Of a stretch of DNA of 64,000 nt, positions 1 through 64,000 are shown piece by piece. The notes under the pieces are model-generated. The model saw nothing but the letters and a program-made list of their open reading frames with translations. It did no database searches and was not told where the DNA came from. Position 1 is the first letter of the stretch; each line of letters starts with the position of its first letter. The position numbers were made by a program, and so were the translations under genes. The DNA is from Jannaschia sp. CCS1 (lineage in GTDB: Bacteria > Pseudomonadota > Alphaproteobacteria > Rhodobacterales > Rhodobacteraceae). The stretch is taken from contig NC_007802.1 in NCBI RefSeq assembly GCF_000013565.1, positions 2,728,001 to 2,792,000 of the forward strand. The letters are read 5' to 3'.

Positions 1-148
1 CCCAGCGCTTGCTGTCGTCGGCGTTGCGGTAGAACACGTTGCCCTCGGCATCTTCGCCCACCTTGTTGCCTCTGCGGGCGGTGAAGATTTGCGTGCCAAT
101 CGTCTGGCCATTCCACCAGGTGAAGATGCGGTTGAGGTAGCTGGCCAT
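1..148 (-). CDS. NDUFA12/B17.2-like complex I accessory subunit (3' part missing)
   Basis: Only the N-terminal 49 residues lie in the window; the gene runs off the left edge. The reading begins MASYLNRIFTWWNGQTIGTQ and continues with FTARRGNKVGEDAEGNVFY, the typical opening of the NDUFA12 family. In alphaproteobacteria this small protein is an accessory subunit of respiratory NADH:ubiquinone oxidoreductase at the inner membrane, homologous to mitochondrial B17.2. The ATG at 148 is the natural start. The 236 bp to the divergent metY start hold no other gene that I can support. The identification rests on the N-terminal motif only. Confidence 0.85.
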   Translation of the reverse strand, partial: MASYLNRIFTWWNGQTIGTQIFTARRGNKVGEDAEGNVFYRNADDSKRW

Positions 149-324
149 GGGTTACAATCCAAGCGTGTTGTCAGGTGCGGGCGTTGTGCCCTGTCGCGGG
201 CGCGGCGTCCAGTGCGCAGACCGTCGCGCTTTTGGGGGCGCAGCCGTATGGACCCAGACGAAGGAGCGGGCCAGGCGTTTCATCACGGCACGTTTTTTAG
301 AACAGGCGGCCTTCGATTGCGGCG

Positions 325-360
325 GGTTGTTGCGGGTCGTGGGCCGCATGGCCTACAACC
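325..360 (+). other. Nested inverted repeat in the metY leader
   Basis: GGTTGT at 325-330 is complementary to ACAACC at 355-360, and inside it GGCC 342-345 pairs with GGCC 350-353 around a four-base loop. The structure ends 24 nt before the metY start, just ahead of the ribosome site GGAGAAA. It could be a leader regulatory hairpin. I did not recognise it as a known SAM riboswitch. Confidence 0.3.
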
Positions 361-384
361 GGGCAAATTATCCGGAGAAAGACC

Positions 385-1677
385 ATGACAGACGGCCCCA
401 GCTACGGCTTCGACACTCTACAGATCCACGCAGGCGCGCGGCCTGACCCTGCAACAGGCGCACGGCAGACGCCGATCTACCAGACCACGGCCTATGTGTT
501 CCGCGACGCCGATCACGCAGCGGCTTTGTTCAACCTGCAGGAAGTCGGCTACATCTATTCGCGCCTGACCAACCCGACAGTTGCCGTGTTGCAGGAACGG
601 ATCGCGACACTGGAAGGCGGCGCGGGCGCGGTGTGCTGTTCATCGGGCCACGCCGCACAGATCATGGCGTTGTTCCCGCTGATGGCGCCGGGGCGCAATG
701 TGGTTGTGTCCACGCGCCTTTATGGCGGCACGGTCACGCAGTTCAGCCAAACGATCAAGCGCTTCGGGTGGGAGGCGAAGTTCGTCGATATGGACGATCT
801 GGACGCGGTGAAGGCCGCCATCGACGACAACACACGCGCGATCTTTGGTGAGGCCATCGCCAACCCCGGCGGGTACATCATGGATGTGCGCGCCGTGGCC
901 GATATCGCCGATGAGGCGGGCATCCCGCTGATCATCGACAACACCACGGCCACGCCTTACCTGCACCGTCCGATTGAGCATGGGGCCACGCTTGTTGTGC
1001 ATTCCACGACCAAATACCTCACCGGCAATGGCACCGTCACCGGCGGCTGCGTCGTGGATTCGGGCAAATTCGACTGGAGCGCATCGGATAAGTTCCCCTC
1101 GCTCTCGCAGCCCGAGCCCGCCTATCACGGCCTGAAATTCGCCGAGACGTTCGGGCCGCTGGCCTACACGTTCCACGGCATCGCCATCGGGTTGCGCGAT
1201 CTGGGCATGACGATGAACCCGCAAGCGGCGCATTATACGCTGATGGGGATCGAGACGTTGTCGCTGCGGATGGAGCGGCATGTGGAGAATGCCCAAAAGA
1301 TCGCGAAATGGCTGGAGGATGACCCGCGCATCGACTTCGTGACCTATGCAGGGTTGGAAAGCAGTCCGTATTTCCACCGTGTGAAGGACGTCTGCCCCAA
1401 AGGCGCGGGCGCGCTGTTCACCTTTGCGGTGAAGGGCGGTTATGACGCCTGTATCAAGCTGGTCGATTCGCTGGAGATCTTCAGCCACGTGGCCAATTTG
1501 GGCGATACCCGCTCGCTGATCATCCATTCGGCCTCCACCACCCACCGCCAGCTGACGCCCGAGCAGCAGGAGGCGGCAGGCGCGGCCCCCAATGTGGTGC
1601 GGGTGTCCATCGGCACCGAAGATGTGAACGACCTTATCGCAGATCTGGACCGGGCCCTGTCCGCCGCAACGTCGTAA
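385..1677 (+). CDS. metY: O-acetylhomoserine sulfhydrylase (aminocarboxypropyltransferase)
   Basis: The 430-residue protein belongs to the Cys/Met-metabolism PLP enzymes (fold type I). It makes homocysteine, or methionine with methanethiol, from O-acetylhomoserine and sulfide in the cytoplasm. Visible marks are the early substrate/PLP segment YIYSRLTNPT (about 57-66), GSG-equivalent CSSGHAAQ (85-92), the PLP aspartate in IIDNTTATPYL (about 185), and the Schiff-base lysine in VHSTTKYLTGNG (K210). Length is normal for MetY, which is longer than MetZ/MetB. The start ATG has GGAGAAA upstream. It is a single-gene unit closed by a terminator. Related gamma-synthases cannot be fully excluded, but the 430-aa length and the motif set favour MetY. 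Confidence 0.92.
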   Translation: MTDGPSYGFDTLQIHAGARPDPATGARQTPIYQTTAYVFRDADHAAALFNLQEVGYIYSRLTNPTVAVLQERIATLEGGAGAVCCSSGHAAQIMALFPLMAPGRNVVVSTRLYGGTVTQFSQTIKRFGWEAKFVDMDDLDAVKAAIDDNTRAIFGEAIANPGGYIMDVRAVADIADEAGIPLIIDNTTATPYLHRPIEHGATLVVHSTTKYLTGNGTVTGGCVVDSGKFDWSASDKFPSLSQPEPAYHGLKFAETFGPLAYTFHGIAIGLRDLGMTMNPQAAHYTLMGIETLSLRMERHVENAQKIAKWLEDDPRIDFVTYAGLESSPYFHRVKDVCPKGAGALFTFAVKGGYDACIKLVDSLEIFSHVANLGDTRSLIIHSASTTHRQLTPEQQEAAGAAPNVVRVSIGTEDVNDLIADLDRALSAATS

Positions 1678-1736
1678 GGGGGAATGGGGTCCCGGAAGGT
1701 TGGGATTTCATTAACCAATTTTACTCTAGACTATGT

Positions 1737-1775
1737 GGGCGGCGCGGAGGTCATTCGCGCCGCCCCCTTTCTTTG
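1737..1775 (+). terminator. Rho-independent terminator after metY
   Basis: GGGCGGCGCG at 1737-1746 pairs perfectly with CGCGCCGCCC at 1756-1765 across a nine-base loop and is followed by CCTTTCTTT. It lies 60 bp past the metY stop, on the same strand. Confidence 0.8.
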
Positions 1776-1935
1776 GGACCCGCCCCCTTTTGCCAAGCCT
1801 GCAAACGGGTTAGTCTAAAACTCGCCGACGGGTCACCGGATGCGCAGCGAATGGTTTGACCCGCCGTGATTCCCCTGTAAGAGGGGGCGATTGTGGCAGT
1901 TGCGCCACGGCAGAGACGGAATATTGAGGTCTGAC

Positions 1936-4900
1936 TTGACTGTGAATATCGCACTCTTCCTGTCCTCCGACGGCATTGCGCTGGCCCATCGCCAGACCGC
2001 AGGCCACTGGGCGATGATTGGAGAGACGGCGCTGGACGTGCCGGACCTGAGCGCCGCATTGGCCGGCCTGCATGCCCTGGCAGTCGAGCGGGAAGGCAGC
2101 GGGTTCGAGGCGCTTGTCGTGCTGCCCGACGACCAGATCCTGTATACCTCGCTGACGGCTCCAACGGCGGATCCAAGCCTCACCGCCTACCGGATCGAGG
2201 ATGGGCTGGAAGGTCTGACACCCTATGCGGTGTCCGAGTTGGAATATGACTGGGAGGTGCTGGAAGAGGACCGCGTGAAAATCGCAGCGGTCGCGAAGGA
2301 AACGCTGGATGAAGCCCGCGGATTTGCCTCCCAATACGGCTTTACCTGCCGGGGGTTTGCGGCGATGCCCCCGATGGAACGCTTTCCCGGCGTGCCCACC
2401 TTCGGGTTTGACCCCGCAGAGGCGGCAGCGATGGGGTTCACGGCAGACGGCATCGCGTTCGGGATGGATACCTTTGGCATGCCGGAGCCGGAACCTGAGC
2501 CTGAGCCCGAGGAAGTCACGGACAGTGGGTTTGAGGGCGCAATTGAGGCATCGGACGGGTCAGATGCTTCCAGCGCGTCAGCCCCCGCCGCAGAGCCGGA
2601 CTTGAAGTCCGCTCCGGAGGACATGACTTCGGGTAATGATGACCAAGATCGCTTGGCTCCCGAAGCTGAGACCTCAGTTGAGCCGACGCTCGACGTCGAA
2701 ACCTTGGACGCCGGAGAGGTCGCTGTTGACGACGACGCGCCTGACGCCACCGCTGCGGATGCCGCAGCCGAGGACGAGACGGCTCCAGGAGCGGAGGATC
2801 AGAACGCTGCTCTGGCGGACGCTCTTAAAATCACGGCAAAATCTTCTGATCTGGAATCAGACGTCGAACCGGTTCAGACGATTGCTGATCCAAGCACGTC
2901 TGGCCCGATTGCAACCCTTGAGCCTGAGCCGGGGGAAGACATCTCGGACCGAGATCCAGCCGCATCCGAGCCTGACACGCCGCAGGACGTGATCGGAGAG
3001 GCGGGGCCGGATGACGACACCCTGCCCCCGGTCCCGTCGCTCGCCATTCTTGCGGCGCGTGAACGGGCACGCATGGGAAAATCCGCGCCCTCGCTGACGC
3101 CGAACACTGATCCGCAGGGAGCGCGGGCCAAGGGCGCGCCAGGCGATGGGCCTGTCACTGCTGAGCGCGGTCCGGCCGCGGCCCCTGATGGCGCAGACCG
3201 GTCCATCTCCGCCCCCAGCGGCGCTGCACCCGCACCACCGGCAGCTCGCGGCGCACTTGTCGGTCAGCGCAGCTCCCGCCTTGGTCTGGCTCAGCCGGAC
3301 GGGGCGGCGCTTGAGACCCCGACGCCGCCTGTCTCCGCCCCCTCGACACCCGCCGGTGACCCGGCCCCCATGCCACGCTTGGCGGAGCAGTTGCAGCGGG
3401 TGCGCAACGCCAGCAAGTCGCGCCCGGGACCGGTTGTCAGTGGCCCGCAAACACAGCCGCCCCGGCCGCGGGTAGAGATCACGCCGCAGCCGGAGCTCAA
3501 TCCAACGGGGGCCAGCGCGCCGCGCCGCCCCTCGCCCTTCGATGTGCCCGCCGGATCAGAGACCTCCGCCAAACCCAGCCGCCTTGCCGGTTTGATCGGG
3601 CGCAGGCCGGGGGGCTCACCGGAGCCAGACGGAAGCGACGACGCTGAGGCACCTGCATCGGGTGGCCTGTTGCGCCGCAAAACACCGCCCGTGGCCACTT
3701 CCGAGCCTGACGAGACGGTCGAGGGGGATGAGACATTCACCTCCGGCCTTCTGATCCGCAAGTCGGTGAAAAGCTCCGGTGGCTCGTTCAAGACCGGGCT
3801 GGTACTGACGGTCATCCTTTTGCTTTTGCTCGCATTGGTCGCGATCTGGTCGGCGGTCTTCCTGCCCAACAGCCCGGTGGCGCGTCTGTTCGGCTCGGGC
3901 GGCGACGATACCATCGCCTCCTCCGGCGGCTTGACTGCCCCGGATGTCGGGTCGGCGGCACCAGTGTTCGGCACAACCGATACGCCGCAGACCCTAGCCG
4001 AAGATGAGCAGCCGACGCTGATCGACGAGGCCGCAGCGGACGGCGTGGAACTGGCGGAGGAAGACCCCAGCATCGTCATTGAAACACCCGTCGCGGAAGA
4101 AATCGTCCCGGCGGAGGTCGCGGCGCTCCCGCAGGACAACGTGCTGCCGGATATCGACGCGGAGCTGGATCTGCCGCCGCTGCCGGTGATCGACCAGGGT
4201 CAGAACCCGTCGGTTGAAGAGGCCGAAGCGCTTTACGCTGAAGACGGGATCTGGGCGCGGTCGCCTGAGCGGCCAGACCTTCGACCCTTTGATCTGCTGG
4301 ATCGTGTCTACACCGCCTCCATCGACCCGGAGGTCAGCGCATTTGACGCCGTGGCCTTGCCCGAGCCGGGCGTGAACCCGACCGAGCAGCTGCGCCGGTT
4401 TCCGCCACCGCCCGCTTTCGGCACAGAATATGACCTGACAGATACCGGCTTGGTGGCCGCCACGCCGAACGGCGTTCTGACGCCCGAGGGCGCTTTTGTC
4501 GTCGCGGGCGTACCCCCGCGCGTGGCCGTTCAGCGCCCCCGGGAGATCGCCTCGACCGCGCCGGTGGCAGAGGTGGAAGACGCGGTCCTGAACACGTTTC
4601 GACCGACGGAGCGTCCCTCTGACCTGGCCGAAACCCGGGAACGCCAGATCCTGAATGGATTGACGCAAACGGAGTTGGGGGAACGTCGGCCTGCGGCGCG
4701 GCCTGCCTCTCCGCAAGAAGCCGCAGCACAGGCGTCGCTCTTTCCGGGCGGTGATGGCGGCGCGGATCCCGATGCCGTTGAGGCCGCGATAGAACAAGCT
4801 CTGGCGGGCACGGAGCTGGCCGTCGCAAGCTCTCTGCTGCCCCGCGCGCGGCCAGGCAACATCGCGCAAATCGTGGCCAGCGCGGACCGGACCCCGACGG

Positions 4901-5196
4901 AAGCCCCCACCGCCGTCGCGGCCAGCGCCGTTGCGGCTGGACCTACAATCCCATCCAACGCGGATGTCAGTCGTGCCGCGACGGAGCGCAATGCAATCCG
5001 GCTGCGCAACGTGAACCTGATCGGTGTCAGCGGCTCCGCCTCCGACCGGCGGGCGCTGGTGCGCCTTTCCTCGGGCCGGTTCGTGCGCGTGTCGGTGGGT
5101 GACCGGCTGGACGGCGGACGGGTCGCGGCGATTGGGGAGACCACGCTGCAATACGTGCGCCGCAACCGCACCGTGACGCTGGAAATTCCGGGCTGA
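1936..5196 (+). CDS. Large single-pass membrane protein with acidic/Pro-rich linkers and PilP/GspC-like C-terminus
   Basis: About 1086 residues. The N-terminal ~170 residues look globular (opening TVNIALFLSSDGIALAHRQ). A very long low-complexity region follows, rich in E, D, P and A, including a PEPEPEPEPEE run. One membrane segment (LVLTVILLLLLALVAIWSAV) sits near residues 621-643. Another Pro/Ala-rich stretch leads to a C-terminal ~60-residue module (NLIGVSGSASDRRALVRLSS, then RFVRVSVGDRLDGG) that resembles the periplasmic clamp-like domain of PilP/GspC proteins. I chose TTG 1936 because GAGGT at 1926-1930 lies five bases upstream; GTG 1942 is the alternative, and a longer TTG 1891 start has no ribosome site. 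Topology suggests a cytoplasmic N-terminus and periplasmic C-terminus. No pilus or type II secretion genes are nearby, so the function is unknown. Confidence 0.8.
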   Translation: MTVNIALFLSSDGIALAHRQTAGHWAMIGETALDVPDLSAALAGLHALAVEREGSGFEALVVLPDDQILYTSLTAPTADPSLTAYRIEDGLEGLTPYAVSELEYDWEVLEEDRVKIAAVAKETLDEARGFASQYGFTCRGFAAMPPMERFPGVPTFGFDPAEAAAMGFTADGIAFGMDTFGMPEPEPEPEPEEVTDSGFEGAIEASDGSDASSASAPAAEPDLKSAPEDMTSGNDDQDRLAPEAETSVEPTLDVETLDAGEVAVDDDAPDATAADAAAEDETAPGAEDQNAALADALKITAKSSDLESDVEPVQTIADPSTSGPIATLEPEPGEDISDRDPAASEPDTPQDVIGEAGPDDDTLPPVPSLAILAARERARMGKSAPSLTPNTDPQGARAKGAPGDGPVTAERGPAAAPDGADRSISAPSGAAPAPPAARGALVGQRSSRLGLAQPDGAALETPTPPVSAPSTPAGDPAPMPRLAEQLQRVRNASKSRPGPVVSGPQTQPPRPRVEITPQPELNPTGASAPRRPSPFDVPAGSETSAKPSRLAGLIGRRPGGSPEPDGSDDAEAPASGGLLRRKTPPVATSEPDETVEGDETFTSGLLIRKSVKSSGGSFKTGLVLTVILLLLLALVAIWSAVFLPNSPVARLFGSGGDDTIASSGGLTAPDVGSAAPVFGTTDTPQTLAEDEQPTLIDEAAADGVELAEEDPSIVIETPVAEEIVPAEVAALPQDNVLPDIDAELDLPPLPVIDQGQNPSVEEAEALYAEDGIWARSPERPDLRPFDLLDRVYTASIDPEVSAFDAVALPEPGVNPTEQLRRFPPPPAFGTEYDLTDTGLVAATPNGVLTPEGAFVVAGVPPRVAVQRPREIASTAPVAEVEDAVLNTFRPTERPSDLAETRERQILNGLTQTELGERRPAARPASPQEAAAQASLFPGGDGGADPDAVEAAIEQALAGTELAVASSLLPRARPGNIAQIVASADRTPTEAPTAVAASAVAAGPTIPSNADVSRAATERNAIRLRNVNLIGVSGSASDRRALVRLSSGRFVRVSVGDRLDGGRVAAIGETTLQYVRRNRTVTLEIPG

Positions 5197-5256
5197 CGCC
5201 CGTCAAATCGCTCGGTGGCCCTTCGGACGCTCCCTTCAATGGTCCTTCGGGCTCAG

Positions 5257-5273
5257 GCGCACCTGCGGTGCGC
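5257..5273. other. Short perfect hairpin in convergent gap
   Basis: GCGCACC (5257-5263) pairs with GGTGCGC (5267-5273) over a three-base loop, between two convergent genes. There is no T-run on either side, so a bidirectional terminator role is only possible. Confidence 0.3.
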
Positions 5274-5296
5274 GGTGGCGCTTTCGGCGCAATCCC

Positions 5297-6685
5297 TCAG
5301 AGCAACAGCAGCGCAGCAAGACCCAGGAACGAGAAGAACCCAACGATATCCGTCACGGTCGTCACAAAGGCACCAGACGCCAGCGCCGGGTCAATCCGAA
5401 GGCGATCCAGCACGACGGGCACCATGATCCCGGCCAGACCCGCAACCAGCAGGTTGATGACCATCGCCGCGCCAATCACCACGCCCAACATCGGCGTGCC
5501 GAACCAGACGACGCCCACGATCCCCATCACAACAGCAAAGATCGCGCCGTTGATCAGGCCGACGCCCGCCTCCCGCGTCACGACGCGCATGAGGTTTGAG
5601 GGCGTCAGGTCTTTTGTTGCAATCGCGCGCACTGCCACCGTCAGGGATTGCGTGCCCGCATTGCCCCCCATGGACGCAACGATAGGCATCAGCACGGCAA
5701 GCGCCACGATGGTGGCCAGGGCCACTTCGAACTGAGCAATCACCAGCGAGGCGATGATCGACGTCACCAGGTTCACAAACAACCACGGAAACCGCTGCTT
5801 GGTCGTCTCGATCACACCGTCTGAAAGGCTGGTCTTCTCCCCCACACCGGCGAGGCGCAGGATGTCTTCCTCTGCCTCCATATCCAGCACGATCATTGCG
5901 TCGTCGATGGTGATCACACCCACAAGCCGCCCGTCATCATCCACCACGGGGGCGGAGATCAGGTGATACTGGTTGAAGGCATACGCCACCTCTTCCTCGG
6001 GCTGGCTGGCGGGAATGGGGCGGAAGCTGTCTTCCGTGATGTCGCGGAGATGCACGCCGCGCACGGTTGCCAGAAGGCGGCCCAACATGACGTAACCCGT
6101 TGGTTTCATGCGCGGGTCGGTGAGGATGACGTGGTAGAATTCTTCTGGCAAGGCTCCGGCCTGGCCCCGGATATGGTCGATGGTCTCGCCCACTGTCCAA
6201 TGCTCGGGCACCGCGACAATCTCTCGCTGCATCAGGCGACCCGCGGTATCCTCTGGATAGCCCATCGCGGCTTCCACCGCCGCCCGGTCCGCAGGCTCAA
6301 GCGCGTCGAGAATGACTTCAGCCTGGCTTTCGTCGGCATCCTCCAGCAGATCCACGACGTCGTCAGAATCCAGCTCGCGCACGGCCACCGCGATCTGCGC
6401 GTCAGGCAGCAACGTCAGGACAGCTTCGCGCAGGCCCTCCTCCAGCTCGGACAGAACTTCGCCGTCAATGCCCGCAGACCAATGGGTCAGCCAGGCCTCC
6501 CGCTCGGCGCTGGTGACCTGCTCCAGAAGGTCGGCAATGTCGGCGGGATGAAGCGGTTCCATCAGGGTGTCGATGGCGGCCACATCATGGGCCTCGACCG
6601 CCTCGCGCAGGCGCGCACGCAAGGATTTGTCCAGCGCGTAGGTGTCGCGCGCGTCCTCGGTGATGTCCTCGATGTCCAAAGCCAT
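5297..6685 (-). CDS. mgtE: Magnesium transporter MgtE
   Basis: The 462-residue protein has the full MgtE layout: an N-terminal superhelical MgtE_N domain (about 20-130) with LHPADIADLL and LDSDDVVDLLEDAD repeats, a paired CBS domain (about 135-270), and five C-terminal membrane helices with the signature GGNAGTQSLTVAVRAIA. The family is a homodimeric inner-membrane Mg2+ channel gated by Mg2+ bound to the acidic N and CBS domains. The start ATG at 6685 (MALDIEDITEDA) has AGGGGAT upstream; a longer ATG at 6724 has no such support. No Mg2+ riboswitch was recognised in the 90 bp upstream. The gene is divergent from guaD. Confidence 0.95.
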   Translation of the reverse strand: MALDIEDITEDARDTYALDKSLRARLREAVEAHDVAAIDTLMEPLHPADIADLLEQVTSAEREAWLTHWSAGIDGEVLSELEEGLREAVLTLLPDAQIAVAVRELDSDDVVDLLEDADESQAEVILDALEPADRAAVEAAMGYPEDTAGRLMQREIVAVPEHWTVGETIDHIRGQAGALPEEFYHVILTDPRMKPTGYVMLGRLLATVRGVHLRDITEDSFRPIPASQPEEEVAYAFNQYHLISAPVVDDDGRLVGVITIDDAMIVLDMEAEEDILRLAGVGEKTSLSDGVIETTKQRFPWLFVNLVTSIIASLVIAQFEVALATIVALAVLMPIVASMGGNAGTQSLTVAVRAIATKDLTPSNLMRVVTREAGVGLINGAIFAVVMGIVGVVWFGTPMLGVVIGAAMVINLLVAGLAGIMVPVVLDRLRIDPALASGAFVTTVTDIVGFFSFLGLAALLLL

Positions 6686-6775
6686 GCGATATCCCCTGTT
6701 CTGCGCGTGCAAAGGGCCTAACATGAGGCGGCGGTAAGGGCTATCACCCGCGTTGTAAAAAACCCGGAGGTGTCG

Positions 6776-8065
6776 GTGACCGAGCGTTTGATTTTAGGAC
6801 AGCTTCTTGCGTTTGAAGGGGACCCGCGCGCGTTGGGTCCGGGTGCGGCGCGCCATGATACGTTCGGCGCTGTGCTGGTTCGCGACGGTCTGATCGCCCG
6901 TGTCGGGGATGCAGCGTCCTTGCGCGCGGACCATCCGGGCGTGCCAGTGACCGATCACGGGGATGATCTGATCCTGCCGGGCTTCATCGACGCCCACGTC
7001 CATTATCCCCAAACGGCGATGATCGCGTCCTGGGGCAAGCGGCTGATCGACTGGCTCAACACCTACACTTTCCCTGAGGAGGCACGGTTCCACGACCCGG
7101 ACTATGCCACTGATATCGCGGGACGGTATCTGGATTTAGTGACGTCGAACGGCACCACGACGGTGGCCAGCTATTGCACGATCCACCCAACTTCTGTGGA
7201 CGCATTTTTCGCGGCGGCTCAAGCCAAGCGCATGCGGGTTCTGGCGGGCAAGACCTGCATGGACCGCAATGCGCCGGACGATCTGCGCGACACGGCGCAA
7301 TCGGCCTATGATGACAGCCGCGCGCTTCTGCGCAAATGGCACGGGGTCGACCGCCTTGGCTATGTGATCACGCCCCGGTTTTCGCCGACCTCCACGCCCG
7401 AGCAGCTGTCGGCCCTTGGCGCGCTTTGGGCAGAGCATCCTGATTGCCTCATGCAGACGCACCTGAGCGAGCAGCTCGATGAGATCGCCTGGGTCCGGGA
7501 TCTGTACCCAAACGCGCGCGATTATCTTGATACTTATGAGGCCCACGGACTTCTGGGATCGCGCGGCGTATATGGCCACGCGATCCATCTGGAGCCGCGC
7601 GAAACAACCCGCCTGGCGGAGGTCGGCGCGGCGCTGGTCCACTGTCCGACGTCCAACACGTTCATCGGTTCGGGTCTGTTCGACATGGGGCTGGCGAACA
7701 CAATTTCGGTGGGTCTGGCGACAGATACCGGCGGCGGGTCCAGTTTTTCAATGTTGCGCACGATGGCCGCAGCTTACGAGGTGGCGCAACTGCGCGGACA
7801 TGCCGTGCACCCGTCCGAGTTGATCTGGCGTGCAACGGGCGGCTCCGCTCAAGCCCTTCATCTAGAAGACAAAATCGGGCGGCTGGCCCCCGGGTTCGAG
7901 GCAGATCTCTGCATTCTGAACCTGGCGTCTACCCCTGCGATTTCACAACGCCACGCCCGCGCGAGCGATATTTGGGAGGCCGTGTTCCCGACCATCATGA
8001 TGGGTGACGACCGGGCGGTGACCCAGACCTATGTGGCCGGGGTCCCGGTCAAAACGGGCCGGTAA
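6776..8065 (+). CDS. guaD: Guanine deaminase
   Basis: The 429-residue amidohydrolase should hydrolyse guanine to xanthine and ammonia in purine salvage. Metal ligands of the family are visible: HVH in FIDAHVHYPQ (about 74-76), H in CLMQTHLSEQ, H in VYGHAIHL and D in LATDTGGG. The segment WLNTYTFPEEARF is typical of guanine deaminases and separates it from other amidohydrolases. The GTG at 6776 is preferred: GGAGG at 6766-6770 is five bases upstream, whereas the GTG at 6770 overlaps that site. It converges on glmM with a gap of five bases. Confidence 0.93.
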   Translation: MTERLILGQLLAFEGDPRALGPGAARHDTFGAVLVRDGLIARVGDAASLRADHPGVPVTDHGDDLILPGFIDAHVHYPQTAMIASWGKRLIDWLNTYTFPEEARFHDPDYATDIAGRYLDLVTSNGTTTVASYCTIHPTSVDAFFAAAQAKRMRVLAGKTCMDRNAPDDLRDTAQSAYDDSRALLRKWHGVDRLGYVITPRFSPTSTPEQLSALGALWAEHPDCLMQTHLSEQLDEIAWVRDLYPNARDYLDTYEAHGLLGSRGVYGHAIHLEPRETTRLAEVGAALVHCPTSNTFIGSGLFDMGLANTISVGLATDTGGGSSFSMLRTMAAAYEVAQLRGHAVHPSELIWRATGGSAQALHLEDKIGRLAPGFEADLCILNLASTPAISQRHARASDIWEAVFPTIMMGDDRAVTQTYVAGVPVKTGR

Positions 8066-8070
8066 CGGGA

Positions 8071-9414
8071 TCAGACAGCGTCTTCGACGGCGCCGACAAT
8101 ATCGTCGACCACGGCCGTCATCAGCGCCTCATCCTCGGCTTCGGCCATGACGCGGATCAAAGGCTCGGTGCCCGATTTGCGGATCAACAGGCGGCCCGAG
8201 CCGGTCAAGCGCTCCTCCCCCGCTGCAATCGCGGCCTGGACGGCGGGCGCGTCCAGCGGCGCGGCGCCCACGTCGAAACGGACATTCTTGAGAACCTGTG
8301 GCACCGTCTCGAAATTGTGGGCCAAGGTGCTGGCAGATTGGCCCGTGCGGACCATCTCCGCCAGAAATTGCAGGCCTGCGATCAAGCCATCGCCGGTCGT
8401 TGCGTAATCCGTCATCACGATGTGACCCGATTGCTCGCCGCCCAGATTGAACCCGCCCGCGCGCATCGCTTCCACGACATATCGGTCGCCAACCGCCGTG
8501 CGGTGCAACACGATGGACTCGTCGGCCAGGAACCGCTCCAACCCCAGGTTGGACATTACGGTTGCGGCCAAGGTCCGGCCCTTCAGCCGCCCTTCATCGG
8601 CCCACCGCTTGGCAAAGAGCGCCATGATCTGATCACCGTCTGCGACCTGCCCCGTCTCATCAATCAAGACGACCCGGTCTGCATCGCCATCAAGACAGAT
8701 ACCGACATGCGCACCGACCTCGCGGATCTTGGCCGCAGCCGCCTCGGGCTTGGTGGAGCCGCAGCCCAGGTTGATGTTCAAGCCGTCGGGTTCGACGCCC
8801 ATGGCCACAACATCAGCGCCCAATTCCCAAAGCACTTCGGGCGCGGCCCGGTAGGCTGCCCCATTGGCGCAATCGACCACGACCTTCAGGCCATCGAGGC
8901 GCAATTCGGTCGGAAACGTGGACTTCACCCGCTCGATATACCGGAACAAGCCGTCGTAGACATGCTTGGCGCGCCCAATCTCTGCCGCGGGCGCAAGGGG
9001 GATATCGGAGGCCATCAGCGCCTCAATCTCCGCCTCGACCTCGTCACTCAGTTTGAACCCATCGGGACCAAACAACTTGATCCCGTTATCCTCTGCCGGG
9101 TTGTGGCTGGCCGATATCATGATCCCGAGATCGGCGCGCATCGAAGGCGTCAGCAGGCCCACTGCGGGGGTCGGAACCGGGCTGAGCAGCAAGACATTCA
9201 TTCCCGTGGACGTCAGGCCCGCCGTCAGCGCATTCTCGATCATGTAGCCCGACAGGCGCGTGTCCTTGCCGATCACCACCCGATGCGCGATCGAGCTGTC
9301 GCGACGGAAGTAGCGGCCGGCTGCAGCCCCCATACGCAGTGCAATCTCTGCGGTCATCGGGTACGTATTTGCCCGTCCCCGCACACCATCCGTGCCGAAC
9401 AATTTGCGCGTCAT
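8071..9414 (-). CDS. glmM: Phosphoglucosamine mutase
   Basis: The 447-residue protein interconverts glucosamine-6-phosphate and glucosamine-1-phosphate, feeding UDP-GlcNAc for peptidoglycan and lipid A. It opens with [13 protein letters not shown], has the phosphoserine loop [16 protein letters not shown] with the active serine at 103, the Mg2+ loop DGDADRV, the sugar loop GGEQSGHI, and the C-terminal phosphate-binding [12 protein letters not shown]. Length is standard. It follows folP by 30 bp on the same strand, a common pairing in proteobacteria, so the two are probably co-transcribed. Confidence 0.97.
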
Positions 9415-9444
9415 GTTTGATCCATTCCGTCAGAAGTCTTTTTG

Positions 9445-10455
9445 TTACAATGCGTTGTGAGTAGCCCACCAAAGGGCCACCGCCTGTCTATGCAACGCTA
9501 TATCATGGACGCGCAAAAGTTGAACGCCCTGCCCCAATGCCCATAGGCCGATGGCCGCCGACCCGGGGCCCCTCCTCGCGGCGTCCGGCTCGGACCCGAG
9601 CGTTCCGATGAACCCCTTGCGGGACACTCCAAGCAGAATACCGCAGCCGAGACTGTGAAACAGGGAGACGCGCCGGATCAGATCAAGGTTCTGGTCTTGC
9701 GTCTTTCCAAAGCCAATCCCGGGGTCGACGATGATCTGGTCCCGACGCACACCGACTGCCCGGGCCTGCGCGATGGCAGCCTCCAACCCATCATAGACGT
9801 CCAGGAGAACATCGGAATAGGCCGTCGGCGCCTCGGCCTGCATGGTTTGGGGCGTGGCAATCGAGTGCATCAGGACCAGCGGTGCACCATGCTGTGCAGC
9901 CACGTCGGCAAGACGCGCGTCAAATCGCAGGCCGGAAACATCGTTCAGGATCGCTGCGCCTGCGGCCAATCCGGCCTCTGCCACGGCGGCTTTGCGGGTA
10001 TCGAGACTGATCGCGATCCCGTCCCCCCGAAGAGCTGAAATCACCGGTGCTGTGCGGGCAATCTCCACGTCAGCTGGGATCTCTGACGCACCGGGGCGCG
10101 TGGATTCTCCTCCGATATCAATAAGATCAGCCCCGTCGCGGACCATGGCACGGGCGTGCTCAACAGCCTGCGGCATGGCATCAAAACGCCCACCATCTGA
10201 GAAGCTGTCTGGCGTTGTGTTCAGGATCCCCATCAAACGCGGCCTGTCCAGCGACACCCCCGCAAGGGTGGCGCGGGGTGCGCATAGTCTTCGCAAGACA
10301 TCCTTGGGCGCTTCCGTCGCGGCAACGACCTCGGACGGGCCGTTACGGTTCAGGCGCTCCAGGCGATCAAACCACGCCCATCCGCCTGCCAGCGGCAAGG
10401 CTCCGGGCGGACGGGCCGAATCAAGGCTTGGGATGGCGCGCCAATAACTGGTCAT
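9445..10455 (-). CDS. folP: Dihydropteroate synthase
   Basis: This folate enzyme condenses p-aminobenzoate with dihydropterin pyrophosphate. The TIM-barrel core starts near residue 72 with LMGILNTTPDSFSDGG. It continues with DIGGESTRPGA, ISLDTRKAAVAEAG, ILNDVSG and IVDPGIGFGKT, the pterin- and phosphate-binding loops. At 336 residues it carries about 65 extra N-terminal residues; the extension (TSYWRAIPSLDSARPPGAL) looks genuine rather than a mis-called start. Its ATG (10455-10453) overlaps on the opposite strand with a possible ATG for the divergent GNAT gene, which argues for a later start of that gene. Confidence 0.95.
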   Translation of the reverse strand: MTSYWRAIPSLDSARPPGALPLAGGWAWFDRLERLNRNGPSEVVAATEAPKDVLRRLCAPRATLAGVSLDRPRLMGILNTTPDSFSDGGRFDAMPQAVEHARAMVRDGADLIDIGGESTRPGASEIPADVEIARTAPVISALRGDGIAISLDTRKAAVAEAGLAAGAAILNDVSGLRFDARLADVAAQHGAPLVLMHSIATPQTMQAEAPTAYSDVLLDVYDGLEAAIAQARAVGVRRDQIIVDPGIGFGKTQDQNLDLIRRVSLFHSLGCGILLGVSRKGFIGTLGSEPDAARRGPGSAAIGLWALGQGVQLLRVHDIALHRQAVALWWATHNAL

Positions 10456-10561
10456 GGCGCGGCGTACCGCGCAGGCGCTCGCAGCACAAGTAAGGCAAGC
10501 TCTTTATACCCTAGGCGAAACCAAGCCTCGCGCAGACCGGACTTCTCTGGCACGGTTGCGT

Positions 10562-11005
10562 ATGGATACCGGAAAACTCCTTTTTCGAACGATGCGGCTG
10601 ACGGGCCGCGCGCCGGGGCCCGGGGCCTTATCGCTCTATGGGCGCTTATTCGGCAGCTTGGGGGAAGCCGGTCTGGACCGCGATATGCAGGATTGGTCAC
10701 GCCACGCCATCGCGCCATGGACCCTGACCCATGCAGGCCATGACGTCGGCGTCGGCGGCTTCCGTATCGGCTTTGCCGACGATGGTTTGGAAGTTCTTTT
10801 TCATTTTGTTCCAGAGGTTTGGGGCCAGGGCTTGGCTAGTGAATTCCTCAATGCGGCCCTTGAACATGCGCAGACGACCTTGCGGGAAACGCGGTTTTTC
10901 GGCTTCACGCAACCCGATGAAATCGCGTCGCGCCGGGTGATGGAGAAAGCCGGTTTCGTGGTCGCCGAGAGCGATGGCCCGGATCTATTGATGCGCCTTA
11001 ACTGA
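10562..11005 (+). CDS. GNAT-family N-acetyltransferase (RimJ/RimL-like)
   Basis: About 147 residues from ATG 10562. The second half has the GNAT acetyl-CoA pattern HFVPEVWGQGLASEFLNAAL, followed by RRVMEKAGF, typical of RimJ/L-type acetyltransferases that modify protein N-termini or small amines. The substrate is unknown. An in-frame ATG at 10454 would overlap the folP start codon on the other strand and leave no room for a promoter, so I prefer the internal start, although no strong ribosome site is visible there. Its 3' end overlaps the convergent folB gene by 21 bp. Confidence 0.75.
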   Translation: MDTGKLLFRTMRLTGRAPGPGALSLYGRLFGSLGEAGLDRDMQDWSRHAIAPWTLTHAGHDVGVGGFRIGFADDGLEVLFHFVPEVWGQGLASEFLNAALEHAQTTLRETRFFGFTQPDEIASRRVMEKAGFVVAESDGPDLLMRLN

Positions 11006-11923
11006 GATCAGGTCAGGCCGCGCGTCGGCGGCGAACGCATCCACGCCGTCCAAAGCCGCCCCGCCCAAGGTGATCACGCGCTGCGCCTCAAACGCATCGG
11101 CCAGCCACAAAGTGAGCGCGACGGGATCGGTCACGTCCGCATCCGGCCCTTCGACCGCGTCCAATACCAGCTTGGACGGCGCCCAAACGCTGATCTTGCC
11201 TTGCCGCATCGCCCAGTCCAGCTCGGTCCGGCTGTCGACCACCACACAGCGCGGATCCCGCGCCGCAAGGACCCAGGCCGATTGCTCGATCGCCAGAAGC
11301 GCGATGCGGCGCTGTGGCATGGCATGGGCGGCTTGGGGAATTGGCAATCGTGGCGCATCAACACAGAGGATCAGCGGAGCCTCCGCCTGCTCCAGCCTGT
11401 CCAAAAGGTCCGGTATATCAGGGCGATGGATGGCTTTGTCCGAGAGATGAACAACAATGGGGTGCGGCGCAGCCTCGGCCAGAAGGCGCAGACGGCGGCG
11501 GCCTTCCGGAGCCGCGCGCAAAATCTCCACCCCCAGCGTGTAAGGCCCCCGGTCCAGCTTGCCGATGCGCACAAAAACACGGGCCGCCAGCGGATGCTCC
11601 AGAATGCTATCGGCGATCCGCGCGGCCAGCGTTTCCAGAAGATTGACCCGTTCAGCGGCCAAGGCCACGTCAATCGCCTCGGAAATGGTGTCGTAGCTGA
11701 GGATACGATCCACGTCATCTGTCGCGCTTTCCGCACGGGTTTCGACCTCCACCACGACATCGAACTGGATTTTCTGGGTGATGCCGCGTTCGGCCTGAAA
11801 CGCGCCGATTTCGACGTCTCGAACATGATCCGTCATGGAGATGCGATCGCGCGGCGCCCCTTGGGACGTGGCTTTCGCGCGCTCCGTTGGATGGCTGAAG
11901 GCTTGATGTATTTCGTCGGTCAT
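10985..11923 (-). CDS. folB: Dihydroneopterin aldolase (FolB) fused to a degenerate amino acid kinase-like domain
   Basis: The 312-residue protein is far longer than the ~120-residue FolB norm. Residues ~28-137 form the aldolase: DVEIGAFQAERGITQKI carries the conserved Glu, and VFVRIGKLDRGPYTLGVEI the conserved Lys. FolB converts dihydroneopterin to hydroxymethyl-dihydropterin in folate synthesis. The C-terminal ~170 residues include KISVWAPSKLVLDAV and VTDPVALTLWLADAFEAQRV, which resemble the PSK/TSDSLA part of amino acid kinase-fold proteins such as MfnE. The Gly-rich nucleotide loops of that fold are not visible, so this part is probably non-catalytic. I chose ATG 11923 because GGGG lies seven bases upstream. 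folP is the next gene on the same strand, across the opposite-strand GNAT gene. Confidence 0.85.
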   Translation of the reverse strand: MTDEIHQAFSHPTERAKATSQGAPRDRISMTDHVRDVEIGAFQAERGITQKIQFDVVVEVETRAESATDDVDRILSYDTISEAIDVALAAERVNLLETLAARIADSILEHPLAARVFVRIGKLDRGPYTLGVEILRAAPEGRRRLRLLAEAAPHPIVVHLSDKAIHRPDIPDLLDRLEQAEAPLILCVDAPRLPIPQAAHAMPQRRIALLAIEQSAWVLAARDPRCVVVDSRTELDWAMRQGKISVWAPSKLVLDAVEGPDADVTDPVALTLWLADAFEAQRVITLGGAALDGVDAFAADARPDLISVKAHQ

Positions 11924-12020
11924 TGGCACGCCCCAAACTGGTGTCGCGCCCTGCTACCACAGCACGCCCGCGCAAACAGCGCCCGCATGCGGCGTATGCC
12001 GAACCAAATCCGAAGCGGGA

Positions 12021-12710
12021 TCAGTATTGTTGGCGATAGAAGCGATGAATGCCGATCTCTGTGGTGCGCGGGTAGACGCTGGCCCATCGCGGGTTGACCC
12101 AATTGGCGTGGTAATGCGTGGCCCCCGCCGTCAGATCCCGGGGCGCGCCGTCGATCATGATCCGCGCGATATGCCCCAAGCGATGCATCGCGGTCCGGTC
12201 GGTCATCTCCTCAGACTGCCCATCACAGGTATAGGTGAACTGGCAGGCAAACTGGCGCCCGGTGCCCTGGTCGATCACGCCACAAATGGAATTGGGATAA
12301 TTCGCTGCATCCACGCGGTTCAGGATGACCTCTGCCACGGCGTATTGGCCTTCAATCGGCTCTCCGCGGGCTTCAAAATAAAGCGCTTCCGTCAAACAAC
12401 GCCATTGCGCCCCGCCCCGGGGTGCCCGCAAGGCATCAAGCCCCGCCGCATCCATGATCCGGTTGTCGTCCCGGGCCCGTCTTGCATCGAAGGCAGAGCC
12501 GATCTGGCGCAGCCGGTTGGCAGACAGACCGGACAACGACGCCGCCTCCATCCCCATCAGTTGATCAAGAACACCCGACAAGCCATTGGCCGACGCCGAT
12601 GTGCCCAGTGTGACGTCCATTTCCGAGATGTTCTGCCCAGTTGCTCCAGTCGCGACACACAAGGACATAAGGCCCGCACTGAATGCGGACAAAACCCGTA
12701 CCTTCATCAT
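12021..12710 (-). CDS. Secreted cell wall hydrolase, SleB/Hydrolase_2 family
   Basis: This 229-residue protein opens with a signal peptide (MMKVRVLSAFSAGLMSLCVA, cleaved near ATGATG|QN). The C-terminal ~130 residues are a SleB-type domain: LTEALYFEARGEPIEGQYAV contains the catalytic Glu, followed by VAEVILNRVDAANYPNSICGV and a conserved ATHYHANWVNPRWA. The family cleaves peptidoglycan glycan strands as lytic transglycosylases; outside spore formers it acts in envelope remodelling. GGAAGG precedes the start. It is the last gene of the glyQ-to-ppdK strand, separated from ppdK by 160 AT-rich bases that probably hold its own promoter. Confidence 0.88.
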   Translation of the reverse strand: MMKVRVLSAFSAGLMSLCVATGATGQNISEMDVTLGTSASANGLSGVLDQLMGMEAASLSGLSANRLRQIGSAFDARRARDDNRIMDAAGLDALRAPRGGAQWRCLTEALYFEARGEPIEGQYAVAEVILNRVDAANYPNSICGVIDQGTGRQFACQFTYTCDGQSEEMTDRTAMHRLGHIARIMIDGAPRDLTAGATHYHANWVNPRWASVYPRTTEIGIHRFYRQQY

Positions 12711-12870
12711 TCTGCCCTTCCAAGGGAATTGGTCGGATCCGTTCTGCCGTGGAGCCTGACCTTTTTTCTTTGAAAGGGTGTTAACTCATTTCTTAAGTTC
12801 GGCAAAATGCGCCCTTAATCCTGCGCAAATGCCTCGGAGGACCGCAAGATTTAGTTAACTCATGTTAAAG

Positions 12871-15408
12871 TCATGAATTAACATCACCCGCCAATCCTTT
12901 GTCTTTGATGGCTAATTGTGCCGCCGCCAATTTCGCTACAGGGACGCGGTACGGTGAACAGGAGACATAGTCGAACCCCGCCTTGCGGGAGAAATCGACG
13001 GCGTCCGGGTGCCCCCCATGCTCACCACACAAGGCCAGCGTCAGGTCCGGGCGCTCCGCCCGCCCCCGTTCCGCGCCAAGATGGACCAATTCGCCCACCC
13101 CGTCGACATCAAGCTCGCGGAACGGGTCCTCAGAGAACACGCCCTGTTGCACATAAGCCGACATGAACCGTCCCGCATCATCGCGGCTGAGACCATAAGT
13201 CATCTGGGTCAGGTCATTGGTTCCAAAAGACAGAAATGCCGAATGCTCAGCAATTTCACCGGCTCTGAGCGCCGCGCGCGGCGTCTCGACCATCACTCCC
13301 AACCGGTAGGTGAAATCCGATCTCGTCTTGGCGCGAACCTCGGCCGCGATAGCGTCGATGGAGGCCTTCACCAGCTCCACTTCCCGCGCTGCAGTGACAA
13401 GTGGGATCATGATCTCCGGCACAATCGGCGCGCCCTTTTTTGACGACTTGACCGTCGCCTCAAAAATCGCGCGTGCTTGCATTTCGTAAATCTCGGGCAC
13501 GGTAATGCCCAGTCTCACGCCCCGCATCCCCAACATCGGGTTGAATTCCTGCAAGGCCTCGATCCGCTGCGCAACCCGGCTGACGGGCAAATCCAACGCC
13601 TCAGCCAGGGCACGGATGCCATCGCGGTCCCGGGGCAGAAACTCATGCAGCGGCGGGTCAAAAAGGCGGATGGTGACGGGCTGGCCCTGCATCAACTCAA
13701 GCAGTTTGACGAAATCGTCACGTTGCATCGGCAATAAACGATCCAGCGACGCCGCGCGATCTTCGGCATTCTCGGCAAAGATCATTTCGCGCATCACCGT
13801 CATGCGGTTGGCGTCGAAAAACATATGCTCTGTCCGGCAAAGGCCGATGCCATCCACGCCAAACCGTTGTGCCATGGCCGCGTCTTCGGGTGTATCGGCA
13901 TTGGCGCGCACGCCAATATCGCGCGCCTCATCGGCCCATTGCATGAGCGTGGCAAAGGCCCCGCCAAGGGCAGGCTCCACCATTTCGATCGCGCCAACCA
14001 GCACCTCACCCGCCGAGCCGTCGAGCGTTATGATATCGCCTTCATGAAACACCTTGCGGCCCGGCACGGTGATGGTCTTTTTGCGCTGGTCGAGTTGCAG
14101 TTTTGTTGCGCCCGCCACGCAAGGAAGGCCCAACCCACGGGCGATCACAGCCGCGTGGGAGGTCACACCGCCCCGTTCCGTCAAGATCGCCTGGGCTGCG
14201 TGCATCCCGCGAATATCCTCGGGCGATGTCTCCCGGCGCACCAGAATACACGGCTCCCCCTGCGCGGCGGCGGCTTGAGCGGCGGCGGCGGAAAAGACAA
14301 TCTTGCCCGTCGCGGCACCGGGGGCTGCGGGAATCCCGGTGGTCAGCACATCCCGTTTCGCACCGGCCTCGATCTGGCGGTGCAGCAGGCCGTTCAGGGT
14401 GAAAGGTGGGATACGGGTCAACGCCTCCTCCTGTGGGATCACGCCGGACAGGGCCAAGGCCACCGCGACCTCCACTTCCGCGCGGGCCGAGCGGGGCGTG
14501 CGCACGGCATCCAGGATCGACAAGGCGCCGTCCATCAGCGTGAACTCAATCTGCATCTCCTCGCGCAACCGCATGCGCATCAGCGCGTGGGCATCGCGCA
14601 GCGCCTGGACCTGATCCGGGGCCACATCCTCCAACGCAGGCCCGCGCGGATCACATTCGATAAACTGGGCCGCGCCTTCGGTGAGGGCCTGACGCCCCTG
14701 CCCGCGCGGCAGATAACGCCCGGTGACCTGCGGCTCGCCCGTTTCGCTTGAGATGAATTGCACCACGCCCGCGCCAGAGATCTCCCGGGCCGGCCCAAGC
14801 GCCATCTTCTGCACCACAAGCCCCAGACCGGCGTCCGCAGGTGCCCCCTGGGCCTGGCGCAATAGCCGCGCGGTCGTGCCTTCCCAGGCCCGCGCCATCG
14901 ACCGCAAGACTTCGGCCAACTGAACGGTTGGATCCTGGGGAAATGGCTCCTCCATATCGGCCTCATAGGCCTGTTTGGCGAGGCGCGGCGTGATCGGGCT
15001 CTCAAATTCTTCGGCATCCAGGCGGTGCACATCGACGGCGTAGGAGCGGATGAAATTCGTGTAGACCGCGCCTGCCACATCAGGACCGTGGGTCTCGGAC
15101 AGCGCGTCGGCGGTCGCGTCACACATGCCCACGTTCAGGATCGTGCCCGGCCCGCCCCAATCAGGCGTCTCGGACGACGAGCGAACAGACAGGAGCGCGC
15201 CCGGCCCGAAAATCCCGACCAAAGCCTCCAGATCCGGCATCCGCCCGTCTGCAATCGCGCGCACTGTCTCAAAGCTGAGCGCGACGGTCTGGGGCACCGG
15301 CATATCCAGACGCGCCAGCCGTTGCAGGCATTTCGCGCGGTTCCCATGCCGCGCCTTACGGATGTCAGCGGTGGGCGTGATCTCGGTGAAATCGGGCGTG
15401 GTAAGCAT
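12871..15408 (-). CDS. ppdK: Pyruvate, phosphate dikinase (divergent N-terminal form)
   Basis: The protein has 845 residues from ATG 15408 (MLTTPDFTEITPTADIRKA). Domain order is an ATP-grasp nucleotide part (1-~370), the swivelling phosphohistidine domain with GGVTSHAAVIARGLGLPCVAG (His ~418), and the PEP/pyruvate barrel with GLCRTEHMFF, FGTNDLTQM and the Cys loop LALCGEHGG. It interconverts PEP and pyruvate with ATP, AMP and phosphate. The usual GGKGANLAEM opening is replaced by ARHGNRAKCLQRL, and the usual ASMPGMMDTVLNLG loop by TPDWGGPGTILNVG, so this is a divergent subfamily that I associate with Rhodobacteraceae. An upstream ATG at 15477 lacks a ribosome site. It follows glyS by 110 bp. 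Confidence 0.9.
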   Translation of the reverse strand: MLTTPDFTEITPTADIRKARHGNRAKCLQRLARLDMPVPQTVALSFETVRAIADGRMPDLEALVGIFGPGALLSVRSSSETPDWGGPGTILNVGMCDATADALSETHGPDVAGAVYTNFIRSYAVDVHRLDAEEFESPITPRLAKQAYEADMEEPFPQDPTVQLAEVLRSMARAWEGTTARLLRQAQGAPADAGLGLVVQKMALGPAREISGAGVVQFISSETGEPQVTGRYLPRGQGRQALTEGAAQFIECDPRGPALEDVAPDQVQALRDAHALMRMRLREEMQIEFTLMDGALSILDAVRTPRSARAEVEVAVALALSGVIPQEEALTRIPPFTLNGLLHRQIEAGAKRDVLTTGIPAAPGAATGKIVFSAAAAQAAAAQGEPCILVRRETSPEDIRGMHAAQAILTERGGVTSHAAVIARGLGLPCVAGATKLQLDQRKKTITVPGRKVFHEGDIITLDGSAGEVLVGAIEMVEPALGGAFATLMQWADEARDIGVRANADTPEDAAMAQRFGVDGIGLCRTEHMFFDANRMTVMREMIFAENAEDRAASLDRLLPMQRDDFVKLLELMQGQPVTIRLFDPPLHEFLPRDRDGIRALAEALDLPVSRVAQRIEALQEFNPMLGMRGVRLGITVPEIYEMQARAIFEATVKSSKKGAPIVPEIMIPLVTAAREVELVKASIDAIAAEVRAKTRSDFTYRLGVMVETPRAALRAGEIAEHSAFLSFGTNDLTQMTYGLSRDDAGRFMSAYVQQGVFSEDPFRELDVDGVGELVHLGAERGRAERPDLTLALCGEHGGHPDAVDFSRKAGFDYVSCSPYRVPVAKLAAAQLAIKDKGLAGDVNS

Positions 15409-15518
15409 GGGCCGGGTTCCGAATTGATACCGGCAAAAGATACAGCGCGAGGGATGAGTGTAAAGTAAACCGGACACTCATGTGACAGTTTTGCGCGGGG
15501 TGTTGCTGCGCTGCGGCG

Positions 15519-17738
15519 TCAGCCTTCGATCCTGGTCAAGTCCGCAACGGCCCCACAGGTCTGAGCAATATCATTGAGCAAATTCAGCCTGTTGCGCCGT
15601 ACAATATCATTGTCGGCGTTGACTTGAACAGCTTCAAAGAACGCATCAATGGGTGCGCGGAGTTTCGCCATTTCGGTCATCGCTTCCTCAAACCGCTCCT
15701 CGGCCAATGCGGGCGCAATGGCTGTCCGCGCCACGTCCAGAGCGGTGAAGAGCGCGCGTTCTTCATCGGTTTCGGCATATTTCACGTCCGCGCCATAGCG
15801 GTATTCAACGCCGTCCTTGGCCTCGGCCTGGGCGAGGATGTTGGCGGAGCGTTTGTAACCCTGGATCAGGTTTTCGCCGTCGGGCGTGTCGAGGAAGGCT
15901 TGCAGCGCGCGGGCACGGGCCACGACGAGGCTGAGGTCGTCGTTGGATGGCATGGAGAGGGCGGCGTCAATGACGTCGTGGCGGATGTTCTCGGCCTTGA
16001 GATGAACTTTGAGGCGGTCGTGGAAGAAGGCGAGGAGATCATCAGATTTGTCAGGAACTTGTTCTTTCATCTCAATAAAGCCGGATGACGGGAGCCCGCC
16101 TCGCGACTCTTTCACTGCCTTCCAAGCCGCCCCAAATACCCCATGATTTGCGATTTCTCGGACAAGTTCAGCAACTTCATCGCGGTCTATTGGGTCGATA
16201 ATCGCCCCCTTGTGCACGACAAGTTGCATATCGAAGAGCCGGTCTAGTCTCACTCGCAAACCACCATCCAAAACAATCCGGATAACCCCCAGCGCCGCAC
16301 GCCTCAACGCAAACGGATCTTTAGAGCCGGTTGGCTTCTCATCAATCGCCCAGAAGCCTGTCAGCAGGTCAAGTTTGTCAGCCAATGCCACCGCAATACT
16401 CAAAGGCGCCGTGGGAACATTATCGGTCGGGCCCAAAGGCGCGTAGTGGTCTTCGGCCACGGCGGCAATCGCCGGGTCGAGGCCCGCTTCCAACGCGTAG
16501 TATTTGCCCATCGTGCCTTGCAATTCGGGGAACTCGTAGACCATCTCGGACGACAGATCCGCCTTGGCGATCCGCGCAGCGGTTTCCGCCGCCGTCGGGT
16601 CCGCGCCGACCATGGGGGCTATCTCTAGGGCGAGGGTCGCGATACGCTCGACACGTTCGGCCTGTGATCCCAAGCGCCGCTCGAACGTCACGTTTTCCAA
16701 TGCCTTGCGCCATGCACCCATACCATCACGGGCGATGCGCAGGTCGTTGTCCCAGAAGAATTTCCCGTCCGCCAAACGCGCGGACAGCACCTTGGAATTC
16801 CCCGCGAGGATGGTAGCGCCCTCGTCCGCCGTCTCCCGGTTCGCCACGGTGATAAACCGTTCGATCCGGCCCGTTGCCGGGTTGCGGACCGAGAAAAACT
16901 TCTGGTGTTCGCGCATGGAGGTTTGCAGGACCTCCGCGGGCAGGCCCAAGAAACCCTCGGCGATCTCTCCCATCAACACAACGGGCCATTCCACGAGGCC
17001 CGCAACCTCCGTCAGTAGGCCCGCGTCTTCAACAACCTCCAACCCCGCCGCGAAGGCCATATTGGTGGCGTCGTGCCAGATCGCGTCAGACCGGTCCTGC
17101 GGCGACAGAACCACCTTGGCCGCGCGCAGTTTGGCAGAGTAATCATCGAACGACGACACGCTAAACCGGCCAGGCGCCATGAAGCGGTGGCCTTCGGTTG
17201 TGTTGCCGGATGCGATGCCGTCCACGTCGAAATTCACCACGTCTGAGCCATCTTCGCGGGTCAACAGGCACAGGATGGACTGCAATGGACGCACCCAACG
17301 CAAAGACCCCGTGCCCCACCGCATGGATTTGGGCCACGGGAAATTGCGCACGATCTGCGGGATCAGGTCGGCGATGATGTCGGACGTCGCGCGGCCCTCG
17401 GACGTGACCTTCGCGTAGTAGAAAGTGCCTTTTTTGTCCTCACGCTCCTCCAGATCCTCACGCGCGACGCCTGCGCCACGCAAAAACCCTTCAAGGGCCT
17501 TGTCGGGCGCGCCAACTTTGGGACCACGCCGGTCTTCTGTGGTTGTAGGCGAGTTGTCCGTCAAACCCTCCACGGTCAGGACCAGACGGCGGGGGGTGAC
17601 GAAACTGCCGGCGGAGGCATAGGTCAGCCCGGCCTCGACCAAACCATCGGTCACCAGACGCTTCACATCAGCGCTCGCGCGCGCCTGCATCCGGGCGGGG
17701 ATTTCCTCGGAAAAGAGTTCCAGCAAAAGATCAGGCAT
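15519..17738 (-). CDS. glyS: Glycine--tRNA ligase beta subunit
   Basis: The 739-residue beta subunit of the bacterial alpha2-beta2 glycyl-tRNA synthetase opens with the characteristic PDLLLELFSEEIPARMQ. The middle includes TVANRETADEG and GNSKVLSARLADGKFFWDND, which are beta-subunit hallmarks, then an HD-like region and a C-terminal tRNA-binding part (FFEAVQVNADNDIVRRNRLN). It binds tRNA-Gly and works with GlyQ. It starts five bases after the small DUF6446-type gene that separates it from glyQ, so the three are almost certainly one transcript. Confidence 0.97.
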   Translation of the reverse strand: MPDLLLELFSEEIPARMQARASADVKRLVTDGLVEAGLTYASAGSFVTPRRLVLTVEGLTDNSPTTTEDRRGPKVGAPDKALEGFLRGAGVAREDLEEREDKKGTFYYAKVTSEGRATSDIIADLIPQIVRNFPWPKSMRWGTGSLRWVRPLQSILCLLTREDGSDVVNFDVDGIASGNTTEGHRFMAPGRFSVSSFDDYSAKLRAAKVVLSPQDRSDAIWHDATNMAFAAGLEVVEDAGLLTEVAGLVEWPVVLMGEIAEGFLGLPAEVLQTSMREHQKFFSVRNPATGRIERFITVANRETADEGATILAGNSKVLSARLADGKFFWDNDLRIARDGMGAWRKALENVTFERRLGSQAERVERIATLALEIAPMVGADPTAAETAARIAKADLSSEMVYEFPELQGTMGKYYALEAGLDPAIAAVAEDHYAPLGPTDNVPTAPLSIAVALADKLDLLTGFWAIDEKPTGSKDPFALRRAALGVIRIVLDGGLRVRLDRLFDMQLVVHKGAIIDPIDRDEVAELVREIANHGVFGAAWKAVKESRGGLPSSGFIEMKEQVPDKSDDLLAFFHDRLKVHLKAENIRHDVIDAALSMPSNDDLSLVVARARALQAFLDTPDGENLIQGYKRSANILAQAEAKDGVEYRYGADVKYAETDEERALFTALDVARTAIAPALAEERFEEAMTEMAKLRAPIDAFFEAVQVNADNDIVRRNRLNLLNDIAQTCGAVADLTRIEG

Positions 17739-17743
17739 GGGAC

Positions 17744-18199
17744 TTACTCCAAAGTGCCGTTGAGTTGCGTCCAGGCGTAGCCGCGCCCGTCGGGAAAGAT
17801 CGCCACCACGCGGTCCACGCCGCGCGATGCGTTGCGTTGGCCCAGATAGGCCTGCGCTTCACCCGCCTCCAGTGCTTCGCCGATTTGGGTGGCGTCGAAG
17901 CAGTCGAACCAGGCGGGCGGGATCAAGGGCGTGGCATCGTCGTAGGGGGCGGCATCCGCGAGGGGAGCATCGTCGGACAACGTGAAACAGGCCCGGAAGC
18001 GGAGGGGGGACGTTGTGGCGTCAATCCCCTCCGCATCCACAATCTCCAAGGGCACCAACGCCCCGTCAGGCCGCTGGACGGCGATTTCGACAACCTCCAA
18101 AGGCGCGTAATAGGCGCGCGTGTTCGCCCACCACAGGGTCGCCCCGAAAACAGCCGTAACCCCAAGGATCACGAAGACAATGAACCGGCCAGAGGTCAC
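17744..18199 (-). CDS. Small membrane-anchored protein between glyQ and glyS (DUF6446-like)
   Basis: The 151-residue protein has a single N-terminal membrane anchor ([20 protein letters not shown]) and a presumably periplasmic remainder with two Cys in RFRACFTL and WFDCFDA. The GTG start at 18199 overlaps the glyQ stop as GTGA, with AGAGG four bases upstream, a classic coupling arrangement; the longer reading to 18247 would run far into glyQ. It resembles the DUF6446 proteins found at this spot in Rhodobacterales. No function is known, and nothing in it suggests a role in aminoacylation. Confidence 0.82.
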
Positions 18200-19125
18200 G
18201 CCACCTCTGCCCCGCCAGCGGCCGTCTGCACGAACGCATCGGCGCATTTTTTGGTCAGCGTGCGGACACGGCCGATATAGGCCTGGCGCTCGGTCACGGA
18301 AATCACGCCACGCGCGTCCAGAAGGTTGAAGACGTGGCTGGCCTTAATCGCCTGATCATAGGCGGGCAGTGCCATGACGATCCGCCGCCCGGTCTTTGGG
18401 TCGGTGTCGGGTTGGTCAAGGATGCGGGCGCATTCTGCCTCTGCATCCTTGAAGTGCTGAAACAGAATGTCGGTGTCTGCCACGTCGAAGTTCCAGCGCG
18501 CATATTGCGCCTCGGCCTCGCGGAAGACATCGCCGTAGGTCAGCGGGATCGGAGCATCGGGATCGTTGAACGGCATCTCGTTGCCGTCGTCACAATCCAG
18601 CACATACATCGCCAGACGCTCCAACCCATAGGTCAGCTCGCCTGAGACAGGATGACAATCGTGGCCGCCGACCTGCTGGAAGTAGGTGAATTGCGAGACT
18701 TCCATGCCGTCGCACCATACCTCCCACCCCAGGCCCCAGGCGCCGAGGGTCGGGCTTTCCCAGTCGTCTTCCACAAACCGGATGTCATGCAGATCCATGT
18801 CGATCCCGATGGCGCGCAAGCTGCCGAGGTACAGCTCCTGCAGATCGGGCGGGGACGGCTTGATGATGACTTGATACTGATAATAGTGCTGCCACCGGTT
18901 CGGGCTGTCGCCATATCGCCCATCGGTCGGGCGGCGCGACGGCTGCACATAGGCCGCCGTCCAGGGCCGCGTGCCCAGGGACCGCAGGGTCGTTGCGGGG
19001 TGAAACGTGCCCGCCCCGACCTCCATGTCATAGGGTTGCAGGACCGCACAGCCCTTCGACGCCCAATACGCCTGAAGGCGCAGGATAATCTCCTGGAACG
19101 AGCGGGGGGCGGTGGGCTCAGTCAT
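18196..19125 (-). CDS. glyQ: Glycine--tRNA ligase alpha subunit
   Basis: The 309-residue catalytic alpha subunit forms glycyl-adenylate and charges tRNA-Gly with GlyS. It opens with [20 protein letters not shown] and has the class II motif-2 region [19 protein letters not shown]. Further typical stretches are [33 protein letters not shown] and [13 protein letters not shown] 19125 ([10 protein letters not shown]) fits the family N-terminus; a longer start at 19215 would add 30 unconserved residues. It heads the minus-strand unit glyQ-DUF6446-glyS. Confidence 0.97.
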
Positions 19126-19377
19126 CGCGAGGGGCTCCGGGGCTGGTGCGGGTTTCGCGCGATGACTAGACGGGGCGGCGGGTCGGGTCAATGAACCGAC
19201 AGCCCCGGTCGACAACGCCGATGCGGGCCGACCTGCCGCATCTTGGCCACGCCTTGTGGAAAACTATTGCAAAACCGGGTGCAATCGCTGCAAGGCAGAG
19301 ATACGTTCCTGCGTGAATTGCGCATGGCACGCGACAGATGCGCGAACGGGTTTAAACGACAGGGTTTCAGAACAATT

Positions 19378-21135
19378 ATGGCGATGCGGTTTTTGCGAGG
19401 GCTCATGGCCCTGACGATTTTGGTTTTTGGGATAGCCGGGGCAGGATTTACCCCGGGCGCACAGGCGCAGACCCAGGTGTGGGTCCAGATCGAGGCGCAT
19501 CCGAACCTCGCTACCGCCGAGCAACGGGTGCGGGCCTATGCGCAGCTTGTGGAGAACGTGAATGGCTTTCGGGCCAATACCGGCCTTTATGCTGTGGCGC
19601 TGGGTCCCTATGATCCGGGCACGGGCCAGTTGGTGTTGCAACAGCTTTTGGGCCAGGGCCTTATCCCGCGTGACAGCTTCCTGGAAGACGGAGATCTCTA
19701 CGCTTCACAATTCTTCCCCGTCGCCGCAGGGGCCCTGGACGAGGCCGCTGAGACACCCGCCGAAGCGCCCATCGCGGAGGAAGCGCAAGAGGTCGCAGAG
19801 CCGGTCGTGCCCGATGAAACCCCGCAACAAGCACGTCAATCAGAAGCACAATTGACCCGGGAGCAGCGCGACGAGCTGCAGATCGCCCTGCAATGGTTCG
19901 GCTTTTACAACGGCGCGATCGACGGCGCGTTTGGCCCCGGCACCCGCGGCTCCATGCAGGCCTATCAAACCGACCGCAGGATGGAGCCCACCGGCATTCT
20001 GACCACCCGGCAACGGGCGCAGCTTCTGGAAGAATACCAGGGCGAATTGTCCGCACTGGGTATGCGCAACGTGCTGGACCAGCGCGCGGGCATCCAGATG
20101 GATCTGCCCCTCGCGATGGTGCAGTTCGACGCCGCCAACTTCCCCTTCTCGCAATATGAGGAGATCAACGACAGCGGCGTGCGGGTCATGCTGATCAGCC
20201 AACCCGGTGATCGCGCCACGCTTTTTGGTCTGTATGAGATCATGCAAACCCTCGACATCGTGCCACTTGAAGGCGAGCGTCAGCGGGGCAGCGACAGCTT
20301 TTTGCTGACCGGTCAGTCCGCCTCCCTGCGCAGCCACACCGAAGCCCGGCTTGTGGGCGGTGCCGTCAAAGGGTTCACCCTGATCTGGGAGCCCTCCGCC
20401 GATGCACAGATGGCGCGGGTTCTGCCGATGATGCAGGCCAGCTTCCAGGCCGTCGAAGGGGCGCTGGACCCCGCCGCCGTCCCTGAGGGGCTGGATGAAA
20501 GTGTCGATATGGTCTCGGGCCTGACCGTCCGTCGCCCGGATCTTGTACGCACGGGCTTCTTTCTGGACGCAAGCGGGACGGTGCTGACAACCACCGAAGT
20601 TGTCGGCCAATGTGACCAGATCCTGATAGACAACGCTTATGAGGCGTCCGTCAGCTACCGCGACGACGCGCTTGGTATCGCCGTGCTGAGCCCGGCACAG
20701 CAATTGGCCCCCCTCGGCTTTGCCCGTCTGGTCGCTGAACCGGCCCGCCTGCGCGCGGATATTGCCGTGGCGGGGTATCCGTTCGGCGGCGCCTTGTCGT
20801 CGGCCTCAACCTCGTTTGGCAGCCTCGCGGACCTGCGCGGCGTGAACGGCGAGGAGACGATCCAACGCCTGTCCGTGAACACCGCCGACACGGAGGCCGG
20901 TGGCCCCGTGCTGGATCAAAGCGGCAATGTCATTGGCATGATCCTTCCGGGCACCGTGGGCGATCGCACCCTGCCCTCGGACGTGACGCTGGCGCTGCGC
21001 GCGGATCAGTTGATCGGCGTGCTGCAAGCGGCGGGCGTCGGTGTGACGGCAGCGCAGCCTGCGGGCGTGTTGAACCGCGAAAACATCAGCCGCGAGGCCG
21101 CAGATATGACGGTGCGTGTCAGCTGCTGGAATTGA
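19378..21135 (+). CDS. Secreted SPOR-like/peptidoglycan-binding protein with inactive trypsin-like domain
   Basis: 585 residues from ATG 19378. A signal peptide ends at GAQA|QTQ (about residue 30). Residues ~31-115 are SPOR-like (WVQIEAHPNLATAEQRVRAY). Residues ~158-222 are a peptidoglycan_binding_1 repeat (LQWFGFYNGAIDGAFGPGTR). A central region follows, and a trypsin/HtrA-like fold occupies ~380-580. The three catalytic positions are all changed: the His site reads VLTTTEVV (E407), the Asp site DDALGIAVL (G433), and the Ser site TEAGGP (A507). It is therefore predicted to bind the cell wall in the periplasm without cleaving protein. The reading extends upstream to 19243, but only the chosen start gives a clean signal peptide. 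It is a single-gene unit with its own terminator. Confidence 0.85.
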   Translation: MAMRFLRGLMALTILVFGIAGAGFTPGAQAQTQVWVQIEAHPNLATAEQRVRAYAQLVENVNGFRANTGLYAVALGPYDPGTGQLVLQQLLGQGLIPRDSFLEDGDLYASQFFPVAAGALDEAAETPAEAPIAEEAQEVAEPVVPDETPQQARQSEAQLTREQRDELQIALQWFGFYNGAIDGAFGPGTRGSMQAYQTDRRMEPTGILTTRQRAQLLEEYQGELSALGMRNVLDQRAGIQMDLPLAMVQFDAANFPFSQYEEINDSGVRVMLISQPGDRATLFGLYEIMQTLDIVPLEGERQRGSDSFLLTGQSASLRSHTEARLVGGAVKGFTLIWEPSADAQMARVLPMMQASFQAVEGALDPAAVPEGLDESVDMVSGLTVRRPDLVRTGFFLDASGTVLTTTEVVGQCDQILIDNAYEASVSYRDDALGIAVLSPAQQLAPLGFARLVAEPARLRADIAVAGYPFGGALSSASTSFGSLADLRGVNGEETIQRLSVNTADTEAGGPVLDQSGNVIGMILPGTVGDRTLPSDVTLALRADQLIGVLQAAGVGVTAAQPAGVLNRENISREAADMTVRVSCWN

Positions 21136-21186
21136 CCACGCAAGCGGGTGGGAATACGCCCCTCACCTTGTACGCAAAAGACAATC

Positions 21187-21212
21187 GGCCGGGCCCCTTG
21201 CCCGGCCTTTTT
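21187..21212 (+). terminator. Rho-independent terminator
   Basis: GGCCGGGC (21187-21194) pairs with GCCCGGCC (21200-21207) over a five-base loop and runs into TTTTT. It closes the pseudoprotease gene and separates it from cobS. Confidence 0.88.
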
Positions 21213-21306
21213 GGTAGGCGCACGCGGCTACGTCCCCTTCCCCTTGCAGCCCCCCGAGATATGTTGCATCCCGACGCGACGAGATATTCTAGAAATTGAG
21301 GGCACC

Positions 21307-22296
21307 ATGGCCGACGGCACCAGCTTGAGCATCGATGCAAAACCCACTGAGGAATTCTCGGTCCGTGAGGTCTTTGGCATCGACACCGATATGAAGGTGA
21401 AAGGCTTTGCCGAGCCGACTGATCGCGTGCCTGCAATTGACCCGACCTACAAGTTCGACCCCGACACCACCCTCGCGATCCTCGCGGGCTATGGCTACAA
21501 CCGCCGCGTCATGGTGCAGGGCTACCACGGCACCGGTAAATCAACGCATATTGAACAGGTCGGTGCACGCCTAAACTGGCCCACCGTTCGGGTGAACCTC
21601 GACAGCCACATCTCCCGCATCGACCTGATCGGCAAGGATGCCATCAAGCTGCGCGACGGCAAGCAGGTGACGGAGTTCCACGAAGGCATCCTGCCCTGGG
21701 CCCTGCGCAACCCCGTGGCCATCGTATTCGACGAATATGATGCAGGCCGCGCCGACGTGATGTTTGTGATCCAGCGCGTGCTGGAGACGGATGGCAAGCT
21801 GACCCTGATGGACCAGAACGAGATCATCACGCCCAACCCGTGCTTCCGCCTCTTTGCGACCGCCAACACCGTGGGTCTGGGCGACACGACGGGCCTTTAC
21901 CACGGCACGCAGCAGATCAACCAGGCACAGATGGACCGCTGGTCGCTGGTGGCGACGCTCAACTACCTGCGCCATGACGCTGAGGTGAATATCGTTCTGG
22001 CAAAATGCCCGCATTACAACACGGAAACCGGGCGCAAGACGATGAACCAGATGGTCACCGTGGCTGATCTGACGCGGACGGCCTTCATGAACGGAGAGCT
22101 GTCGACGGTGATGTCACCGCGCACGGTCATCAACTGGGCGCAAAACGCCGAGATATTCCGTGATGTGGGCTATGCCTTCCGGGTGTCGTTCCTCAACAAA
22201 TGCGACGAGCTGGAGCGCCAGACCGTGGCTGAGTTCTATCAGCGCTGCTTCGATGAAGAGCTGCCGGAGAGTGCGGCGTCGATGTCGCTTGGCTAA
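21307..22296 (+). CDS. cobS: Cobaltochelatase AAA+ subunit CobS
   Basis: The 329-residue AAA+ ATPase has Walker [14 protein letters not shown], Walker [12 protein letters not shown] and sensor region [14 protein letters not shown]. The family N-terminus [17 protein letters not shown] is also present. In aerobic cobalamin synthesis, CobS and CobT form the chaperone-like complex that drives Co2+ insertion into hydrogenobyrinic acid a,c-diamide by CobN. cobN is not in the window. ATG 21307 gives the standard length; an upstream in-frame start would precede the promoter-sized gap after the terminator. cobT follows about 4 kb downstream on the same strand. Confidence 0.95.
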
Positions 22297-22588
22297 ACCA
22301 CCGGATCCTGCCACCCCGCGCAACACACGTTTGGGGCGGTGGATCTGGGTCACGATTACCGTGATCGCTGTGGTGCAGGTTGCGCCGTCATTGTTCATCG
22401 TCTTTCAGCGCGGCATCGCGGGCAGTTTTGACTGGATAGGCTACATCATCTTCCAATTGGGCACTCTGATCGTGCCGCTGGCGATTGGCTGTCTGGGCTT
22501 GCTCTTTCGTCGCAACCGCGGCCTCGGGTTCTTCATCGTATCGGTTTTAGCGTTCGTGTTCAGTAGCTTGGGCAGCCTTACCCAATGA
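22271..22588 (+). CDS. Small membrane protein overlapping the cobS end
   Basis: About 105 residues. A basic N-terminus ([20 protein letters not shown]) is followed by three hydrophobic segments: [40 protein letters not shown] and [16 protein letters not shown]. The start is unclear: GTG 22271 has GGAG upstream at tight spacing, and TTG 22289 would begin [12 protein letters not shown]. Both overlap the cobS 3' end, which suggests coupled translation. I do not recognise the family. Confidence 0.6.
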
Positions 22589-22664
22589 GCGTCCGCAGAT
22601 TGCTGTTGGGTCTGGCCCATTTTTCCCCTCGACCGATGCCCACCGTCGTGGCCTAATATCCGGC

Positions 22665-23168
22665 ATGAAAGCCGTGGTCCTCCTCCCCCTTCTCGTCCTT
22701 GCGGCCTGTCAGACGGCCTATGCACCGGGGCAAACCGTGACCCTTGCGGGCGGAGAGGTCTGCACCGTCCTTGGCCCGGATCCGCAGGGCACGCGGCTGA
22801 CCTGTCCCACGCTCGGGGTCATCGTGGCCGACATCCGAACACCCGATATCAACGGGCAGATCGCCCCGATCAACGCAACCCTCAACCCCGAGCTTGTGCC
22901 CGGCACGGGCATCCAGTTGAGCGATGTGCCGGGCGCGCCGCGCATCCCCGCAATCCCCACGATCCCGCAATCCGAGGCTGAGGCCGCCTGCCGTGCTGGC
23001 CAATATGCCCAGAGCCGCGTGCGGGGGGCCGCCGAAGGCGCTGCGCTGGGGGCTGTGGGACTACCCGGAAATACGCTGGGGATCATCCGCCGAAGCCAGG
23101 AAATCGCCCGCCGTATCGAGGGTCGGCCGGCGCCCGCGGGCGCTGCAGATCCCTGCGCGGGTCTGTAG
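22665..23168 (+). CDS. Putative lipoprotein
   Basis: The 167-residue protein has a lipoprotein signal MKAVVLLPLLVLAACQTAYA with lipobox LAAC (Cys15). The mature part has a Cys-containing segment (GGEVCTVLGPDPQGTRLTCP), a Pro/Ile-rich stretch (GAPRIPAIPTIPQSE), and a helical segment with small residues (RGAAEGAALGAVGLPGNTLG) that could insert in or cross a membrane. It is the second small ORF in the cobS-cobT interval. No family recognised. Confidence 0.72.
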   Translation: MKAVVLLPLLVLAACQTAYAPGQTVTLAGGEVCTVLGPDPQGTRLTCPTLGVIVADIRTPDINGQIAPINATLNPELVPGTGIQLSDVPGAPRIPAIPTIPQSEAEAACRAGQYAQSRVRGAAEGAALGAVGLPGNTLGIIRRSQEIARRIEGRPAPAGAADPCAGL

Positions 23169-23270
23169 CTGTGAGCCGAATACCGCCGGGCGATGGCAAA
23201 ACATGGCCGATCCTCACGATTATTTGAGTTTGTTAACACTTTGTTTGTGAACGCGCGCCATGTTAGGTGG

Positions 23271-23504
23271 ATGAACGGGACATTGCACCTTCTCCTGGCC
23301 GGGTTCACAGCTGGCATTCTCGCCGCCGCGATGGCTTTCGTTGCCGATTTCAGCTGGCTTGCAGCCTTCGGCTTCTACGTTCTGGGCGGGAATATCGGTC
23401 TGCTTTTTACCGCTATGCTGATGGCCCGGGCAAGGTCCGATACGGATATTGAAGCCCACACGATTGAGGCCTATAGCGCAAAGGCTTGCACTGAAGAGGG
23501 TTGA
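23271..23504 (+). CDS. Small two-helix membrane protein
   Basis: About 77 residues from ATG 23271, with AGGT just upstream. Two hydrophobic segments, TLHLLLAGFTAGILAAAMAF and FGFYVLGGNIGLLFTAMLM, are followed by a polar tail. An in-frame ATG at 23193 would add 26 residues across AT-rich, promoter-like sequence. Its stop overlaps the longest possible reading of the next gene. Function unknown. Confidence 0.6.
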   Translation: MNGTLHLLLAGFTAGILAAAMAFVADFSWLAAFGFYVLGGNIGLLFTAMLMARARSDTDIEAHTIEAYSAKACTEEG

Positions 23505-23572
23505 CGCGCCTGCAAACGGCGCCGTTTCTCCACCCGATTGACGCGGCCCGCCGCCGCGGTCATCGTCCGGTC

Positions 23573-24526
23573 ATGATCCATCCAAATTCAGATGCCATCT
23601 CGGCTGCCGCCCCGCTGATCGCGCCCCATATCCGCACAACCCCGATTCTGACCGTTGAAGCGGCTGCGCTATCGCTCCCTGTTCCGATCACGCTGAAGCT
23701 GGAGCACACTCAGATCACCGGCTCGTTCAAACTGCGCGGCGCGTTCTACAACATGCTGACCCGCGATGTGCCCGCGGCTGGTGTCGTTGCGGCCTCCGGC
23801 GGGAACCACGGCGCGGCTGTGGCCTATGCGGCCACGGCGCTGGGGCATAAAAGCCGCATCTTCGTGCCCGCCACCATCGCCAAGGAAGAAAAACTCAAAC
23901 GGATGAGGGATTTCGGGGCAGAGGTCGTCCTGACCGAAGGCTCTGTCGGGGCCTGTATGGAGGACTACGCGGCCTACGCCGAGACGTCCGGCGCGCTCTC
24001 TGTCCATCCCTACGATACGATCCCCACGTTGACGGGCCAGGGCACGCTCGCGCGCGAAATCGAACAGCAGATGACGGAAGCCGATCTGGGCGGCATCGAC
24101 ACCATCCTCGTCTCGACCGGGGGCGGCGGGCTGATTGGCGGTATCTCCGCGTGGTTCCGCGACCGGATCAAGGTCGTCTCGATCGAGACAGAAGGGACAA
24201 ATACGCTAGAGAGATCCCTGCGGGAGGGACCGGATCTCGACGTGCCCGCCAGCGGGATTGCGGCGGGATCACTGGGGGGGCCGCGCCTGGGGATCGACAG
24301 CTACGCGTTGATCAAGGCCTTCGTGGATGAGGCGATCATCTTACCCGACACAGAGGTTTTCACCGCCGCCAAGCGATTGTGGGACGGCACGCGCCTGATC
24401 GGAGAGCCCGGCAGCGCCGTGGCCCTCGCCGCCCTCACCTCCGGCGCTTACGTGCCCGAAAAGGACGAACGCGTCTGCGTGGTCCTTTGCGGCGGCAATG
24501 CAGAGCCCGATTGGTTCGCGACATGA
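23573..24526 (+). CDS. Threonine/serine dehydratase family PLP enzyme
   Basis: The 317-residue fold-type II PLP enzyme has the Schiff-base lysine in ITGSFKLRGAFYNML, the SGGNHG substrate loop (VAASGGNHGAAVAYA), and the PLP phosphate-binding VSTGGGGLIGGI. It has no C-terminal ACT domain, so it resembles catabolic TdcB-type or serine racemase-like dehydratases rather than biosynthetic IlvA. It probably deaminates threonine or serine to the 2-oxo acid; specificity cannot be read from sequence. ATG 23573 (MIHPNSDAISAAAP) matches the family start. Its stop overlaps the next start as ATGA. Confidence 0.88.
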   Translation: MIHPNSDAISAAAPLIAPHIRTTPILTVEAAALSLPVPITLKLEHTQITGSFKLRGAFYNMLTRDVPAAGVVAASGGNHGAAVAYAATALGHKSRIFVPATIAKEEKLKRMRDFGAEVVLTEGSVGACMEDYAAYAETSGALSVHPYDTIPTLTGQGTLAREIEQQMTEADLGGIDTILVSTGGGGLIGGISAWFRDRIKVVSIETEGTNTLERSLREGPDLDVPASGIAAGSLGGPRLGIDSYALIKAFVDEAIILPDTEVFTAAKRLWDGTRLIGEPGSAVALAALTSGAYVPEKDERVCVVLCGGNAEPDWFAT

Positions 24527-24969
24527 GGGGGACGGCCATGGCCGCCCTCCTCTGCCTCCCGTCCGCTGCAATCGCACAATCTGATCTCAGCGCAGAGCTG
24601 GCCGACACACTCGCGCCCGTGGCGGAGGTCGAAAGCCTTGGCGCAACCCTCACCTGCACCGCGCTATACCGGTCGCTGTCGCTCCTCTTCGGATCGCAGA
24701 GTGAAAATTTTGAGGATTTTCAATCCCGCGAAGGCGCCATGGCGTCCCTCTCCGGCGTGCTTTGGGCCCGAAGTCCGGATGGCGCAGGACAATCCCCCGA
24801 TGACGTCTTTGCCGTCCTGTTGCCTCTGATCAATGCGGCCACGGACCAGTATCTCGCGCACATGGACGCCCTTTCCCTGATCGACGGCACGCCCTTCGAC
24901 GATCAGCTTCTGGGGCAGATCGACTATTGTAACGCGATTTTTGATAGCTTGGACACAGGCGCGGAATAA
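24523..24969 (+). CDS. Small secreted protein, coupled to the dehydratase
   Basis: The 148-residue protein has a short signal peptide (MRGTAMAALLCLPSAAIA|QS). The ATG overlaps the dehydratase stop as ATGA, implying translational coupling. The mature protein is acidic, probably helical, with single Cys residues near the start (LTCTALY) and end (DYCNAIF) that might form a disulfide. No family recognised; the location suggests a periplasmic role unrelated to the dehydratase reaction. Confidence 0.72.
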   Translation: MRGTAMAALLCLPSAAIAQSDLSAELADTLAPVAEVESLGATLTCTALYRSLSLLFGSQSENFEDFQSREGAMASLSGVLWARSPDGAGQSPDDVFAVLLPLINAATDQYLAHMDALSLIDGTPFDDQLLGQIDYCNAIFDSLDTGAE

Positions 24970-24971
24970 CG

Positions 24972-24993
24972 TCACGAATTACATTATTCGTGA
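24972..24993. other. Perfect 8-bp dyad just past a stop codon
   Basis: TCACGAAT (24972-24979) and ATTCGTGA (24986-24993) are exact inverted repeats separated by six bases, starting two bases past the preceding stop and followed by only three T. It could be a weak terminator or an operator for the gene starting at 25084. Confidence 0.45.
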
Positions 24994-25083
24994 TTTGGGT
25001 CCCCGCCTCGCCCCTGCTACGGTTCTCGCTGAGGGGCAGGCGTTTGCATGATCGGCCCCCGGAACACGTAAAAGGGGAACACC

Positions 25084-25497
25084 ATGCGTCTTGCAATGAC
25101 GTCTGCTGTGGCTTTGGCCGCAACACTACCCTTGTCACTCACGACACCCGCCACCGCTTCACCGCTGAACTGGCCAGATTCAGGCGAGCCGATGGCGATG
25201 CATTGCGCCGCCGTTCTGCACGCCTATGGGCAGGCCTATGCGATGGCCGCAGACCTCAGCGGGCAAGAGGCGACGCCGGTGGGCGCTCTGCCGGCGGGTC
25301 TGTTGCAACAGGCGGGCGGCGACACGCGATTGCCGGATATCACGTTGGCCGCGGAGGCCTACCTGACCCATGCGGAAAGCGTCGCGCGCACCAGTTTCTA
25401 CCCCGCTCTGATCGGTGACGGGACGCCGTATCTGGCCGACGATGGGCGGGAATTGGTCGTGGCGGTTCAGACCTGCGTGGCGCAGTTCGGCCTTTAA
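25084..25497 (+). CDS. Small secreted hypothetical protein
   Basis: The 137-residue protein has a signal peptide (RLAMTSAVALAATLPLSLTT, cleaved near ATAS|PL). The mature part has MHCAAVLHAYGQAYAMAAD near the start and VQTCVAQFGL at the end, so one disulfide is possible. The start has AAAGGGG upstream. I do not recognise a family; several proteins of this interval share the same plan of about 100-150 residues with a Cys at each end. Confidence 0.72.
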   Translation: MRLAMTSAVALAATLPLSLTTPATASPLNWPDSGEPMAMHCAAVLHAYGQAYAMAADLSGQEATPVGALPAGLLQQAGGDTRLPDITLAAEAYLTHAESVARTSFYPALIGDGTPYLADDGRELVVAVQTCVAQFGL

Positions 25498-25615
25498 CGA
25501 CGGGCTGGTATCAGGCTGGCGGCCGATGCCCTTGGGCAAATGACGCGGTGTGCGGACTGGACAGGTCCTTGGCGATTGGCGATGACTACATCCATCGTCA
25601 ACGGACCTTGTGACC

Positions 25616-26293
25616 ATGAAGTTTGCTGTCCTCCTCCTCCTCGACCTTATGCTCATCTTTCCGGCTCAGGCGCAGACGTCGGAGGACGACGCGTTCCCCC
25701 GCCTGATCGACAGCCTCTGCCTTGACCTGATCGAGGACCGACGTGGGTGCGAAACGGCTGTTCTTGTGGTCTCGGATGAGTATGAGGATACGGCTGACCT
25801 CTTTGTCCTGAGCCACGACCTAAGCGATGACCTGAGCGACGGCCGCGCGATAGAGCCGCAGGATATCGTGCTGGTCGTCCATGAAGTTGCCTATTCCGGT
25901 GAGCACTTGGGTCAATCAGCAGGCCTTGCGCGATCGCCCAGTGGCGCACTTCTGATCCAGGAAGAACAGACCGCCGTTGGGCGCACGCCATGGATTCAGT
26001 TGCTGACCGTCATTCATCGAGATGACCGGCTTCTGGTCGAGCGCCAGACCTATTCCACCTACGACCGGGCCATCGGCGGGGGCCTGTCTTGCGACATGAA
26101 CTTCCTGACTGGAGACTGGCTGGTGAACGCCGACCGGGTCGTCCCGGAAACGGGTGTCGTCATCTATGACGTCTCGGACAGCGGCCAGATTGCGGGCACC
26201 CGCCTCGCCCTTGCAGACTGGTCCGTCGACCGGGGCCTGCCTGCCCCCTGCGAGGCTGCGCTGGACGCCTGGTTTGCGGCTGCCCCGCGGTAA
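25616..26293 (+). CDS. Secreted hypothetical protein
   Basis: About 225 residues from ATG 25616 (GTG 25610 is possible). A signal peptide KFAVLLLLDLMLIFPAQAQ opens it. The mature protein is acidic, with Cys pairs in SLCLDLIEDRRGCE and later single Cys in GGLSCDMNF and PAPCEAAL. A central beta-rich region (DIVLVVHEVAYSGEHLGQSA, LLTVIHRDDRLLVERQTYS) suggests a globular periplasmic fold. It ends 51 bp before cobT. Function unknown. Confidence 0.75.
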   Translation: MKFAVLLLLDLMLIFPAQAQTSEDDAFPRLIDSLCLDLIEDRRGCETAVLVVSDEYEDTADLFVLSHDLSDDLSDGRAIEPQDIVLVVHEVAYSGEHLGQSAGLARSPSGALLIQEEQTAVGRTPWIQLLTVIHRDDRLLVERQTYSTYDRAIGGGLSCDMNFLTGDWLVNADRVVPETGVVIYDVSDSGQIAGTRLALADWSVDRGLPAPCEAALDAWFAAAPR

Positions 26294-26344
26294 AAGCGCC
26301 CCGCAGCACTTGCCCTTGCTCCTGTGTCGGTCCAGATATCGGGG

Positions 26345-28225
26345 ATGAGCAAGTTCAACCCCTCCGACAACCCCGCCGACCCGTTCAAGAAGGCGCTCGC
26401 CGACGCGACGCGGGTGATGGCCGATGATCCTGAACTGGCGGTGACATACACGGTGGACCCGCCCGGGCTCAGCGGCGATAGCGTGCGCTTGCCCCAGGTC
26501 AGCCGCCGGATGACCCGGGAGGAAGTCTTGCTGGCCCGCGGCACGGCCGACGCGCTGGCGCTGCGCCACAAATACCACGACCATGGCACCGCCAGCCGTT
26601 ATGCCCCCCAGGGCGCGATGGCGCGCGACCTGATGGACGCAATGGAAAGCGCCCGGTGCGAGGCCATGGGGGCCCGCGACATGCCCGGCACTGCCAGCAA
26701 CATTGACGCCAAGATCGGCAATGAGGCGCGGCGAAAGGGCTATGGAGAGATCCGCGACGCCACCGACGCCCCCCTATCCACTGCGGCGGGCTATCTGATC
26801 CGGCACCTCGCTACGGGGCGCGATCTGCCGCCTGAGGCGGCCAATGTCATGGAGCTCTGGCGCGGATTTATCGAGGATCGCTGCGACGGCACGTTGGAGG
26901 ATTTGCAGGACGTTCTGTCCAACCAGACCTCGTTTGCGAAATTCGCCCGGCAGTTGATTGATGATCTGGGGTATGGCGACCAATTGGGCGACGATCCCGA
27001 CGATATCGATGAGGATGCCGAGGACGACGCGGGCGAGGACAGCGAAGACGACGCGCCGGACTCGACCGGTGAGGACGACAATGATGACGAGGAGGCGGAA
27101 GCCTCTCCCGAGCGGTCCCAGGAAGAGCAGCAGGACGCCTCCCAGGCTCAGGTCGAAATGGACGACAACGGCGAGATGGAAGAGGCCGAGGAGCAGGAAT
27201 TGCCCGACGGCGAGGCCCCGCAAGAGCCTTTGCCGCCTGCCCCCCACTCCGACGCGGACCCGGATTACGTGGTGTTTTCCACGGAAAACGACGAGGAAAT
27301 CGCCGCAGAGGATTTGGCGGAGGCGCAGGAATTGGAACGCCTGCGGGCCTATCTGGACCAGCAGCTGGACCCGCTGAAGGGCGCAGTCTCGCGCCTTGCG
27401 AACAAATTGCAGCGCCGCTTGCAGGCGCAACAGAACCGATCCTGGGAGTTTGACCGCGAGGAAGGCATTCTGGATGCGGGGCGCCTCGCGCGCGTTGTGG
27501 CGAACCCGACCACGCCCCTGTCGTTTAAGGTCGAACACGACACAGAGTTCCGGGACACGGTCGTGACGCTGCTGCTGGACAATTCCGGCTCCATGCGCGG
27601 GCGACCGATTTCCATTGCCGCAATCTGCGCGGACGTGCTGGCCCGAACCCTGGAGCGCTGCGGCGTGAAGGTGGAAATTCTGGGCTTCACGACGCGCGCC
27701 TGGAAGGGCGGTAAGGCGCGGGAGGAATGGTTGGGCGAAGGGCGACCACAGCAGCCCGGACGCCTGAACGACCTACGCCATATCGTCTATAAGTCTGCCG
27801 ATGCGCCGTGGCGACGGGTGCGCGACAATCTTGGCCTGATGATGAAAGAGGGCCTGCTGAAGGAAAATATCGACGGCGAGGCACTGGAATGGGCGCACCG
27901 ACGGATGGTGGGCCGCACAGAGGCGCGCAAGATCCTGATGGTGATCTCGGACGGGGCGCCGGTCGATGACAGTACGCTGTCGGTGAACCCCGCGAACTAT
28001 CTGGAAAAGCACCTGCGTGACGTGATCGCCATGGTCGAAAAGCGCCGCGCGGTGGAGCTGTTGGCGATTGGCATCGGCCATGACGTCACCCGCTATTATG
28101 AGCGGGCGGTGACAATCACCGATGCGGAGCAATTGGCGGGGGCCATCACAGAGCAGCTTGCATCCTTGTTTGATGCTGATCCCCGTGCGCGGGCCCGCGT
28201 GATGGGGATGAAACGGGCGGGCTGA
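26345..28225 (+). CDS. cobT: Cobaltochelatase subunit CobT
   Basis: The 626-residue partner of CobS has an N-terminal CobT domain (about 1-215; [20 protein letters not shown]), a highly acidic linker (about 215-340, runs of D and E), and a C-terminal von Willebrand A domain with the metal-site motif [13 protein letters not shown] and [11 protein letters not shown]. With CobS it powers cobalt insertion by CobN in aerobic B12 synthesis. ATG 26345 ([14 protein letters not shown]) matches the family. Lack of direct contiguity with cobS is unusual only in the number of unrelated small genes between. Confidence 0.95.
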
Positions 28226-28306
28226 CGGCCCCAAGATCCATTTGATGTGGCGCCCGCGCCTTCGGCTTGGGCGCGGTGGCAGCTGCGCGGCGCAAAGGAG
28301 ATCCGC

Positions 28307-30109
28307 ATGTTTCAGACCTTCACCGCGGCAACACGGCCCGACGATGGGCCACCTCGGTTGGCCGCCCTGCGGGCGCACCTGAAGTCCGAGGGACTAGATG
28401 GGTTTCTGGTGCCCCGCGCGGACGCCCATCAGGGCGAGTATGTCGCCGATTGCGATGCGCGGCTGGCGTGGTTGACGGGCTTCACCGGGTCGGCCGGGTT
28501 CGCGGCGATCCTTCCCGATGTGGCGGGCGTCTTCGTGGATGGACGCTACCGCGTGCAGGTCCGCGCGCAGGTGGCCGACGTCTTCACACCCGTGCACTGG
28601 CCGGAAACCCAGTTGGCCGACTGGTTGATCGACGCCCTGCCCCAAGGTGGCAAGGTTGGGTTCGACCCCTGGCTGCACACGGTTGATGAAATCGCGCGCC
28701 TGGAGGCTGCCGTGGAGTCGCATCAGATCAGCCTTACACCCGTGGGCAATGCCGTGGATGCGATTTGGGCGAATCGGCCACCGCGCCCGGACGCACCCGC
28801 GCGGACCTATCCTGACGCGCGCGCCGGAGCGTCCAGCGCCAGCAAACGCGCTGATGTGGCTGAGATCTTGGCAGAGAAGCAGCAGGCCGCTGCTGTCCTG
28901 ACATTGCCGGACTCGATCAACTGGCTGCTCAACCTGCGCGGCGGGGATCTGCCACATCTGCCGGTGGTGCAGGCCTTTGCGATCATCCGCGCCTCAGGTG
29001 CCGTGGCTGTATTCACCGACCCCGCTAAGTTCGATCAGATAGACCTTGGCCCGGACGTCACAATCGCCCCGTGGGAGGCCTTTGAGCCCGCCCTGGCTGA
29101 CCTCAAGGGCCCTGTCCGTCTGGATCCGGCCACTGCGCCCGATGCGGTCAGGCGGGCTCTGGAGCATGCTGGAGCAGAGATCGTCCGCGCGACTGACCCT
29201 TGCCTGCTACCAAAAGCGCGCAAGAATGCGGCAGAGATCGCGGGCACCACGCAGGCGCACCTGCGCGACGGGGTAGCTTTTGCGCGGTTCCTCCACTGGT
29301 TCGATGAGACCGCGCCAAGGGGCGGGCTGACCGAAATCGACGTCGCCCAACAACTGGAAGCCTTCCGCGCCGAGACCGGAGCGCTCAGGGATATCTCCTT
29401 CGACACAATCGCCGGTGCCGGGCCCAATGGCGCGATTGTTCACTACCGCGTCACGGATGAGACGAATGCGCCCGTTCTTCCCGGTCAGCTATTCCTGATC
29501 GACAGCGGCGGGCAGTATGAAGATGGCACGACCGACATCACCCGCACGCTGCCGGTCGGCACGTCCGACGCGGAGGCGCGCGACTGCTTCACGCTGGTTC
29601 TGCAAGGGATGATCGCCGTCCATCGTGCCCGCTTTCCGAAAGGGGTTGCGGGGATGCATCTGGATGCGTTGGCCCGCGCGCCACTTTGGGCGACCGGTCG
29701 GGACTATGACCACGGCACGGGGCACGGCGTGGGTGTCTACCTCAGCGTCCATGAAGGGCCGCAAAGCCTGTCGCGCCGGGGGAAAGTGCCGCTGGAGCGC
29801 GGGATGATCCTGTCTAACGAGCCGGGATATTACCGCGAAGGGGCCTTTGGCATTCGGATCGAGAACCTGATCCATGTTGTCGATGCGCCCGAGGGGGCCG
29901 ACGCGCATCGCGAGATGCTGGCCTTCGAAACGCTGACACTCGCGCCCATTGACCGCCGCCTGATCGTCGTCGACATGTTGAGCCCGGCAGAGCGGGCTTG
30001 GCTCAATGGCTACCACGCCGAGGTTCTCGCAAAGATCGCCCCGCTGCTGGAGGCAGACGGCCATACCGATACGGCGGATTGGCTTACGCAGGCCTGCACA
30101 CCGATCTGA
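28307..30109 (+). CDS. Xaa-Pro aminopeptidase (M24B family)
   Basis: The 600-residue protein has two creatinase-like N-terminal domains (about 20-300) and a C-terminal pita-bread peptidase. Metal ligands are visible: two Asp in IDSGGQYEDGTTDITRT, His in GTGHGVGVYLSVHEGPQ, and Glu in LSNEPGYY and GIRIENL. It removes an N-terminal residue preceding proline from peptides, in the cytoplasm. ATG 28307 has AAAGGAG six bases upstream. The length matches the larger eukaryote-like aminopeptidase P branch rather than the 440-residue E. coli PepP. Confidence 0.93.
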   Translation: MFQTFTAATRPDDGPPRLAALRAHLKSEGLDGFLVPRADAHQGEYVADCDARLAWLTGFTGSAGFAAILPDVAGVFVDGRYRVQVRAQVADVFTPVHWPETQLADWLIDALPQGGKVGFDPWLHTVDEIARLEAAVESHQISLTPVGNAVDAIWANRPPRPDAPARTYPDARAGASSASKRADVAEILAEKQQAAAVLTLPDSINWLLNLRGGDLPHLPVVQAFAIIRASGAVAVFTDPAKFDQIDLGPDVTIAPWEAFEPALADLKGPVRLDPATAPDAVRRALEHAGAEIVRATDPCLLPKARKNAAEIAGTTQAHLRDGVAFARFLHWFDETAPRGGLTEIDVAQQLEAFRAETGALRDISFDTIAGAGPNGAIVHYRVTDETNAPVLPGQLFLIDSGGQYEDGTTDITRTLPVGTSDAEARDCFTLVLQGMIAVHRARFPKGVAGMHLDALARAPLWATGRDYDHGTGHGVGVYLSVHEGPQSLSRRGKVPLERGMILSNEPGYYREGAFGIRIENLIHVVDAPEGADAHREMLAFETLTLAPIDRRLIVVDMLSPAERAWLNGYHAEVLAKIAPLLEADGHTDTADWLTQACTPI

Positions 30110-30227
30110 GCGCCCCGATAGACAAGCGACATCAGACGTCTGTGGGACGTGCAACACCGGCGCACCTTGTGCCTGGAACACTGCGCAGGGTACATAACGC
30201 GCATACACAAATTTTGGGGGACTACTT

Positions 30228-30569
30228 ATGGCCGATCATATCTCGATCCGCACCGCATCGGGAACTTGGGTGGTTCGCGCCAGTGGTGCCGTTCTGGGCG
30301 AAAGCGCGAATGCGCTGGAGCTGACCGAAGGCTCCTCTGCCCCGGTCATCTACTTCCCGCGCAGCGACATCGCCATGAGTTTTCTGGAGAAAACGACATC
30401 AACCACACGCTGTCCGTACAAGGGCACGGCCACGTATTTCACGGTCTCCGGCCCCGATGGAGAGAGTGTCGACGCGGCATGGAGCTATGAGGATCCAAAC
30501 GCCGACGTCAGCGCAATCGCCGGACACATTGCCTTCTACACCGATCGGGTTACGGTCGAGAAACTGTAG
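30228..30569 (+). CDS. DUF427 domain protein
   Basis: The 113-residue protein covers a full DUF427 domain: an N-terminal beta part (IRTASGTWVVRASGAVLGES), the motif CPYKGTATYF, and AAWSYEDPNADVSAIAGHIAFY. The family is common in bacteria and its biochemical role is not established. It is preceded by a promoter-sized gap of 118 bp and converges with the next gene at a gap of 10 bp. Confidence 0.88.
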   Translation: MADHISIRTASGTWVVRASGAVLGESANALELTEGSSAPVIYFPRSDIAMSFLEKTTSTTRCPYKGTATYFTVSGPDGESVDAAWSYEDPNADVSAIAGHIAFYTDRVTVEKL

Positions 30570-30579
30570 GCGTCGGGGC

Positions 30580-31647
30580 CTACCGGTTCAGCAGGAACCC
30601 GAGGCGACCGCCGTTCAAGGCATCCAGGAAGACCTCATAGGCCGCGTTGGTGGCTGCGCCATCGTCGCCCCAATCGCTGCGCATTGTCACAGTGATGGAG
30701 CCCCCGCCGGATGTGATCTCGGGCTCGGCCGGGGATGGCAGCGTGCTGAGGATCGGCCAGGCGTCTCGCAATCGGGCGGCGAGGGCGTCGGCGTCCACAC
30801 CATCGGCGAGCGCGAGGACCATGGCCGCGCCCTCCGTCTCGCGGTTGGCGTAATCGGCCAGGGCCAACGCCTCCACGGGGCCGGTTTCGGCCCCCGCAAT
30901 CGGCACCACCGCTCCGTTGCGCAACCAACACCGCACAGAGACGAGACCGCCAAGATTGCCCACCCGAAGCAAACCGCCCAACACCACCTGCGCATCAGCC
31001 CGGGCGGCCACGTTGGGACCGGAGGGCGCACGGGCCGCGTCAAGCGCACCCCATCCCGTGGCCCAGGTCGCGCGGTTGCCCTCAAACACGATCCGCATCG
31101 GCAGGCCCATGTCGCCGCCAAACGGATTGGCCGGATCGACACGGGCCGGGTCAGGCGCGTAGTCGGCATCGCCAAGCCACATCACCGGCGCACCGCCGCG
31201 CTGATCCTCGATAAATCCGTTGGAAAATAATGCGCCCCGCAGACGCATTTCACTGTCGGGGAAGATGTCCATGCCACCCACGCGGACCGGGCCTTGCGCC
31301 ACTTCCCAGGTCTGCACCCAGTCAAGCGCGGTCAGTCCGACCGCCGCGCGGATCGCCGCGTCCGGCGTGCCGTCGATGATATCGCGCTGCATTGGCGGGG
31401 CAGAGCGCAATGCCGCAAAGCGGTTGGGTGTGTTGGGGTTGCGCCCGGCCTGGGCCCCGCGCACGGCGATCCAGCGCACCGCGTCGCCGTTGCCGAAGCC
31501 CGCGACGATTGCCCCCTCCCCCCCAACGAAGACCGATTGCGGCACGCCAGACAGGATGGTTTGCAACCGCCCCGCCGCCCCTTGGGCCAGTGACATTTGC
31601 GTGCTGAGCGCCAACACGGTGAGAGCTGAGAGAATCCTTAGTATCAT
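30580..31647 (-). CDS. Secreted protein of unknown function
   Basis: About 355 residues from ATG 31647, with a signal peptide (ILRILSALTVLALSTQMSLA|QG). The mature sequence is rich in Gly, Ala and Trp with no recognised domain; segments such as GAIVAGFGNGDAVRWIAVRG and VVLGGLLRVGNLGGLVSVRC suggest beta structure. It follows the CLC gene on the same strand by 73 bp, so it may share its transcript. A longer reading to 31719 would lose the clean signal peptide. Confidence 0.75.
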   Translation of the reverse strand: MILRILSALTVLALSTQMSLAQGAAGRLQTILSGVPQSVFVGGEGAIVAGFGNGDAVRWIAVRGAQAGRNPNTPNRFAALRSAPPMQRDIIDGTPDAAIRAAVGLTALDWVQTWEVAQGPVRVGGMDIFPDSEMRLRGALFSNGFIEDQRGGAPVMWLGDADYAPDPARVDPANPFGGDMGLPMRIVFEGNRATWATGWGALDAARAPSGPNVAARADAQVVLGGLLRVGNLGGLVSVRCWLRNGAVVPIAGAETGPVEALALADYANRETEGAAMVLALADGVDADALAARLRDAWPILSTLPSPAEPEITSGGGSITVTMRSDWGDDGAATNAAYEVFLDALNGGRLGFLLNR

Positions 31648-31720
31648 GGGGTTAACAATGCCGCTCCAAGCCGCTTTCGCCAAAGAAAATTTCTGCGTTT
31701 CTGGCCGCAGCGGACACAAA

Positions 31721-33409
31721 TTAGCTGTGTTCCTCCGCTGCCGTCGCGGCCAGAGCCTTGTTGTAGGCCTTCAGCGCGTCAACATGGAACAATGCCCCCT
31801 CCAGCGCTGGCGGGCCACCGGAGGGTGAGAGTTGCACGACAGGTACGAAATCCAACCCCGTCCGCTCGAATATCGGCAAGGCCCGTTCCAGCGTGGCATT
31901 GGTGTCGGTGAAAATTCCCTGCTCGATCAGGGTCAGAAGCCGCTCCTCCGGCGCCGAGTCCTCGTGGGTCATCGGTCGCATCACCCGCCCCACCCGGAAC
32001 ATCGCCAGAAGGTAGGCCTGCGGCCCCGCGGCCAGGTGGATGTTCCGCCGTTCCAATTGCGTCAGGAAGAAGCTCCGGTGCACCATTTTGGATGAGATCG
32101 CGGTAGACATCGACACGGCCACCATCACCGCCAGGCCTGTCTGCCAGTCGCCGGTCAGCTCAAACACGATCAGCGTGGTGGAGATCGGCGCGCCCAGAAC
32201 CGCCGCCGCAACGGCCCCCATGCCCGCAAGCGCATAGAGCGTCTCGGAGCCTGAAACGTCCGGGAAGATCCCCGTGGCCACCAGGCCAAACGCCAGACCG
32301 GTGATCGCGCCAATCATCAACGATGGGGAGAACACCCCGCCCCCCATCCGTCCCGCGACAGTGATTGCAGTCGCGACAGCCTTGAGGATCGCGAAGATGA
32401 TCGCCTCCCAAAGCAAAAGTTCCCCCGTGAGGGCTGCAGAGGTCGTCTCATAGCCGACCCCGATGATATGCGGAAAAAAGATCGCGAGGCTGCCCAGAAG
32501 CACACCGGCAACAGCGGGGCGCAGGTAGCGCGGCAGCTTAATGCGGTTCTGTAGCGATGTGCCCAGGTCCTCTGCCCAGAAGGTGCCACGCATGAACAGG
32601 ACCGCAACAAAACCACACAGGATGCCAAGAATCAGGAAGGCGGGAAGTTCCACGTAGAAGCGCAGCATCCCATCGCCGGACAGCGCGAATTCGGTGACGT
32701 CGCCAAATTCCAGCCGGTTGATGACAGTCCCCGCGGCGCTGGCGATGACGATGGGGGCGAAGGCGTGCACGGCGAAGTGGCGCAGCACGACCTCAAGGGC
32801 GAAGATCGCGCCCGCAATCGGTGCGTTGAAACTGGCAGAGACGGCCGCCGCCACGGCACATCCCAAAAGGTCCCGGCCGGTAATACCGTCGGCGTTGATC
32901 CAGCGGGAGATCTTCGATGAGATCACGGCCGCCAGATGCACGACCGGCCCTTCGCGTCCCGTCGAGCCACCCGAACCGAGGGTAATCAGGGAGGCCAGCG
33001 CCGAGGCGAGGCCCGCCCGTCCTTCAACCCGCCCCTCATTCAGGGCCGCGCCTTCGATGACATCCGCAACCGATCGCACGCGCCCATCGGGTGTGAACTT
33101 GTGCAAGATCGCGCCCACGACCAGCCCGCCCCCGATGGGGATGATCAGGATCATCCACCACGGCAGGCTTTCGGCGAAGCTGTGCAACATCCGGACGTCG
33201 TCGACACCATAAAGCGTTTCCTGCAACCAGCTGACCCCCTTGCGGAATCCCAATGCTGTGAAGCCTGCTGCCACGCCGATAAACAACGCGATCAGCCAGA
33301 ACTGGAACTGGCTCGGCCCCTTCTCCAGCAGAAGGGACCAGCCCCCGCGCATCCCCAAAGCGGCCCGGTGGGCTTGGTGTTGGATGAAACCGCGCGGATC
33401 AAATGCCAC
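31721..33409 (-). CDS. CLC-family chloride transporter/channel with CBS region
   Basis: The 562-residue protein has the CLC fold: the gating-glutamate motif GSGGSTGREGPVVH (E153), FNAPIAGAIFALEVVL, GRMGGGVFSPSLMIGA and the late GAPISTTLIVFELTGDW. The C-terminal ~110 residues (MRPMTHEDSAPEERLLTLIE) are a CBS-like pair. It moves chloride across the inner membrane. Three positions depart from the E. coli exchanger: the proton-path Glu203 aligns with V207, GSGIP with RSVAD, and Tyr445 with Phe. This suggests altered or absent proton coupling. ATG 33409 is the family-like start. Confidence 0.92.
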   Translation of the reverse strand: MAFDPRGFIQHQAHRAALGMRGGWSLLLEKGPSQFQFWLIALFIGVAAGFTALGFRKGVSWLQETLYGVDDVRMLHSFAESLPWWMILIIPIGGGLVVGAILHKFTPDGRVRSVADVIEGAALNEGRVEGRAGLASALASLITLGSGGSTGREGPVVHLAAVISSKISRWINADGITGRDLLGCAVAAAVSASFNAPIAGAIFALEVVLRHFAVHAFAPIVIASAAGTVINRLEFGDVTEFALSGDGMLRFYVELPAFLILGILCGFVAVLFMRGTFWAEDLGTSLQNRIKLPRYLRPAVAGVLLGSLAIFFPHIIGVGYETTSAALTGELLLWEAIIFAILKAVATAITVAGRMGGGVFSPSLMIGAITGLAFGLVATGIFPDVSGSETLYALAGMGAVAAAVLGAPISTTLIVFELTGDWQTGLAVMVAVSMSTAISSKMVHRSFFLTQLERRNIHLAAGPQAYLLAMFRVGRVMRPMTHEDSAPEERLLTLIEQGIFTDTNATLERALPIFERTGLDFVPVVQLSPSGGPPALEGALFHVDALKAYNKALAATAAEEHS

Positions 33410-33607
33410 GGGAGGGGCTCACTTTCTGGCACGCGGGCTCGGGGCAACGGTTGAGAGGTCGGGCACCGCGCGGCCGTCCCTCTCCATGATCGGAACTCTG
33501 CCAAAACGGTAGACAAAGCCCAAGGCTTTGAAAAGCCGCTGCCTTTGCAATTGACTGCTTTCAGTTGAATTCGGTGCGCTTCCGGCGCTGTCGGACCAGG
33601 GCGCGGC

Positions 33608-35257
33608 CTATCCCTTCAACAATTCCCGTGCGGCATCGCGCGCCGCGTCGGTGATCGTGTCGCCCGCAACCATCCGGGCGACCTCATCCACGCGCTCCTG
33701 TTCGGACAGGGCTTTGACCCTGCTAAAGGTGACACCCTTCTCAACCGATTTCGCCACTTGCCAGTGGTGGGCACCGAGGGCTGCGACCTGGGGCGAATGC
33801 GTCACGACCAGCACCTGGCCGCCATCAGCCAAGGCCGACAACCGCCGACCTACAGCATCCGCCGTGGCTCCGCCGACACCGCGGTCGATCTCATCAAAGA
33901 TCATCGTCAAACCGGCGGCATCAGACGTCAGACACACCTTCAGCGCCAACAGAAAGCGTGACAATTCCCCGCCGGAGGCAATGCGATTGAGCGGCCCGGA
34001 GGGCGCGCCGGGGTTGGTCGCGACCGTGAAGGTGATCGCATCGACCCCGTCGGGTCCGGCTGGCGCCTCGTCCCGACGGGTCTCGAACACGGCGCGGTCC
34101 ATCTTCAACGGGGCCAGTTCCGCCCCCATGGCGCGGTCGAGCCGTGTCGCCGCCTTCGCGCGGGCGGCGGTGAGCTTCTCCGCCGCGCCCCTGTAAGCCG
34201 CATCCGCCGCATCGCGCGCCTTAATCAGCTCCGCAATCTCGGTCTCTCCGCCGTCCAATGCAGCCAACCGGGCAGACAACGTCTCCGCCAGTCCGGCCAG
34301 ATCATCGGCCAGCACATTGTGCTTGCGCGCAAGGCCCCGTAGCGCGAAGAGCCGCTCTTCCGTCATCTCCAGCTCGGACGGGTTGAACTCTAAACGCTCC
34401 GCAAAACTGGCGATCCCGGCTTGCGCCTCGCCCAGTTCCACCAACGCGCGCTCCAATGCGGCCATGGGCAATTCCAAGCGCCCCTCCGCGTGTTCCACCA
34501 CGCCGTCAAGCCAGCGACCCGCATCACTCATCGCGCCTTCGGCCCCGTTCAACCCCAGCGCAGTGACCGCCTGCGCCACATCCTCGCGCATCTTCTCCGC
34601 CGCCTGCATCAGCCGACGCTTGGCATCCAGATCCGCTTCTTCGCCGGGCTCGGGCGCGAGCTTGCTCAGTTCTGCCACGGAATGACGCAGGAAATCCTCT
34701 TCCTCCCGCATCTCCGCCAGCCGCACCTCGGCCGTGGCCAAGGCTTTACTGGCGGCCGACTTTGTGCGCCAAGCCGTTGAGACTGCGGCACGCAAACCGT
34801 TCAGCCCGCCGAAATCATCCAGCATCGTGCGGTGGTTTTTGGGATCCAACAGGCCCCTGTCATCTTGCTGCCCATGCAATTCGACCAACACATCTGAAAG
34901 GGCGCGCAAAACCTCGCCACTGACGCGCCGGTCATTGACCCAAGCGGTCTTGCGCCCCTCAGGCGTGTTGATGCGGCGCAGGATCAGCTCGTCCGAGATC
35001 GGAAGGCCCGCCTCCTCCAGAACGACCAAAGCGGGATGATCGTCGGGCAGGTCGAACTCTGCCACCACCTCTCCCTGCGCCGCACCTGCGCGGACAAGAT
35101 CAGCGCGCCCGCGCCAGCCAAGCACGAAGCCGAGGCTATCGAGAAGGATGGATTTGCCTGCGCCCGTTTCCCCGGTCAACACATTGAGCCCGGGCTGGAA
35201 TGCAAGTTCCAGCCGGTCAATGATCAACATGTCGCGGATATCGAGATGACGCAGCAT
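33608..35257 (-). CDS. recN: DNA repair protein RecN
   Basis: The 549-residue SMC-like ATPase opens with LRHLDIRDMLIIDRLELAF and Walker A GETGAGKSILLDSL, has a long coiled coil in the middle (about 150-360), and ends with the ABC signature region NRIASGGELSRFLLALK and Walker B LTMIFDEIDRGVGG. It acts in recombinational repair of double-strand breaks. It follows bamD at 53 bp, a frequent alphaproteobacterial neighbour. No LexA-type operator was recognised in that short gap, though I could not search systematically. Confidence 0.96.
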   Translation of the reverse strand: MLRHLDIRDMLIIDRLELAFQPGLNVLTGETGAGKSILLDSLGFVLGWRGRADLVRAGAAQGEVVAEFDLPDDHPALVVLEEAGLPISDELILRRINTPEGRKTAWVNDRRVSGEVLRALSDVLVELHGQQDDRGLLDPKNHRTMLDDFGGLNGLRAAVSTAWRTKSAASKALATAEVRLAEMREEEDFLRHSVAELSKLAPEPGEEADLDAKRRLMQAAEKMREDVAQAVTALGLNGAEGAMSDAGRWLDGVVEHAEGRLELPMAALERALVELGEAQAGIASFAERLEFNPSELEMTEERLFALRGLARKHNVLADDLAGLAETLSARLAALDGGETEIAELIKARDAADAAYRGAAEKLTAARAKAATRLDRAMGAELAPLKMDRAVFETRRDEAPAGPDGVDAITFTVATNPGAPSGPLNRIASGGELSRFLLALKVCLTSDAAGLTMIFDEIDRGVGGATADAVGRRLSALADGGQVLVVTHSPQVAALGAHHWQVAKSVEKGVTFSRVKALSEQERVDEVARMVAGDTITDAARDAARELLKG

Positions 35258-35310
35258 AGATCGTGTGTTGCCTAACCCGGCACTGCGGTCAAGAGGGGCT
35301 GACTAAGCGC

Positions 35311-36219
35311 CTACAGCCAGTCGCCCCGCACCGTTTGCTGCCAGACTTCCCGCAACCAGTTTTCACCGGCGGCCTCCAGCGACAGGCCCTGCCCCGTCAA
35401 TTGACGGAAGGCATCATCGTAGAAGGGTGAGGACTGGAAGTTGTAGCCCAGGATCGCGCCGGCTGTCTGCGCCTCATCGGTCAGACCGAGGGCCAGATAC
35501 GCCTCAACCAGCCGCAACAGCGCCTCGGGCGTATGGCTCGTGGTCTGAAATTCTTCAACGACAACGCGGAAGCGGTTGATGGCGGAGGTGTAATGCTCCC
35601 GACGCAGATAATAGCGCCCGACTTCCATTTCCTTGCCCGCCAGATGGTCAAAGGCGAGGTCGAACCGCAAGATCGCATCCTGGACGTAGTCGCTGTCGGG
35701 ATAGCGTTCGATCACCACCCGCAGGGCCTGCAACGCCTGGAAGGTCACGCCCTGGTCGCGGCCAACCTGATCGATCTGATCATAGTAGCTGAGCGCCAGA
35801 AGATATTGCGCATAGGCCGCGTCTTCATTGCCGGGGTAGAAATCAAGATAGCGTTGGGCGGCGACGCGCGCGGCCTCATAATCGCCATCCTCGTGGTAGG
35901 CGAACGCCGCCATGATCAACGCACGCTCGGCCCAGGCCGAATAGGGGTGCAGACGCTCCACTTCGATGAACAGCTCGGCGGCATTGTCGGCGCGACCGCG
36001 CTCCAGCTCAAACTCGGCCTGCTGGTAGATTGTCTCGGCATCCAGCTGCTCCAGAGGCACATTGGCGTTGCGCCCGGCAAAGAAGCCACCGCCTCCACCA
36101 CCGCTGAACAAACCGGTTCCGAGAAGGCCACCATTGCCTCCGCCGCCACCGCCGCAGCCCGCAAGGACCAAAGTCAGCCCGAGGGCCGCACCGGAAAGAC
36201 GAACGCGGTTGATGGTCAT
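35311..36219 (-). CDS. bamD: Outer membrane assembly lipoprotein BamD
   Basis: The 302-residue lipoprotein starts TINRVRLSGAALGLTLVLAG with lipobox LAGC. It then has an unusual poly-Gly linker between residues ~20 and 50, followed by TPR repeats (IYQQAEFELERGRADNAAEL, AAFAYHEDGDYEAARVAAQR, RYYLRREHYTSAINRFRVVV). BamD is the essential TPR partner of BamA in folding outer membrane beta-barrel proteins. ATG 36219 gives a proper lipoprotein signal; the longer reading to 36309 does not. It lies between lpxC and recN on the same strand. Confidence 0.95.
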   Translation of the reverse strand: MTINRVRLSGAALGLTLVLAGCGGGGGGNGGLLGTGLFSGGGGGGFFAGRNANVPLEQLDAETIYQQAEFELERGRADNAAELFIEVERLHPYSAWAERALIMAAFAYHEDGDYEAARVAAQRYLDFYPGNEDAAYAQYLLALSYYDQIDQVGRDQGVTFQALQALRVVIERYPDSDYVQDAILRFDLAFDHLAGKEMEVGRYYLRREHYTSAINRFRVVVEEFQTTSHTPEALLRLVEAYLALGLTDEAQTAGAILGYNFQSSPFYDDAFRQLTGQGLSLEAAGENWLREVWQQTVRGDWL

Positions 36220-36356
36220 ACAGATAGCCTCGAACCCAATACTCGGGACCCGGTCCGGATCCTCTTGGCACCGCTCTAGCACATTCCTTTTGCGGGCAAA
36301 ATCCCTCAACCGACGCAGATCGACACGGGCAACCTGATCGTGATCATCCAGCCACG

Positions 36357-37274
36357 TCAGGCCACGTAGGCGAGGTCGGCTGTTTTGACACCCACGCCCG
36401 GCAAGGCAGCGGCCTGATCATCGTTGCATTCCACCAGCCGCACAGCACCAGGGGTCGCGAACAGGGTCCGGAGAAGCTGGTTCGTGACCATATGCCCGGC
36501 CCGGAACCCGGTGTAGCAGCCAAGGATCGGAGCACCGGCCAGGGCCAAATCTCCCAACGCGTCCAGCATCTTATGGCGCACGGCCTCATCAGCGTGGCGG
36601 AAACCACCGGGGCTGAGGACGTCGTCGCCATCAACGACAACAGCGTTGTCATAGGTGCCGCCCAGGGCCAAGCCCGCTTCGTGCATCATCTCAACGTCCG
36701 AGCGGCGGCAGAAAGTACGGCTATCGCACAGCTCGCGCACGAAGCGCCCATTGGCGAGGTTGGCGATACGGCGCTGGTAGCCGATGGCCTTATCCGCAAA
36801 ATCGATCGTGTAATCCATCTCAAGGCTTTTGGACGGGCTAAGCTCCGCCCAGGCATCGCCATCTTCGGCGCGCACAGTCTTGCGGATTTCAAACGCATGG
36901 ATCGGGGCAGCCTGCCGCTGGATGCCAGCATCCAGGATCGCGCGCACGAATGGCGCGGCGGAGCCGTCCAGGATGGGCAACTCCGGCCCATCCACTTCGA
37001 TCAGGGCGTTGTGGATGCCAGAGCCAATCAGCGCAGCCATGATGTGTTCAATGGTGGACACCTCGGTCCCGTCTTCCGCCACCAATTTGGTGCAAAGCCG
37101 ACTTTGGGGCACGAGGTCATAGCGGGCGGGGATCATCGCGGCATCATCCAGATCAGTTCGACGGAACCAGATGCCAACATTGGCGGCTTGGGGCAAAATA
37201 CTGACGCGGGTCAACCGGCCCGTATGAAGGCCCACGCCCGTGAACGTTGCTGTCTTTCGAAGAGTTGCCTGCAT
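36357..37274 (-). CDS. lpxC: UDP-3-O-acyl-N-acetylglucosamine deacetylase
   Basis: The 305-residue zinc enzyme performs the committed step of lipid A synthesis. Family marks are the opening ATLRKTATFTGVGLHTGR, the zinc His in STIEHIMAAL, the segment VDGPELPILDGSAAPF, and MLDALGDLALAGAPILG followed by GFRAGHMVTNQLL with further zinc and catalytic residues. Its promoter must lie in the 294 bp after the ftsZ terminator. bamD follows after 137 bp. Confidence 0.97.
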   Translation of the reverse strand: MQATLRKTATFTGVGLHTGRLTRVSILPQAANVGIWFRRTDLDDAAMIPARYDLVPQSRLCTKLVAEDGTEVSTIEHIMAALIGSGIHNALIEVDGPELPILDGSAAPFVRAILDAGIQRQAAPIHAFEIRKTVRAEDGDAWAELSPSKSLEMDYTIDFADKAIGYQRRIANLANGRFVRELCDSRTFCRRSDVEMMHEAGLALGGTYDNAVVVDGDDVLSPGGFRHADEAVRHKMLDALGDLALAGAPILGCYTGFRAGHMVTNQLLRTLFATPGAVRLVECNDDQAAALPGVGVKTADLAYVA

Positions 37275-37512
37275 CGGTTCGCCTGCTTTCCTGTCCCGCC
37301 AGATCCCGCGGCCCCCATTGCGTGAGGGAACTCTGCCGGGACGCAGCCCATATCCTCAAACAATCGAGAAAAGGTTAAGGTTTTGCTGCATATGGGGGTA
37401 TCGGTGTGCTGCGCCAGGGGCAACTCAAGGTTTATGACGTGCTGCAACAAAGTCTTGAAGCGTTGGCAAGAAGTCGCCGATAGGGTGTGCGCCACCTGCC
37501 AAGTCTTTGCTA

Positions 37513-37547
37513 CAAAACAAAAAAAGACCGGCGCGGTGCCGGTCTTT
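37513..37547 (-). terminator. Rho-independent terminator of the dcw operon after ftsZ
   Basis: AAAGACCGGC (37523-37532) and GCCGGTCTTT (37538-37547) form a perfect 10-bp stem with a five-base loop. Read on the minus strand, the stem is followed by a T-rich run interrupted by single G. It starts about 20 bp past the ftsZ stop. Confidence 0.92.
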
Positions 37548-37568
37548 CCTGTCACAATGTGACCGCTA

Positions 37569-39212
37569 TCAGTTGGCTTGACGCCGCAGGAATGCGGGAA
37601 TTTCAATCCGCTCCTGATCCGGGTCCATGACGCCGTCATCTGCGGCGTGATGATGCGGCATCGGCGCGGGCGCCGGGGCGGCCATCGTGGGCTGTCGCCG
37701 CTCGACCGGGGCCGCACCATCCTCGCTTGATCCCGTCATGCGGTTAATCAGGGAGTTGATGCCGAAGCCACGCTTTTGCTGCGGCTGTTCTGCCATCAGC
37801 CCCCCTTTGGGCTGCGGGGCAACTGCGGGGGCGGCGGCCTGCGGTGCCCGGGGCACATCACGCTGGATCGCTGCGCGCAAGCGGGCCAGTGCCTCCGGCG
37901 TTGGCGAACCGGCGGCGGCGGGCTTGGGCGCGACGTAGCCCTGTTGCGCCTCTGCCGTTGCGGGCACGGGGGCCGGCTGTGGGGCGGGTGCAGGTTCCAC
38001 GGCCACGGGTGCGGGCGGTTGATAGGCGGGCGCTGGCACCGCATCCTCTTCAACCAGATCCTCGGCTGCGGGCTCGTCTGCGGAGGCATCAAAGCTCTCG
38101 AACAAGGACGGCTCAGGCGCGGCCTCGGCAGCAGCCGGGGCTTCCACCTGAGCGGGCGCAGGAGCGGGGTCTGCAACGGTTTCCGCGGCGACGGCGGTCG
38201 CGTGGAACTGGCGCGACGGCATCGGAACCTCTTCCTGACGCTCCACCGCGTCGATCCCGGTGGCCACGACGCTGACGCGCATCATGCCTTCCATGTTTTC
38301 ATCAAGGGTGGAGCCCACGATGATGTTGGCCTCCGGGTCCACCTCTTCGCGGATGCGGTTGGCGGCCTCGTCCAGTTCAAACAGGGTCAGGTCGTAGCCG
38401 CCGGTCACATTGATCAACACGCCGCGCGCGCCGCGCAGGCTGATTTCGTCCAGCAGTGGGTTCGCGATGGCCTTCTCGGCAGCCTGCAGCGCGCGGTTCT
38501 CACCGTCGCTCTCGCCCGTGCCCATCATGGCTTTGCCCATCTCGTTCATCACGGCGCGCACGTCCGCGAAATCAAGGTTAATCAGACCCGGACGCACCAT
38601 CAGGTCCGTCACACCTTTGACGCCCTGATACAGCACATCGTCAGCCATGGAGAACGCTTCGGTGAACGTGGTCTTCTCATTGGCAAGACGAAACAGGTTC
38701 TGGTTGGGGATGATTATCAGCGTATCGACGACCTTTTGCAGCGCCTCGATGCCTTCATCGGCCTGACGCATCCGCTTTGCGCCTTCAAACTGGAACGGCT
38801 TGGTCACAACGCCAACGGTCAACACGCCCAGTTCGCGGGCAGCTTGTGCGATGATCGGAGCCGCACCGGTTCCGGTGCCGCCGCCCATGCCTGCCGTAAT
38901 GAATGCCATATGCGCCCCGGCGAGGTGGTCGACGATTTCTTCAATGCTTTCCTCCGCAGCCGACGCACCGACCTGGGGGCGAGCGCCCGCGCCAAGGCCT
39001 TCGGTGACGCGCTGGCCCATCTGGATGCGCGCGTGGGCGGTGGATTGCTGCAAGGCCTGGGCGTCGGTGTTGGCCACGACAAACTCGCAGCCGTCCAACT
39101 GCTGTTCGATCATGTTGTTCACGGCATTGCCGCCTGCGCCACCCACACCAAAAACGGTGATCCGGGGTTTCAGCTCGGGTTGAGCCTCGGTCATGGTAAG
39201 GTTCAAAGTCAT
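37569..39212 (-). CDS. ftsZ: Cell division protein FtsZ
   Basis: This tubulin-like GTPase forms the Z ring. The nucleotide-binding core (about 15-330) has [12 protein letters not shown], the tubulin signature [16 protein letters not shown] and the T7-loop region [14 protein letters not shown] Pro/Ala/Glu-rich linker of ~180 residues follows. The end is the conserved C-terminal peptide [14 protein letters not shown], which binds FtsA and other tethers. The 547-residue length reflects the long linker common in alphaproteobacteria. It is the last gene before the terminator; the 194 bp to ftsA probably contain an additional ftsZ promoter. Confidence 0.98.
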
Positions 39213-39406
39213 GGTTAATGTCCGCCTGTGTCTTGTCCAGGCCTCCGATCTTGCAGGTCGGAGTGCCGATAATGCCTCATTTATTAACGCCGAACGTACC
39301 GAGGTTCCTCCGCGTCGTCACGCAGAAAATGCCCCTGATGGGCGAAATGTGGCCTGTTTGTGGTGTTTTTATCGGCGATTTAGCGTCTGACCCCCATATG
39401 AAGGGG

Positions 39407-40741
39407 TCACCAGTTGTCGCGGAACCATTTAACGGCGCGCCGGACCGACCGCACGGGCAGCCTGTCGGCGGGCAAATCAAAGTCCCACCACTCGTCCTGC
39501 GGGGAGGCCGCAAACAGCGCGAGACCGACGCAGGCCGAAAAGGCGGAGCCATATGCCGACTGTGGAAGGCCCGCCACACGCATGGGACGCCCCAGGCGCA
39601 CCTGATTGCCCAGTATGCGGGACGCCAGGCCGTCGAGACCCGGGATCTGGCTGCCGCCGCCCGTCAGAACGATCCGCTGGGAGGGCAAATGCTCGAACCC
39701 CGCCGCATCCAGACGCGCGCGGACGTCCTCCAGGATCTCCTCGACCCGGGGGCGCATCACGCCGATCAGCTCCGCACGGGACACGGTGCGGCGATCATGG
39801 TGCCAATCGCCGGTGTCACTGTCCAACTCGATGATCTCCCGGTCATCCAGCCCGGTGGCCATGAGACCGCCAAACTTGGTTTTGATCCGCTCGGCCTTGT
39901 CGACAGGAATGTGCAGGCCCTGCGAAATATCGCGTGTGATGTGCGCGCCGCCCAACCGGACGGTGTCCGCAAAAATCATGTGCTTCTTCATGAAGATCGA
40001 AAGGCTGGTGGCCCCTGCCCCCAGATCGATGCAGGCCGCGCCCAGTTCTTGCTCGTCCTCCACCAGCGAAGACATCGCGGCGACGTAGGGCGCGGACGCC
40101 ACGCCCGCCAACTCCAGATCACAGCGTTTGACGCAATGAAGCAGCGTCTCAATCGCGTGGCTGTCCACCGTCAACAGATGCATATCGCAGGACAGGCGGT
40201 TGCCCACATGGCCGCGCGGGTCAGACAGGCCGGTGCGGTTGTCGAGGGAGAAGTTGACAGGTTGGGCGTGCAACACGTCCCGCTCTGATCCGATGTCAGG
40301 CATGTCGCAAACCGACAGAACGCGGCCAATGTCATGATCCTCCACCGCGCCAGTTTGCAGATCGACCTCTCCGGTCAGGCCATAGCTGCGCGGACATGCG
40401 CCGGCAAGCGAGACGATGACGTGGTCCACACGGGCCCCTGCCATCTTCTGGGCGGCCTGCACGGCGGTGCGGATCGCGCGCTCGGTCTCGTGAACTGTGT
40501 CGATCTCCCCGAACTTTACGCCGCGTGACCGGGTCGTGGCCGCGCCAATCACCCGGAACGACGACTGCCCGGCCATTGCGCCGATACCATCATCTTCCAT
40601 CGAAAGGTCCGCGCCATCGAAACGAAGGACCAGGCAGGCCACCTTGAAGGTGCCGATATCCAGGACGGCAATCACGCCACGCCGCATGGCTTCGGTCCGC
40701 TTGGCCCGCATGGCCCGTTGGGTTTGGTAGAGCATCGTCAT
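39407..40741 (-). CDS. ftsA: Cell division protein FtsA
   Basis: The 444-residue actin-like protein tethers FtsZ to the membrane. Visible are the phosphate-1 loop AVLDIGTFKVACLVL, the 1C subdomain region HVIVSLAGACPRSYG, phosphate-2 ACIDLGAGATSLSIF, the adenosine motif IVLTGGGSQIPGL, and the C-terminal amphipathic membrane helix RSVRRAVKWFRDNW. The start overlaps the ftsQ stop as ATGA, supporting ATG 40741 although several later ATG codons exist. The N-terminal ~20 residues before RGVIAVLD are a basic extension. Confidence 0.97.
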   Translation of the reverse strand: MTMLYQTQRAMRAKRTEAMRRGVIAVLDIGTFKVACLVLRFDGADLSMEDDGIGAMAGQSSFRVIGAATTRSRGVKFGEIDTVHETERAIRTAVQAAQKMAGARVDHVIVSLAGACPRSYGLTGEVDLQTGAVEDHDIGRVLSVCDMPDIGSERDVLHAQPVNFSLDNRTGLSDPRGHVGNRLSCDMHLLTVDSHAIETLLHCVKRCDLELAGVASAPYVAAMSSLVEDEQELGAACIDLGAGATSLSIFMKKHMIFADTVRLGGAHITRDISQGLHIPVDKAERIKTKFGGLMATGLDDREIIELDSDTGDWHHDRRTVSRAELIGVMRPRVEEILEDVRARLDAAGFEHLPSQRIVLTGGGSQIPGLDGLASRILGNQVRLGRPMRVAGLPQSAYGSAFSACVGLALFAASPQDEWWDFDLPADRLPVRSVRRAVKWFRDNW

Positions 40742-41682
40742 CCGCGCGTATCCCCGTCAGGTCGTTCAGCCGCCAGCGTTTGCAGGCGCTGTAGCTCTTC
40801 CATTGCTGCATCCGTCAACCGAACGGTCAGACGACCGGGGTTGCGGACATCGACTGCTGTCACATCCCGAGACAGAATTTCGCCCATGTCATCAAGGGCC
40901 AGGACCCGGTCCAGCGCTGCGGCCGCGCCGATTTCGGGCAGAAGGATGCGGCTGCCATTGGTCAGCACCACGTCCCAGCGCCGCTCGCCCATGCGCACGA
41001 GGCCGTGGACGCGGTCATCGAGGATGCTCGACGCTTCCATCAGTGCAAGCGCTTCGGGCACGGCAAGGTTGGCCCCTTCCCCGCCCAGAAGCGGCAGCGG
41101 CGCGGCCAATTCGCGCGTGCCAAAGCCTGCAACAAAGATGCCGTCGCCATCGACGATGCTGAGGCCCTCATGGGTCAGCCAAACGGCGGCAGGGATACGT
41201 TCATCAATACGCACGGCCAGATAGCCGCCGGACTGAATGCGCAGATCTGCCGTGCGGACGGGGGGCAGCGCCTCAAGGCGGCCGCGCAGCTCATCCAGAT
41301 CAAGGTCGAACGACGAAATCGGCAGGTCCAGTGCCAGGGCGGCGCGGACCTGTTCGGTCACATCATCCGATGCACCGTCGATGCCAAGGACATTGACGCG
41401 GAATTCGGGCCGGTTCTCGACCTCGCGGCGGATCTCTTGGACGGCCTCAAACAGTTCTGCGACGCGGGTCTCGTCACCGAGATACCATGTGACGGCGGCG
41501 AAGAGCGCGAAGACGGGAATGCCAAGGTGCAGGGCCTTGCGGAAGATTGGCGTGAGCCACAGGCGCGTCACGCGGTAGCTGAGCCTGGACGGCGCGGGAT
41601 CGTGAGGGGCGGGCGTGGGCGCCGGGGTGGAGCGGCGCGCAATCAACGGTCGCGCGGGGCTGCGGGTAGTCAACGGTCGCAT
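40738..41682 (-). CDS. ftsQ: Cell division protein FtsQ
   Basis: The 314-residue bitopic divisome protein has a Pro-rich cytoplasmic N-terminus, one membrane segment (LHLGIPVFALFAAVTWYL), a POTRA domain (FRVNVLGIDGASDDVTEQVR onward) and a beta domain. It links FtsL and other late proteins to the septum. I chose ATG 41682, which overlaps the ddl 3' end by 13 bp; the upstream reading to 41709 is possible. The stop overlaps ftsA as ATGA. Confidence 0.93.
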   Translation of the reverse strand: MRPLTTRSPARPLIARRSTPAPTPAPHDPAPSRLSYRVTRLWLTPIFRKALHLGIPVFALFAAVTWYLGDETRVAELFEAVQEIRREVENRPEFRVNVLGIDGASDDVTEQVRAALALDLPISSFDLDLDELRGRLEALPPVRTADLRIQSGGYLAVRIDERIPAAVWLTHEGLSIVDGDGIFVAGFGTRELAAPLPLLGGEGANLAVPEALALMEASSILDDRVHGLVRMGERRWDVVLTNGSRILLPEIGAAAALDRVLALDDMGEILSRDVTAVDVRNPGRLTVRLTDAAMEELQRLQTLAAERPDGDTRG

Positions 41683-42620
41683 GTCGCGTCCTCCACCAAC
41701 CAGCGGCACAACTTGCCAAAGGACATTCCAACCGCTTCGCCCTGTTCGGGCGTCAGGGAGGTGGGCGTCATCCCGGGCTGCGTGTTCACTTCAAGGATGA
41801 TCAAACCGTCAAGGCCGCGGGCCTCATCCCAGCGATAGTCGGTCCGGCTGACGCCCTTGCATCCCAGAATTGTATGGGCGCGCACGGCCATGTCCATGCA
41901 GGCGTCCCAGATCTCCTGCGGGATCTGCGCGGGCACCACATGGCGGGAACCGCCGGGTTTGTACTTGGCATCATAATCGTACCAGCCGTCGGTCAGGATA
42001 TCCGTGACAGTCAGCGCGCCGGGATCGCCGGGCGCGTCACCCAGGACCGACACCGTCAATTCGCGGCCCGGTGCGTAGGTCTCCACCATCACCTCATCGG
42101 GCATGTCGTCGGACAGATGGGGCGGGCCATTGGCGGCTTCGTTCACCAGATACACGCCGACGGAGGAGCCTTCATTGTTGGGCTTCACGACGTAGGGTGT
42201 GGCCATGACATGGGCCGCGACGACGGCCTCCTTCGGGGCAATAATGCTGTCGACGACAGGCAGGCCATGGGCCTTCAGCGCAGTCTTGGCCCGCGTCTTG
42301 TCCATGGCGAGGGCCGAGGACAGAACGCCGGAATGGGTATAGGGAAGGCGCATCCATTCCAGAAGGCCCTGAACGCATCCGTCCTCCCCCCAACGACCGT
42401 GGAGCGCATTGAACACAACGTCAGGCTGGATTTCTTGAAGACGTGCGCACAGCTCCGCCCCGGCGTGGGTCACGCCCGGGTCCACTTCTATTACGTCAAA
42501 TCCCTCACCGCGTAACGCCTCGGCGCACCCTCGCCCGGTGCTCAGCGACACCTCGCGCTCAGCGGAGGGGCCACCCATCAAGACGACGACACGGGATGGA
42601 AGGCTGCTCAACCCTGCCAC
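41670..42620 (-). CDS. ddl: D-alanine--D-alanine ligase
   Basis: The 316-residue ATP-grasp enzyme makes D-Ala-D-Ala for the MurF step. It opens VVVLMGGPSAEREVSLSTGR, has the ATP-binding VKPNNEGSSVGVYLV and the terminal metal-binding motif ILEVNTQPGMTPTSLTPEQ. It sits in the dcw cluster as DdlB does. Upstream lie 250 bp with no convincing gene, including the threefold 57-bp repeat, so a promoter or transcript processing site may lie there. Confidence 0.96.
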   Translation of the reverse strand: MAGLSSLPSRVVVLMGGPSAEREVSLSTGRGCAEALRGEGFDVIEVDPGVTHAGAELCARLQEIQPDVVFNALHGRWGEDGCVQGLLEWMRLPYTHSGVLSSALAMDKTRAKTALKAHGLPVVDSIIAPKEAVVAAHVMATPYVVKPNNEGSSVGVYLVNEAANGPPHLSDDMPDEVMVETYAPGRELTVSVLGDAPGDPGALTVTDILTDGWYDYDAKYKPGGSRHVVPAQIPQEIWDACMDMAVRAHTILGCKGVSRTDYRWDEARGLDGLIILEVNTQPGMTPTSLTPEQGEAVGMSFGKLCRWLVEDATCDR

Positions 42621-42710
42621 CGTTTATGTCCTCAAATTGCCCGGCTGATACGTTGCCTGCCGGATCGATTTCCCCTGCACGTTGGCAGAGCCTTGCTTGT
42701 TTTTCGTCGT

Positions 42711-42867
42711 CGCGCAGCTTGATCCGAAAACCGGTTCCCACTTTTCGGGCTGCACCCTTGTCTTCATCGCGCAGCTTGATCCGAAAACCGGTTCCCACTT
42801 TTCGGGCTGCACCCTTGTCTTCATCGCGCAGCTTGATCCGAAAACCGGTTCCCACTTTTCGGGCTGC
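42711..42867. repeat. Threefold tandem 57-bp repeat with palindromic core
   Basis: A 43-bp core starting CGCGCAGCTTGATCCGAAAA occurs identically at 42711, 42768 and 42825. The cores are separated by two identical 14-bp spacers, so the period is exactly 57 bp. Within each core CCGAAAA and TTTTCGG are inverted and flank CCGGTTCCCAC; an outer GCAGC/GCTGC arm extends the hairpin. The core matches a dispersed intergenic palindrome I know from alphaproteobacterial genomes. The array fills the space between murB and ddl and ends at the murB stop. Confidence 0.93.
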
Positions 42868-42869
42868 GC

Positions 42870-43799
42870 TTAGGTCTCTTCGGGTACACCGACCCGCATG
42901 ATTTCCCACACTAAATCTATGCCCTGGGTTTGGAAAACCCTTTTTCTGACTTCTTCTCCCAATCCCTCCAAATCTGCGGCAGTTGCGCCACCCTTGTTAA
43001 CGAGGAAGTTGGAATGCATCTCGCTCATCTGTGCGCCGCCGCGGGTCGCGCCGCGCATGCCCGCGTCGTCGATGACCTTCCAGGCTTTCAACTCGTGGGT
43101 GTCATCGGCCTGGCCCGTGGAGGAGAAGCCCGCCGGGTTGCGGAACGTGGAGCCCGCCGTCAGCGCCTTTGTGGGTTGGGTTGCGTCGCGTTTGGCCAAC
43201 TGCTCCTCCATCCGCGTGTGAAGCACGCGGCTGTCCTCGCGGTTGCCCTGAAGCGTGACGGAGGTGATGGTCACTCCCTCGGGGATATCTGTTTGGCGGT
43301 AGGCGAATGTGATGTCGTCCCGGGTCAACGTCACCTGTGTGCCATCGCGCAGGACGGCTTGGGCGCCGACGAAGTGATCGGCGACATATGACCCATAGCA
43401 GCCCGCATTCATCTTGAGTGCGCCGCCAAGAGATCCCGGGATCGTGCGCAGGAAGGTCAGGTCAACGCCCGCATCTGCCGCCTCTTTCGCCAAGCGGGCG
43501 TCCAGCACGGCTGCCCCGGCAGTGATCCGGTCCCCCTCCACCGAGATATCCATGAACGGGCGGCCCAATTTGATCACCACACCGCGCAGCCCCCCATCGC
43601 GCACGATAAGGTTGGAGCCGACGCCCATGGGGAAGACAGGCACAGCGGGGTCCAGTTCCGCCATGAACGCGCAGAGATCATCGACATCAGCGGGCTGGAA
43701 CAGCCAGTCCGCCGGACCGCCGACGCGCAGCCACGTAAGGCCGGACAGGTCTTTGTCCGGCGTCAACCGGCCACGGGGCGTGGGTAAGTCTTGCGTCAT
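42870..43799 (-). CDS. murB: UDP-N-acetylenolpyruvoylglucosamine reductase
   Basis: The 309-residue flavoprotein reduces enolpyruvyl-UDP-GlcNAc to UDP-MurNAc with NADPH. FAD-binding marks are [35 protein letters not shown] and [18 protein letters not shown]; the proton-donor serine sits in TAGSTFRNP. The start ATG overlaps the stop of the upstream small membrane gene as ATGA. The stop abuts the 57-bp repeat array. Confidence 0.97.
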
Positions 43800-44083
43800 G
43801 ACACTCCTCTGGCACCGAGGACCTTCCGCACGACGGTGCCGATCAGACTTGCAACAATCACACAGGCACTGAACGGCATGAGAACACCATAGAGAACCAG
43901 AATTGGCTCCACGCTGTCGGGCCCGCTGCCAGCATCAAGCCAGTTGGCATAGGCGATGAGGGCTGCGGCGCATATCGCCCAGAGCGCAAGGACACTGATC
44001 GGGCTCGCGAACCGGCCCATCAGATAGCCCGCAAGCAGACCACCGATGGACCCGAAACCGACAAAGACCGTAAACAAATCCAT
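43796..44083 (-). CDS. Small three-helix membrane protein in dcw cluster
   Basis: The 95-residue protein consists largely of three hydrophobic segments ([60 protein letters not shown]) with a short basic tail. The start ATG at 44083 shares a base with the stop of the upstream DUF2484 gene (TGATG), and its stop overlaps murB (ATGA). Such coupling on both sides strongly supports a real gene. Family not recognised. Confidence 0.8.
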
Positions 44084-44355
44084 CAGCTCACCTCGGTGTC
44101 GCTGGTCCCGGTTTTGCCGACGGCCCGCCGCAGGCGTTGACCTGCCCGGATCAGGGGCCAGCGCAACACGGACATGCCCGCCAGAAGCAGGAACACGCCC
44201 CAAACCGGCCCGGCCTGGTACGTGACCCACCCCAAAAGCGGAATACCGGTCAGGATCAGGACCCACGCGGCGGGAATGTGCACCCGACGCGGCGCCATAC
44301 CAGCGCAACAGGCAACCAGCGCCCACAGGCAGGCAAGAATGAGAGATCCTGGCAT
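44083..44355 (-). CDS. DUF2484 family membrane protein (second copy)
   Basis: The 90-residue protein starts PGSLILACLWALVACCAGMA and continues AAWVLILTGIPLLGWVTYQA and GVFLLLAGMSVLRWPLIRAG, the DUF2484 pattern of three short hydrophobic segments with a basic C-terminus. The start and stop both overlap neighbouring genes as TGATG. DUF2484 is known mainly from Rhodobacterales, next to murB/murC; its function is unknown. It is a paralogue of the gene immediately upstream. Confidence 0.83.
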   Translation of the reverse strand: MPGSLILACLWALVACCAGMAPRRVHIPAAWVLILTGIPLLGWVTYQAGPVWGVFLLLAGMSVLRWPLIRAGQRLRRAVGKTGTSDTEVS

Positions 44356-44597
44356 CAAACGGCCCTTCCCAACGCGCGTTTCAAAAAATACCGCAGCGGG
44401 TTGCGATACATCGACCCCACGGCCAGCAAGATCACGACCGTCCAGATCCAACCATGGGCGTATCCCACGAAAATGGTGAGCGGGATCGACAGGATCAGAA
44501 GCGGCAGACCAAAGCGCCAATGGAACCGTAGCGGCAGCATCGCAACGATGGCCGAGGCCAGCACCCATAGGCATGCGAGGGTCAGGGCAAGGCTCAT
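44355..44597 (-). CDS. DUF2484 family membrane protein (first copy)
   Basis: The 80-residue protein begins SLALTLACLWVLASAIVAML and has LPLLILSIPLTIFVGYAHGW and VVILLAVGSMYRNPLRYFL. It aligns over its whole length with the next gene downstream, including the LACLW opening and the R-P-L near the end, so the two arose by tandem duplication. The start overlaps the upstream stop as ATGA. Function unknown; the place between murC and murB suggests an envelope role. Confidence 0.83.
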   Translation of the reverse strand: MSLALTLACLWVLASAIVAMLPLRFHWRFGLPLLILSIPLTIFVGYAHGWIWTVVILLAVGSMYRNPLRYFLKRALGRAV

Positions 44598-44932
44598 GTC
44601 GGCTCCTCTTCCTGATTGGCGCAGGTGTGCAACACTCGTCCGAGCAGCGGGGCCAGTGCGGCCCGGCCTGTTTCCAGACCCATATTGGAAGATGTTAGAA
44701 GGGCACCTTCAGGGCTAGCGCGCTTTGCACTGGCGATGGTTTGACCGCTGAAAATGCTGAACGCGGTGGGTATGACGCCGGCGCAGTGGGCCGTGGCCCG
44801 GACGGTGGCGGACCAAAGACGCCTTCCAAGCCAAATCAATATCCCGGGGGCTGTGGCCATGCGCGCCCTCGGCTGTCGAGAGGCCCGACGCAATGCGGAG
44901 ATCACGCCATGGGCAGTGGCCAAACCGGTCAT
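44594..44932 (-). CDS. Hypothetical basic protein between murC and DUF2484
   Basis: The 112-residue reading starts at ATG 44932 with AAAGGA nine bases upstream, 31 bp after murC, and its stop overlaps the first DUF2484 start as ATGA. The composition is Arg/Ala-rich (VISALRRASRQPRARMATAP), with a moderately hydrophobic middle (CAGVIPTAFSIFSG). I recognise no family. The context and ribosome site support a gene, but the composition alone would not; a shorter start at the internal ATG (MATAPGILIWLG) is possible. Confidence 0.5.
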   Translation of the reverse strand: MTGLATAHGVISALRRASRQPRARMATAPGILIWLGRRLWSATVRATAHCAGVIPTAFSIFSGQTIASAKRASPEGALLTSSNMGLETGRAALAPLLGRVLHTCANQEEEPT

Positions 44933-44963
44933 CGGGGATGTCCTTTAATGGTGCGCGCGCCGC

Positions 44964-46388
44964 TCATCCCGTGGCAGCCGTTTTGTCGAGGTCAGACAGA
45001 CGGGCGGGCAATCCATTGGCCCAGGCCGAGATCGTACCGGCACCGAGGCAGACCACCATATCGCCGGGACGCGCCTGTTCGCGGACCAGACGCTCCAGAT
45101 CGTCTTCATCCAGAATGGCGCGGGCGTGGCGATGGCCGTGGCGGATCATGCCAGCCACCAGATCATCGCGGGACGCGCCCTCAATCGGGTCTTCGCCTGC
45201 AGCGTAAACCTCTGCGATGGCAACAACGTCGGCTTCCGAGAAGCAGCCGCAGAAATCATCGAACAAGCTGTGCAGGCGCGAGTAGCGATGGGGCTGGTGG
45301 ACCGCAATGACGCGGCCGTCGGAGGCCTGACGGGCCGCCTTCAAGACCGCGGCGATTTCCACGGGGTGGTGACCGTAATCGTCGATCACCGTGATCCCGC
45401 CAACCTCGCCCACCTTGGTGAAGCGACGGTTCACGCCTTTGAACCCATCCAGCGCTTCGCGGATCTCATCGGCTTTCATGCCAAGGTGCCGCGCCACGGC
45501 AACGGCGGCCAGGGCGTTGGAGACGTTGTGATCGCCGGGCATCGGCAGGGTGCAGCCCTCAATCAGGATATCCTCAGACTGGAGCGCGATATCAAAGCAG
45601 GCCACCCCCGCCCTGTAGTGCAGGTTGACGGCGCGGACGTCGGCCTGGGCGTTGAACCCGAAGGTCACGACGCGGCGGTCGGTGATCTTGCCAACCAGCG
45701 TTTGCACTTCCGGGTGATCGGTGCAGCAAACGGCGAGGCCGTAGAACGGGATGTTGGAGACGAAATCGAGGAAGCCCTGACGCAGGTTCTCAATCGTGCC
45801 CCAATGCTCCATATGCTCGGGGTCGATATTGGTGACGATGGCAATCGTGGCGGGCAGGCGGTTGAAGGTGCCATCGGACTCGTCCGCCTCCACCACCATC
45901 CAGTCGCCCTGCCCCACCCGCGCGTTGGACCCGTAGGCGTGGATGATCCCGCCGTTGATCACCGTCGGATCGACACCGCCATGATCGAGCAAGGTCGCCA
46001 CCATGGTCGTTGTCGTCGTTTTGCCGTGGGTGCCGCCGACGGCGATGTTGGAGCGCAGGCGCATCAGCTCCGCCAGCATCTCGGCCCGGCGCACGATGGG
46101 CAGGCCGCGCAGGCGCGCCGCGTCATATTCCGGATTGCCCGGCTTGATCGCGGACGAGATGACCACAACCTCCGCGCCCTCCAAGTTCTCGGCCTGTTGC
46201 CCAACGAAAACGCGCGCGCCCAGTCGCTCCAGTCGTTCAGTGATGGGGGAGGCCTTCAGATCCGATCCCTGCACATCATAGCCGTGGTTCAACAGCACCT
46301 CGGCAATGCCCGACATGCCGATGCCGCCGATGCCCACAAAGTGGATGGAGCCCAGTTGGGTCGGTAATTTGGTGGCGGCGGCGTTCAT
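44964..46388 (-). CDS. murC: UDP-N-acetylmuramate--L-alanine ligase
   Basis: The 474-residue enzyme adds L-Ala to UDP-MurNAc. Marks are the UDP-binding [19 protein letters not shown], the ATP loop [39 protein letters not shown] and the C-terminal [16 protein letters not shown] and [15 protein letters not shown]. Length is standard. It begins three bases after the murG stop and continues the ftsW-murG-murC unit. Confidence 0.98.
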
Positions 46389-46391
46389 GGC

Positions 46392-47495
46392 TCAGGTTTC
46401 CTGTGGTGTGGGGGCGGCAAGCGTTTCGACAAGCGCCACGAGACGTTCCGTTGCGTCGGGCACGGCCACGGAAAGCGCGGCGATAGACATCTGTGTGGCC
46501 GCATCGGGCTGGGTGAGGATCTGCTCGATGGTCTGGGCCAGCGTTTCAGGTGTCAGCTGACTTTCGGGCATCAGGACGGCGGCGCCCGCATCCACGGGAC
46601 CGCGCGCATTGGCGGTCTGCTCATCGCGCACGGCAATGGCCAATGGCACGTAGATCGCGGGGCGGCCCACAACGTTGATATCGGCAACGGACGATGCGCC
46701 GGAGCGGCAGATGACCAATTGCGCCTCTGACAGACGACGGGGCATGTCGTGGAGGAAGGTGTCCACCTCCACCCGCATGGACAGGTCATCATAGGCCGCT
46801 TGCACGCGGTCGACATCTTCTTCCCGCGCCTGCTGCGCGATGCGCAACAGGTCCCGGATGGCCTCGGGCAGCAAAGCAATGGCGGCGGGCACCACGTCCG
46901 AGAGGATCCGCGCGCCCTGGCTGCCGCCGAACACCAAAAGGCTCATCGGCCAATCGCCCGGTGGCGTGTAGGGGGCGCCGCCCCGCTCAACGATGGCCGC
47001 GCGGACCGGGTTGCCCGTGTGAATGGCGTCTGCGCCCAAGGGCACATCGGTGGGCCAGGTGCCACAGGCCACATGGGCGACGTGTTTCGCGAAGACGCGG
47101 TTCACGCGGCCTAAAACGCCATTCTGTTCGTGCAACATCCGGGGCCGTCCCGTCAGCCGCGCCGCCGCCATGGCCGGGATTGTCGGATAACCGCCAAAGC
47201 CCACAACGACGTCGGGCTTTTCGCGGAGCATTCGCGCGGTCGCGGTCAGAACTCCGCCGAAGATGCGGAAAGGAACCGCCAGCTTCGCCAGCGCCCCGCC
47301 CCGCGTGAACGTGGCCGAGGACACCTCCCGGATCTCCACCGCGTGGGAAAATCCGCCCACATACCGCGCGCCCCGCGCATCGGTCGACAGCGTCACACGC
47401 CAGCCCTTCCGCAACATCGCCTCGGACAGGGCCTGGGCGGGGAACATGTGCCCGCCGGTGCCGCCTGCCGCGATGATGAGGTGGGGTTTGGACAT
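46392..47495 (-). CDS. murG: Lipid II synthase (GlcNAc transferase) MurG
   Basis: The 367-residue GT28 glycosyltransferase adds GlcNAc to lipid I at the inner face of the membrane. It has the N-terminal Gly loop [17 protein letters not shown], the second loop [18 protein letters not shown], and the UDP-binding [23 protein letters not shown] 47495 follows the ftsW stop by four bases; the longer reading would enter ftsW. Confidence 0.97.
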
Positions 47496-47499
47496 GAAA

Positions 47500-48666
47500 C
47501 TACCGTTGGCGTGACAGGAGGTGATCGGCGATATCGCCTTGGGGACGGGTGCGGGTGAACACCAGAAGCATGCCGACTGCAATCCCCGTCGCGATCAACG
47601 ACGACCCGCCGTAGCTGACGAATGGCAGGGTCATGCCCTTGGCGGGCAGAAGCCGGACGGCCACGCCCATGTTGATGAAGGCTTGCAACGCCAGAAGCGA
47701 TACGAGGCCCGTGCCCGCAAGACGTGCGAAGGGATCACGCTCGCGCATCAGGCGGAAGTAGCTGCGCAATGCGATGGTCAGAAACAACGCGATGATCACG
47801 AAAACCAGCGCCACGCCATATTCCTCCGCTGCTACGGCAATAATGAAGTCTGTATGCGCATCGGGCAATGTCCACTTGACCGCCCCCTCGCCCAGGCCGG
47901 TCCCGAACAGCCCGCCTTCGCGGATTGCGTCGGTGGCAAAGCCCAGTTGCGTGTTCTCTCCCACCTCATCGCTGAGGAAGCCGTCGATACGACGACGGAA
48001 ATGCTCGGAGCTGGAATAGGCGAACACGCCAAGAAGGCCCACAGCGGCGATCACGATGGCCAGAACCAGCATTGGCGCACCGGCCACGAAATAAATCACG
48101 GACCAGGCGAAAATGATCAGCGCGGCCTGCCCGAAATCGGGCTGAAGCGCCAGAAAGCCCACGATCATGATGGTGACGAACAGCGACACGGACTTCCCCG
48201 GTGGTCCCGCGACCTCCTGGCTGGCGGCCATCATCCATGCGGTGAAAACAACGAAGACGGGTTTGAGAAACTCGGACGGTTGCAGCGACGCAAAGCCAAG
48301 GGAATACCACCGCGTGGCCCCCATGCCGTAGTCGGTGCCAAATACGGGCAACATGGCCAACGCGAATATCGCCGCGAAAAAGCCCACCACGCCCCAGCGG
48401 CGCACGGCCACGGGCGTCATCATCGAAACGAGCACCATGACGCTGAGCGCGATACAACCAAAGAATGCTTGGCGGATTACATAATGAAACGGGTCGTGGC
48501 CGTTGCGTTCTGCCAGCGGAGGAGAGGCCGCGAAGCCCAACAATATGCCGATTGCAAAAAGGGCGAAGATACATCCCAGCGTGACCCGGTCAATCGAGCC
48601 CCACCATCGCGGAATAACCGCGTCGCCCGTGTGCACAATGACTGTGCCATGCGCCATTTCCGTCAT
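47500..48666 (-). CDS. ftsW: Septal peptidoglycan polymerase FtsW (SEDS)
   Basis: About 388 residues with ten predicted membrane segments. SEDS marks include [34 protein letters not shown], the catalytic-loop region [20 protein letters not shown], and the final [16 protein letters not shown]. It polymerises lipid II at the septum together with FtsI. ATG 48666 is preferred over the longer 48687. The 226 bp between it and the VOC gene are long for this cluster and may hold a promoter; a 6-bp hairpin (48838-48853) is present but has no T-run. Confidence 0.96.
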
Positions 48667-48892
48667 GGAATGTCTGCCTTGCCTCAAGCGGCGCCGTGGC
48701 CCCGCGGTACTGCCCTGCCCGAGTTATCCCGGGTCTATCCCGTGATCTTAGCGCGAAACGGCAGATCTGGCTAGGGTTAGTATGCGCAAAGCGACAATCC
48801 ACATTGCGCGAGACCGCAGACGAAATTTCACCGGTCGGCCAACCCGCGTTGGCTGCCCTTGCCCCTTGATTGCCGGGTCCCTCCGCCGCATG

Positions 48893-49276
48893 TCATGACG
48901 GGGGCTGCCAAAGCTCCAGCTTGCGGCCATCGGGATCCATGATCCACGCAAATCGTCCGTATTCAAAGGTTTCCATCGGCTTGACCTGCGCCACGCCTTC
49001 GGCCTCGCAGCGCGCCAGCACCGCGTCGATGTCATCGACGATCAGGTTCAGCATGAATGGCAGGGTGGACGGCGCGAGGTAGTCACTGTCCGCCTCGAAC
49101 GGCGCAAATATCGTGCGCGCGCCATCTGGGAAGGCCGCGGCACTGTCGCCATGGAGGAACGAGAACCCGCCGTGATCGTCGGCCTCAAACCCCAATACGC
49201 GTGTGTACCATTCCTTTGTGGCGGCGGGATCGGCGCAGGTCATGAAGACCCCGCCCACGCCAATGACCTTGCCCAT
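48893..49276 (-). CDS. VOC-family (glyoxalase/bleomycin resistance-like) protein
   Basis: The 127-residue protein is a single VOC domain: GKVIGVGGVFMTCADPAATK, WYTRVLGFEADDHGGFSFLH, LIVDDIDAVLARCEAEGVAQ and the closing WIMDPDGRKLELWQPP. Metal-dependent lyases, dioxygenases and antibiotic-binding proteins share this fold, so activity cannot be named. GGAGGGT precedes ATG 49276. It is an unusual gene within a dcw cluster, between murD (40 bp) and ftsW, on the same strand. Confidence 0.87.
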   Translation of the reverse strand: MGKVIGVGGVFMTCADPAATKEWYTRVLGFEADDHGGFSFLHGDSAAAFPDGARTIFAPFEADSDYLAPSTLPFMLNLIVDDIDAVLARCEAEGVAQVKPMETFEYGRFAWIMDPDGRKLELWQPPS

Positions 49277-49316
49277 GAGACCCTCCATTACCGAGCGGCA
49301 CCCTAGCACGAATTCC

Positions 49317-50711
49317 CTAGCTTTGCAGCTTTTCCACCTGTGCGATGAAATCCGCGCCGCGCGTCTCAAAGCTGTCATATTGGTCGAAGCTGGCGGCGGC
49401 GGGGGCCAGAAGCACCGTATCGCCCGGCTGTGCATCAGCCGACGCGCGTGCAACGGCCGTGGCCATGTCGCCGCAGACGTCTTTGGGAATATCGCCCAGA
49501 TGCAGCGCAAAGGCCTCCGCCTCGCGCCCAATCACGTAGGCCTTGGCGACATGGCCTGCGGCCTCCCACAGCGCTTCCAACCCGCCGTCCTTTTCCAACC
49601 CGCCACAGATCCAACGGATGCGTTTGAACGCGCCCAGGGCCTTGGTTGCCGCGTCCACATTGGTGGCCTTGCTGTCGTTGACGTAAAATACGCCGTTGAT
49701 CTCGGCAACGCGCTGGGAGCGGTGGGGCAGCCCTTCAAACGTGGCGAATGCCGCCTCGATCACCCGGGGGGCCAGACCAAGGGCCCGACAGACGCCGTAG
49801 GCGCAGGCCGCGTTCTGGTGGTTGTGAGCACCGGGCAATCCCGGCACACCGCGCAGATCGATGGAGGCCGCCTGGCGACCCTTTCGAAACTCGCTCAGCC
49901 ACCCCTTGCGCGTGCTAACATCCCAACCCGGACCGCTCAGCTTACCGGAGGAGACGCGGATCAGCCGCCCATCTTCCGGCCCCTCCACCAATTGACCAGC
50001 CAGATATTGGCCTTCGATCTCATCGACGCCAATCACGGCCCGCTCCGGTCCGCCTTCGGAAAACAGACGTCGTTTGGCCGCGAAATACCCGCCCATGCCA
50101 CCGTGGCGTTCCAGATGATCGGCCGAGAGATTGGTGAAGACCGCGATGTCGGGCGTCAGGGCACGGGCCAGTTCCGTCTGGTAGGACGACAGCTCGATCA
50201 CAATGACCTCTCCATCAATCGGCGGCTCGATGTCCAAGACACCGCGCCCGATGTTGCCCGCCAGTTGAACCGGCGTGCCCGCCTCCTCCAGAATATGCGC
50301 GATCAGGGCAGAGGTCGTAGATTTCCCGTTGGATCCCGTCACCGCAACAACGCGCGGGGGCGTGTCATGGAACGCCCAATCCCCCTGCCCCAGGGACCGG
50401 AAGAACAGACCAATGTCGTTGTCCACCGGCACGCCCGCCGCATAGGCCGCCACAATGGCACGATGGGGGGTCGAGTAGAGGTGGGGAATACCGGGCGATG
50501 TGACCAGGCAGGCAACGCCGTCCAATCCGTCCCGGATGGGGTCATGGATCGTGAAGCCTTCAGCCGCCGCACGGGCACGTCCGGCCTCACCATCATCCCA
50601 GCACAGCGCCTCGGCCCCGCCCTCACGCAATGCGCGTGCCGACGCGAGACCGGATCGGCCAAGACCCAGAACCACCACTTTTCGGCCTACAAAACCCATC
50701 ACCGGGATCAC
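49317..50711 (-). CDS. murD: UDP-N-acetylmuramoylalanine--D-glutamate ligase
   Basis: About 464 residues. It adds D-Glu to UDP-MurNAc-L-Ala. The UDP-binding start [23 protein letters not shown] loop [33 protein letters not shown], and the C-terminal [16 protein letters not shown] and [19 protein letters not shown] are diagnostic. I prefer GTG 50711 ([10 protein letters not shown]) to the ATG at 50699 because that N-terminus is usual in relatives; the longer 50741 lacks support. About 150 bp separate it from mraY, including an inverted GACGCC/GGCGTC at 50825-50839. Confidence 0.97.
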
Positions 50712-50863
50712 GGCACCCGTCCCTTCACCTTGGCAGAACAACTCATCTCACCCCCCCGCCTCCCTCGATCCGGACCACGGTTACGCCGCGCCACCGGCCC
50801 CAAACGCCAAACAAAGTATCGAATGACGCCAACGGCGTCTCAATTTGACCAGGGTCCGGACCG

Positions 50864-51943
50864 CTACCGCAATTTCAACGTGGCCAGACCGATCAACGCC
50901 AGGATCAGCGAGATGATCCAGAAGCGGATTACGACCTGCGGCTCTGCCCATCCCTTCTTCTCAAAATGGTGGTGGATCGGGGCCATAAGGAACACGCGTT
51001 TTCCCGTCGCCTTGAAGTAAAGAACCTGCACGATGACCGACACCGCCTCAGCCACAAACAGGCCGCCGACGATCGCAAGGACGATTTCATGCTTGGTGCA
51101 AACCGCAATCGCGCCAAGCGCGCCGCCCAGGGCAAGCGAACCTGTGTCGCCCATGAACACGGCTGCTGGCGGCGCATTGTACCACAAGAAGCCCAGGCCG
51201 CCGCCAATCAACCCGGCCGTGAAGATCAATAATTCACCGGTGCCGGGGACGTAATGCACGTCGAGGTAATCGGTAAAGTCCACGCGGCCCACCGCATAGG
51301 CGATGACCCCCAGGGTGCCTGCGGCAATCATCACCGGCATGATCGCCAGCCCGTCAAGGCCGTCGGTCAGGTTGACCGCGTTGGCCGAGCCTACGATCAC
51401 GATCATCACGAAGGGCACATACATCCAGCCCATATTCAGCAAAACATCCTTGAAGACGGGCATTGCCAATTGGTTGGACAACTCCTCGGGGTGCACCCAG
51501 GCCGCGATCAGGGCCGCGCCAAACGCCACCACAAAGCCGATCGCCAGGCGCACCTTGCCCGAGACGCCCGCGCTGGAGTTGCGGCTGACCTTGGCCCAGT
51601 CATCGGCAAATCCGATCAGGCCAAAACACCAGGTGACACCGAGCACGAGCCAGACATAGGGGTTATCCAGCCGCGCCCAAAGCAGCGTCGCAAGGCTAAG
51701 CGCCGCCAAGATCAGCAACCCTCCCATGGTGGGGGTGCCCGCCTTGGTTTCATGGGCCGGGCCCACTTCACGGATGGGCTGGCCGTCCTTGTATTTGCGC
51801 CGCAAAGCATTGATCAGCGGTTGTCCGAAAATGAAGCCAAAAATCAGCGCGGTGAAGAACGCGCCCCCGGCTCGGAACGTGATGTACCGGAACAGGTTGA
51901 AGACATCGCCGCCATCCGAGAGTTCATTGAGCCAATACAACAT
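50864..51943 (-). CDS. mraY: Phospho-MurNAc-pentapeptide translocase MraY
   Basis: The 359-residue, ten-helix membrane enzyme transfers phospho-MurNAc-pentapeptide to undecaprenyl phosphate, giving lipid I. Family motifs are [13 protein letters not shown], the Asp pair in [34 protein letters not shown] and the terminal [19 protein letters not shown]. Its ATG follows the murF stop directly, without a gap. Confidence 0.98.
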
Positions 51944-53365
51944 CTAGCGGTTTCCTTGCCCTGCGCGCTCAAGCGATTGCCCCAGTTTCCGAAGGGCGTC
52001 AACCACCAGCGACACGCGAGAGCCCTTGGACCCCTTGACCAGCACAACGTCACCGGGACGCAGGGTGCGCGGCACTGCCCGGCACAGATCTTGCGCCGTT
52101 TCAGTGTGTTCCCCCCGCTTTGCACCGGGCAAAGCCGCGTCGAGATGCACCATCAGCGGACCGCAGGTATGGACGATATCCACCGCCTCCATCGCGGGAA
52201 GTGAGGCAATATCTGCGTGCATTTTCGCGCCATCATCCCCCAGTTCCAGCATGTCGCCCAAAACGGCGATGCGCCGCCCCCCGCGCTCCGGCGTGATCGC
52301 CGCAAGGACCTCCAGACCGGCTGCGAGAGAGGTCGGGTTGGCGTTGAAAGCGTCGTCGATCAGTTCGATGGCGATGTCGTCGGTCCGGCTCAGTTGGATG
52401 CGCTCCCGCTGGCCGCGTCCCTCCACCGGTTGCCAATGGGACAGTGCCATCGCCGCCTGCGTCGTATCCGCGCCCGAGGCCGCAACGGCGCAAAGAACGC
52501 CCACGGCATTGACGGCGTAGTGGCGACCAGAGACCGAGAGCTTCGCCAAACGCCCCCCTTCGTCGGTGGCGATCCGCATGACGGTGCTGTCGTCGCTCAG
52601 CATCACATCGGTTAGGCGCAGGTCCGCGCCCTCGGCCTCGCCAAAGGTCACAACCTCTGCTGCATGTGCCACCGCGGCTCGGGCGAGGATCGGAGCCGTC
52701 TCTACGTCCATTGGCACAATCGCCACGCCGTCCGGTTCCAAACCCTCGAAAATACTCGCCTTTTCCTCGGCAATTCCTTCGATGCGGCCGAAAGCCTCCA
52801 GATGCGCGGGCGCGATTGTCGTGATCATCGCCACGTGGGGCCGGGCCATGCGAGACAGTGGTGCGATTTCGCCGGGGGCACTCATGCCGATCTCGATGAC
52901 GGCATAATCTGTGTCAACGGGCATACGCGACAGCGTCAACGGCACGCCCCAATGGTTGTTGTAGGAGGCGACGGCGGCGTGGATCTTACCCTGCCCGCTC
53001 AGCGCCTGCTTCAGCATGTCCTTCACGGTGGTTTTGCCGACAGAGCCCGTGATCGCGATGACCTTGGCCTGCGTGCGGGTGCGGGCCGCCGTTCCAAGCC
53101 GCTCCAACGCGGCAAGCACATCGTCCACAACGAGGCACTTCGCGGCGTCCATACCGTCGGGAACATGGTTAACAAGTGCGGCGCTCGCGCCCTTCTGAAA
53201 GGCTTGGGCAACGAACTCATGGCCGTCGCGGGCAGCGGCCAAGGCCACGAACAGATCGCCCGGCTCAATCGTGCGGGTGTCGATGGACACACCCGTCGCG
53301 GTCCAGGTGCCCTGACTTGTGCCGCCCGTGGCCGATGCCGCGTCTGCCGAAGTCCACAAAATCAT
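51944..53365 (-). CDS. murF: UDP-MurNAc-tripeptide--D-alanyl-D-alanine ligase
   Basis: The 473-residue ligase completes the pentapeptide. It shows VSIDTRTIEPGDLFVALAAA, the ATP loop VIAITGSVGKTTVKDMLKQA, the family's NNHWGVPLTLSRMP, IEIGMSAPGEIAPLSRMARP and DDAFNANPTSLAAGLEVLA. The start overlaps the murE stop as ATGA. Confidence 0.97.
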   Translation of the reverse strand: MILWTSADAASATGGTSQGTWTATGVSIDTRTIEPGDLFVALAAARDGHEFVAQAFQKGASAALVNHVPDGMDAAKCLVVDDVLAALERLGTAARTRTQAKVIAITGSVGKTTVKDMLKQALSGQGKIHAAVASYNNHWGVPLTLSRMPVDTDYAVIEIGMSAPGEIAPLSRMARPHVAMITTIAPAHLEAFGRIEGIAEEKASIFEGLEPDGVAIVPMDVETAPILARAAVAHAAEVVTFGEAEGADLRLTDVMLSDDSTVMRIATDEGGRLAKLSVSGRHYAVNAVGVLCAVAASGADTTQAAMALSHWQPVEGRGQRERIQLSRTDDIAIELIDDAFNANPTSLAAGLEVLAAITPERGGRRIAVLGDMLELGDDGAKMHADIASLPAMEAVDIVHTCGPLMVHLDAALPGAKRGEHTETAQDLCRAVPRTLRPGDVVLVKGSKGSRVSLVVDALRKLGQSLERAGQGNR

Positions 53366-54834
53366 ATCGCGCCCTCCAGGGCGGCAACCGCGACCGACGC
53401 CTGTTCGACATCGTCAAACGGGTAGATGACATCGCCCACTTGCTGGCCCGTCTCATGGCCCTTTCCGGCTATGAGAAGCGCATCGCCGGGCTCCAACATA
53501 TCCACAGCCCGTAGGATTGCCTCCGCCCGATCCGCGACGACCGTGGCCTCCGGACAACCGGCCAAAACAGCCGCACGGATGGCTGCGGGATCTTCGGTGC
53601 GTGGATTATCATCTGTCACAAATGCAACATCACTCCACAGGGTGGCTGCGTTGCCCATGAGAGGTCTTTTTGCCGTATCACGATCCCCTCCAGCACCGAA
53701 AACAACGACAAGGCGGCCCAGAACGTGGGGGCGCAATGCTTTGAGTGCGACTTCTAGACTATCAGGAGTATGCGAATAATCCACATAGATGGGGGCCCCA
53801 TGACTGCGCCGCGCGGCCAACTGCATCCGGCCCCGTACACCCTCCATCTTGTGGAGAACTGCAAAAACGTCCTCTGGGTCTTCGCCGCCCGCGATCACCA
53901 GACCGGCGGCTGTGAGGACATTCATCGCCTGGAACGCGCCGATCAGGTTCAGGCGCACCTGGCAAGCGTCTCCCTGCCACCGGAAGAGGACGTCTTGGCC
54001 CGTCTCATCAATGCGCCGACCCGTAATTTTCAGCGCGGCCTCGGCATATTGCGCAACGCCGATCACCTCGATCCCCCGGGTGGAACATGCCTCTGCAACG
54101 CGAAGCCCGTGATCGTCGTCAAGGTTCACCACAGCTACGCCACCATCGGGCAGAAGCCCGGTGAACAAGCGCAGTTTGGCCTCAAAATAGGCCTCCATGG
54201 TTCCGTGATAGTCCAGATGATCCTGGGTCAGGTTGGTAAATGCCGCCGCGGCAAGCCGCACGCCGTCCATGCGCTTTTGGTCCAGCCCGTGGGATGACGC
54301 TTCCATCGCCGCATGGGTCACGCCATCCGCCCCCATCTCTGCCAGAACCCGGTGCAGAGTGACGGGCTCCGGCGTAGTATGGATGCCGGGTGCTTCAAAT
54401 GCGCCCTCAACGCCCGTGGTGCCGATGTTCACGGCGGGCACGCCAAGCGCTTCCCAGATCTGACGCGTGAAACTGGCGACGGACGTCTTCCCATTCGTTC
54501 CCGTCACAGCGACCATCGTCTCGGGCTGCGCACCAAAAAATAGCGCGGCGGCATGGGCCAGAGCGTCCGCCGCATCCTCCACGACGACGAGGGCCGCGTC
54601 GGTAGCGGCCAGATCTGTCGCTGCAATCTCCGCACCGGCGCGGTCGGTCAAGATGGCGCCCGCGCCCATACGCAACGCATATTGGATAAAGTCGCCACCA
54701 TGCACCCGCGTGCCGGGCAAAGCCGCAAACAGGGTGCCCGCCTGGACCTTACGACTATCGAAGGCCAGGTCCGAGACCACCACGTCGCCGCCCGATTTCG
54801 GTGTCAGCCCAAGATCGGATAGTCGTTTCGCCAT
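53362..54834 (-). CDS. murE: UDP-MurNAc-L-Ala-D-Glu--meso-diaminopimelate ligase
   Basis: About 490 residues. ATP loop MVAVTGTNGKTSVASFTRQI, LTQDHLDYHGTMEAYFEAK, YVDYSHTPDSLEVAL. The sequence DDNPRTEDP contains the DNPR motif that marks meso-diaminopimelate specificity as opposed to lysine, which fits a Gram-negative wall. ATG 54834 is preferred: AAGGGG lies eight bases upstream, beyond two in-frame GTG codons. It follows ftsI by 12 bp and overlaps murF. Confidence 0.97.
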   Translation of the reverse strand: MAKRLSDLGLTPKSGGDVVVSDLAFDSRKVQAGTLFAALPGTRVHGGDFIQYALRMGAGAILTDRAGAEIAATDLAATDAALVVVEDAADALAHAAALFFGAQPETMVAVTGTNGKTSVASFTRQIWEALGVPAVNIGTTGVEGAFEAPGIHTTPEPVTLHRVLAEMGADGVTHAAMEASSHGLDQKRMDGVRLAAAAFTNLTQDHLDYHGTMEAYFEAKLRLFTGLLPDGGVAVVNLDDDHGLRVAEACSTRGIEVIGVAQYAEAALKITGRRIDETGQDVLFRWQGDACQVRLNLIGAFQAMNVLTAAGLVIAGGEDPEDVFAVLHKMEGVRGRMQLAARRSHGAPIYVDYSHTPDSLEVALKALRPHVLGRLVVVFGAGGDRDTAKRPLMGNAATLWSDVAFVTDDNPRTEDPAAIRAAVLAGCPEATVVADRAEAILRAVDMLEPGDALLIAGKGHETGQQVGDVIYPFDDVEQASVAVAALEGAI

Positions 54835-54846
54835 CTGCACCACCCC

Positions 54847-56628
54847 TTAGTTAGAGGAGTTGGATAGCTGCAAACCGAGGGGATGTTCAACGTCTGGACG
54901 TAGGCCCAGAAGCGGCGCGGTGCGGCGGATGATCTCGGCGGCAACGGGCACGGCGGTCCAGCCGGCGGTGCGGCGCGGCTCAGGACCACTCAATTCCGCC
55001 GCCTCTTGCAGCGTTACGATCAACACATATTGCGGGTCCGTCATCGGAAACGCAGAGGCGAAGGTGTTCAGGTTGCGATCCTCGTAGTACCCACCCTGGG
55101 GACGCGGCATGTCTGCTGTGCCGGTCTTCCCGCCCACAAAATAGCCATCCACTTCACCGAAGCTCGCAGTGCCCTCGGTCACGACCTGACGCAACAGCGC
55201 GTTGACCATGCCGCTCGTCGCTTCGGAAATCACACGCGGCCCGTTTTGCGGGCCCTCGCGGCGCACAAGCGTCGGCTCGATCAGCGTCCCGCCGTTGACG
55301 ATGGTCGAGTAGGCCGAGGCCAGATGCAGCGGTGAGGTTGAGACGCCGTGGCCGTAACTTACCGTCATTGTTGCCAATTCCCCCCACCGGCGCGGAAGCA
55401 ATGGGCGACCGGAAGCCGCCTCCACCATCTCCACCTGCGTCGGGGCCAAGAGGCCAAGTTGGTCGAGGAAGTCCCGCTGCCGTTGCCCCCCGATCACCCG
55501 CGCCATGCGCGCCGTACCGATGTTGGAGGAATGGATCAGCACATCGGCCACGGATTGCTCAGGCCCATAATTGGAGAAGTCGCGGATCGCAAAGCCCGCC
55601 ATACGCAACGGCCCGGTCGTGTCGATCATGTCATAGGTGTTGAACAGATTCAGCTCCAACGCCTGGGCGATAGTGAATGTCTTGAAAACGCTCCCCAATT
55701 CATAGACGCCCTGGACCGCGCGGTTGAACAAGGGGCTGTCTGCCTGGTCCCCTTCCAACAGCGGTCGGGGCCGCGCGTTGGGGTCAAAATCCGGCAGGGA
55801 CGCCATGGAAATGACCTCGCCGGTATGCACATCCATCAGCACGGCCGCCGCACCGCGAGCGTTCATTAAGGACATGCCGCCCGCCAAAACCTCTTCCACC
55901 GCAGCCTGAACCGTCAGATCCAACGACAACATGAGAGGGTCCAAGCGGGACGGGTCGCGCAATTCGTTGTCGAACCGCGCCTCCACGCCCGCAACGCCGA
56001 TCACCTCGGCGGCATTCACGGCCTCTTCCCCGAAGCTCGCGCCTCCCAGAATGTGGGCTGCGATGGAACCGTTGGGATAAAGCCGCATTTCGCGCGGGCC
56101 GAACAGAAGGCCCGGCTCGCCCAGATCATGGACCATCTGTTCCTGTTCCGGCGAGATATAGCGGCGCAACCACAGGAACCGCGATCCGCTGGTAAAACGG
56201 CGGTGCAGATCGTCGGCGTCCATCTCGGGGAAAATTTCAGCCAGACCGTCGGCGGCGGCGCGCGGATAAATCAGGTCGTGGGGGTGCGCGTAGAGCGCGT
56301 TTGTGGCAAAGTTCGTGGCCAGGATCCGCCCGTGGCGGTCGGTGATGTCAGCACGGGTGTTCAGGATCGTCGGGCCCTGATTGATGATGCGCGGCTCGGT
56401 CGGGGCGGAGGTGGCCAGCGCTGCCATGCGGGTGCCCACGGCGCCGAACGCGACGATAAAGCACAAAGCAACCAAAAGAAGACGCGATTCCGCACGGATT
56501 CGCATCTTGTCGCGCTGCCCCTCATGGCGCAGGCGCTTGTTCTCTTTCTCAACGTTATCAGGGTTTTCGCCCCGTTCGCGGGCATCCAGAATGCGGGTCA
56601 ACGGGCGGAGTGGGATGCGAAGGGTCAT
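54847..56628 (-). CDS. ftsI: Septal transpeptidase FtsI (PBP3)
   Basis: About 593 residues. A basic cytoplasmic tail and one membrane anchor (RLLLVALCFIVAFGAVGTRM) precede the pedestal domain and the penicillin-binding domain with SVFK (active Ser in YELGSVFKTFTIAQAL), SSN (LIHSSNIGTARMARV) and KTG (FVGGKTGTADMPRP). It crosslinks septal peptidoglycan together with FtsW. The ATG at 56628 overlaps the ftsL stop as ATGA. Confidence 0.97.
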   Translation of the reverse strand: MTLRIPLRPLTRILDARERGENPDNVEKENKRLRHEGQRDKMRIRAESRLLLVALCFIVAFGAVGTRMAALATSAPTEPRIINQGPTILNTRADITDRHGRILATNFATNALYAHPHDLIYPRAAADGLAEIFPEMDADDLHRRFTSGSRFLWLRRYISPEQEQMVHDLGEPGLLFGPREMRLYPNGSIAAHILGGASFGEEAVNAAEVIGVAGVEARFDNELRDPSRLDPLMLSLDLTVQAAVEEVLAGGMSLMNARGAAAVLMDVHTGEVISMASLPDFDPNARPRPLLEGDQADSPLFNRAVQGVYELGSVFKTFTIAQALELNLFNTYDMIDTTGPLRMAGFAIRDFSNYGPEQSVADVLIHSSNIGTARMARVIGGQRQRDFLDQLGLLAPTQVEMVEAASGRPLLPRRWGELATMTVSYGHGVSTSPLHLASAYSTIVNGGTLIEPTLVRREGPQNGPRVISEATSGMVNALLRQVVTEGTASFGEVDGYFVGGKTGTADMPRPQGGYYEDRNLNTFASAFPMTDPQYVLIVTLQEAAELSGPEPRRTAGWTAVPVAAEIIRRTAPLLGLRPDVEHPLGLQLSNSSN

Positions 56629-56984
56629 AGCGGCTCTATCTCTCCGTCCCAAAGCGGGTTGGAGGAGTTTTCAAGGATGAAGTCTTCTGCGGCATCAATC
56701 GGCGACGGGAACGGGATCTGAGCCACATCCCCAAATTGGTTTGGCGCCAGCGGCAAAAGGCCCAGGCGATCAAAGTTGAAGTCGGCCAATTCGCGGAGGC
56801 GGTCGGGTCGATTGAGATAAGCCCATTCCGCGCGCAATATCCCCAAACGCTCGCGTTCATTGACGATTTCGCGCTGCAAACGGTTGACGTCACGGTCCGT
56901 CATCTGGGTTTGGATTGTCTGATGGTAGGCCCAGTTGCCCAAGGCCACAACGATGATAATGGCGATCAACGTGATGAAGCGCAT
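56625..56984 (-). CDS. ftsL: Cell division protein FtsL
   Basis: The 119-residue bitopic protein has an N-terminal membrane helix (FITLIAIIIVVALGNWAYHQ) and a periplasmic coiled coil (TDRDVNRLQREIVNERERLG), followed by the conserved AEWAYLNRPDRLRELAD. FtsL with FtsB and FtsQ activates FtsWI. The start lies one base after the rsmH stop. Size, architecture and position leave little doubt despite the poor conservation of this family. Confidence 0.93.
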   Translation of the reverse strand: MRFITLIAIIIVVALGNWAYHQTIQTQMTDRDVNRLQREIVNERERLGILRAEWAYLNRPDRLRELADFNFDRLGLLPLAPNQFGDVAQIPFPSPIDAAEDFILENSSNPLWDGEIEPL

Positions 56985-56985
56985 C

Positions 56986-57969
56986 TCAAAAACCCTCCAA
57001 TTGTGGCAACCCGAGGGTCTCTGGCGCCACGGGCTGCGCGGGCGCATCGGTACGTGTGGCGATGCGCAGTTTGGCCGAGCGGGCGCGGGTGTTGCGCGCG
57101 ATTTCATCGGCGTCTGGCGGAATGGCTTTGCGGGGGGTGAGCGTGAAACCGGGTACCTTTGCCGCGGCCTCCGGCGCATAGCGAGAGCCCCCGCCCCCGG
57201 TGCTGGAGCGCTCGGACATGAATTTCTTGACGATCCGGTCCTCGGATGAGTGAAACGTGACAACTGCGAGTTTGCCGCCAGGCCTAAGGGCGCGTTCGGC
57301 CGCCATCAGGCCTTGGGCCAGTTGACCAAATTCATCGTTGACCGCAATACGGATCGCCTGGAAGCTGCGCGTCGCGGGATGGCTTTGCCCCGGCTTCTTA
57401 CTTGGCAAACACTTCTCAACGATACCAGCCAGTTGCAGCGTGGAGTTGATGCGACACTTCAACCGCTCTGCGACGATTGCCTTGGCAATCCGGCGCGCAG
57501 CACGCTCCTCCCCATATTGGAATAGGATATCGGCCAGAAGTTTTTCGGGCGCGTCGTTAACCAAATCTTCAGCAGAAACACCAATTTGACCCATCCGCAT
57601 ATCCAGCGGCCCGTCGCGCATGAAGGAGAACCCACGCTCAGCCAGATCCAGCTGCATGGACGACACGCCCAGATCCAATGCGACGCCGTCCAACGGCTCG
57701 TCTGCCAAGGTATCGAGGTTCGAAAACGTGCCCTCTTTCAGACGCAGGGCATCGCCGTAGGACCCGGCCCAATCTGCAGCCATCTCGAAGGCCAGGGGAT
57801 CGCGGTCCACACCAATCACCGTATCGGCCCCACCCTCAAGCAAGCCACGGGCGTATCCACCAGCGCCGAATGTCCCGTCCAACCATACGCCAGAAACCGG
57901 CGCCACTTCGCGCAGGATGGCGCCCAAGAGAACCGGGATGTGCGGGGCTTTGTCGATCTCGTCTGTCAT
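56986..57969 (-). CDS. rsmH: 16S rRNA (cytosine1402-N4)-methyltransferase RsmH
   Basis: The 327-residue SAM-dependent enzyme methylates the P-site base of 16S rRNA. It opens [20 protein letters not shown], has the SAM loop [39 protein letters not shown] and the C-terminal [15 protein letters not shown]. The start overlaps the mraZ stop as ATGA, the canonical dcw order. Confidence 0.97.
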
Positions 57970-58496
57970 TCGGCATTGTCTGTCACCGGGGTGGGTTTGG
58001 GCGGGTTCGCCAGTGAAATGGGATTGAAGAATTCTTTGCCTTCCGCGGCCTGATCCAGCAGAGCGGCCAAACGATCTTTCGCGGCCTGGCTGTCGGATGG
58101 CTTGAGGATGTGGAACCGGCGGCCCTTGCCCTGAAACACCGCTTCGCCATCAAGATCCAGCTTGTCACGGGCGCCTTGGGGCAGAACAAATCGGCCCGCG
58201 TCGTCCACGGTGATCGCATCACAGAAGGAATAGTACAGAAGCTCAAGGATCTCGCGCTCGCGCTCGCCCTCATCCATCGCCTCAATGCGACCGAGAAGCT
58301 CGTCGTAGGCATTGCCTGTCAGGCATTCGACATATTCGCTGCGGGTATCGCCGTGCATGACGTAGAGGCGTGGTGCGCCGCCCGGACCGCAATCGGCATC
58401 TTCCGCTTGCAAGACTCGACGGAACTTGGCCGGGAGCGAAACCCTGCCCTTTCCATCAACCTTGCACACGTTGGTGCCTAAAAACCGCGTATCCAC
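57966..58496 (-). CDS. mraZ: Transcriptional regulator MraZ
   Basis: The 176-residue protein carries two MraZ/AbrB-like domains: the first with [17 protein letters not shown], the second with [20 protein letters not shown]. MraZ is a ring-forming DNA-binding protein that controls its own operon through repeated TGGG-type boxes in other bacteria. A C-terminal extension of about 25 residues ([17 protein letters not shown]) goes beyond the E. coli length. It is the first gene of the dcw cluster here, behind a long structured upstream region. Confidence 0.95.
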
Positions 58497-58580
58497 GTGA
58501 CTTGCCTTTTTTCCGCCTCTTTTGGGTCGTATTTCAAACCCACTTGCTTTTTGCCCCGTTTGGGGGCTGAAAATGGAAAC

Positions 58581-58615
58581 GGCGGATTAAGGAAGCTGCC
58601 ACTCCTCAATCCGCC
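58581..58615 (-). promoter_or_regulatory. Stable hairpin in the mraZ leader
   Basis: GGCGGATT (58581-58588) pairs with AATCCGCC (58608-58615), and after one mismatch AGGA with TCCT, giving a 12-bp stem with a nine-base loop, about 85 bp before the mraZ start. No clear T-run follows on the minus strand. It could be an attenuator, an RNA stability element or the end of an upstream transcript. Confidence 0.5.
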
Positions 58616-58786
58616 GCCCTCGTCCCATTTCTGGGGTGTCCGACTGCGCCGACTACCTGGGGGGATGTCTGCTCGTCTACGCGCCGGATCTCTTTGTATC
58701 GACGTATGAGATGCCTGTATGAACCTGCCTATTTTTGTTTTTGGTTCAGATCTTTGCGATCCGTTGTCTTGTCTCTGTCGATGAAT

Positions 58787-58836
58787 CTTTGTCCCATGGG
58801 AATGACTCCCAATCAACACCTTTTTTTGGGACAAAG
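58787..58836. promoter_or_regulatory. 10-bp inverted repeat upstream of mraZ
   Basis: CTTTGTCCCA (58787-58796) and TGGGACAAAG (58827-58836) are exact inverted repeats 30 bp apart. The left arm overlaps the palindrome TCCCATGGGA (58792-58801). This is a candidate binding site for a dimeric regulator. Confidence 0.4.
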
Positions 58837-59117
58837 CCCCAATCCATTGATTTACGCGCCACTTCGACACACCACGTTGTGCCCAAAGTGGGGGCGTGGG
58901 GGCCGTATCTTGTATGCCAAGCGCACGCGATCCCAGCATATTGGGGTGGCGCATATGGGGGGGGTGAAAATGGGGGCTGGTGGAAGATTTTTCCCAAAAT
59001 CTCCAAACGTCCGGCGATCACGGGGTCGTGATCCCTGTTTGTTCTTGTTTTTTCTGATTCGGATTTCGCAAAGCGACCTGCGGTGGGAGCCCTCTTGACC
59101 CCCACTGAGGCCCTGCT

Positions 59118-60206
59118 TCAGGCCATCCCACCGTCAATGAAGCGACGCGCGAGAACGGCATAAGCCTCCGCCATTGGACTGTCGCCCACTGCGATCGGGT
59201 TGCCTTCATCACCGGCGATCCGTGTATCAAGATCGATAGGGAGGGCACCCAGGAACGGCAGATCCAGCTTTTCGGCTTCTGCCCGCACGCCACCTTCCCC
59301 AAAAATATGCGCCTCATGTCCGCATTTGGGGCAGTGATAGGAGGCCATGTTCTCGATTAACCCCAGCACCGGGGTTTTCAACGTCTCAAACATGTTGAGC
59401 GCCTTGCGCGCATCCAGCAGCGCCACGTCTTGGGGTGTTGAGACAACAATCGCGCCAGTCACCTCGGATTTCTGGCACAACGTCATCGCCACATCCCCTG
59501 TGCCCGGCGGCAGATCGACGAGCAACACGTCAAGCTCTCCCCACTCCACCTGCGTCAACATCTGTTGCAGCGCGCCCATCAGCATCGGCCCGCGCCAGAC
59601 CACGGCCTTCTCAGCCGGCAGCATGAAGCCGATGGACATCAGCGTGACGCCGTGGCCATGCAAGGGAATGATCGTCTTGCCATCGGGCGAGGCGGGGCGT
59701 TTGTTCACCCCCATCATACGCGGCACCGATGGCCCATAGATGTCCGCATCCAGAAGACCGACCTTGCGCCCCTGCCGCGCCAGGGCCACGGCGAGGTTTG
59801 TCGACACGGTCGATTTGCCCACGCCCCCTTTGCCCGAACCGATCCCGATGATCCGCGCCACGCCCTTGGGCCGCATCGGTCCCTCCTGCGGCTTCATATG
59901 ACCACCTACCGACAGCGTCGGCGGCGGACCCTTGGGCGCTGCGGGGGCGGACGGCTTGTCACTATGGGCCGTCAGGGCGACGGAGACGGAGGTTACACCG
60001 TCCATTTTGCCGACAAATTCCTGCACCCCATCCCGCAGGCCCGCCATTTGCTGCGCAATCTCGGGCGATGGGGCCTCGATTATGAAGCTGACCTTGCCAT
60101 CTGCCACCATAAGCGCGCGGATCATGTCACGGCTGACAAGGTCTCCGCCGTCGGGCAGACCGATCTTGGACAGGGCATCGAGGATCGTTTCGCGGGTCTG
60201 AGCCAT
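59118..60206 (-). CDS. mrp: Mrp/ApbC-type iron-sulfur carrier ATPase
   Basis: About 362 residues. An N-terminal MIP18/DUF59-like domain (about 1-85) is joined by a Pro-rich linker to a ParA/MinD-like P-loop domain. Marks are the deviant Walker A GIGSGKGGVGKSTVSTNLAV, LLDADIYGPSVPRMMG, LVDLPPGTGDVAMTL, and the cluster-binding CxxC in YHCPKCGHEAHIFGEGG. It binds and delivers Fe-S clusters. ATG 60206 (MAQTRETILDALSK) is preferred over 60215. It follows the MFS gene on the same strand. Confidence 0.95.
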   Translation of the reverse strand: MAQTRETILDALSKIGLPDGGDLVSRDMIRALMVADGKVSFIIEAPSPEIAQQMAGLRDGVQEFVGKMDGVTSVSVALTAHSDKPSAPAAPKGPPPTLSVGGHMKPQEGPMRPKGVARIIGIGSGKGGVGKSTVSTNLAVALARQGRKVGLLDADIYGPSVPRMMGVNKRPASPDGKTIIPLHGHGVTLMSIGFMLPAEKAVVWRGPMLMGALQQMLTQVEWGELDVLLVDLPPGTGDVAMTLCQKSEVTGAIVVSTPQDVALLDARKALNMFETLKTPVLGLIENMASYHCPKCGHEAHIFGEGGVRAEAEKLDLPFLGALPIDLDTRIAGDEGNPIAVGDSPMAEAYAVLARRFIDGGMA

Positions 60207-60239
60207 GGGGCGCATCCTTCATAGGGGCAGCGTTTCCTT

Positions 60240-61442
60240 TCACATAGGATGGTTTGCGCGGACGCGCACCCCCACAACCGCCATTCCTATTGCGCCTAAT
60301 GCGCCCGCGATCGCGAGGGCCCCACCGATACCGATCACATCCGCCGCAGCTCCGATCCCCATGGCGCCCACCGCGACAGTGCCGAAGCCCACGACGACCC
60401 ACAGGCTCATTACCCGGCCCCGGAACGTATCAGGCAGGTCGGACTGGATCGCCGCCTGCAAACTGACCCCGCACCAGGTGGACGTCAGGCCGGTCACGGC
60501 AACCGCTATCAACACAAGGGGCCAGGTTGGCGCGAGGCCCATCGCGATCACGGCCCCCTGCCCTGCAAAGCTCGCCACCCAAACGGCAAGCGGGATGCGC
60601 GCACCGACGGCCGCAACTCCTACGGCTTTCAAAAGCGCGGAGGTCAAGGCTCCGACACCCGCCGCCGCCGTCAGATACCCCAGGCCCGCCGCCCCACGCC
60701 CAAATCCGCCATCGGCCAGCACCGGCAAGATTTCCAGCGCACCGCGCGCGGTGGTGGCGAAGACGAGCGTGATCAACAGAGCCTGGCGGATCAGCGGGGT
60801 CGAGGCGCCATATCGAAATCCCTCGACCATATCGGTCAGGAAGGGCGCGGGGGACCGGTGCGGTAAGGCGCGCGGATGCAGCGCGGGCAAGATCAGCAGC
60901 ATCGGCACATAGCATAGCGCCGCGACCCACAGCGCCACGGCACCGCCCGCGGTCGCAATGATCCAACCCGCAAGAACCGGCGCGATCAGGCGCGCGATAT
61001 TAAAGTTCAGCGCTGTGATCGCCACGACATGCTGCACCATGTCGGAGGCCACGAGCCGGGGGCCAAGGGACATGCGGATCGGGTGATGCGCGGCGGAAAT
61101 AAGGCCAATGCTGAGGGCGGCGATGGCAAGGCCCGTGGCTCCGACATCGCTTGCCAGAAGAGCCAGGACAGCGATGACCAATGCCATCAACCCGTTGGTC
61201 ACAAACGCCGCGCGGCGGATGTCGACGCGGTCTGTCATGACGCCAAAGAACGGACCCAGAAAGAGGGTCGGCACAAGGCTGAGGGCGGCGACCAATCCCA
61301 CGGCAGAGGCCTGGCCTGTCCGCTCCCACGCGAGCCAGCCCAACGTGACCCGCTGGATCCAGATCGCCTGCACCGCAAAGAAAACTCCACCGAAGAACAG
61401 CTTGAATTGACGGTCAGCGAAGGCGCCTCCTGCGATTTTCAT
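60240..61442 (-). CDS. MFS transporter (EntS-like, MFS_3)
   Basis: The 400-residue protein has about twelve membrane helices. It starts FADRQFKLFFGGVFFAVQAI, with the MFS loop GPFFGVMTDRVDIRRAAF between helices 2 and 3 and the repeat-related loop FRGRVMSLWVVVGFGTVAVG in the second half. It resembles the enterobactin exporter/arabinose efflux MFS_3 branch, so drug or siderophore export is likely but not provable. It is divergent from the DUF1127 gene, with a 188-bp shared upstream region. Confidence 0.88.
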   Translation of the reverse strand: MKIAGGAFADRQFKLFFGGVFFAVQAIWIQRVTLGWLAWERTGQASAVGLVAALSLVPTLFLGPFFGVMTDRVDIRRAAFVTNGLMALVIAVLALLASDVGATGLAIAALSIGLISAAHHPIRMSLGPRLVASDMVQHVVAITALNFNIARLIAPVLAGWIIATAGGAVALWVAALCYVPMLLILPALHPRALPHRSPAPFLTDMVEGFRYGASTPLIRQALLITLVFATTARGALEILPVLADGGFGRGAAGLGYLTAAAGVGALTSALLKAVGVAAVGARIPLAVWVASFAGQGAVIAMGLAPTWPLVLIAVAVTGLTSTWCGVSLQAAIQSDLPDTFRGRVMSLWVVVGFGTVAVGAMGIGAAADVIGIGGALAIAGALGAIGMAVVGVRVRANHPM

Positions 61443-61630
61443 GGGATTAACCCTAGGGAAAGTAACGAAAATGTGTCATGCGCACGCTGCATAGCAGCAT
61501 TTCCGTATCGTCCATTGTGCATGTGCAGCATTCGCTTATCTTCAGTCACAACAGAACGGTAACAAAGAACCACCCGGGCCGAAGGACGGACAGAACTCTC
61601 CTCGCCCAAACGATGAAATTGAGGATTACC

Positions 61631-61852
61631 ATGGCCTATATCACAGGCAACCGCACATACACCACGCCCCTCCTTCAACGCGTCGTCGCGATCCGCGATA
61701 CCGCGATCCAAGCTTACACCAACTGGCGCGTGTACCGGAACACTCTGAACGAGCTGCAGGACCTTTCAGCCCGCGAGATGGCTGATCTGGGGATCAACCC
61801 CTCGATGATCCAGCGCATCGCTCTGGAAGCAGCTTACGGCAAACAGGCCTGA
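61631..61852 (+). CDS. DUF1127 protein, CcaF1-like
   Basis: The 73-residue protein ends in a DUF1127 domain: VYRNTLNELQDLSAREMADL followed by GINPSMIQRIALEAAYGK. ATG 61631 has GAGG six bases upstream; the reading extends to 61478 but without support. In Rhodobacter sphaeroides a DUF1127 protein (CcaF1) is encoded directly upstream of, and co-transcribed with, the CcsR small RNAs under heat and oxidative stress sigma factors, and acts as a small RNA-binding protein. The same arrangement is seen here: hairpins with CCTCCC loops start about 20 bp past the stop. A specific sigma-factor promoter could not be assigned in the 188 bp upstream. Confidence 0.88.
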   Translation: MAYITGNRTYTTPLLQRVVAIRDTAIQAYTNWRVYRNTLNELQDLSAREMADLGINPSMIQRIALEAAYGKQA

Positions 61853-61872
61853 GCGACACACGACATACCGGC

Positions 61873-61890
61873 CCCCGTCCTCCCACGGGG
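61873..61890 (+). ncRNA. CCUCCC hairpin 1
   Basis: CCCCGT pairs with ACGGGG around the loop CCTCCC (61879-61884): a 6-bp stem whose loop is the motif alone. Confidence 0.8.
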
Positions 61891-61901
61891 TATCCGGGCC
61901 A

Positions 61902-61937
61902 GCGGGCTGCGCTCTACCCTCCCTTGGGCGCGCCCGC
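61902..61937 (+). ncRNA. CCUCCC hairpin 2
   Basis: GCGGGC (61902-61907) pairs with GCCCGC (61932-61937), continued after one bulged T by GCGC with GCGC. The loop contains CCCTCCC at 61917-61923. Confidence 0.8.
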
Positions 61938-61971
61938 CTCTCCATACCGGTCCTAAGTCGGGCCAGATATC

Positions 61972-61997
61972 CGGCCTTCTTCCTCCCATTGAGGCCG
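61972..61997 (+). ncRNA. CCUCCC hairpin 3
   Basis: CGGCCT (61972-61977) pairs with AGGCCG (61992-61997); the loop holds TTCCTCCCATT. Confidence 0.8.
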
Positions 61998-62008
61998 TGA
62001 TCAGCGGA

Positions 62009-62037
62009 ACCGCTCCTCCTCCTCCCTTCGGAGCGGT
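62009..62037 (+). ncRNA. CCUCCC hairpin 4
   Basis: ACCGCTCC (62009-62016) pairs perfectly with GGAGCGGT (62030-62037). The 13-base loop contains the full CCTCCTCCC motif. Confidence 0.82.
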
Positions 62038-62046
62038 GCCACACGA

Positions 62047-62080
62047 CAGACCGCGCCTTTCCTCCCATCGGATCGGTCTG
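62047..62080 (+). ncRNA. CCUCCC hairpin 5
   Basis: CAGACCG (62047-62053) pairs with CGGTCTG (62074-62080); the 20-base loop holds TTTCCTCCCATCGG. Confidence 0.8.
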
Positions 62081-62088
62081 GATCATAC

Positions 62089-62121
62089 GGCAAGCGTTCT
62101 CTCCTCCCTTGGACGTGCGCC
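62089..62121 (+). ncRNA. CCUCCC hairpin 6 (imperfect)
   Basis: GGC pairs with GCC, and after a 2x2 internal loop GCGTTC pairs with GGACGT using two G-U pairs. The loop contains CTCCTCCC. It is the weakest stem of the array. Confidence 0.65.
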
Positions 62122-62128
62122 ATACGAC

Positions 62129-62159
62129 GGCCCTGCCCTTTCCTCCCATTGGGCGGGCC
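62129..62159 (+). ncRNA. CCUCCC hairpin 7
   Basis: GGCCC plus GCCC, with one bulged T, pair with GGGCGGGCC (62151-62159). The loop is TTTCCTCCCATT, almost identical to that of hairpin 3. Confidence 0.8.
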
Positions 62160-62166
62160 AGATTTC

Positions 62167-62212
62167 GGCGGTGATGATGTCTTCCTCCCAGAACATCGTC
62201 ACCGCCTTTTTT
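62167..62212 (+). terminator. CCUCCC hairpin 8 and Rho-independent terminator of the array
   Basis: A 14-bp stem with one G-U pair (62167-62180 with 62193-62206) encloses the loop CTTCCTCCCAGA and is followed by six T (62207-62212). The terminator hairpin itself carries the array motif. It ends 12 bp before the stop of the convergent Lrp gene. Confidence 0.93.
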
Positions 62213-62223
62213 CTATCACAATG

Positions 62224-62676
62224 TCAGGCGCGCGTGTCTTTGGGTGAGCCCATGACAACAAAGGTTGTGATGGTGGCCACCTGCGGCAATGCCCCCAGAA
62301 CGTCCGTATGGAACCGCTTGTAGGCCACCAGATCCGCCACTTCGACGCGCAGCAGATATTCGACCGTTCCGGTGATGTTATGGCATTCCACGACCTCGGG
62401 CGCGCGGGCAACTGCGACCTCGAACGCCTCTTGCGCGGCCTTCGTGTGGAGACCCAAACCCACTGTAATATAAGCAATGAACCCAACCCCCATGGCGACC
62501 GGATCAAGAACGGCGCGGTAGCCAGAGATCACACCCGCTGCCTCCAGGGCCTGCACCCGGCGCAACGTGGCCGACGGCGAAAGCGCAACACGCTCGGCCA
62601 GATCAAGGTTCGATATCCGTCCATCTCGTGATAGTTCACGCAATATATAGCGGTCTTTTTGATCAATCTTCGTCAT
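62224..62676 (-). CDS. Lrp/AsnC-family transcriptional regulator
   Basis: The 150-residue protein has an N-terminal winged helix-turn-helix (about 4-60; YILRELSRDGRISNLDLAER and LSPSATLRRVQALEAAGVI) and a C-terminal RAM/ligand domain with the typical CHNITGTVEYLLRVEVADL. Family members sense amino acids. It is divergent from a LysE-family exporter across 72 bp, so it probably controls that exporter in response to an amino acid, as in Lrp-LysE and ArgP-LysE type pairs. Confidence 0.93.
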   Translation of the reverse strand: MTKIDQKDRYILRELSRDGRISNLDLAERVALSPSATLRRVQALEAAGVISGYRAVLDPVAMGVGFIAYITVGLGLHTKAAQEAFEVAVARAPEVVECHNITGTVEYLLRVEVADLVAYKRFHTDVLGALPQVATITTFVVMGSPKDTRA

Positions 62677-62748
62677 TTGTTGTGTATTCTATGCCATGTT
62701 CGCCAACTTCGCAATTTCATTCGCCGCACTCCTTTCTAAAGTTGCGTC

Positions 62749-63351
62749 ATGACTTATGAACTCTTTACCGGCCTTGCGCTGTTTGCCTTCGCCTCCTCCA
62801 TCACGCCGGGGCCCAACAACATCATGCTCATGGCCTCTGGCGTGAACTTCGGGTTGCGGCGGACGTTGCCGCACATGCTGGGGGTGTCGCTGGGGCATGG
62901 CGCGATGACGCTGATCCTGGGGCTGGGGCTGGTGCAGATTTTCGATCTGATCCCCTGGCTGCGCACCGCTTTGACGGTTGTTTCCGTGGCCTACCTTCTG
63001 TGGCTGGCATGGAAAGTGGCCAACGCGGCCCCGCCTGCGGACGCGAAAGAGGGCACGAAGCCGCTGACATTCCTGCAAGCGGCGGGTTTTCAGTGGGTGA
63101 ACCCCAAAGCGATCTACATGTCGATCTATGCGCAGACCAACTACGCCCCTGACGGCGCGGGTTGGGGTGGCGCGGTTGCGGTCGCGCTGGTATTTTCGCT
63201 GGTGAATCTGCCGTCCGTCGCGACCTGGGTCTGGGGCGGCACACAGGTCCGGCGCTGGCTTGACGGGCCCGGACGCCTGACCACATTCAACTGGACGATG
63301 GCCGCCCTGCTGGTCCTCTCGCTCTACCCAATGGTGCTGTCGGCAGATTAG
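62749..63351 (+). CDS. LysE/RhtB-family amino acid exporter
   Basis: The 200-residue protein has about six membrane helices. It opens LFTGLALFAFASSITPGPNN, the family signature with PGPNN, then LPHMLGVSLGHGAMTLILGL and the mid-protein FQWVNPKAIYMSIYAQTNYA. Members export lysine, homoserine, threonine or cysteine derivatives through the inner membrane; the substrate here is not known. The divergent Lrp gene is the likely regulator. Its stop overlaps the next, convergent gene by four bases. Confidence 0.92.
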   Translation: MTYELFTGLALFAFASSITPGPNNIMLMASGVNFGLRRTLPHMLGVSLGHGAMTLILGLGLVQIFDLIPWLRTALTVVSVAYLLWLAWKVANAAPPADAKEGTKPLTFLQAAGFQWVNPKAIYMSIYAQTNYAPDGAGWGGAVAVALVFSLVNLPSVATWVWGGTQVRRWLDGPGRLTTFNWTMAALLVLSLYPMVLSAD

Positions 63352-63902
63352 GGCCTGACCGCGACACCGCTGGAAAAGCGCGGGATGAGGGCGATGGGGT
63401 CCAGCTCCTCGTCCCAGACCCCGTCCCGGAACACATGCTGCCTGAGCTGGCCGGGCGTGTCGGGATCAACAGTGTATTGGAAGCAGAATTCGCGGGGCGC
63501 GTCTTCGCGCAATTCGTCCCGACGGGCGGGCAAATCGTCGTCGGGCAGTGGGGTCAGACCTTCCAGGTTGAACGGAAACCGATACCCTTCGGACTGCCAC
63601 ATCGCCCGCAGGCCCTGGTCTTCAAATGGAATGCAGAGCGCGTCACCGCGCCAATCGATCCGATACTCAGCGATTTCCATCGGGAAATCCCAAGTGGCGG
63701 AGGCTGTGATCAGAATCGCGTGATCCTCGTTCTGCTCGGTATAGAGCTCGGCCCATGCGCAGGACACGCGCGTATCGGGGTAGTAGCAAAAGACCGACGC
63801 ATCCATATGCGCCACGACCTCATCGCGGGTCAGGAAATCCTGGGCGATGACCTGCGATGCAAGAAACGGCAGCATGGCCAGGGCGGTCAAGGGGCGCAAC
63901 AT
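63348..63902 (-). CDS. Secreted hypothetical protein
   Basis: The 184-residue protein has a signal peptide (LRPLTALAMLPFLASQVIA|QD). The mature part is acidic and has four Cys: FCYYP, VSCAWAEL, ALCIPFED and EFCFQYTV, so two disulfides are likely in the periplasm. Recurrent aromatic residues (ASATWDFPMEIAEYRIDWRG) suggest a beta-rich fold. I recognise no family. The remaining 98 bp to the window end contain no feature I can support. Confidence 0.75.
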   Translation of the reverse strand: MLRPLTALAMLPFLASQVIAQDFLTRDEVVAHMDASVFCYYPDTRVSCAWAELYTEQNEDHAILITASATWDFPMEIAEYRIDWRGDALCIPFEDQGLRAMWQSEGYRFPFNLEGLTPLPDDDLPARRDELREDAPREFCFQYTVDPDTPGQLRQHVFRDGVWDEELDPIALIPRFSSGVAVRP

Positions 63903-64000
63903 AGATGTCTCCGCGTCAGATCAAGGGCTTGAACGGCAACCCTAGTGTGCGCACGGGGTTTGGTCGAGAGGTGATCAGAAGGGAACCTCTCCCCCCTCTT

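Follow-up and report, generated by a model that had tools for sequence, protein, structure and literature searches.

What kind of locus is formed by the short DUF1127 gene and the hairpins downstream of it in Jannaschia sp. CCS1, are its hairpins arranged in pairs or singly, and what might they regulate? The gene lies in a stretch of 64,000 nucleotides that was analyzed in full and is referred to here as the window. The kind of locus is itself already known, as it is a member of the ccaF1-CcsR/CIN1/"cuckoo" system. The ccaF1-CcsR1-4 operon of R. sphaeroides is described as comprising a small DUF1127 gene, CCUCC-loop hairpins behind it and a terminator, and CcaF1 as an RNA-binding protein involved in CcsR maturation (PMC10253847). 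Cuckoo RNAs are characterized as having a conserved loop motif, helices without sequence conservation and a position near short DUF1127 genes (PMC4504443, PMC10253847), and are defined as comprising two to four hairpins (PMC4504443). What is added here is the survey of relatives, the pair register, a single change from six to eight hairpins, the LysR-type boxes and the prediction of uptake genes as targets; the LysR-type nature of the boxes, the link to uptake genes and the single origin of the eight-hairpin state are what we infer from these comparisons.

A DUF1127 gene followed by eight CCTCCC hairpins

The gene occupies positions 61631-61852 on the forward strand, encodes a CcaF1-type protein of 73 amino acids plus stop codon and is preceded by a likely Shine-Dalgarno sequence, GAGG, at 61621-61624. 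The protein scores 50.3 bits against Pfam family PF06568, well above the cut-off of 23.3. Only 26 nt separate the end of the gene from the first CCTCCC, and eight hairpins follow on the same strand within 339 nt (61868-62206). Their eight CCTCCC copies are packed into 311 nt of one strand, while the 64-kb window as a whole is not enriched for the motif (42 found, 50 expected).

Hairpin 1 (61868-61897, with CCTCCC at 61879-61884) and hairpin 2 (61902-61937, motif at 61918-61923) form the first putative unit, which is separated from the remainder by a motif-free mini-hairpin at 61949-61964, visible in the whole-region fold. The second putative unit consists of hairpin 3 (61971-61999, motif at 61982-61987) and hairpin 4 (62006-62040, motif at 62021-62026), the third of hairpin 5 (62047-62080, motif at 62061-62066) and hairpin 6 (62089-62121, motif at 62103-62108), and the fourth of hairpin 7 (62129-62159, motif at 62142-62147) and hairpin 8 (62167-62206, motif at 62184-62189), the latter continuing into a T-tract at 62207-62212. 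When the region 61853-62215 is folded in one piece (-153.7 kcal/mol, z -5.45, none of 100 shuffles equally stable), all eight CCUCCC motifs are unpaired and located in hairpin loops. In separate 50-nt windows seven of the eight stay in a loop, the exception being hairpin 3, which adopts another fold. Because two of 200 shuffles that fixed the motifs and permuted the intervening letters also reached eight hairpins (mean 3.5, by a lax local criterion), the evidence from this single sequence is good but not overwhelming, and it is the comparative evidence that decides.

The first-pass annotation had described a CcaF1-like gene followed by eight hairpins with differing stems and CCTCCC always in the loop, the last of them doubling as terminator. 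The PF06568 match and the whole-region fold bear out this description, and hairpin 8, with its uninterrupted stem at 62167-62206 followed by T62207-62212, is a probable intrinsic terminator. It is absent from a simple terminator scan of the window, since that scan allows loops of up to 8 nt and the loop of hairpin 8 is larger; the scan found six sites where 2.3 were expected, one of which (61957-61975) lies inside the array. The recurrence of CATAC linkers, also claimed in that annotation, held up only in part: four exact copies are present (starting at 61864, 61943, 62084 and 62121), that is before hairpin 1 and in linkers 2-3, 5-6 and 6-7, but these are just three of the seven linkers. Across the genus only ATACC ahead of hairpin 1 is invariant; the copies are poorly conserved as candidate RNase E linkers, and CATAC was rejected as a conserved linker, the first copy alone being kept. 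Also discarded was a strict alternation of the letter flanking the loops (A behind odd-numbered motifs, T behind even-numbered ones), which fails in relatives. The motif-free mini-hairpin and the upstream promoter elements described below are additions to that annotation.

Motif-pattern searches of the genome revealed no second array. A triple-motif pattern gave six overlapping matches, all within the array (control 3), and a double-motif pattern two, both within the array (control 3). The genome carries three further DUF1127 genes (L001, L003 and L004), none with a hairpin array and none with CCTCC within 800 nt downstream. One of them, L004, directly precedes a gene that by eye resembles a FAD-dependent oxidoreductase.

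Conservation in relatives and covariation of the stems

A protein search over 61 genomes found the gene in 31, including all 13 searched genomes of the genus, the present one among them. The survey comprised 30 loci (of 41 match rows) and the best 80 of 464 matches, less four duplicates, giving 106 rows; two of these (L020 and L085) are one stretch, which leaves 105 distinct loci, and spacing and box counts use the 106 rows. Because similarity to the 73-aa protein was the basis for choosing the loci, the survey is silent on DUF1127 at large, and close relatives within it are not independent.

Among the matches listed, motif hairpins occur downstream of 103 of the 105 distinct DUF1127 loci, with 2 to 16 per array. 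Absence of loop conservation in relatives, which the first-pass annotation had named, together with absence of a CcsR/cuckoo model match, as an outcome that would speak against its reading, was not what we found. In total 760 motif hairpins were counted in the surveyed loci, 753 of them with CCTCCC, by a criterion that itself required CCTCCC or CCTCCT; the opposite strand yielded one and upstream stretches of like length three. The two loci lacking an array among these matches are L026 and L033, the latter retaining TGCTGCATTGCGGCA upstream. The longest arrays are those of L056 and L092, with 16 motif hairpins each, and L024, with 15. In L056 (Flavimaricola marinus), five near-equal CcsR1 matches follow each other 89 nt apart, as if they were recent tandem copies.

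All 13 genomes of the genus carry the DUF1127 gene with six to eight hairpins at one syntenic site, flanked by an MFS gene on one side and an Lrp-LysE pair on the other. The hairpin count is six in seven species and eight in five (in L014 the script counted seven, hairpin 6 missing the criterion, and eight were counted by eye). The remaining species (L017) has seven intact hairpins, its fourth having degenerated to CTCCCTCC; here one array module has been lost naturally. A tree of the neighboring proteins, covering 17 loci, groups the eight-type species with L017 in a single clade (support 0.933), its deeper branches being weakly supported, and the eight-hairpin state would therefore most simply have arisen once, through gain of one pair.

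The stems were examined in an alignment of the six species with longer arrays, which was preferred over the poorer alignment of all 13 species mixing six- and eight-hairpin arrays. Of the 90 pairs, 27 have changed on both sides and still pair (shuffled mean 11.6, reached in 0 of 500 shuffles), and slid structures gave one to seven such pairs; the test favors this structure, itself obtained from the alignment being tested. The helices of this structure correspond to hairpins 1 and 2 (helices 1 and 2), the mini-hairpin (3), hairpins 3, 4 and 5 (4, 5 and 6), hairpin 6 (7 and 8), hairpin 7 (9) and hairpin 8 (10), two-sided change affecting five of 11 pairs in hairpin 1. The mini-hairpin is 100% paired in the six species, with two-sided change in two of its five pairs. 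In L012 it has acquired CCTCCC. In the fold of all 13 species, 24 of 52 pairs covary.

Invariant columns in the six species amount to 43 of 48 in the motif, compared to 101 of 180 in stems (79 vary) and 38 of 127 elsewhere. In these alignments, the stems are maintained through compensatory change while the loop motif is the best-kept part, in agreement with the earlier proposal that constant loops on drifting stems reflect selection. Three features of cuckoo/CcsR (CIN1) RNAs were found: the motif in the loops, diverging stems with a kept loop, and a short DUF1127 gene on the same strand. Together with the gene family, the architecture, a last hairpin that resembles a terminator and the conservation of the locus among relatives, which include Cereibacter johrii and Luteovulum (Cereibacter) azotoformans, both related to the type organism, they support the initial assignment to a ccaF1-CcsR-like (cuckoo/CIN1) locus.

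As in R. sphaeroides ccaF1-CcsR1-4, a DUF1127 gene, CCUCC-loop hairpins and a terminator follow each other at this locus, and C. johrii, a member of the genus of R. sphaeroides, likewise carries four pairs of motif hairpins, eight in all (R. sphaeroides itself is not among the fetched loci). Unlike in ccaF1-CcsR1-4, the hairpins here are mostly tightly spaced, the protein is 49% identical to that of C. johrii and the covariance score is far below threshold. With the cuckoo/CIN1 RNAs the locus shares the conserved loop, the unconserved helices and the DUF1127 neighbor, but these were described with two to four hairpins, whereas the array here has eight and those of relatives up to sixteen.

Promoter elements and candidate targets

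Two conserved elements lie upstream of the gene on the forward strand. The distal one, the palindrome CGCTGCATAGCAGCA (consensus TGCTGCATAGCAGCA) at 61485-61499, is a probable LysR-type regulator site. Among the matches listed, 79 of 106 rows have it upstream with two mismatches or fewer, as against none of 106 shuffled upstream regions; in the genome it is found at this place (one mismatch) and one other (two mismatches; control 1). The proximal element, ATTGTGCATGTGCAGCAT at 61514-61531, contains TGCA-N6-GCAT at 61518-61531 and is a second probable LysR-type site, overlying a possible -35 element. Among the matches listed, 86 of 106 rows (86 of 105 distinct loci) have TGCA-N6-GCAT in the 260 nt ahead of the gene, as do all 13 loci of the genus, compared with three of 1060 shuffles, which, like all shuffles used for box counts, preserve base composition only. 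ATTGTGCANNYGCAGCA occurs exactly only here in the genome, with three more places at one mismatch (control 1), and 91 of 106 rows among the matches listed carry ATTGTGCA-NN-TGCAGCA (61514-61530) with no or one mismatch. Both elements are conserved as far as Cereibacter. A possible -10 element, TATCTT (61537-61542), is suggested by TANNTT in all 13 rows of the genus alignment; a simple sigma-70 scan gave no promoter at the locus.

These boxes recall rhizobial regulators. TGCA-N6-GCAT is given for the S. meliloti NfeR1 promoter, where it is said to match the LsrB site, and the VtlR motif is described in Brucella targets that include DUF1127 genes. The distal palindrome resembles this VtlR motif: at most three mismatches separate the two in 88 of 106 rows among the matches listed, against 0 of 530 shuffles, and the stricter GCAT-N3-TG-N3-T is found exactly in only 12 of 106 of these rows vs 14 of 530 shuffles. 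LsrB is called unique to Rhizobiales in one paper, while another places VtlR/LsrB across many Alphaproteobacteria. A LysR-type regulator gene beside trxB, as in rhizobia, was not seen by eye among reading frames of at least 120 aa within 1.5 kb on each side of the one trxB above cut-off. We regard a LysR-type activator of the locus as likely. A limited search of the open literature turned up nothing on control of ccaF1-CcsR by a LysR regulator, from which we do not claim that no such report exists. For R. sphaeroides ccaF1-CcsR an RpoHI/RpoHII promoter is reported (PMC10253847), and RpoH and LysR-type inputs may both act.

The rhizobial parallel extends to the loop motif. A family of hairpins with the anti-Shine-Dalgarno motif CCUCCUCCC and a variable number of modules has been proposed to block ribosome sites (PMC3927594). 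NfeR1 (ar14) is described as carrying CCUCCUCCC in each hairpin loop on drifting stems, with mRNAs of substrate-binding proteins as validated targets, and in both NfeR1 and AbcR the anti-Shine-Dalgarno motif is reported as a proven base-pairing seed (PMC10746234, PMC8844928). AbcR1/AbcR2 (ar15), with the motif CUCCUCCC, are described as controlled by LsrB or RpoH1 and as targeting ABC transporters. The locus shares with NfeR1/ar14 (RF02344) the TGCA-N6-GCAT box and, by prediction, targets encoding substrate-binding proteins; it differs in that NfeR1 has three hairpins and, in the accessible part of the source, no mention of a DUF1127 partner, and in that the match here reaches 39.1 of the 58.8 bits required. 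With AbcR1/AbcR2 it has the anti-Shine-Dalgarno motif in common, and their ABC-transporter targets and LsrB control parallel the predictions made here, but their structure is another one, with two distinct anti-Shine-Dalgarno motifs and no tandem array.

Target prediction at GGGAGG ribosome sites, as suggested in the first-pass annotation, was carried out with two patterns. The pattern TGGGAGGAA-N2-9-ATG has 15 sites in the genome (reversed pattern 0), and by Pfam eight of the 15 reading frames encode periplasmic substrate-binding proteins. A second pattern, AGGGAGGA(A/G), has 17 rows corresponding to 16 distinct sites, of which eight precede such genes; 13 frames were scanned here and three of less than 60 aa left out. 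Taken together, 16 of 31 loop-complementary sites of GGGAGGA type precede genes for substrate-binding proteins vs 0 of 26 control frames (Fisher about 1e-6), in a post hoc test for which the loop supplied the first pattern and the second was picked once the result of the first was known, and whose control, AAGGAGA, comprised the first 30 of 86 sites with 26 frames of at least 60 aa, at a spacing of N4-8 rather than N2-9. The lone AAGGAGGAA site, however, also stands ahead of a substrate-binding protein gene, so that strong sites may generally mark uptake genes instead of reflecting co-evolution with CCUCCC. AAGGAGGAA is a near-perfect match to the 16S tail. With the spacings tested, the counts of ribosome sites before ATG in this genome are one for AAGGAGGAA, 15 for TGGGAGGAA and 86 for AAGGAGA, and near-perfect 16S-tail sites thus seem rare. 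The target test agrees with silencing of the NfeR1/AbcR type yet does not prove targeting. The mRNA of flhR is a known CcsR target, and a glutathione-dependent formaldehyde dehydrogenase is found in the genome. C1 metabolism and pyruvate dehydrogenase, which the first-pass annotation names as what CcsR1-4 adjust in Rhodobacter, are at most candidate targets in this organism.

Pair register, mechanism and rival explanations

The eight hairpins most likely represent four two-hairpin CcsR-like units. Among the matches listed, 77 of the 103 arrays have an even hairpin count. In even arrays outside the genus the median motif spacing is 64 nt between pairs and 40 nt within pairs, the gap between pairs being longer in 57 of 64; inside the genus the medians are 45.5 and 40 nt, with a longer gap between pairs in 11 of 11. 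Even counts and alternating spacing suggest two-hairpin units, with which the genus difference of six vs eight, one pair, is in keeping. At gathering score, Rfam reports nothing in the window, and at E up to 1 it gives five weak matches, including CcsR1 and ar14. The covariance-model check recommended earlier did return CcsR1 (RF02791), on hairpins 3+4 (61966-62047) and 7+8, but at 18.0 and 15.2 bits, far below the gathering score of 65.3. This failure says little, because the same threshold rejects six of eight pairs in the two Cereibacter loci, three of four in each: both in C. johrii and in L. azotoformans the placement of the model coincides exactly with four successive pairs, of which only the first exceeds the threshold. 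The locus is accordingly not filed under RF02791, which leaves its wider cuckoo/CIN1 kind unaffected.

A different view of the same hairpins is less probable, though by no means negligible: each would act mainly on its own, or all together as one long RNA or sponge with many sites, the number of loops being what counts. Motif spacing in this species (39, 64, 39, 40, 42, 39 and 42 nt) is near-even after hairpin 3, and the two-hairpin register here therefore rests mainly on relatives. Odd counts, moreover, occur in 26 of the 103 arrays among the matches listed, and NfeR1 is reported to work in this way, with three redundant motifs per RNA (PMC10746234, PMC8844928). The ar14 model spans the last three hairpins (62083-62211; 39.1 bits, E 1.4e-5, below the gathering score of 58.8) and attains its gathering score in the long arrays of L024 and L056; for the present locus the likeness to ar14/NfeR1 is a resemblance, not membership. 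Against single modules stand the prevalence of even counts, the longer gaps between pairs, the genus difference of one whole pair and the register of the CcsR1 model on the Cereibacter pairs. We regard the pair register as demonstrated in relatives and as likely in this species; the odd arrays, and the regular distances here from hairpin 3 to hairpin 8, leave some doubt.

That the CCUCCC loops instead titrate the DUF1127 protein or another RNA-binding protein, in autoregulation or as a sponge, appears improbable. Tandem identical loops beside the gene of the binding protein would suit a sponge, CcaF1 of R. sphaeroides is reported to bind RNA with a role in CcsR maturation (PMC10253847), and among the matches listed just two of the 105 similarity-fetched loci are without an array; yet the motif is an anti-Shine-Dalgarno sequence and reportedly a proven pairing seed in NfeR1 and AbcR, and the three other DUF1127 genes of the genome have no array. 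Most remote of all is the notion of ordinary 3' stabilizers or terminators that protect the DUF1127 mRNA and have no role in trans. GC-rich hairpins directly 3' of a small gene, with a terminator-like last one, would fit it, but stabilization does not require a fixed loop, the loops here are better kept than the stems, and CCTCCC is common to nearly all of the counted hairpins under a count that admitted CCTCCC or CCTCCT.

Taken as a whole, the data are best explained if this Rhodobacterales bacterium has a ccaF1-CcsR operon at a CIN1 locus, with hairpins of the "cuckoo" RNA family, an explanation to which, mechanism included, we assign a probability of about 0.85. In such an operon, a LysR-type activator would drive a single promoter, from which the DUF1127 gene and the eight hairpins would be transcribed together up to hairpin 8. 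If R. sphaeroides is a guide, RNase E, aided by the DUF1127 protein, would then cleave the 3' portion of this transcript, and the resulting small RNAs would most likely be four CcsR-type units of two hairpins each. Their CCUCCC loops would pair with GGGAGG ribosome-binding sites and repress translation under stress, copy number presumably setting the dose and the stems merely keeping the loop open; the main output would be repression of uptake genes encoding periplasmic substrate-binding proteins.

A broader proposal, tentative and in our estimate somewhat short of even odds, is that in Rhodobacterales the ccaF1-CcsR arrays play the part that LsrB-NfeR1/AbcR circuits play in rhizobia, in which case a LysR regulator of LsrB/VtlR specificity would switch on the array, the number of loops (2 to 16) would set the anti-Shine-Dalgarno dose, and the output would be silencing of uptake via GGGAGGA sites of periplasmic binding proteins. 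The present analysis extends a known stress small RNA system to another genus, with a clear hairpin count and a likely register. Arrays in nature range from 2 to 16 copies of one seed, a series that makes the question of why there are so many copies testable. Finally, judging from the promoter boxes they have in common and from the connection with uptake genes, the Rhodobacterales arrays and rhizobial NfeR1/AbcR may be one regulatory idea realized with different RNAs.
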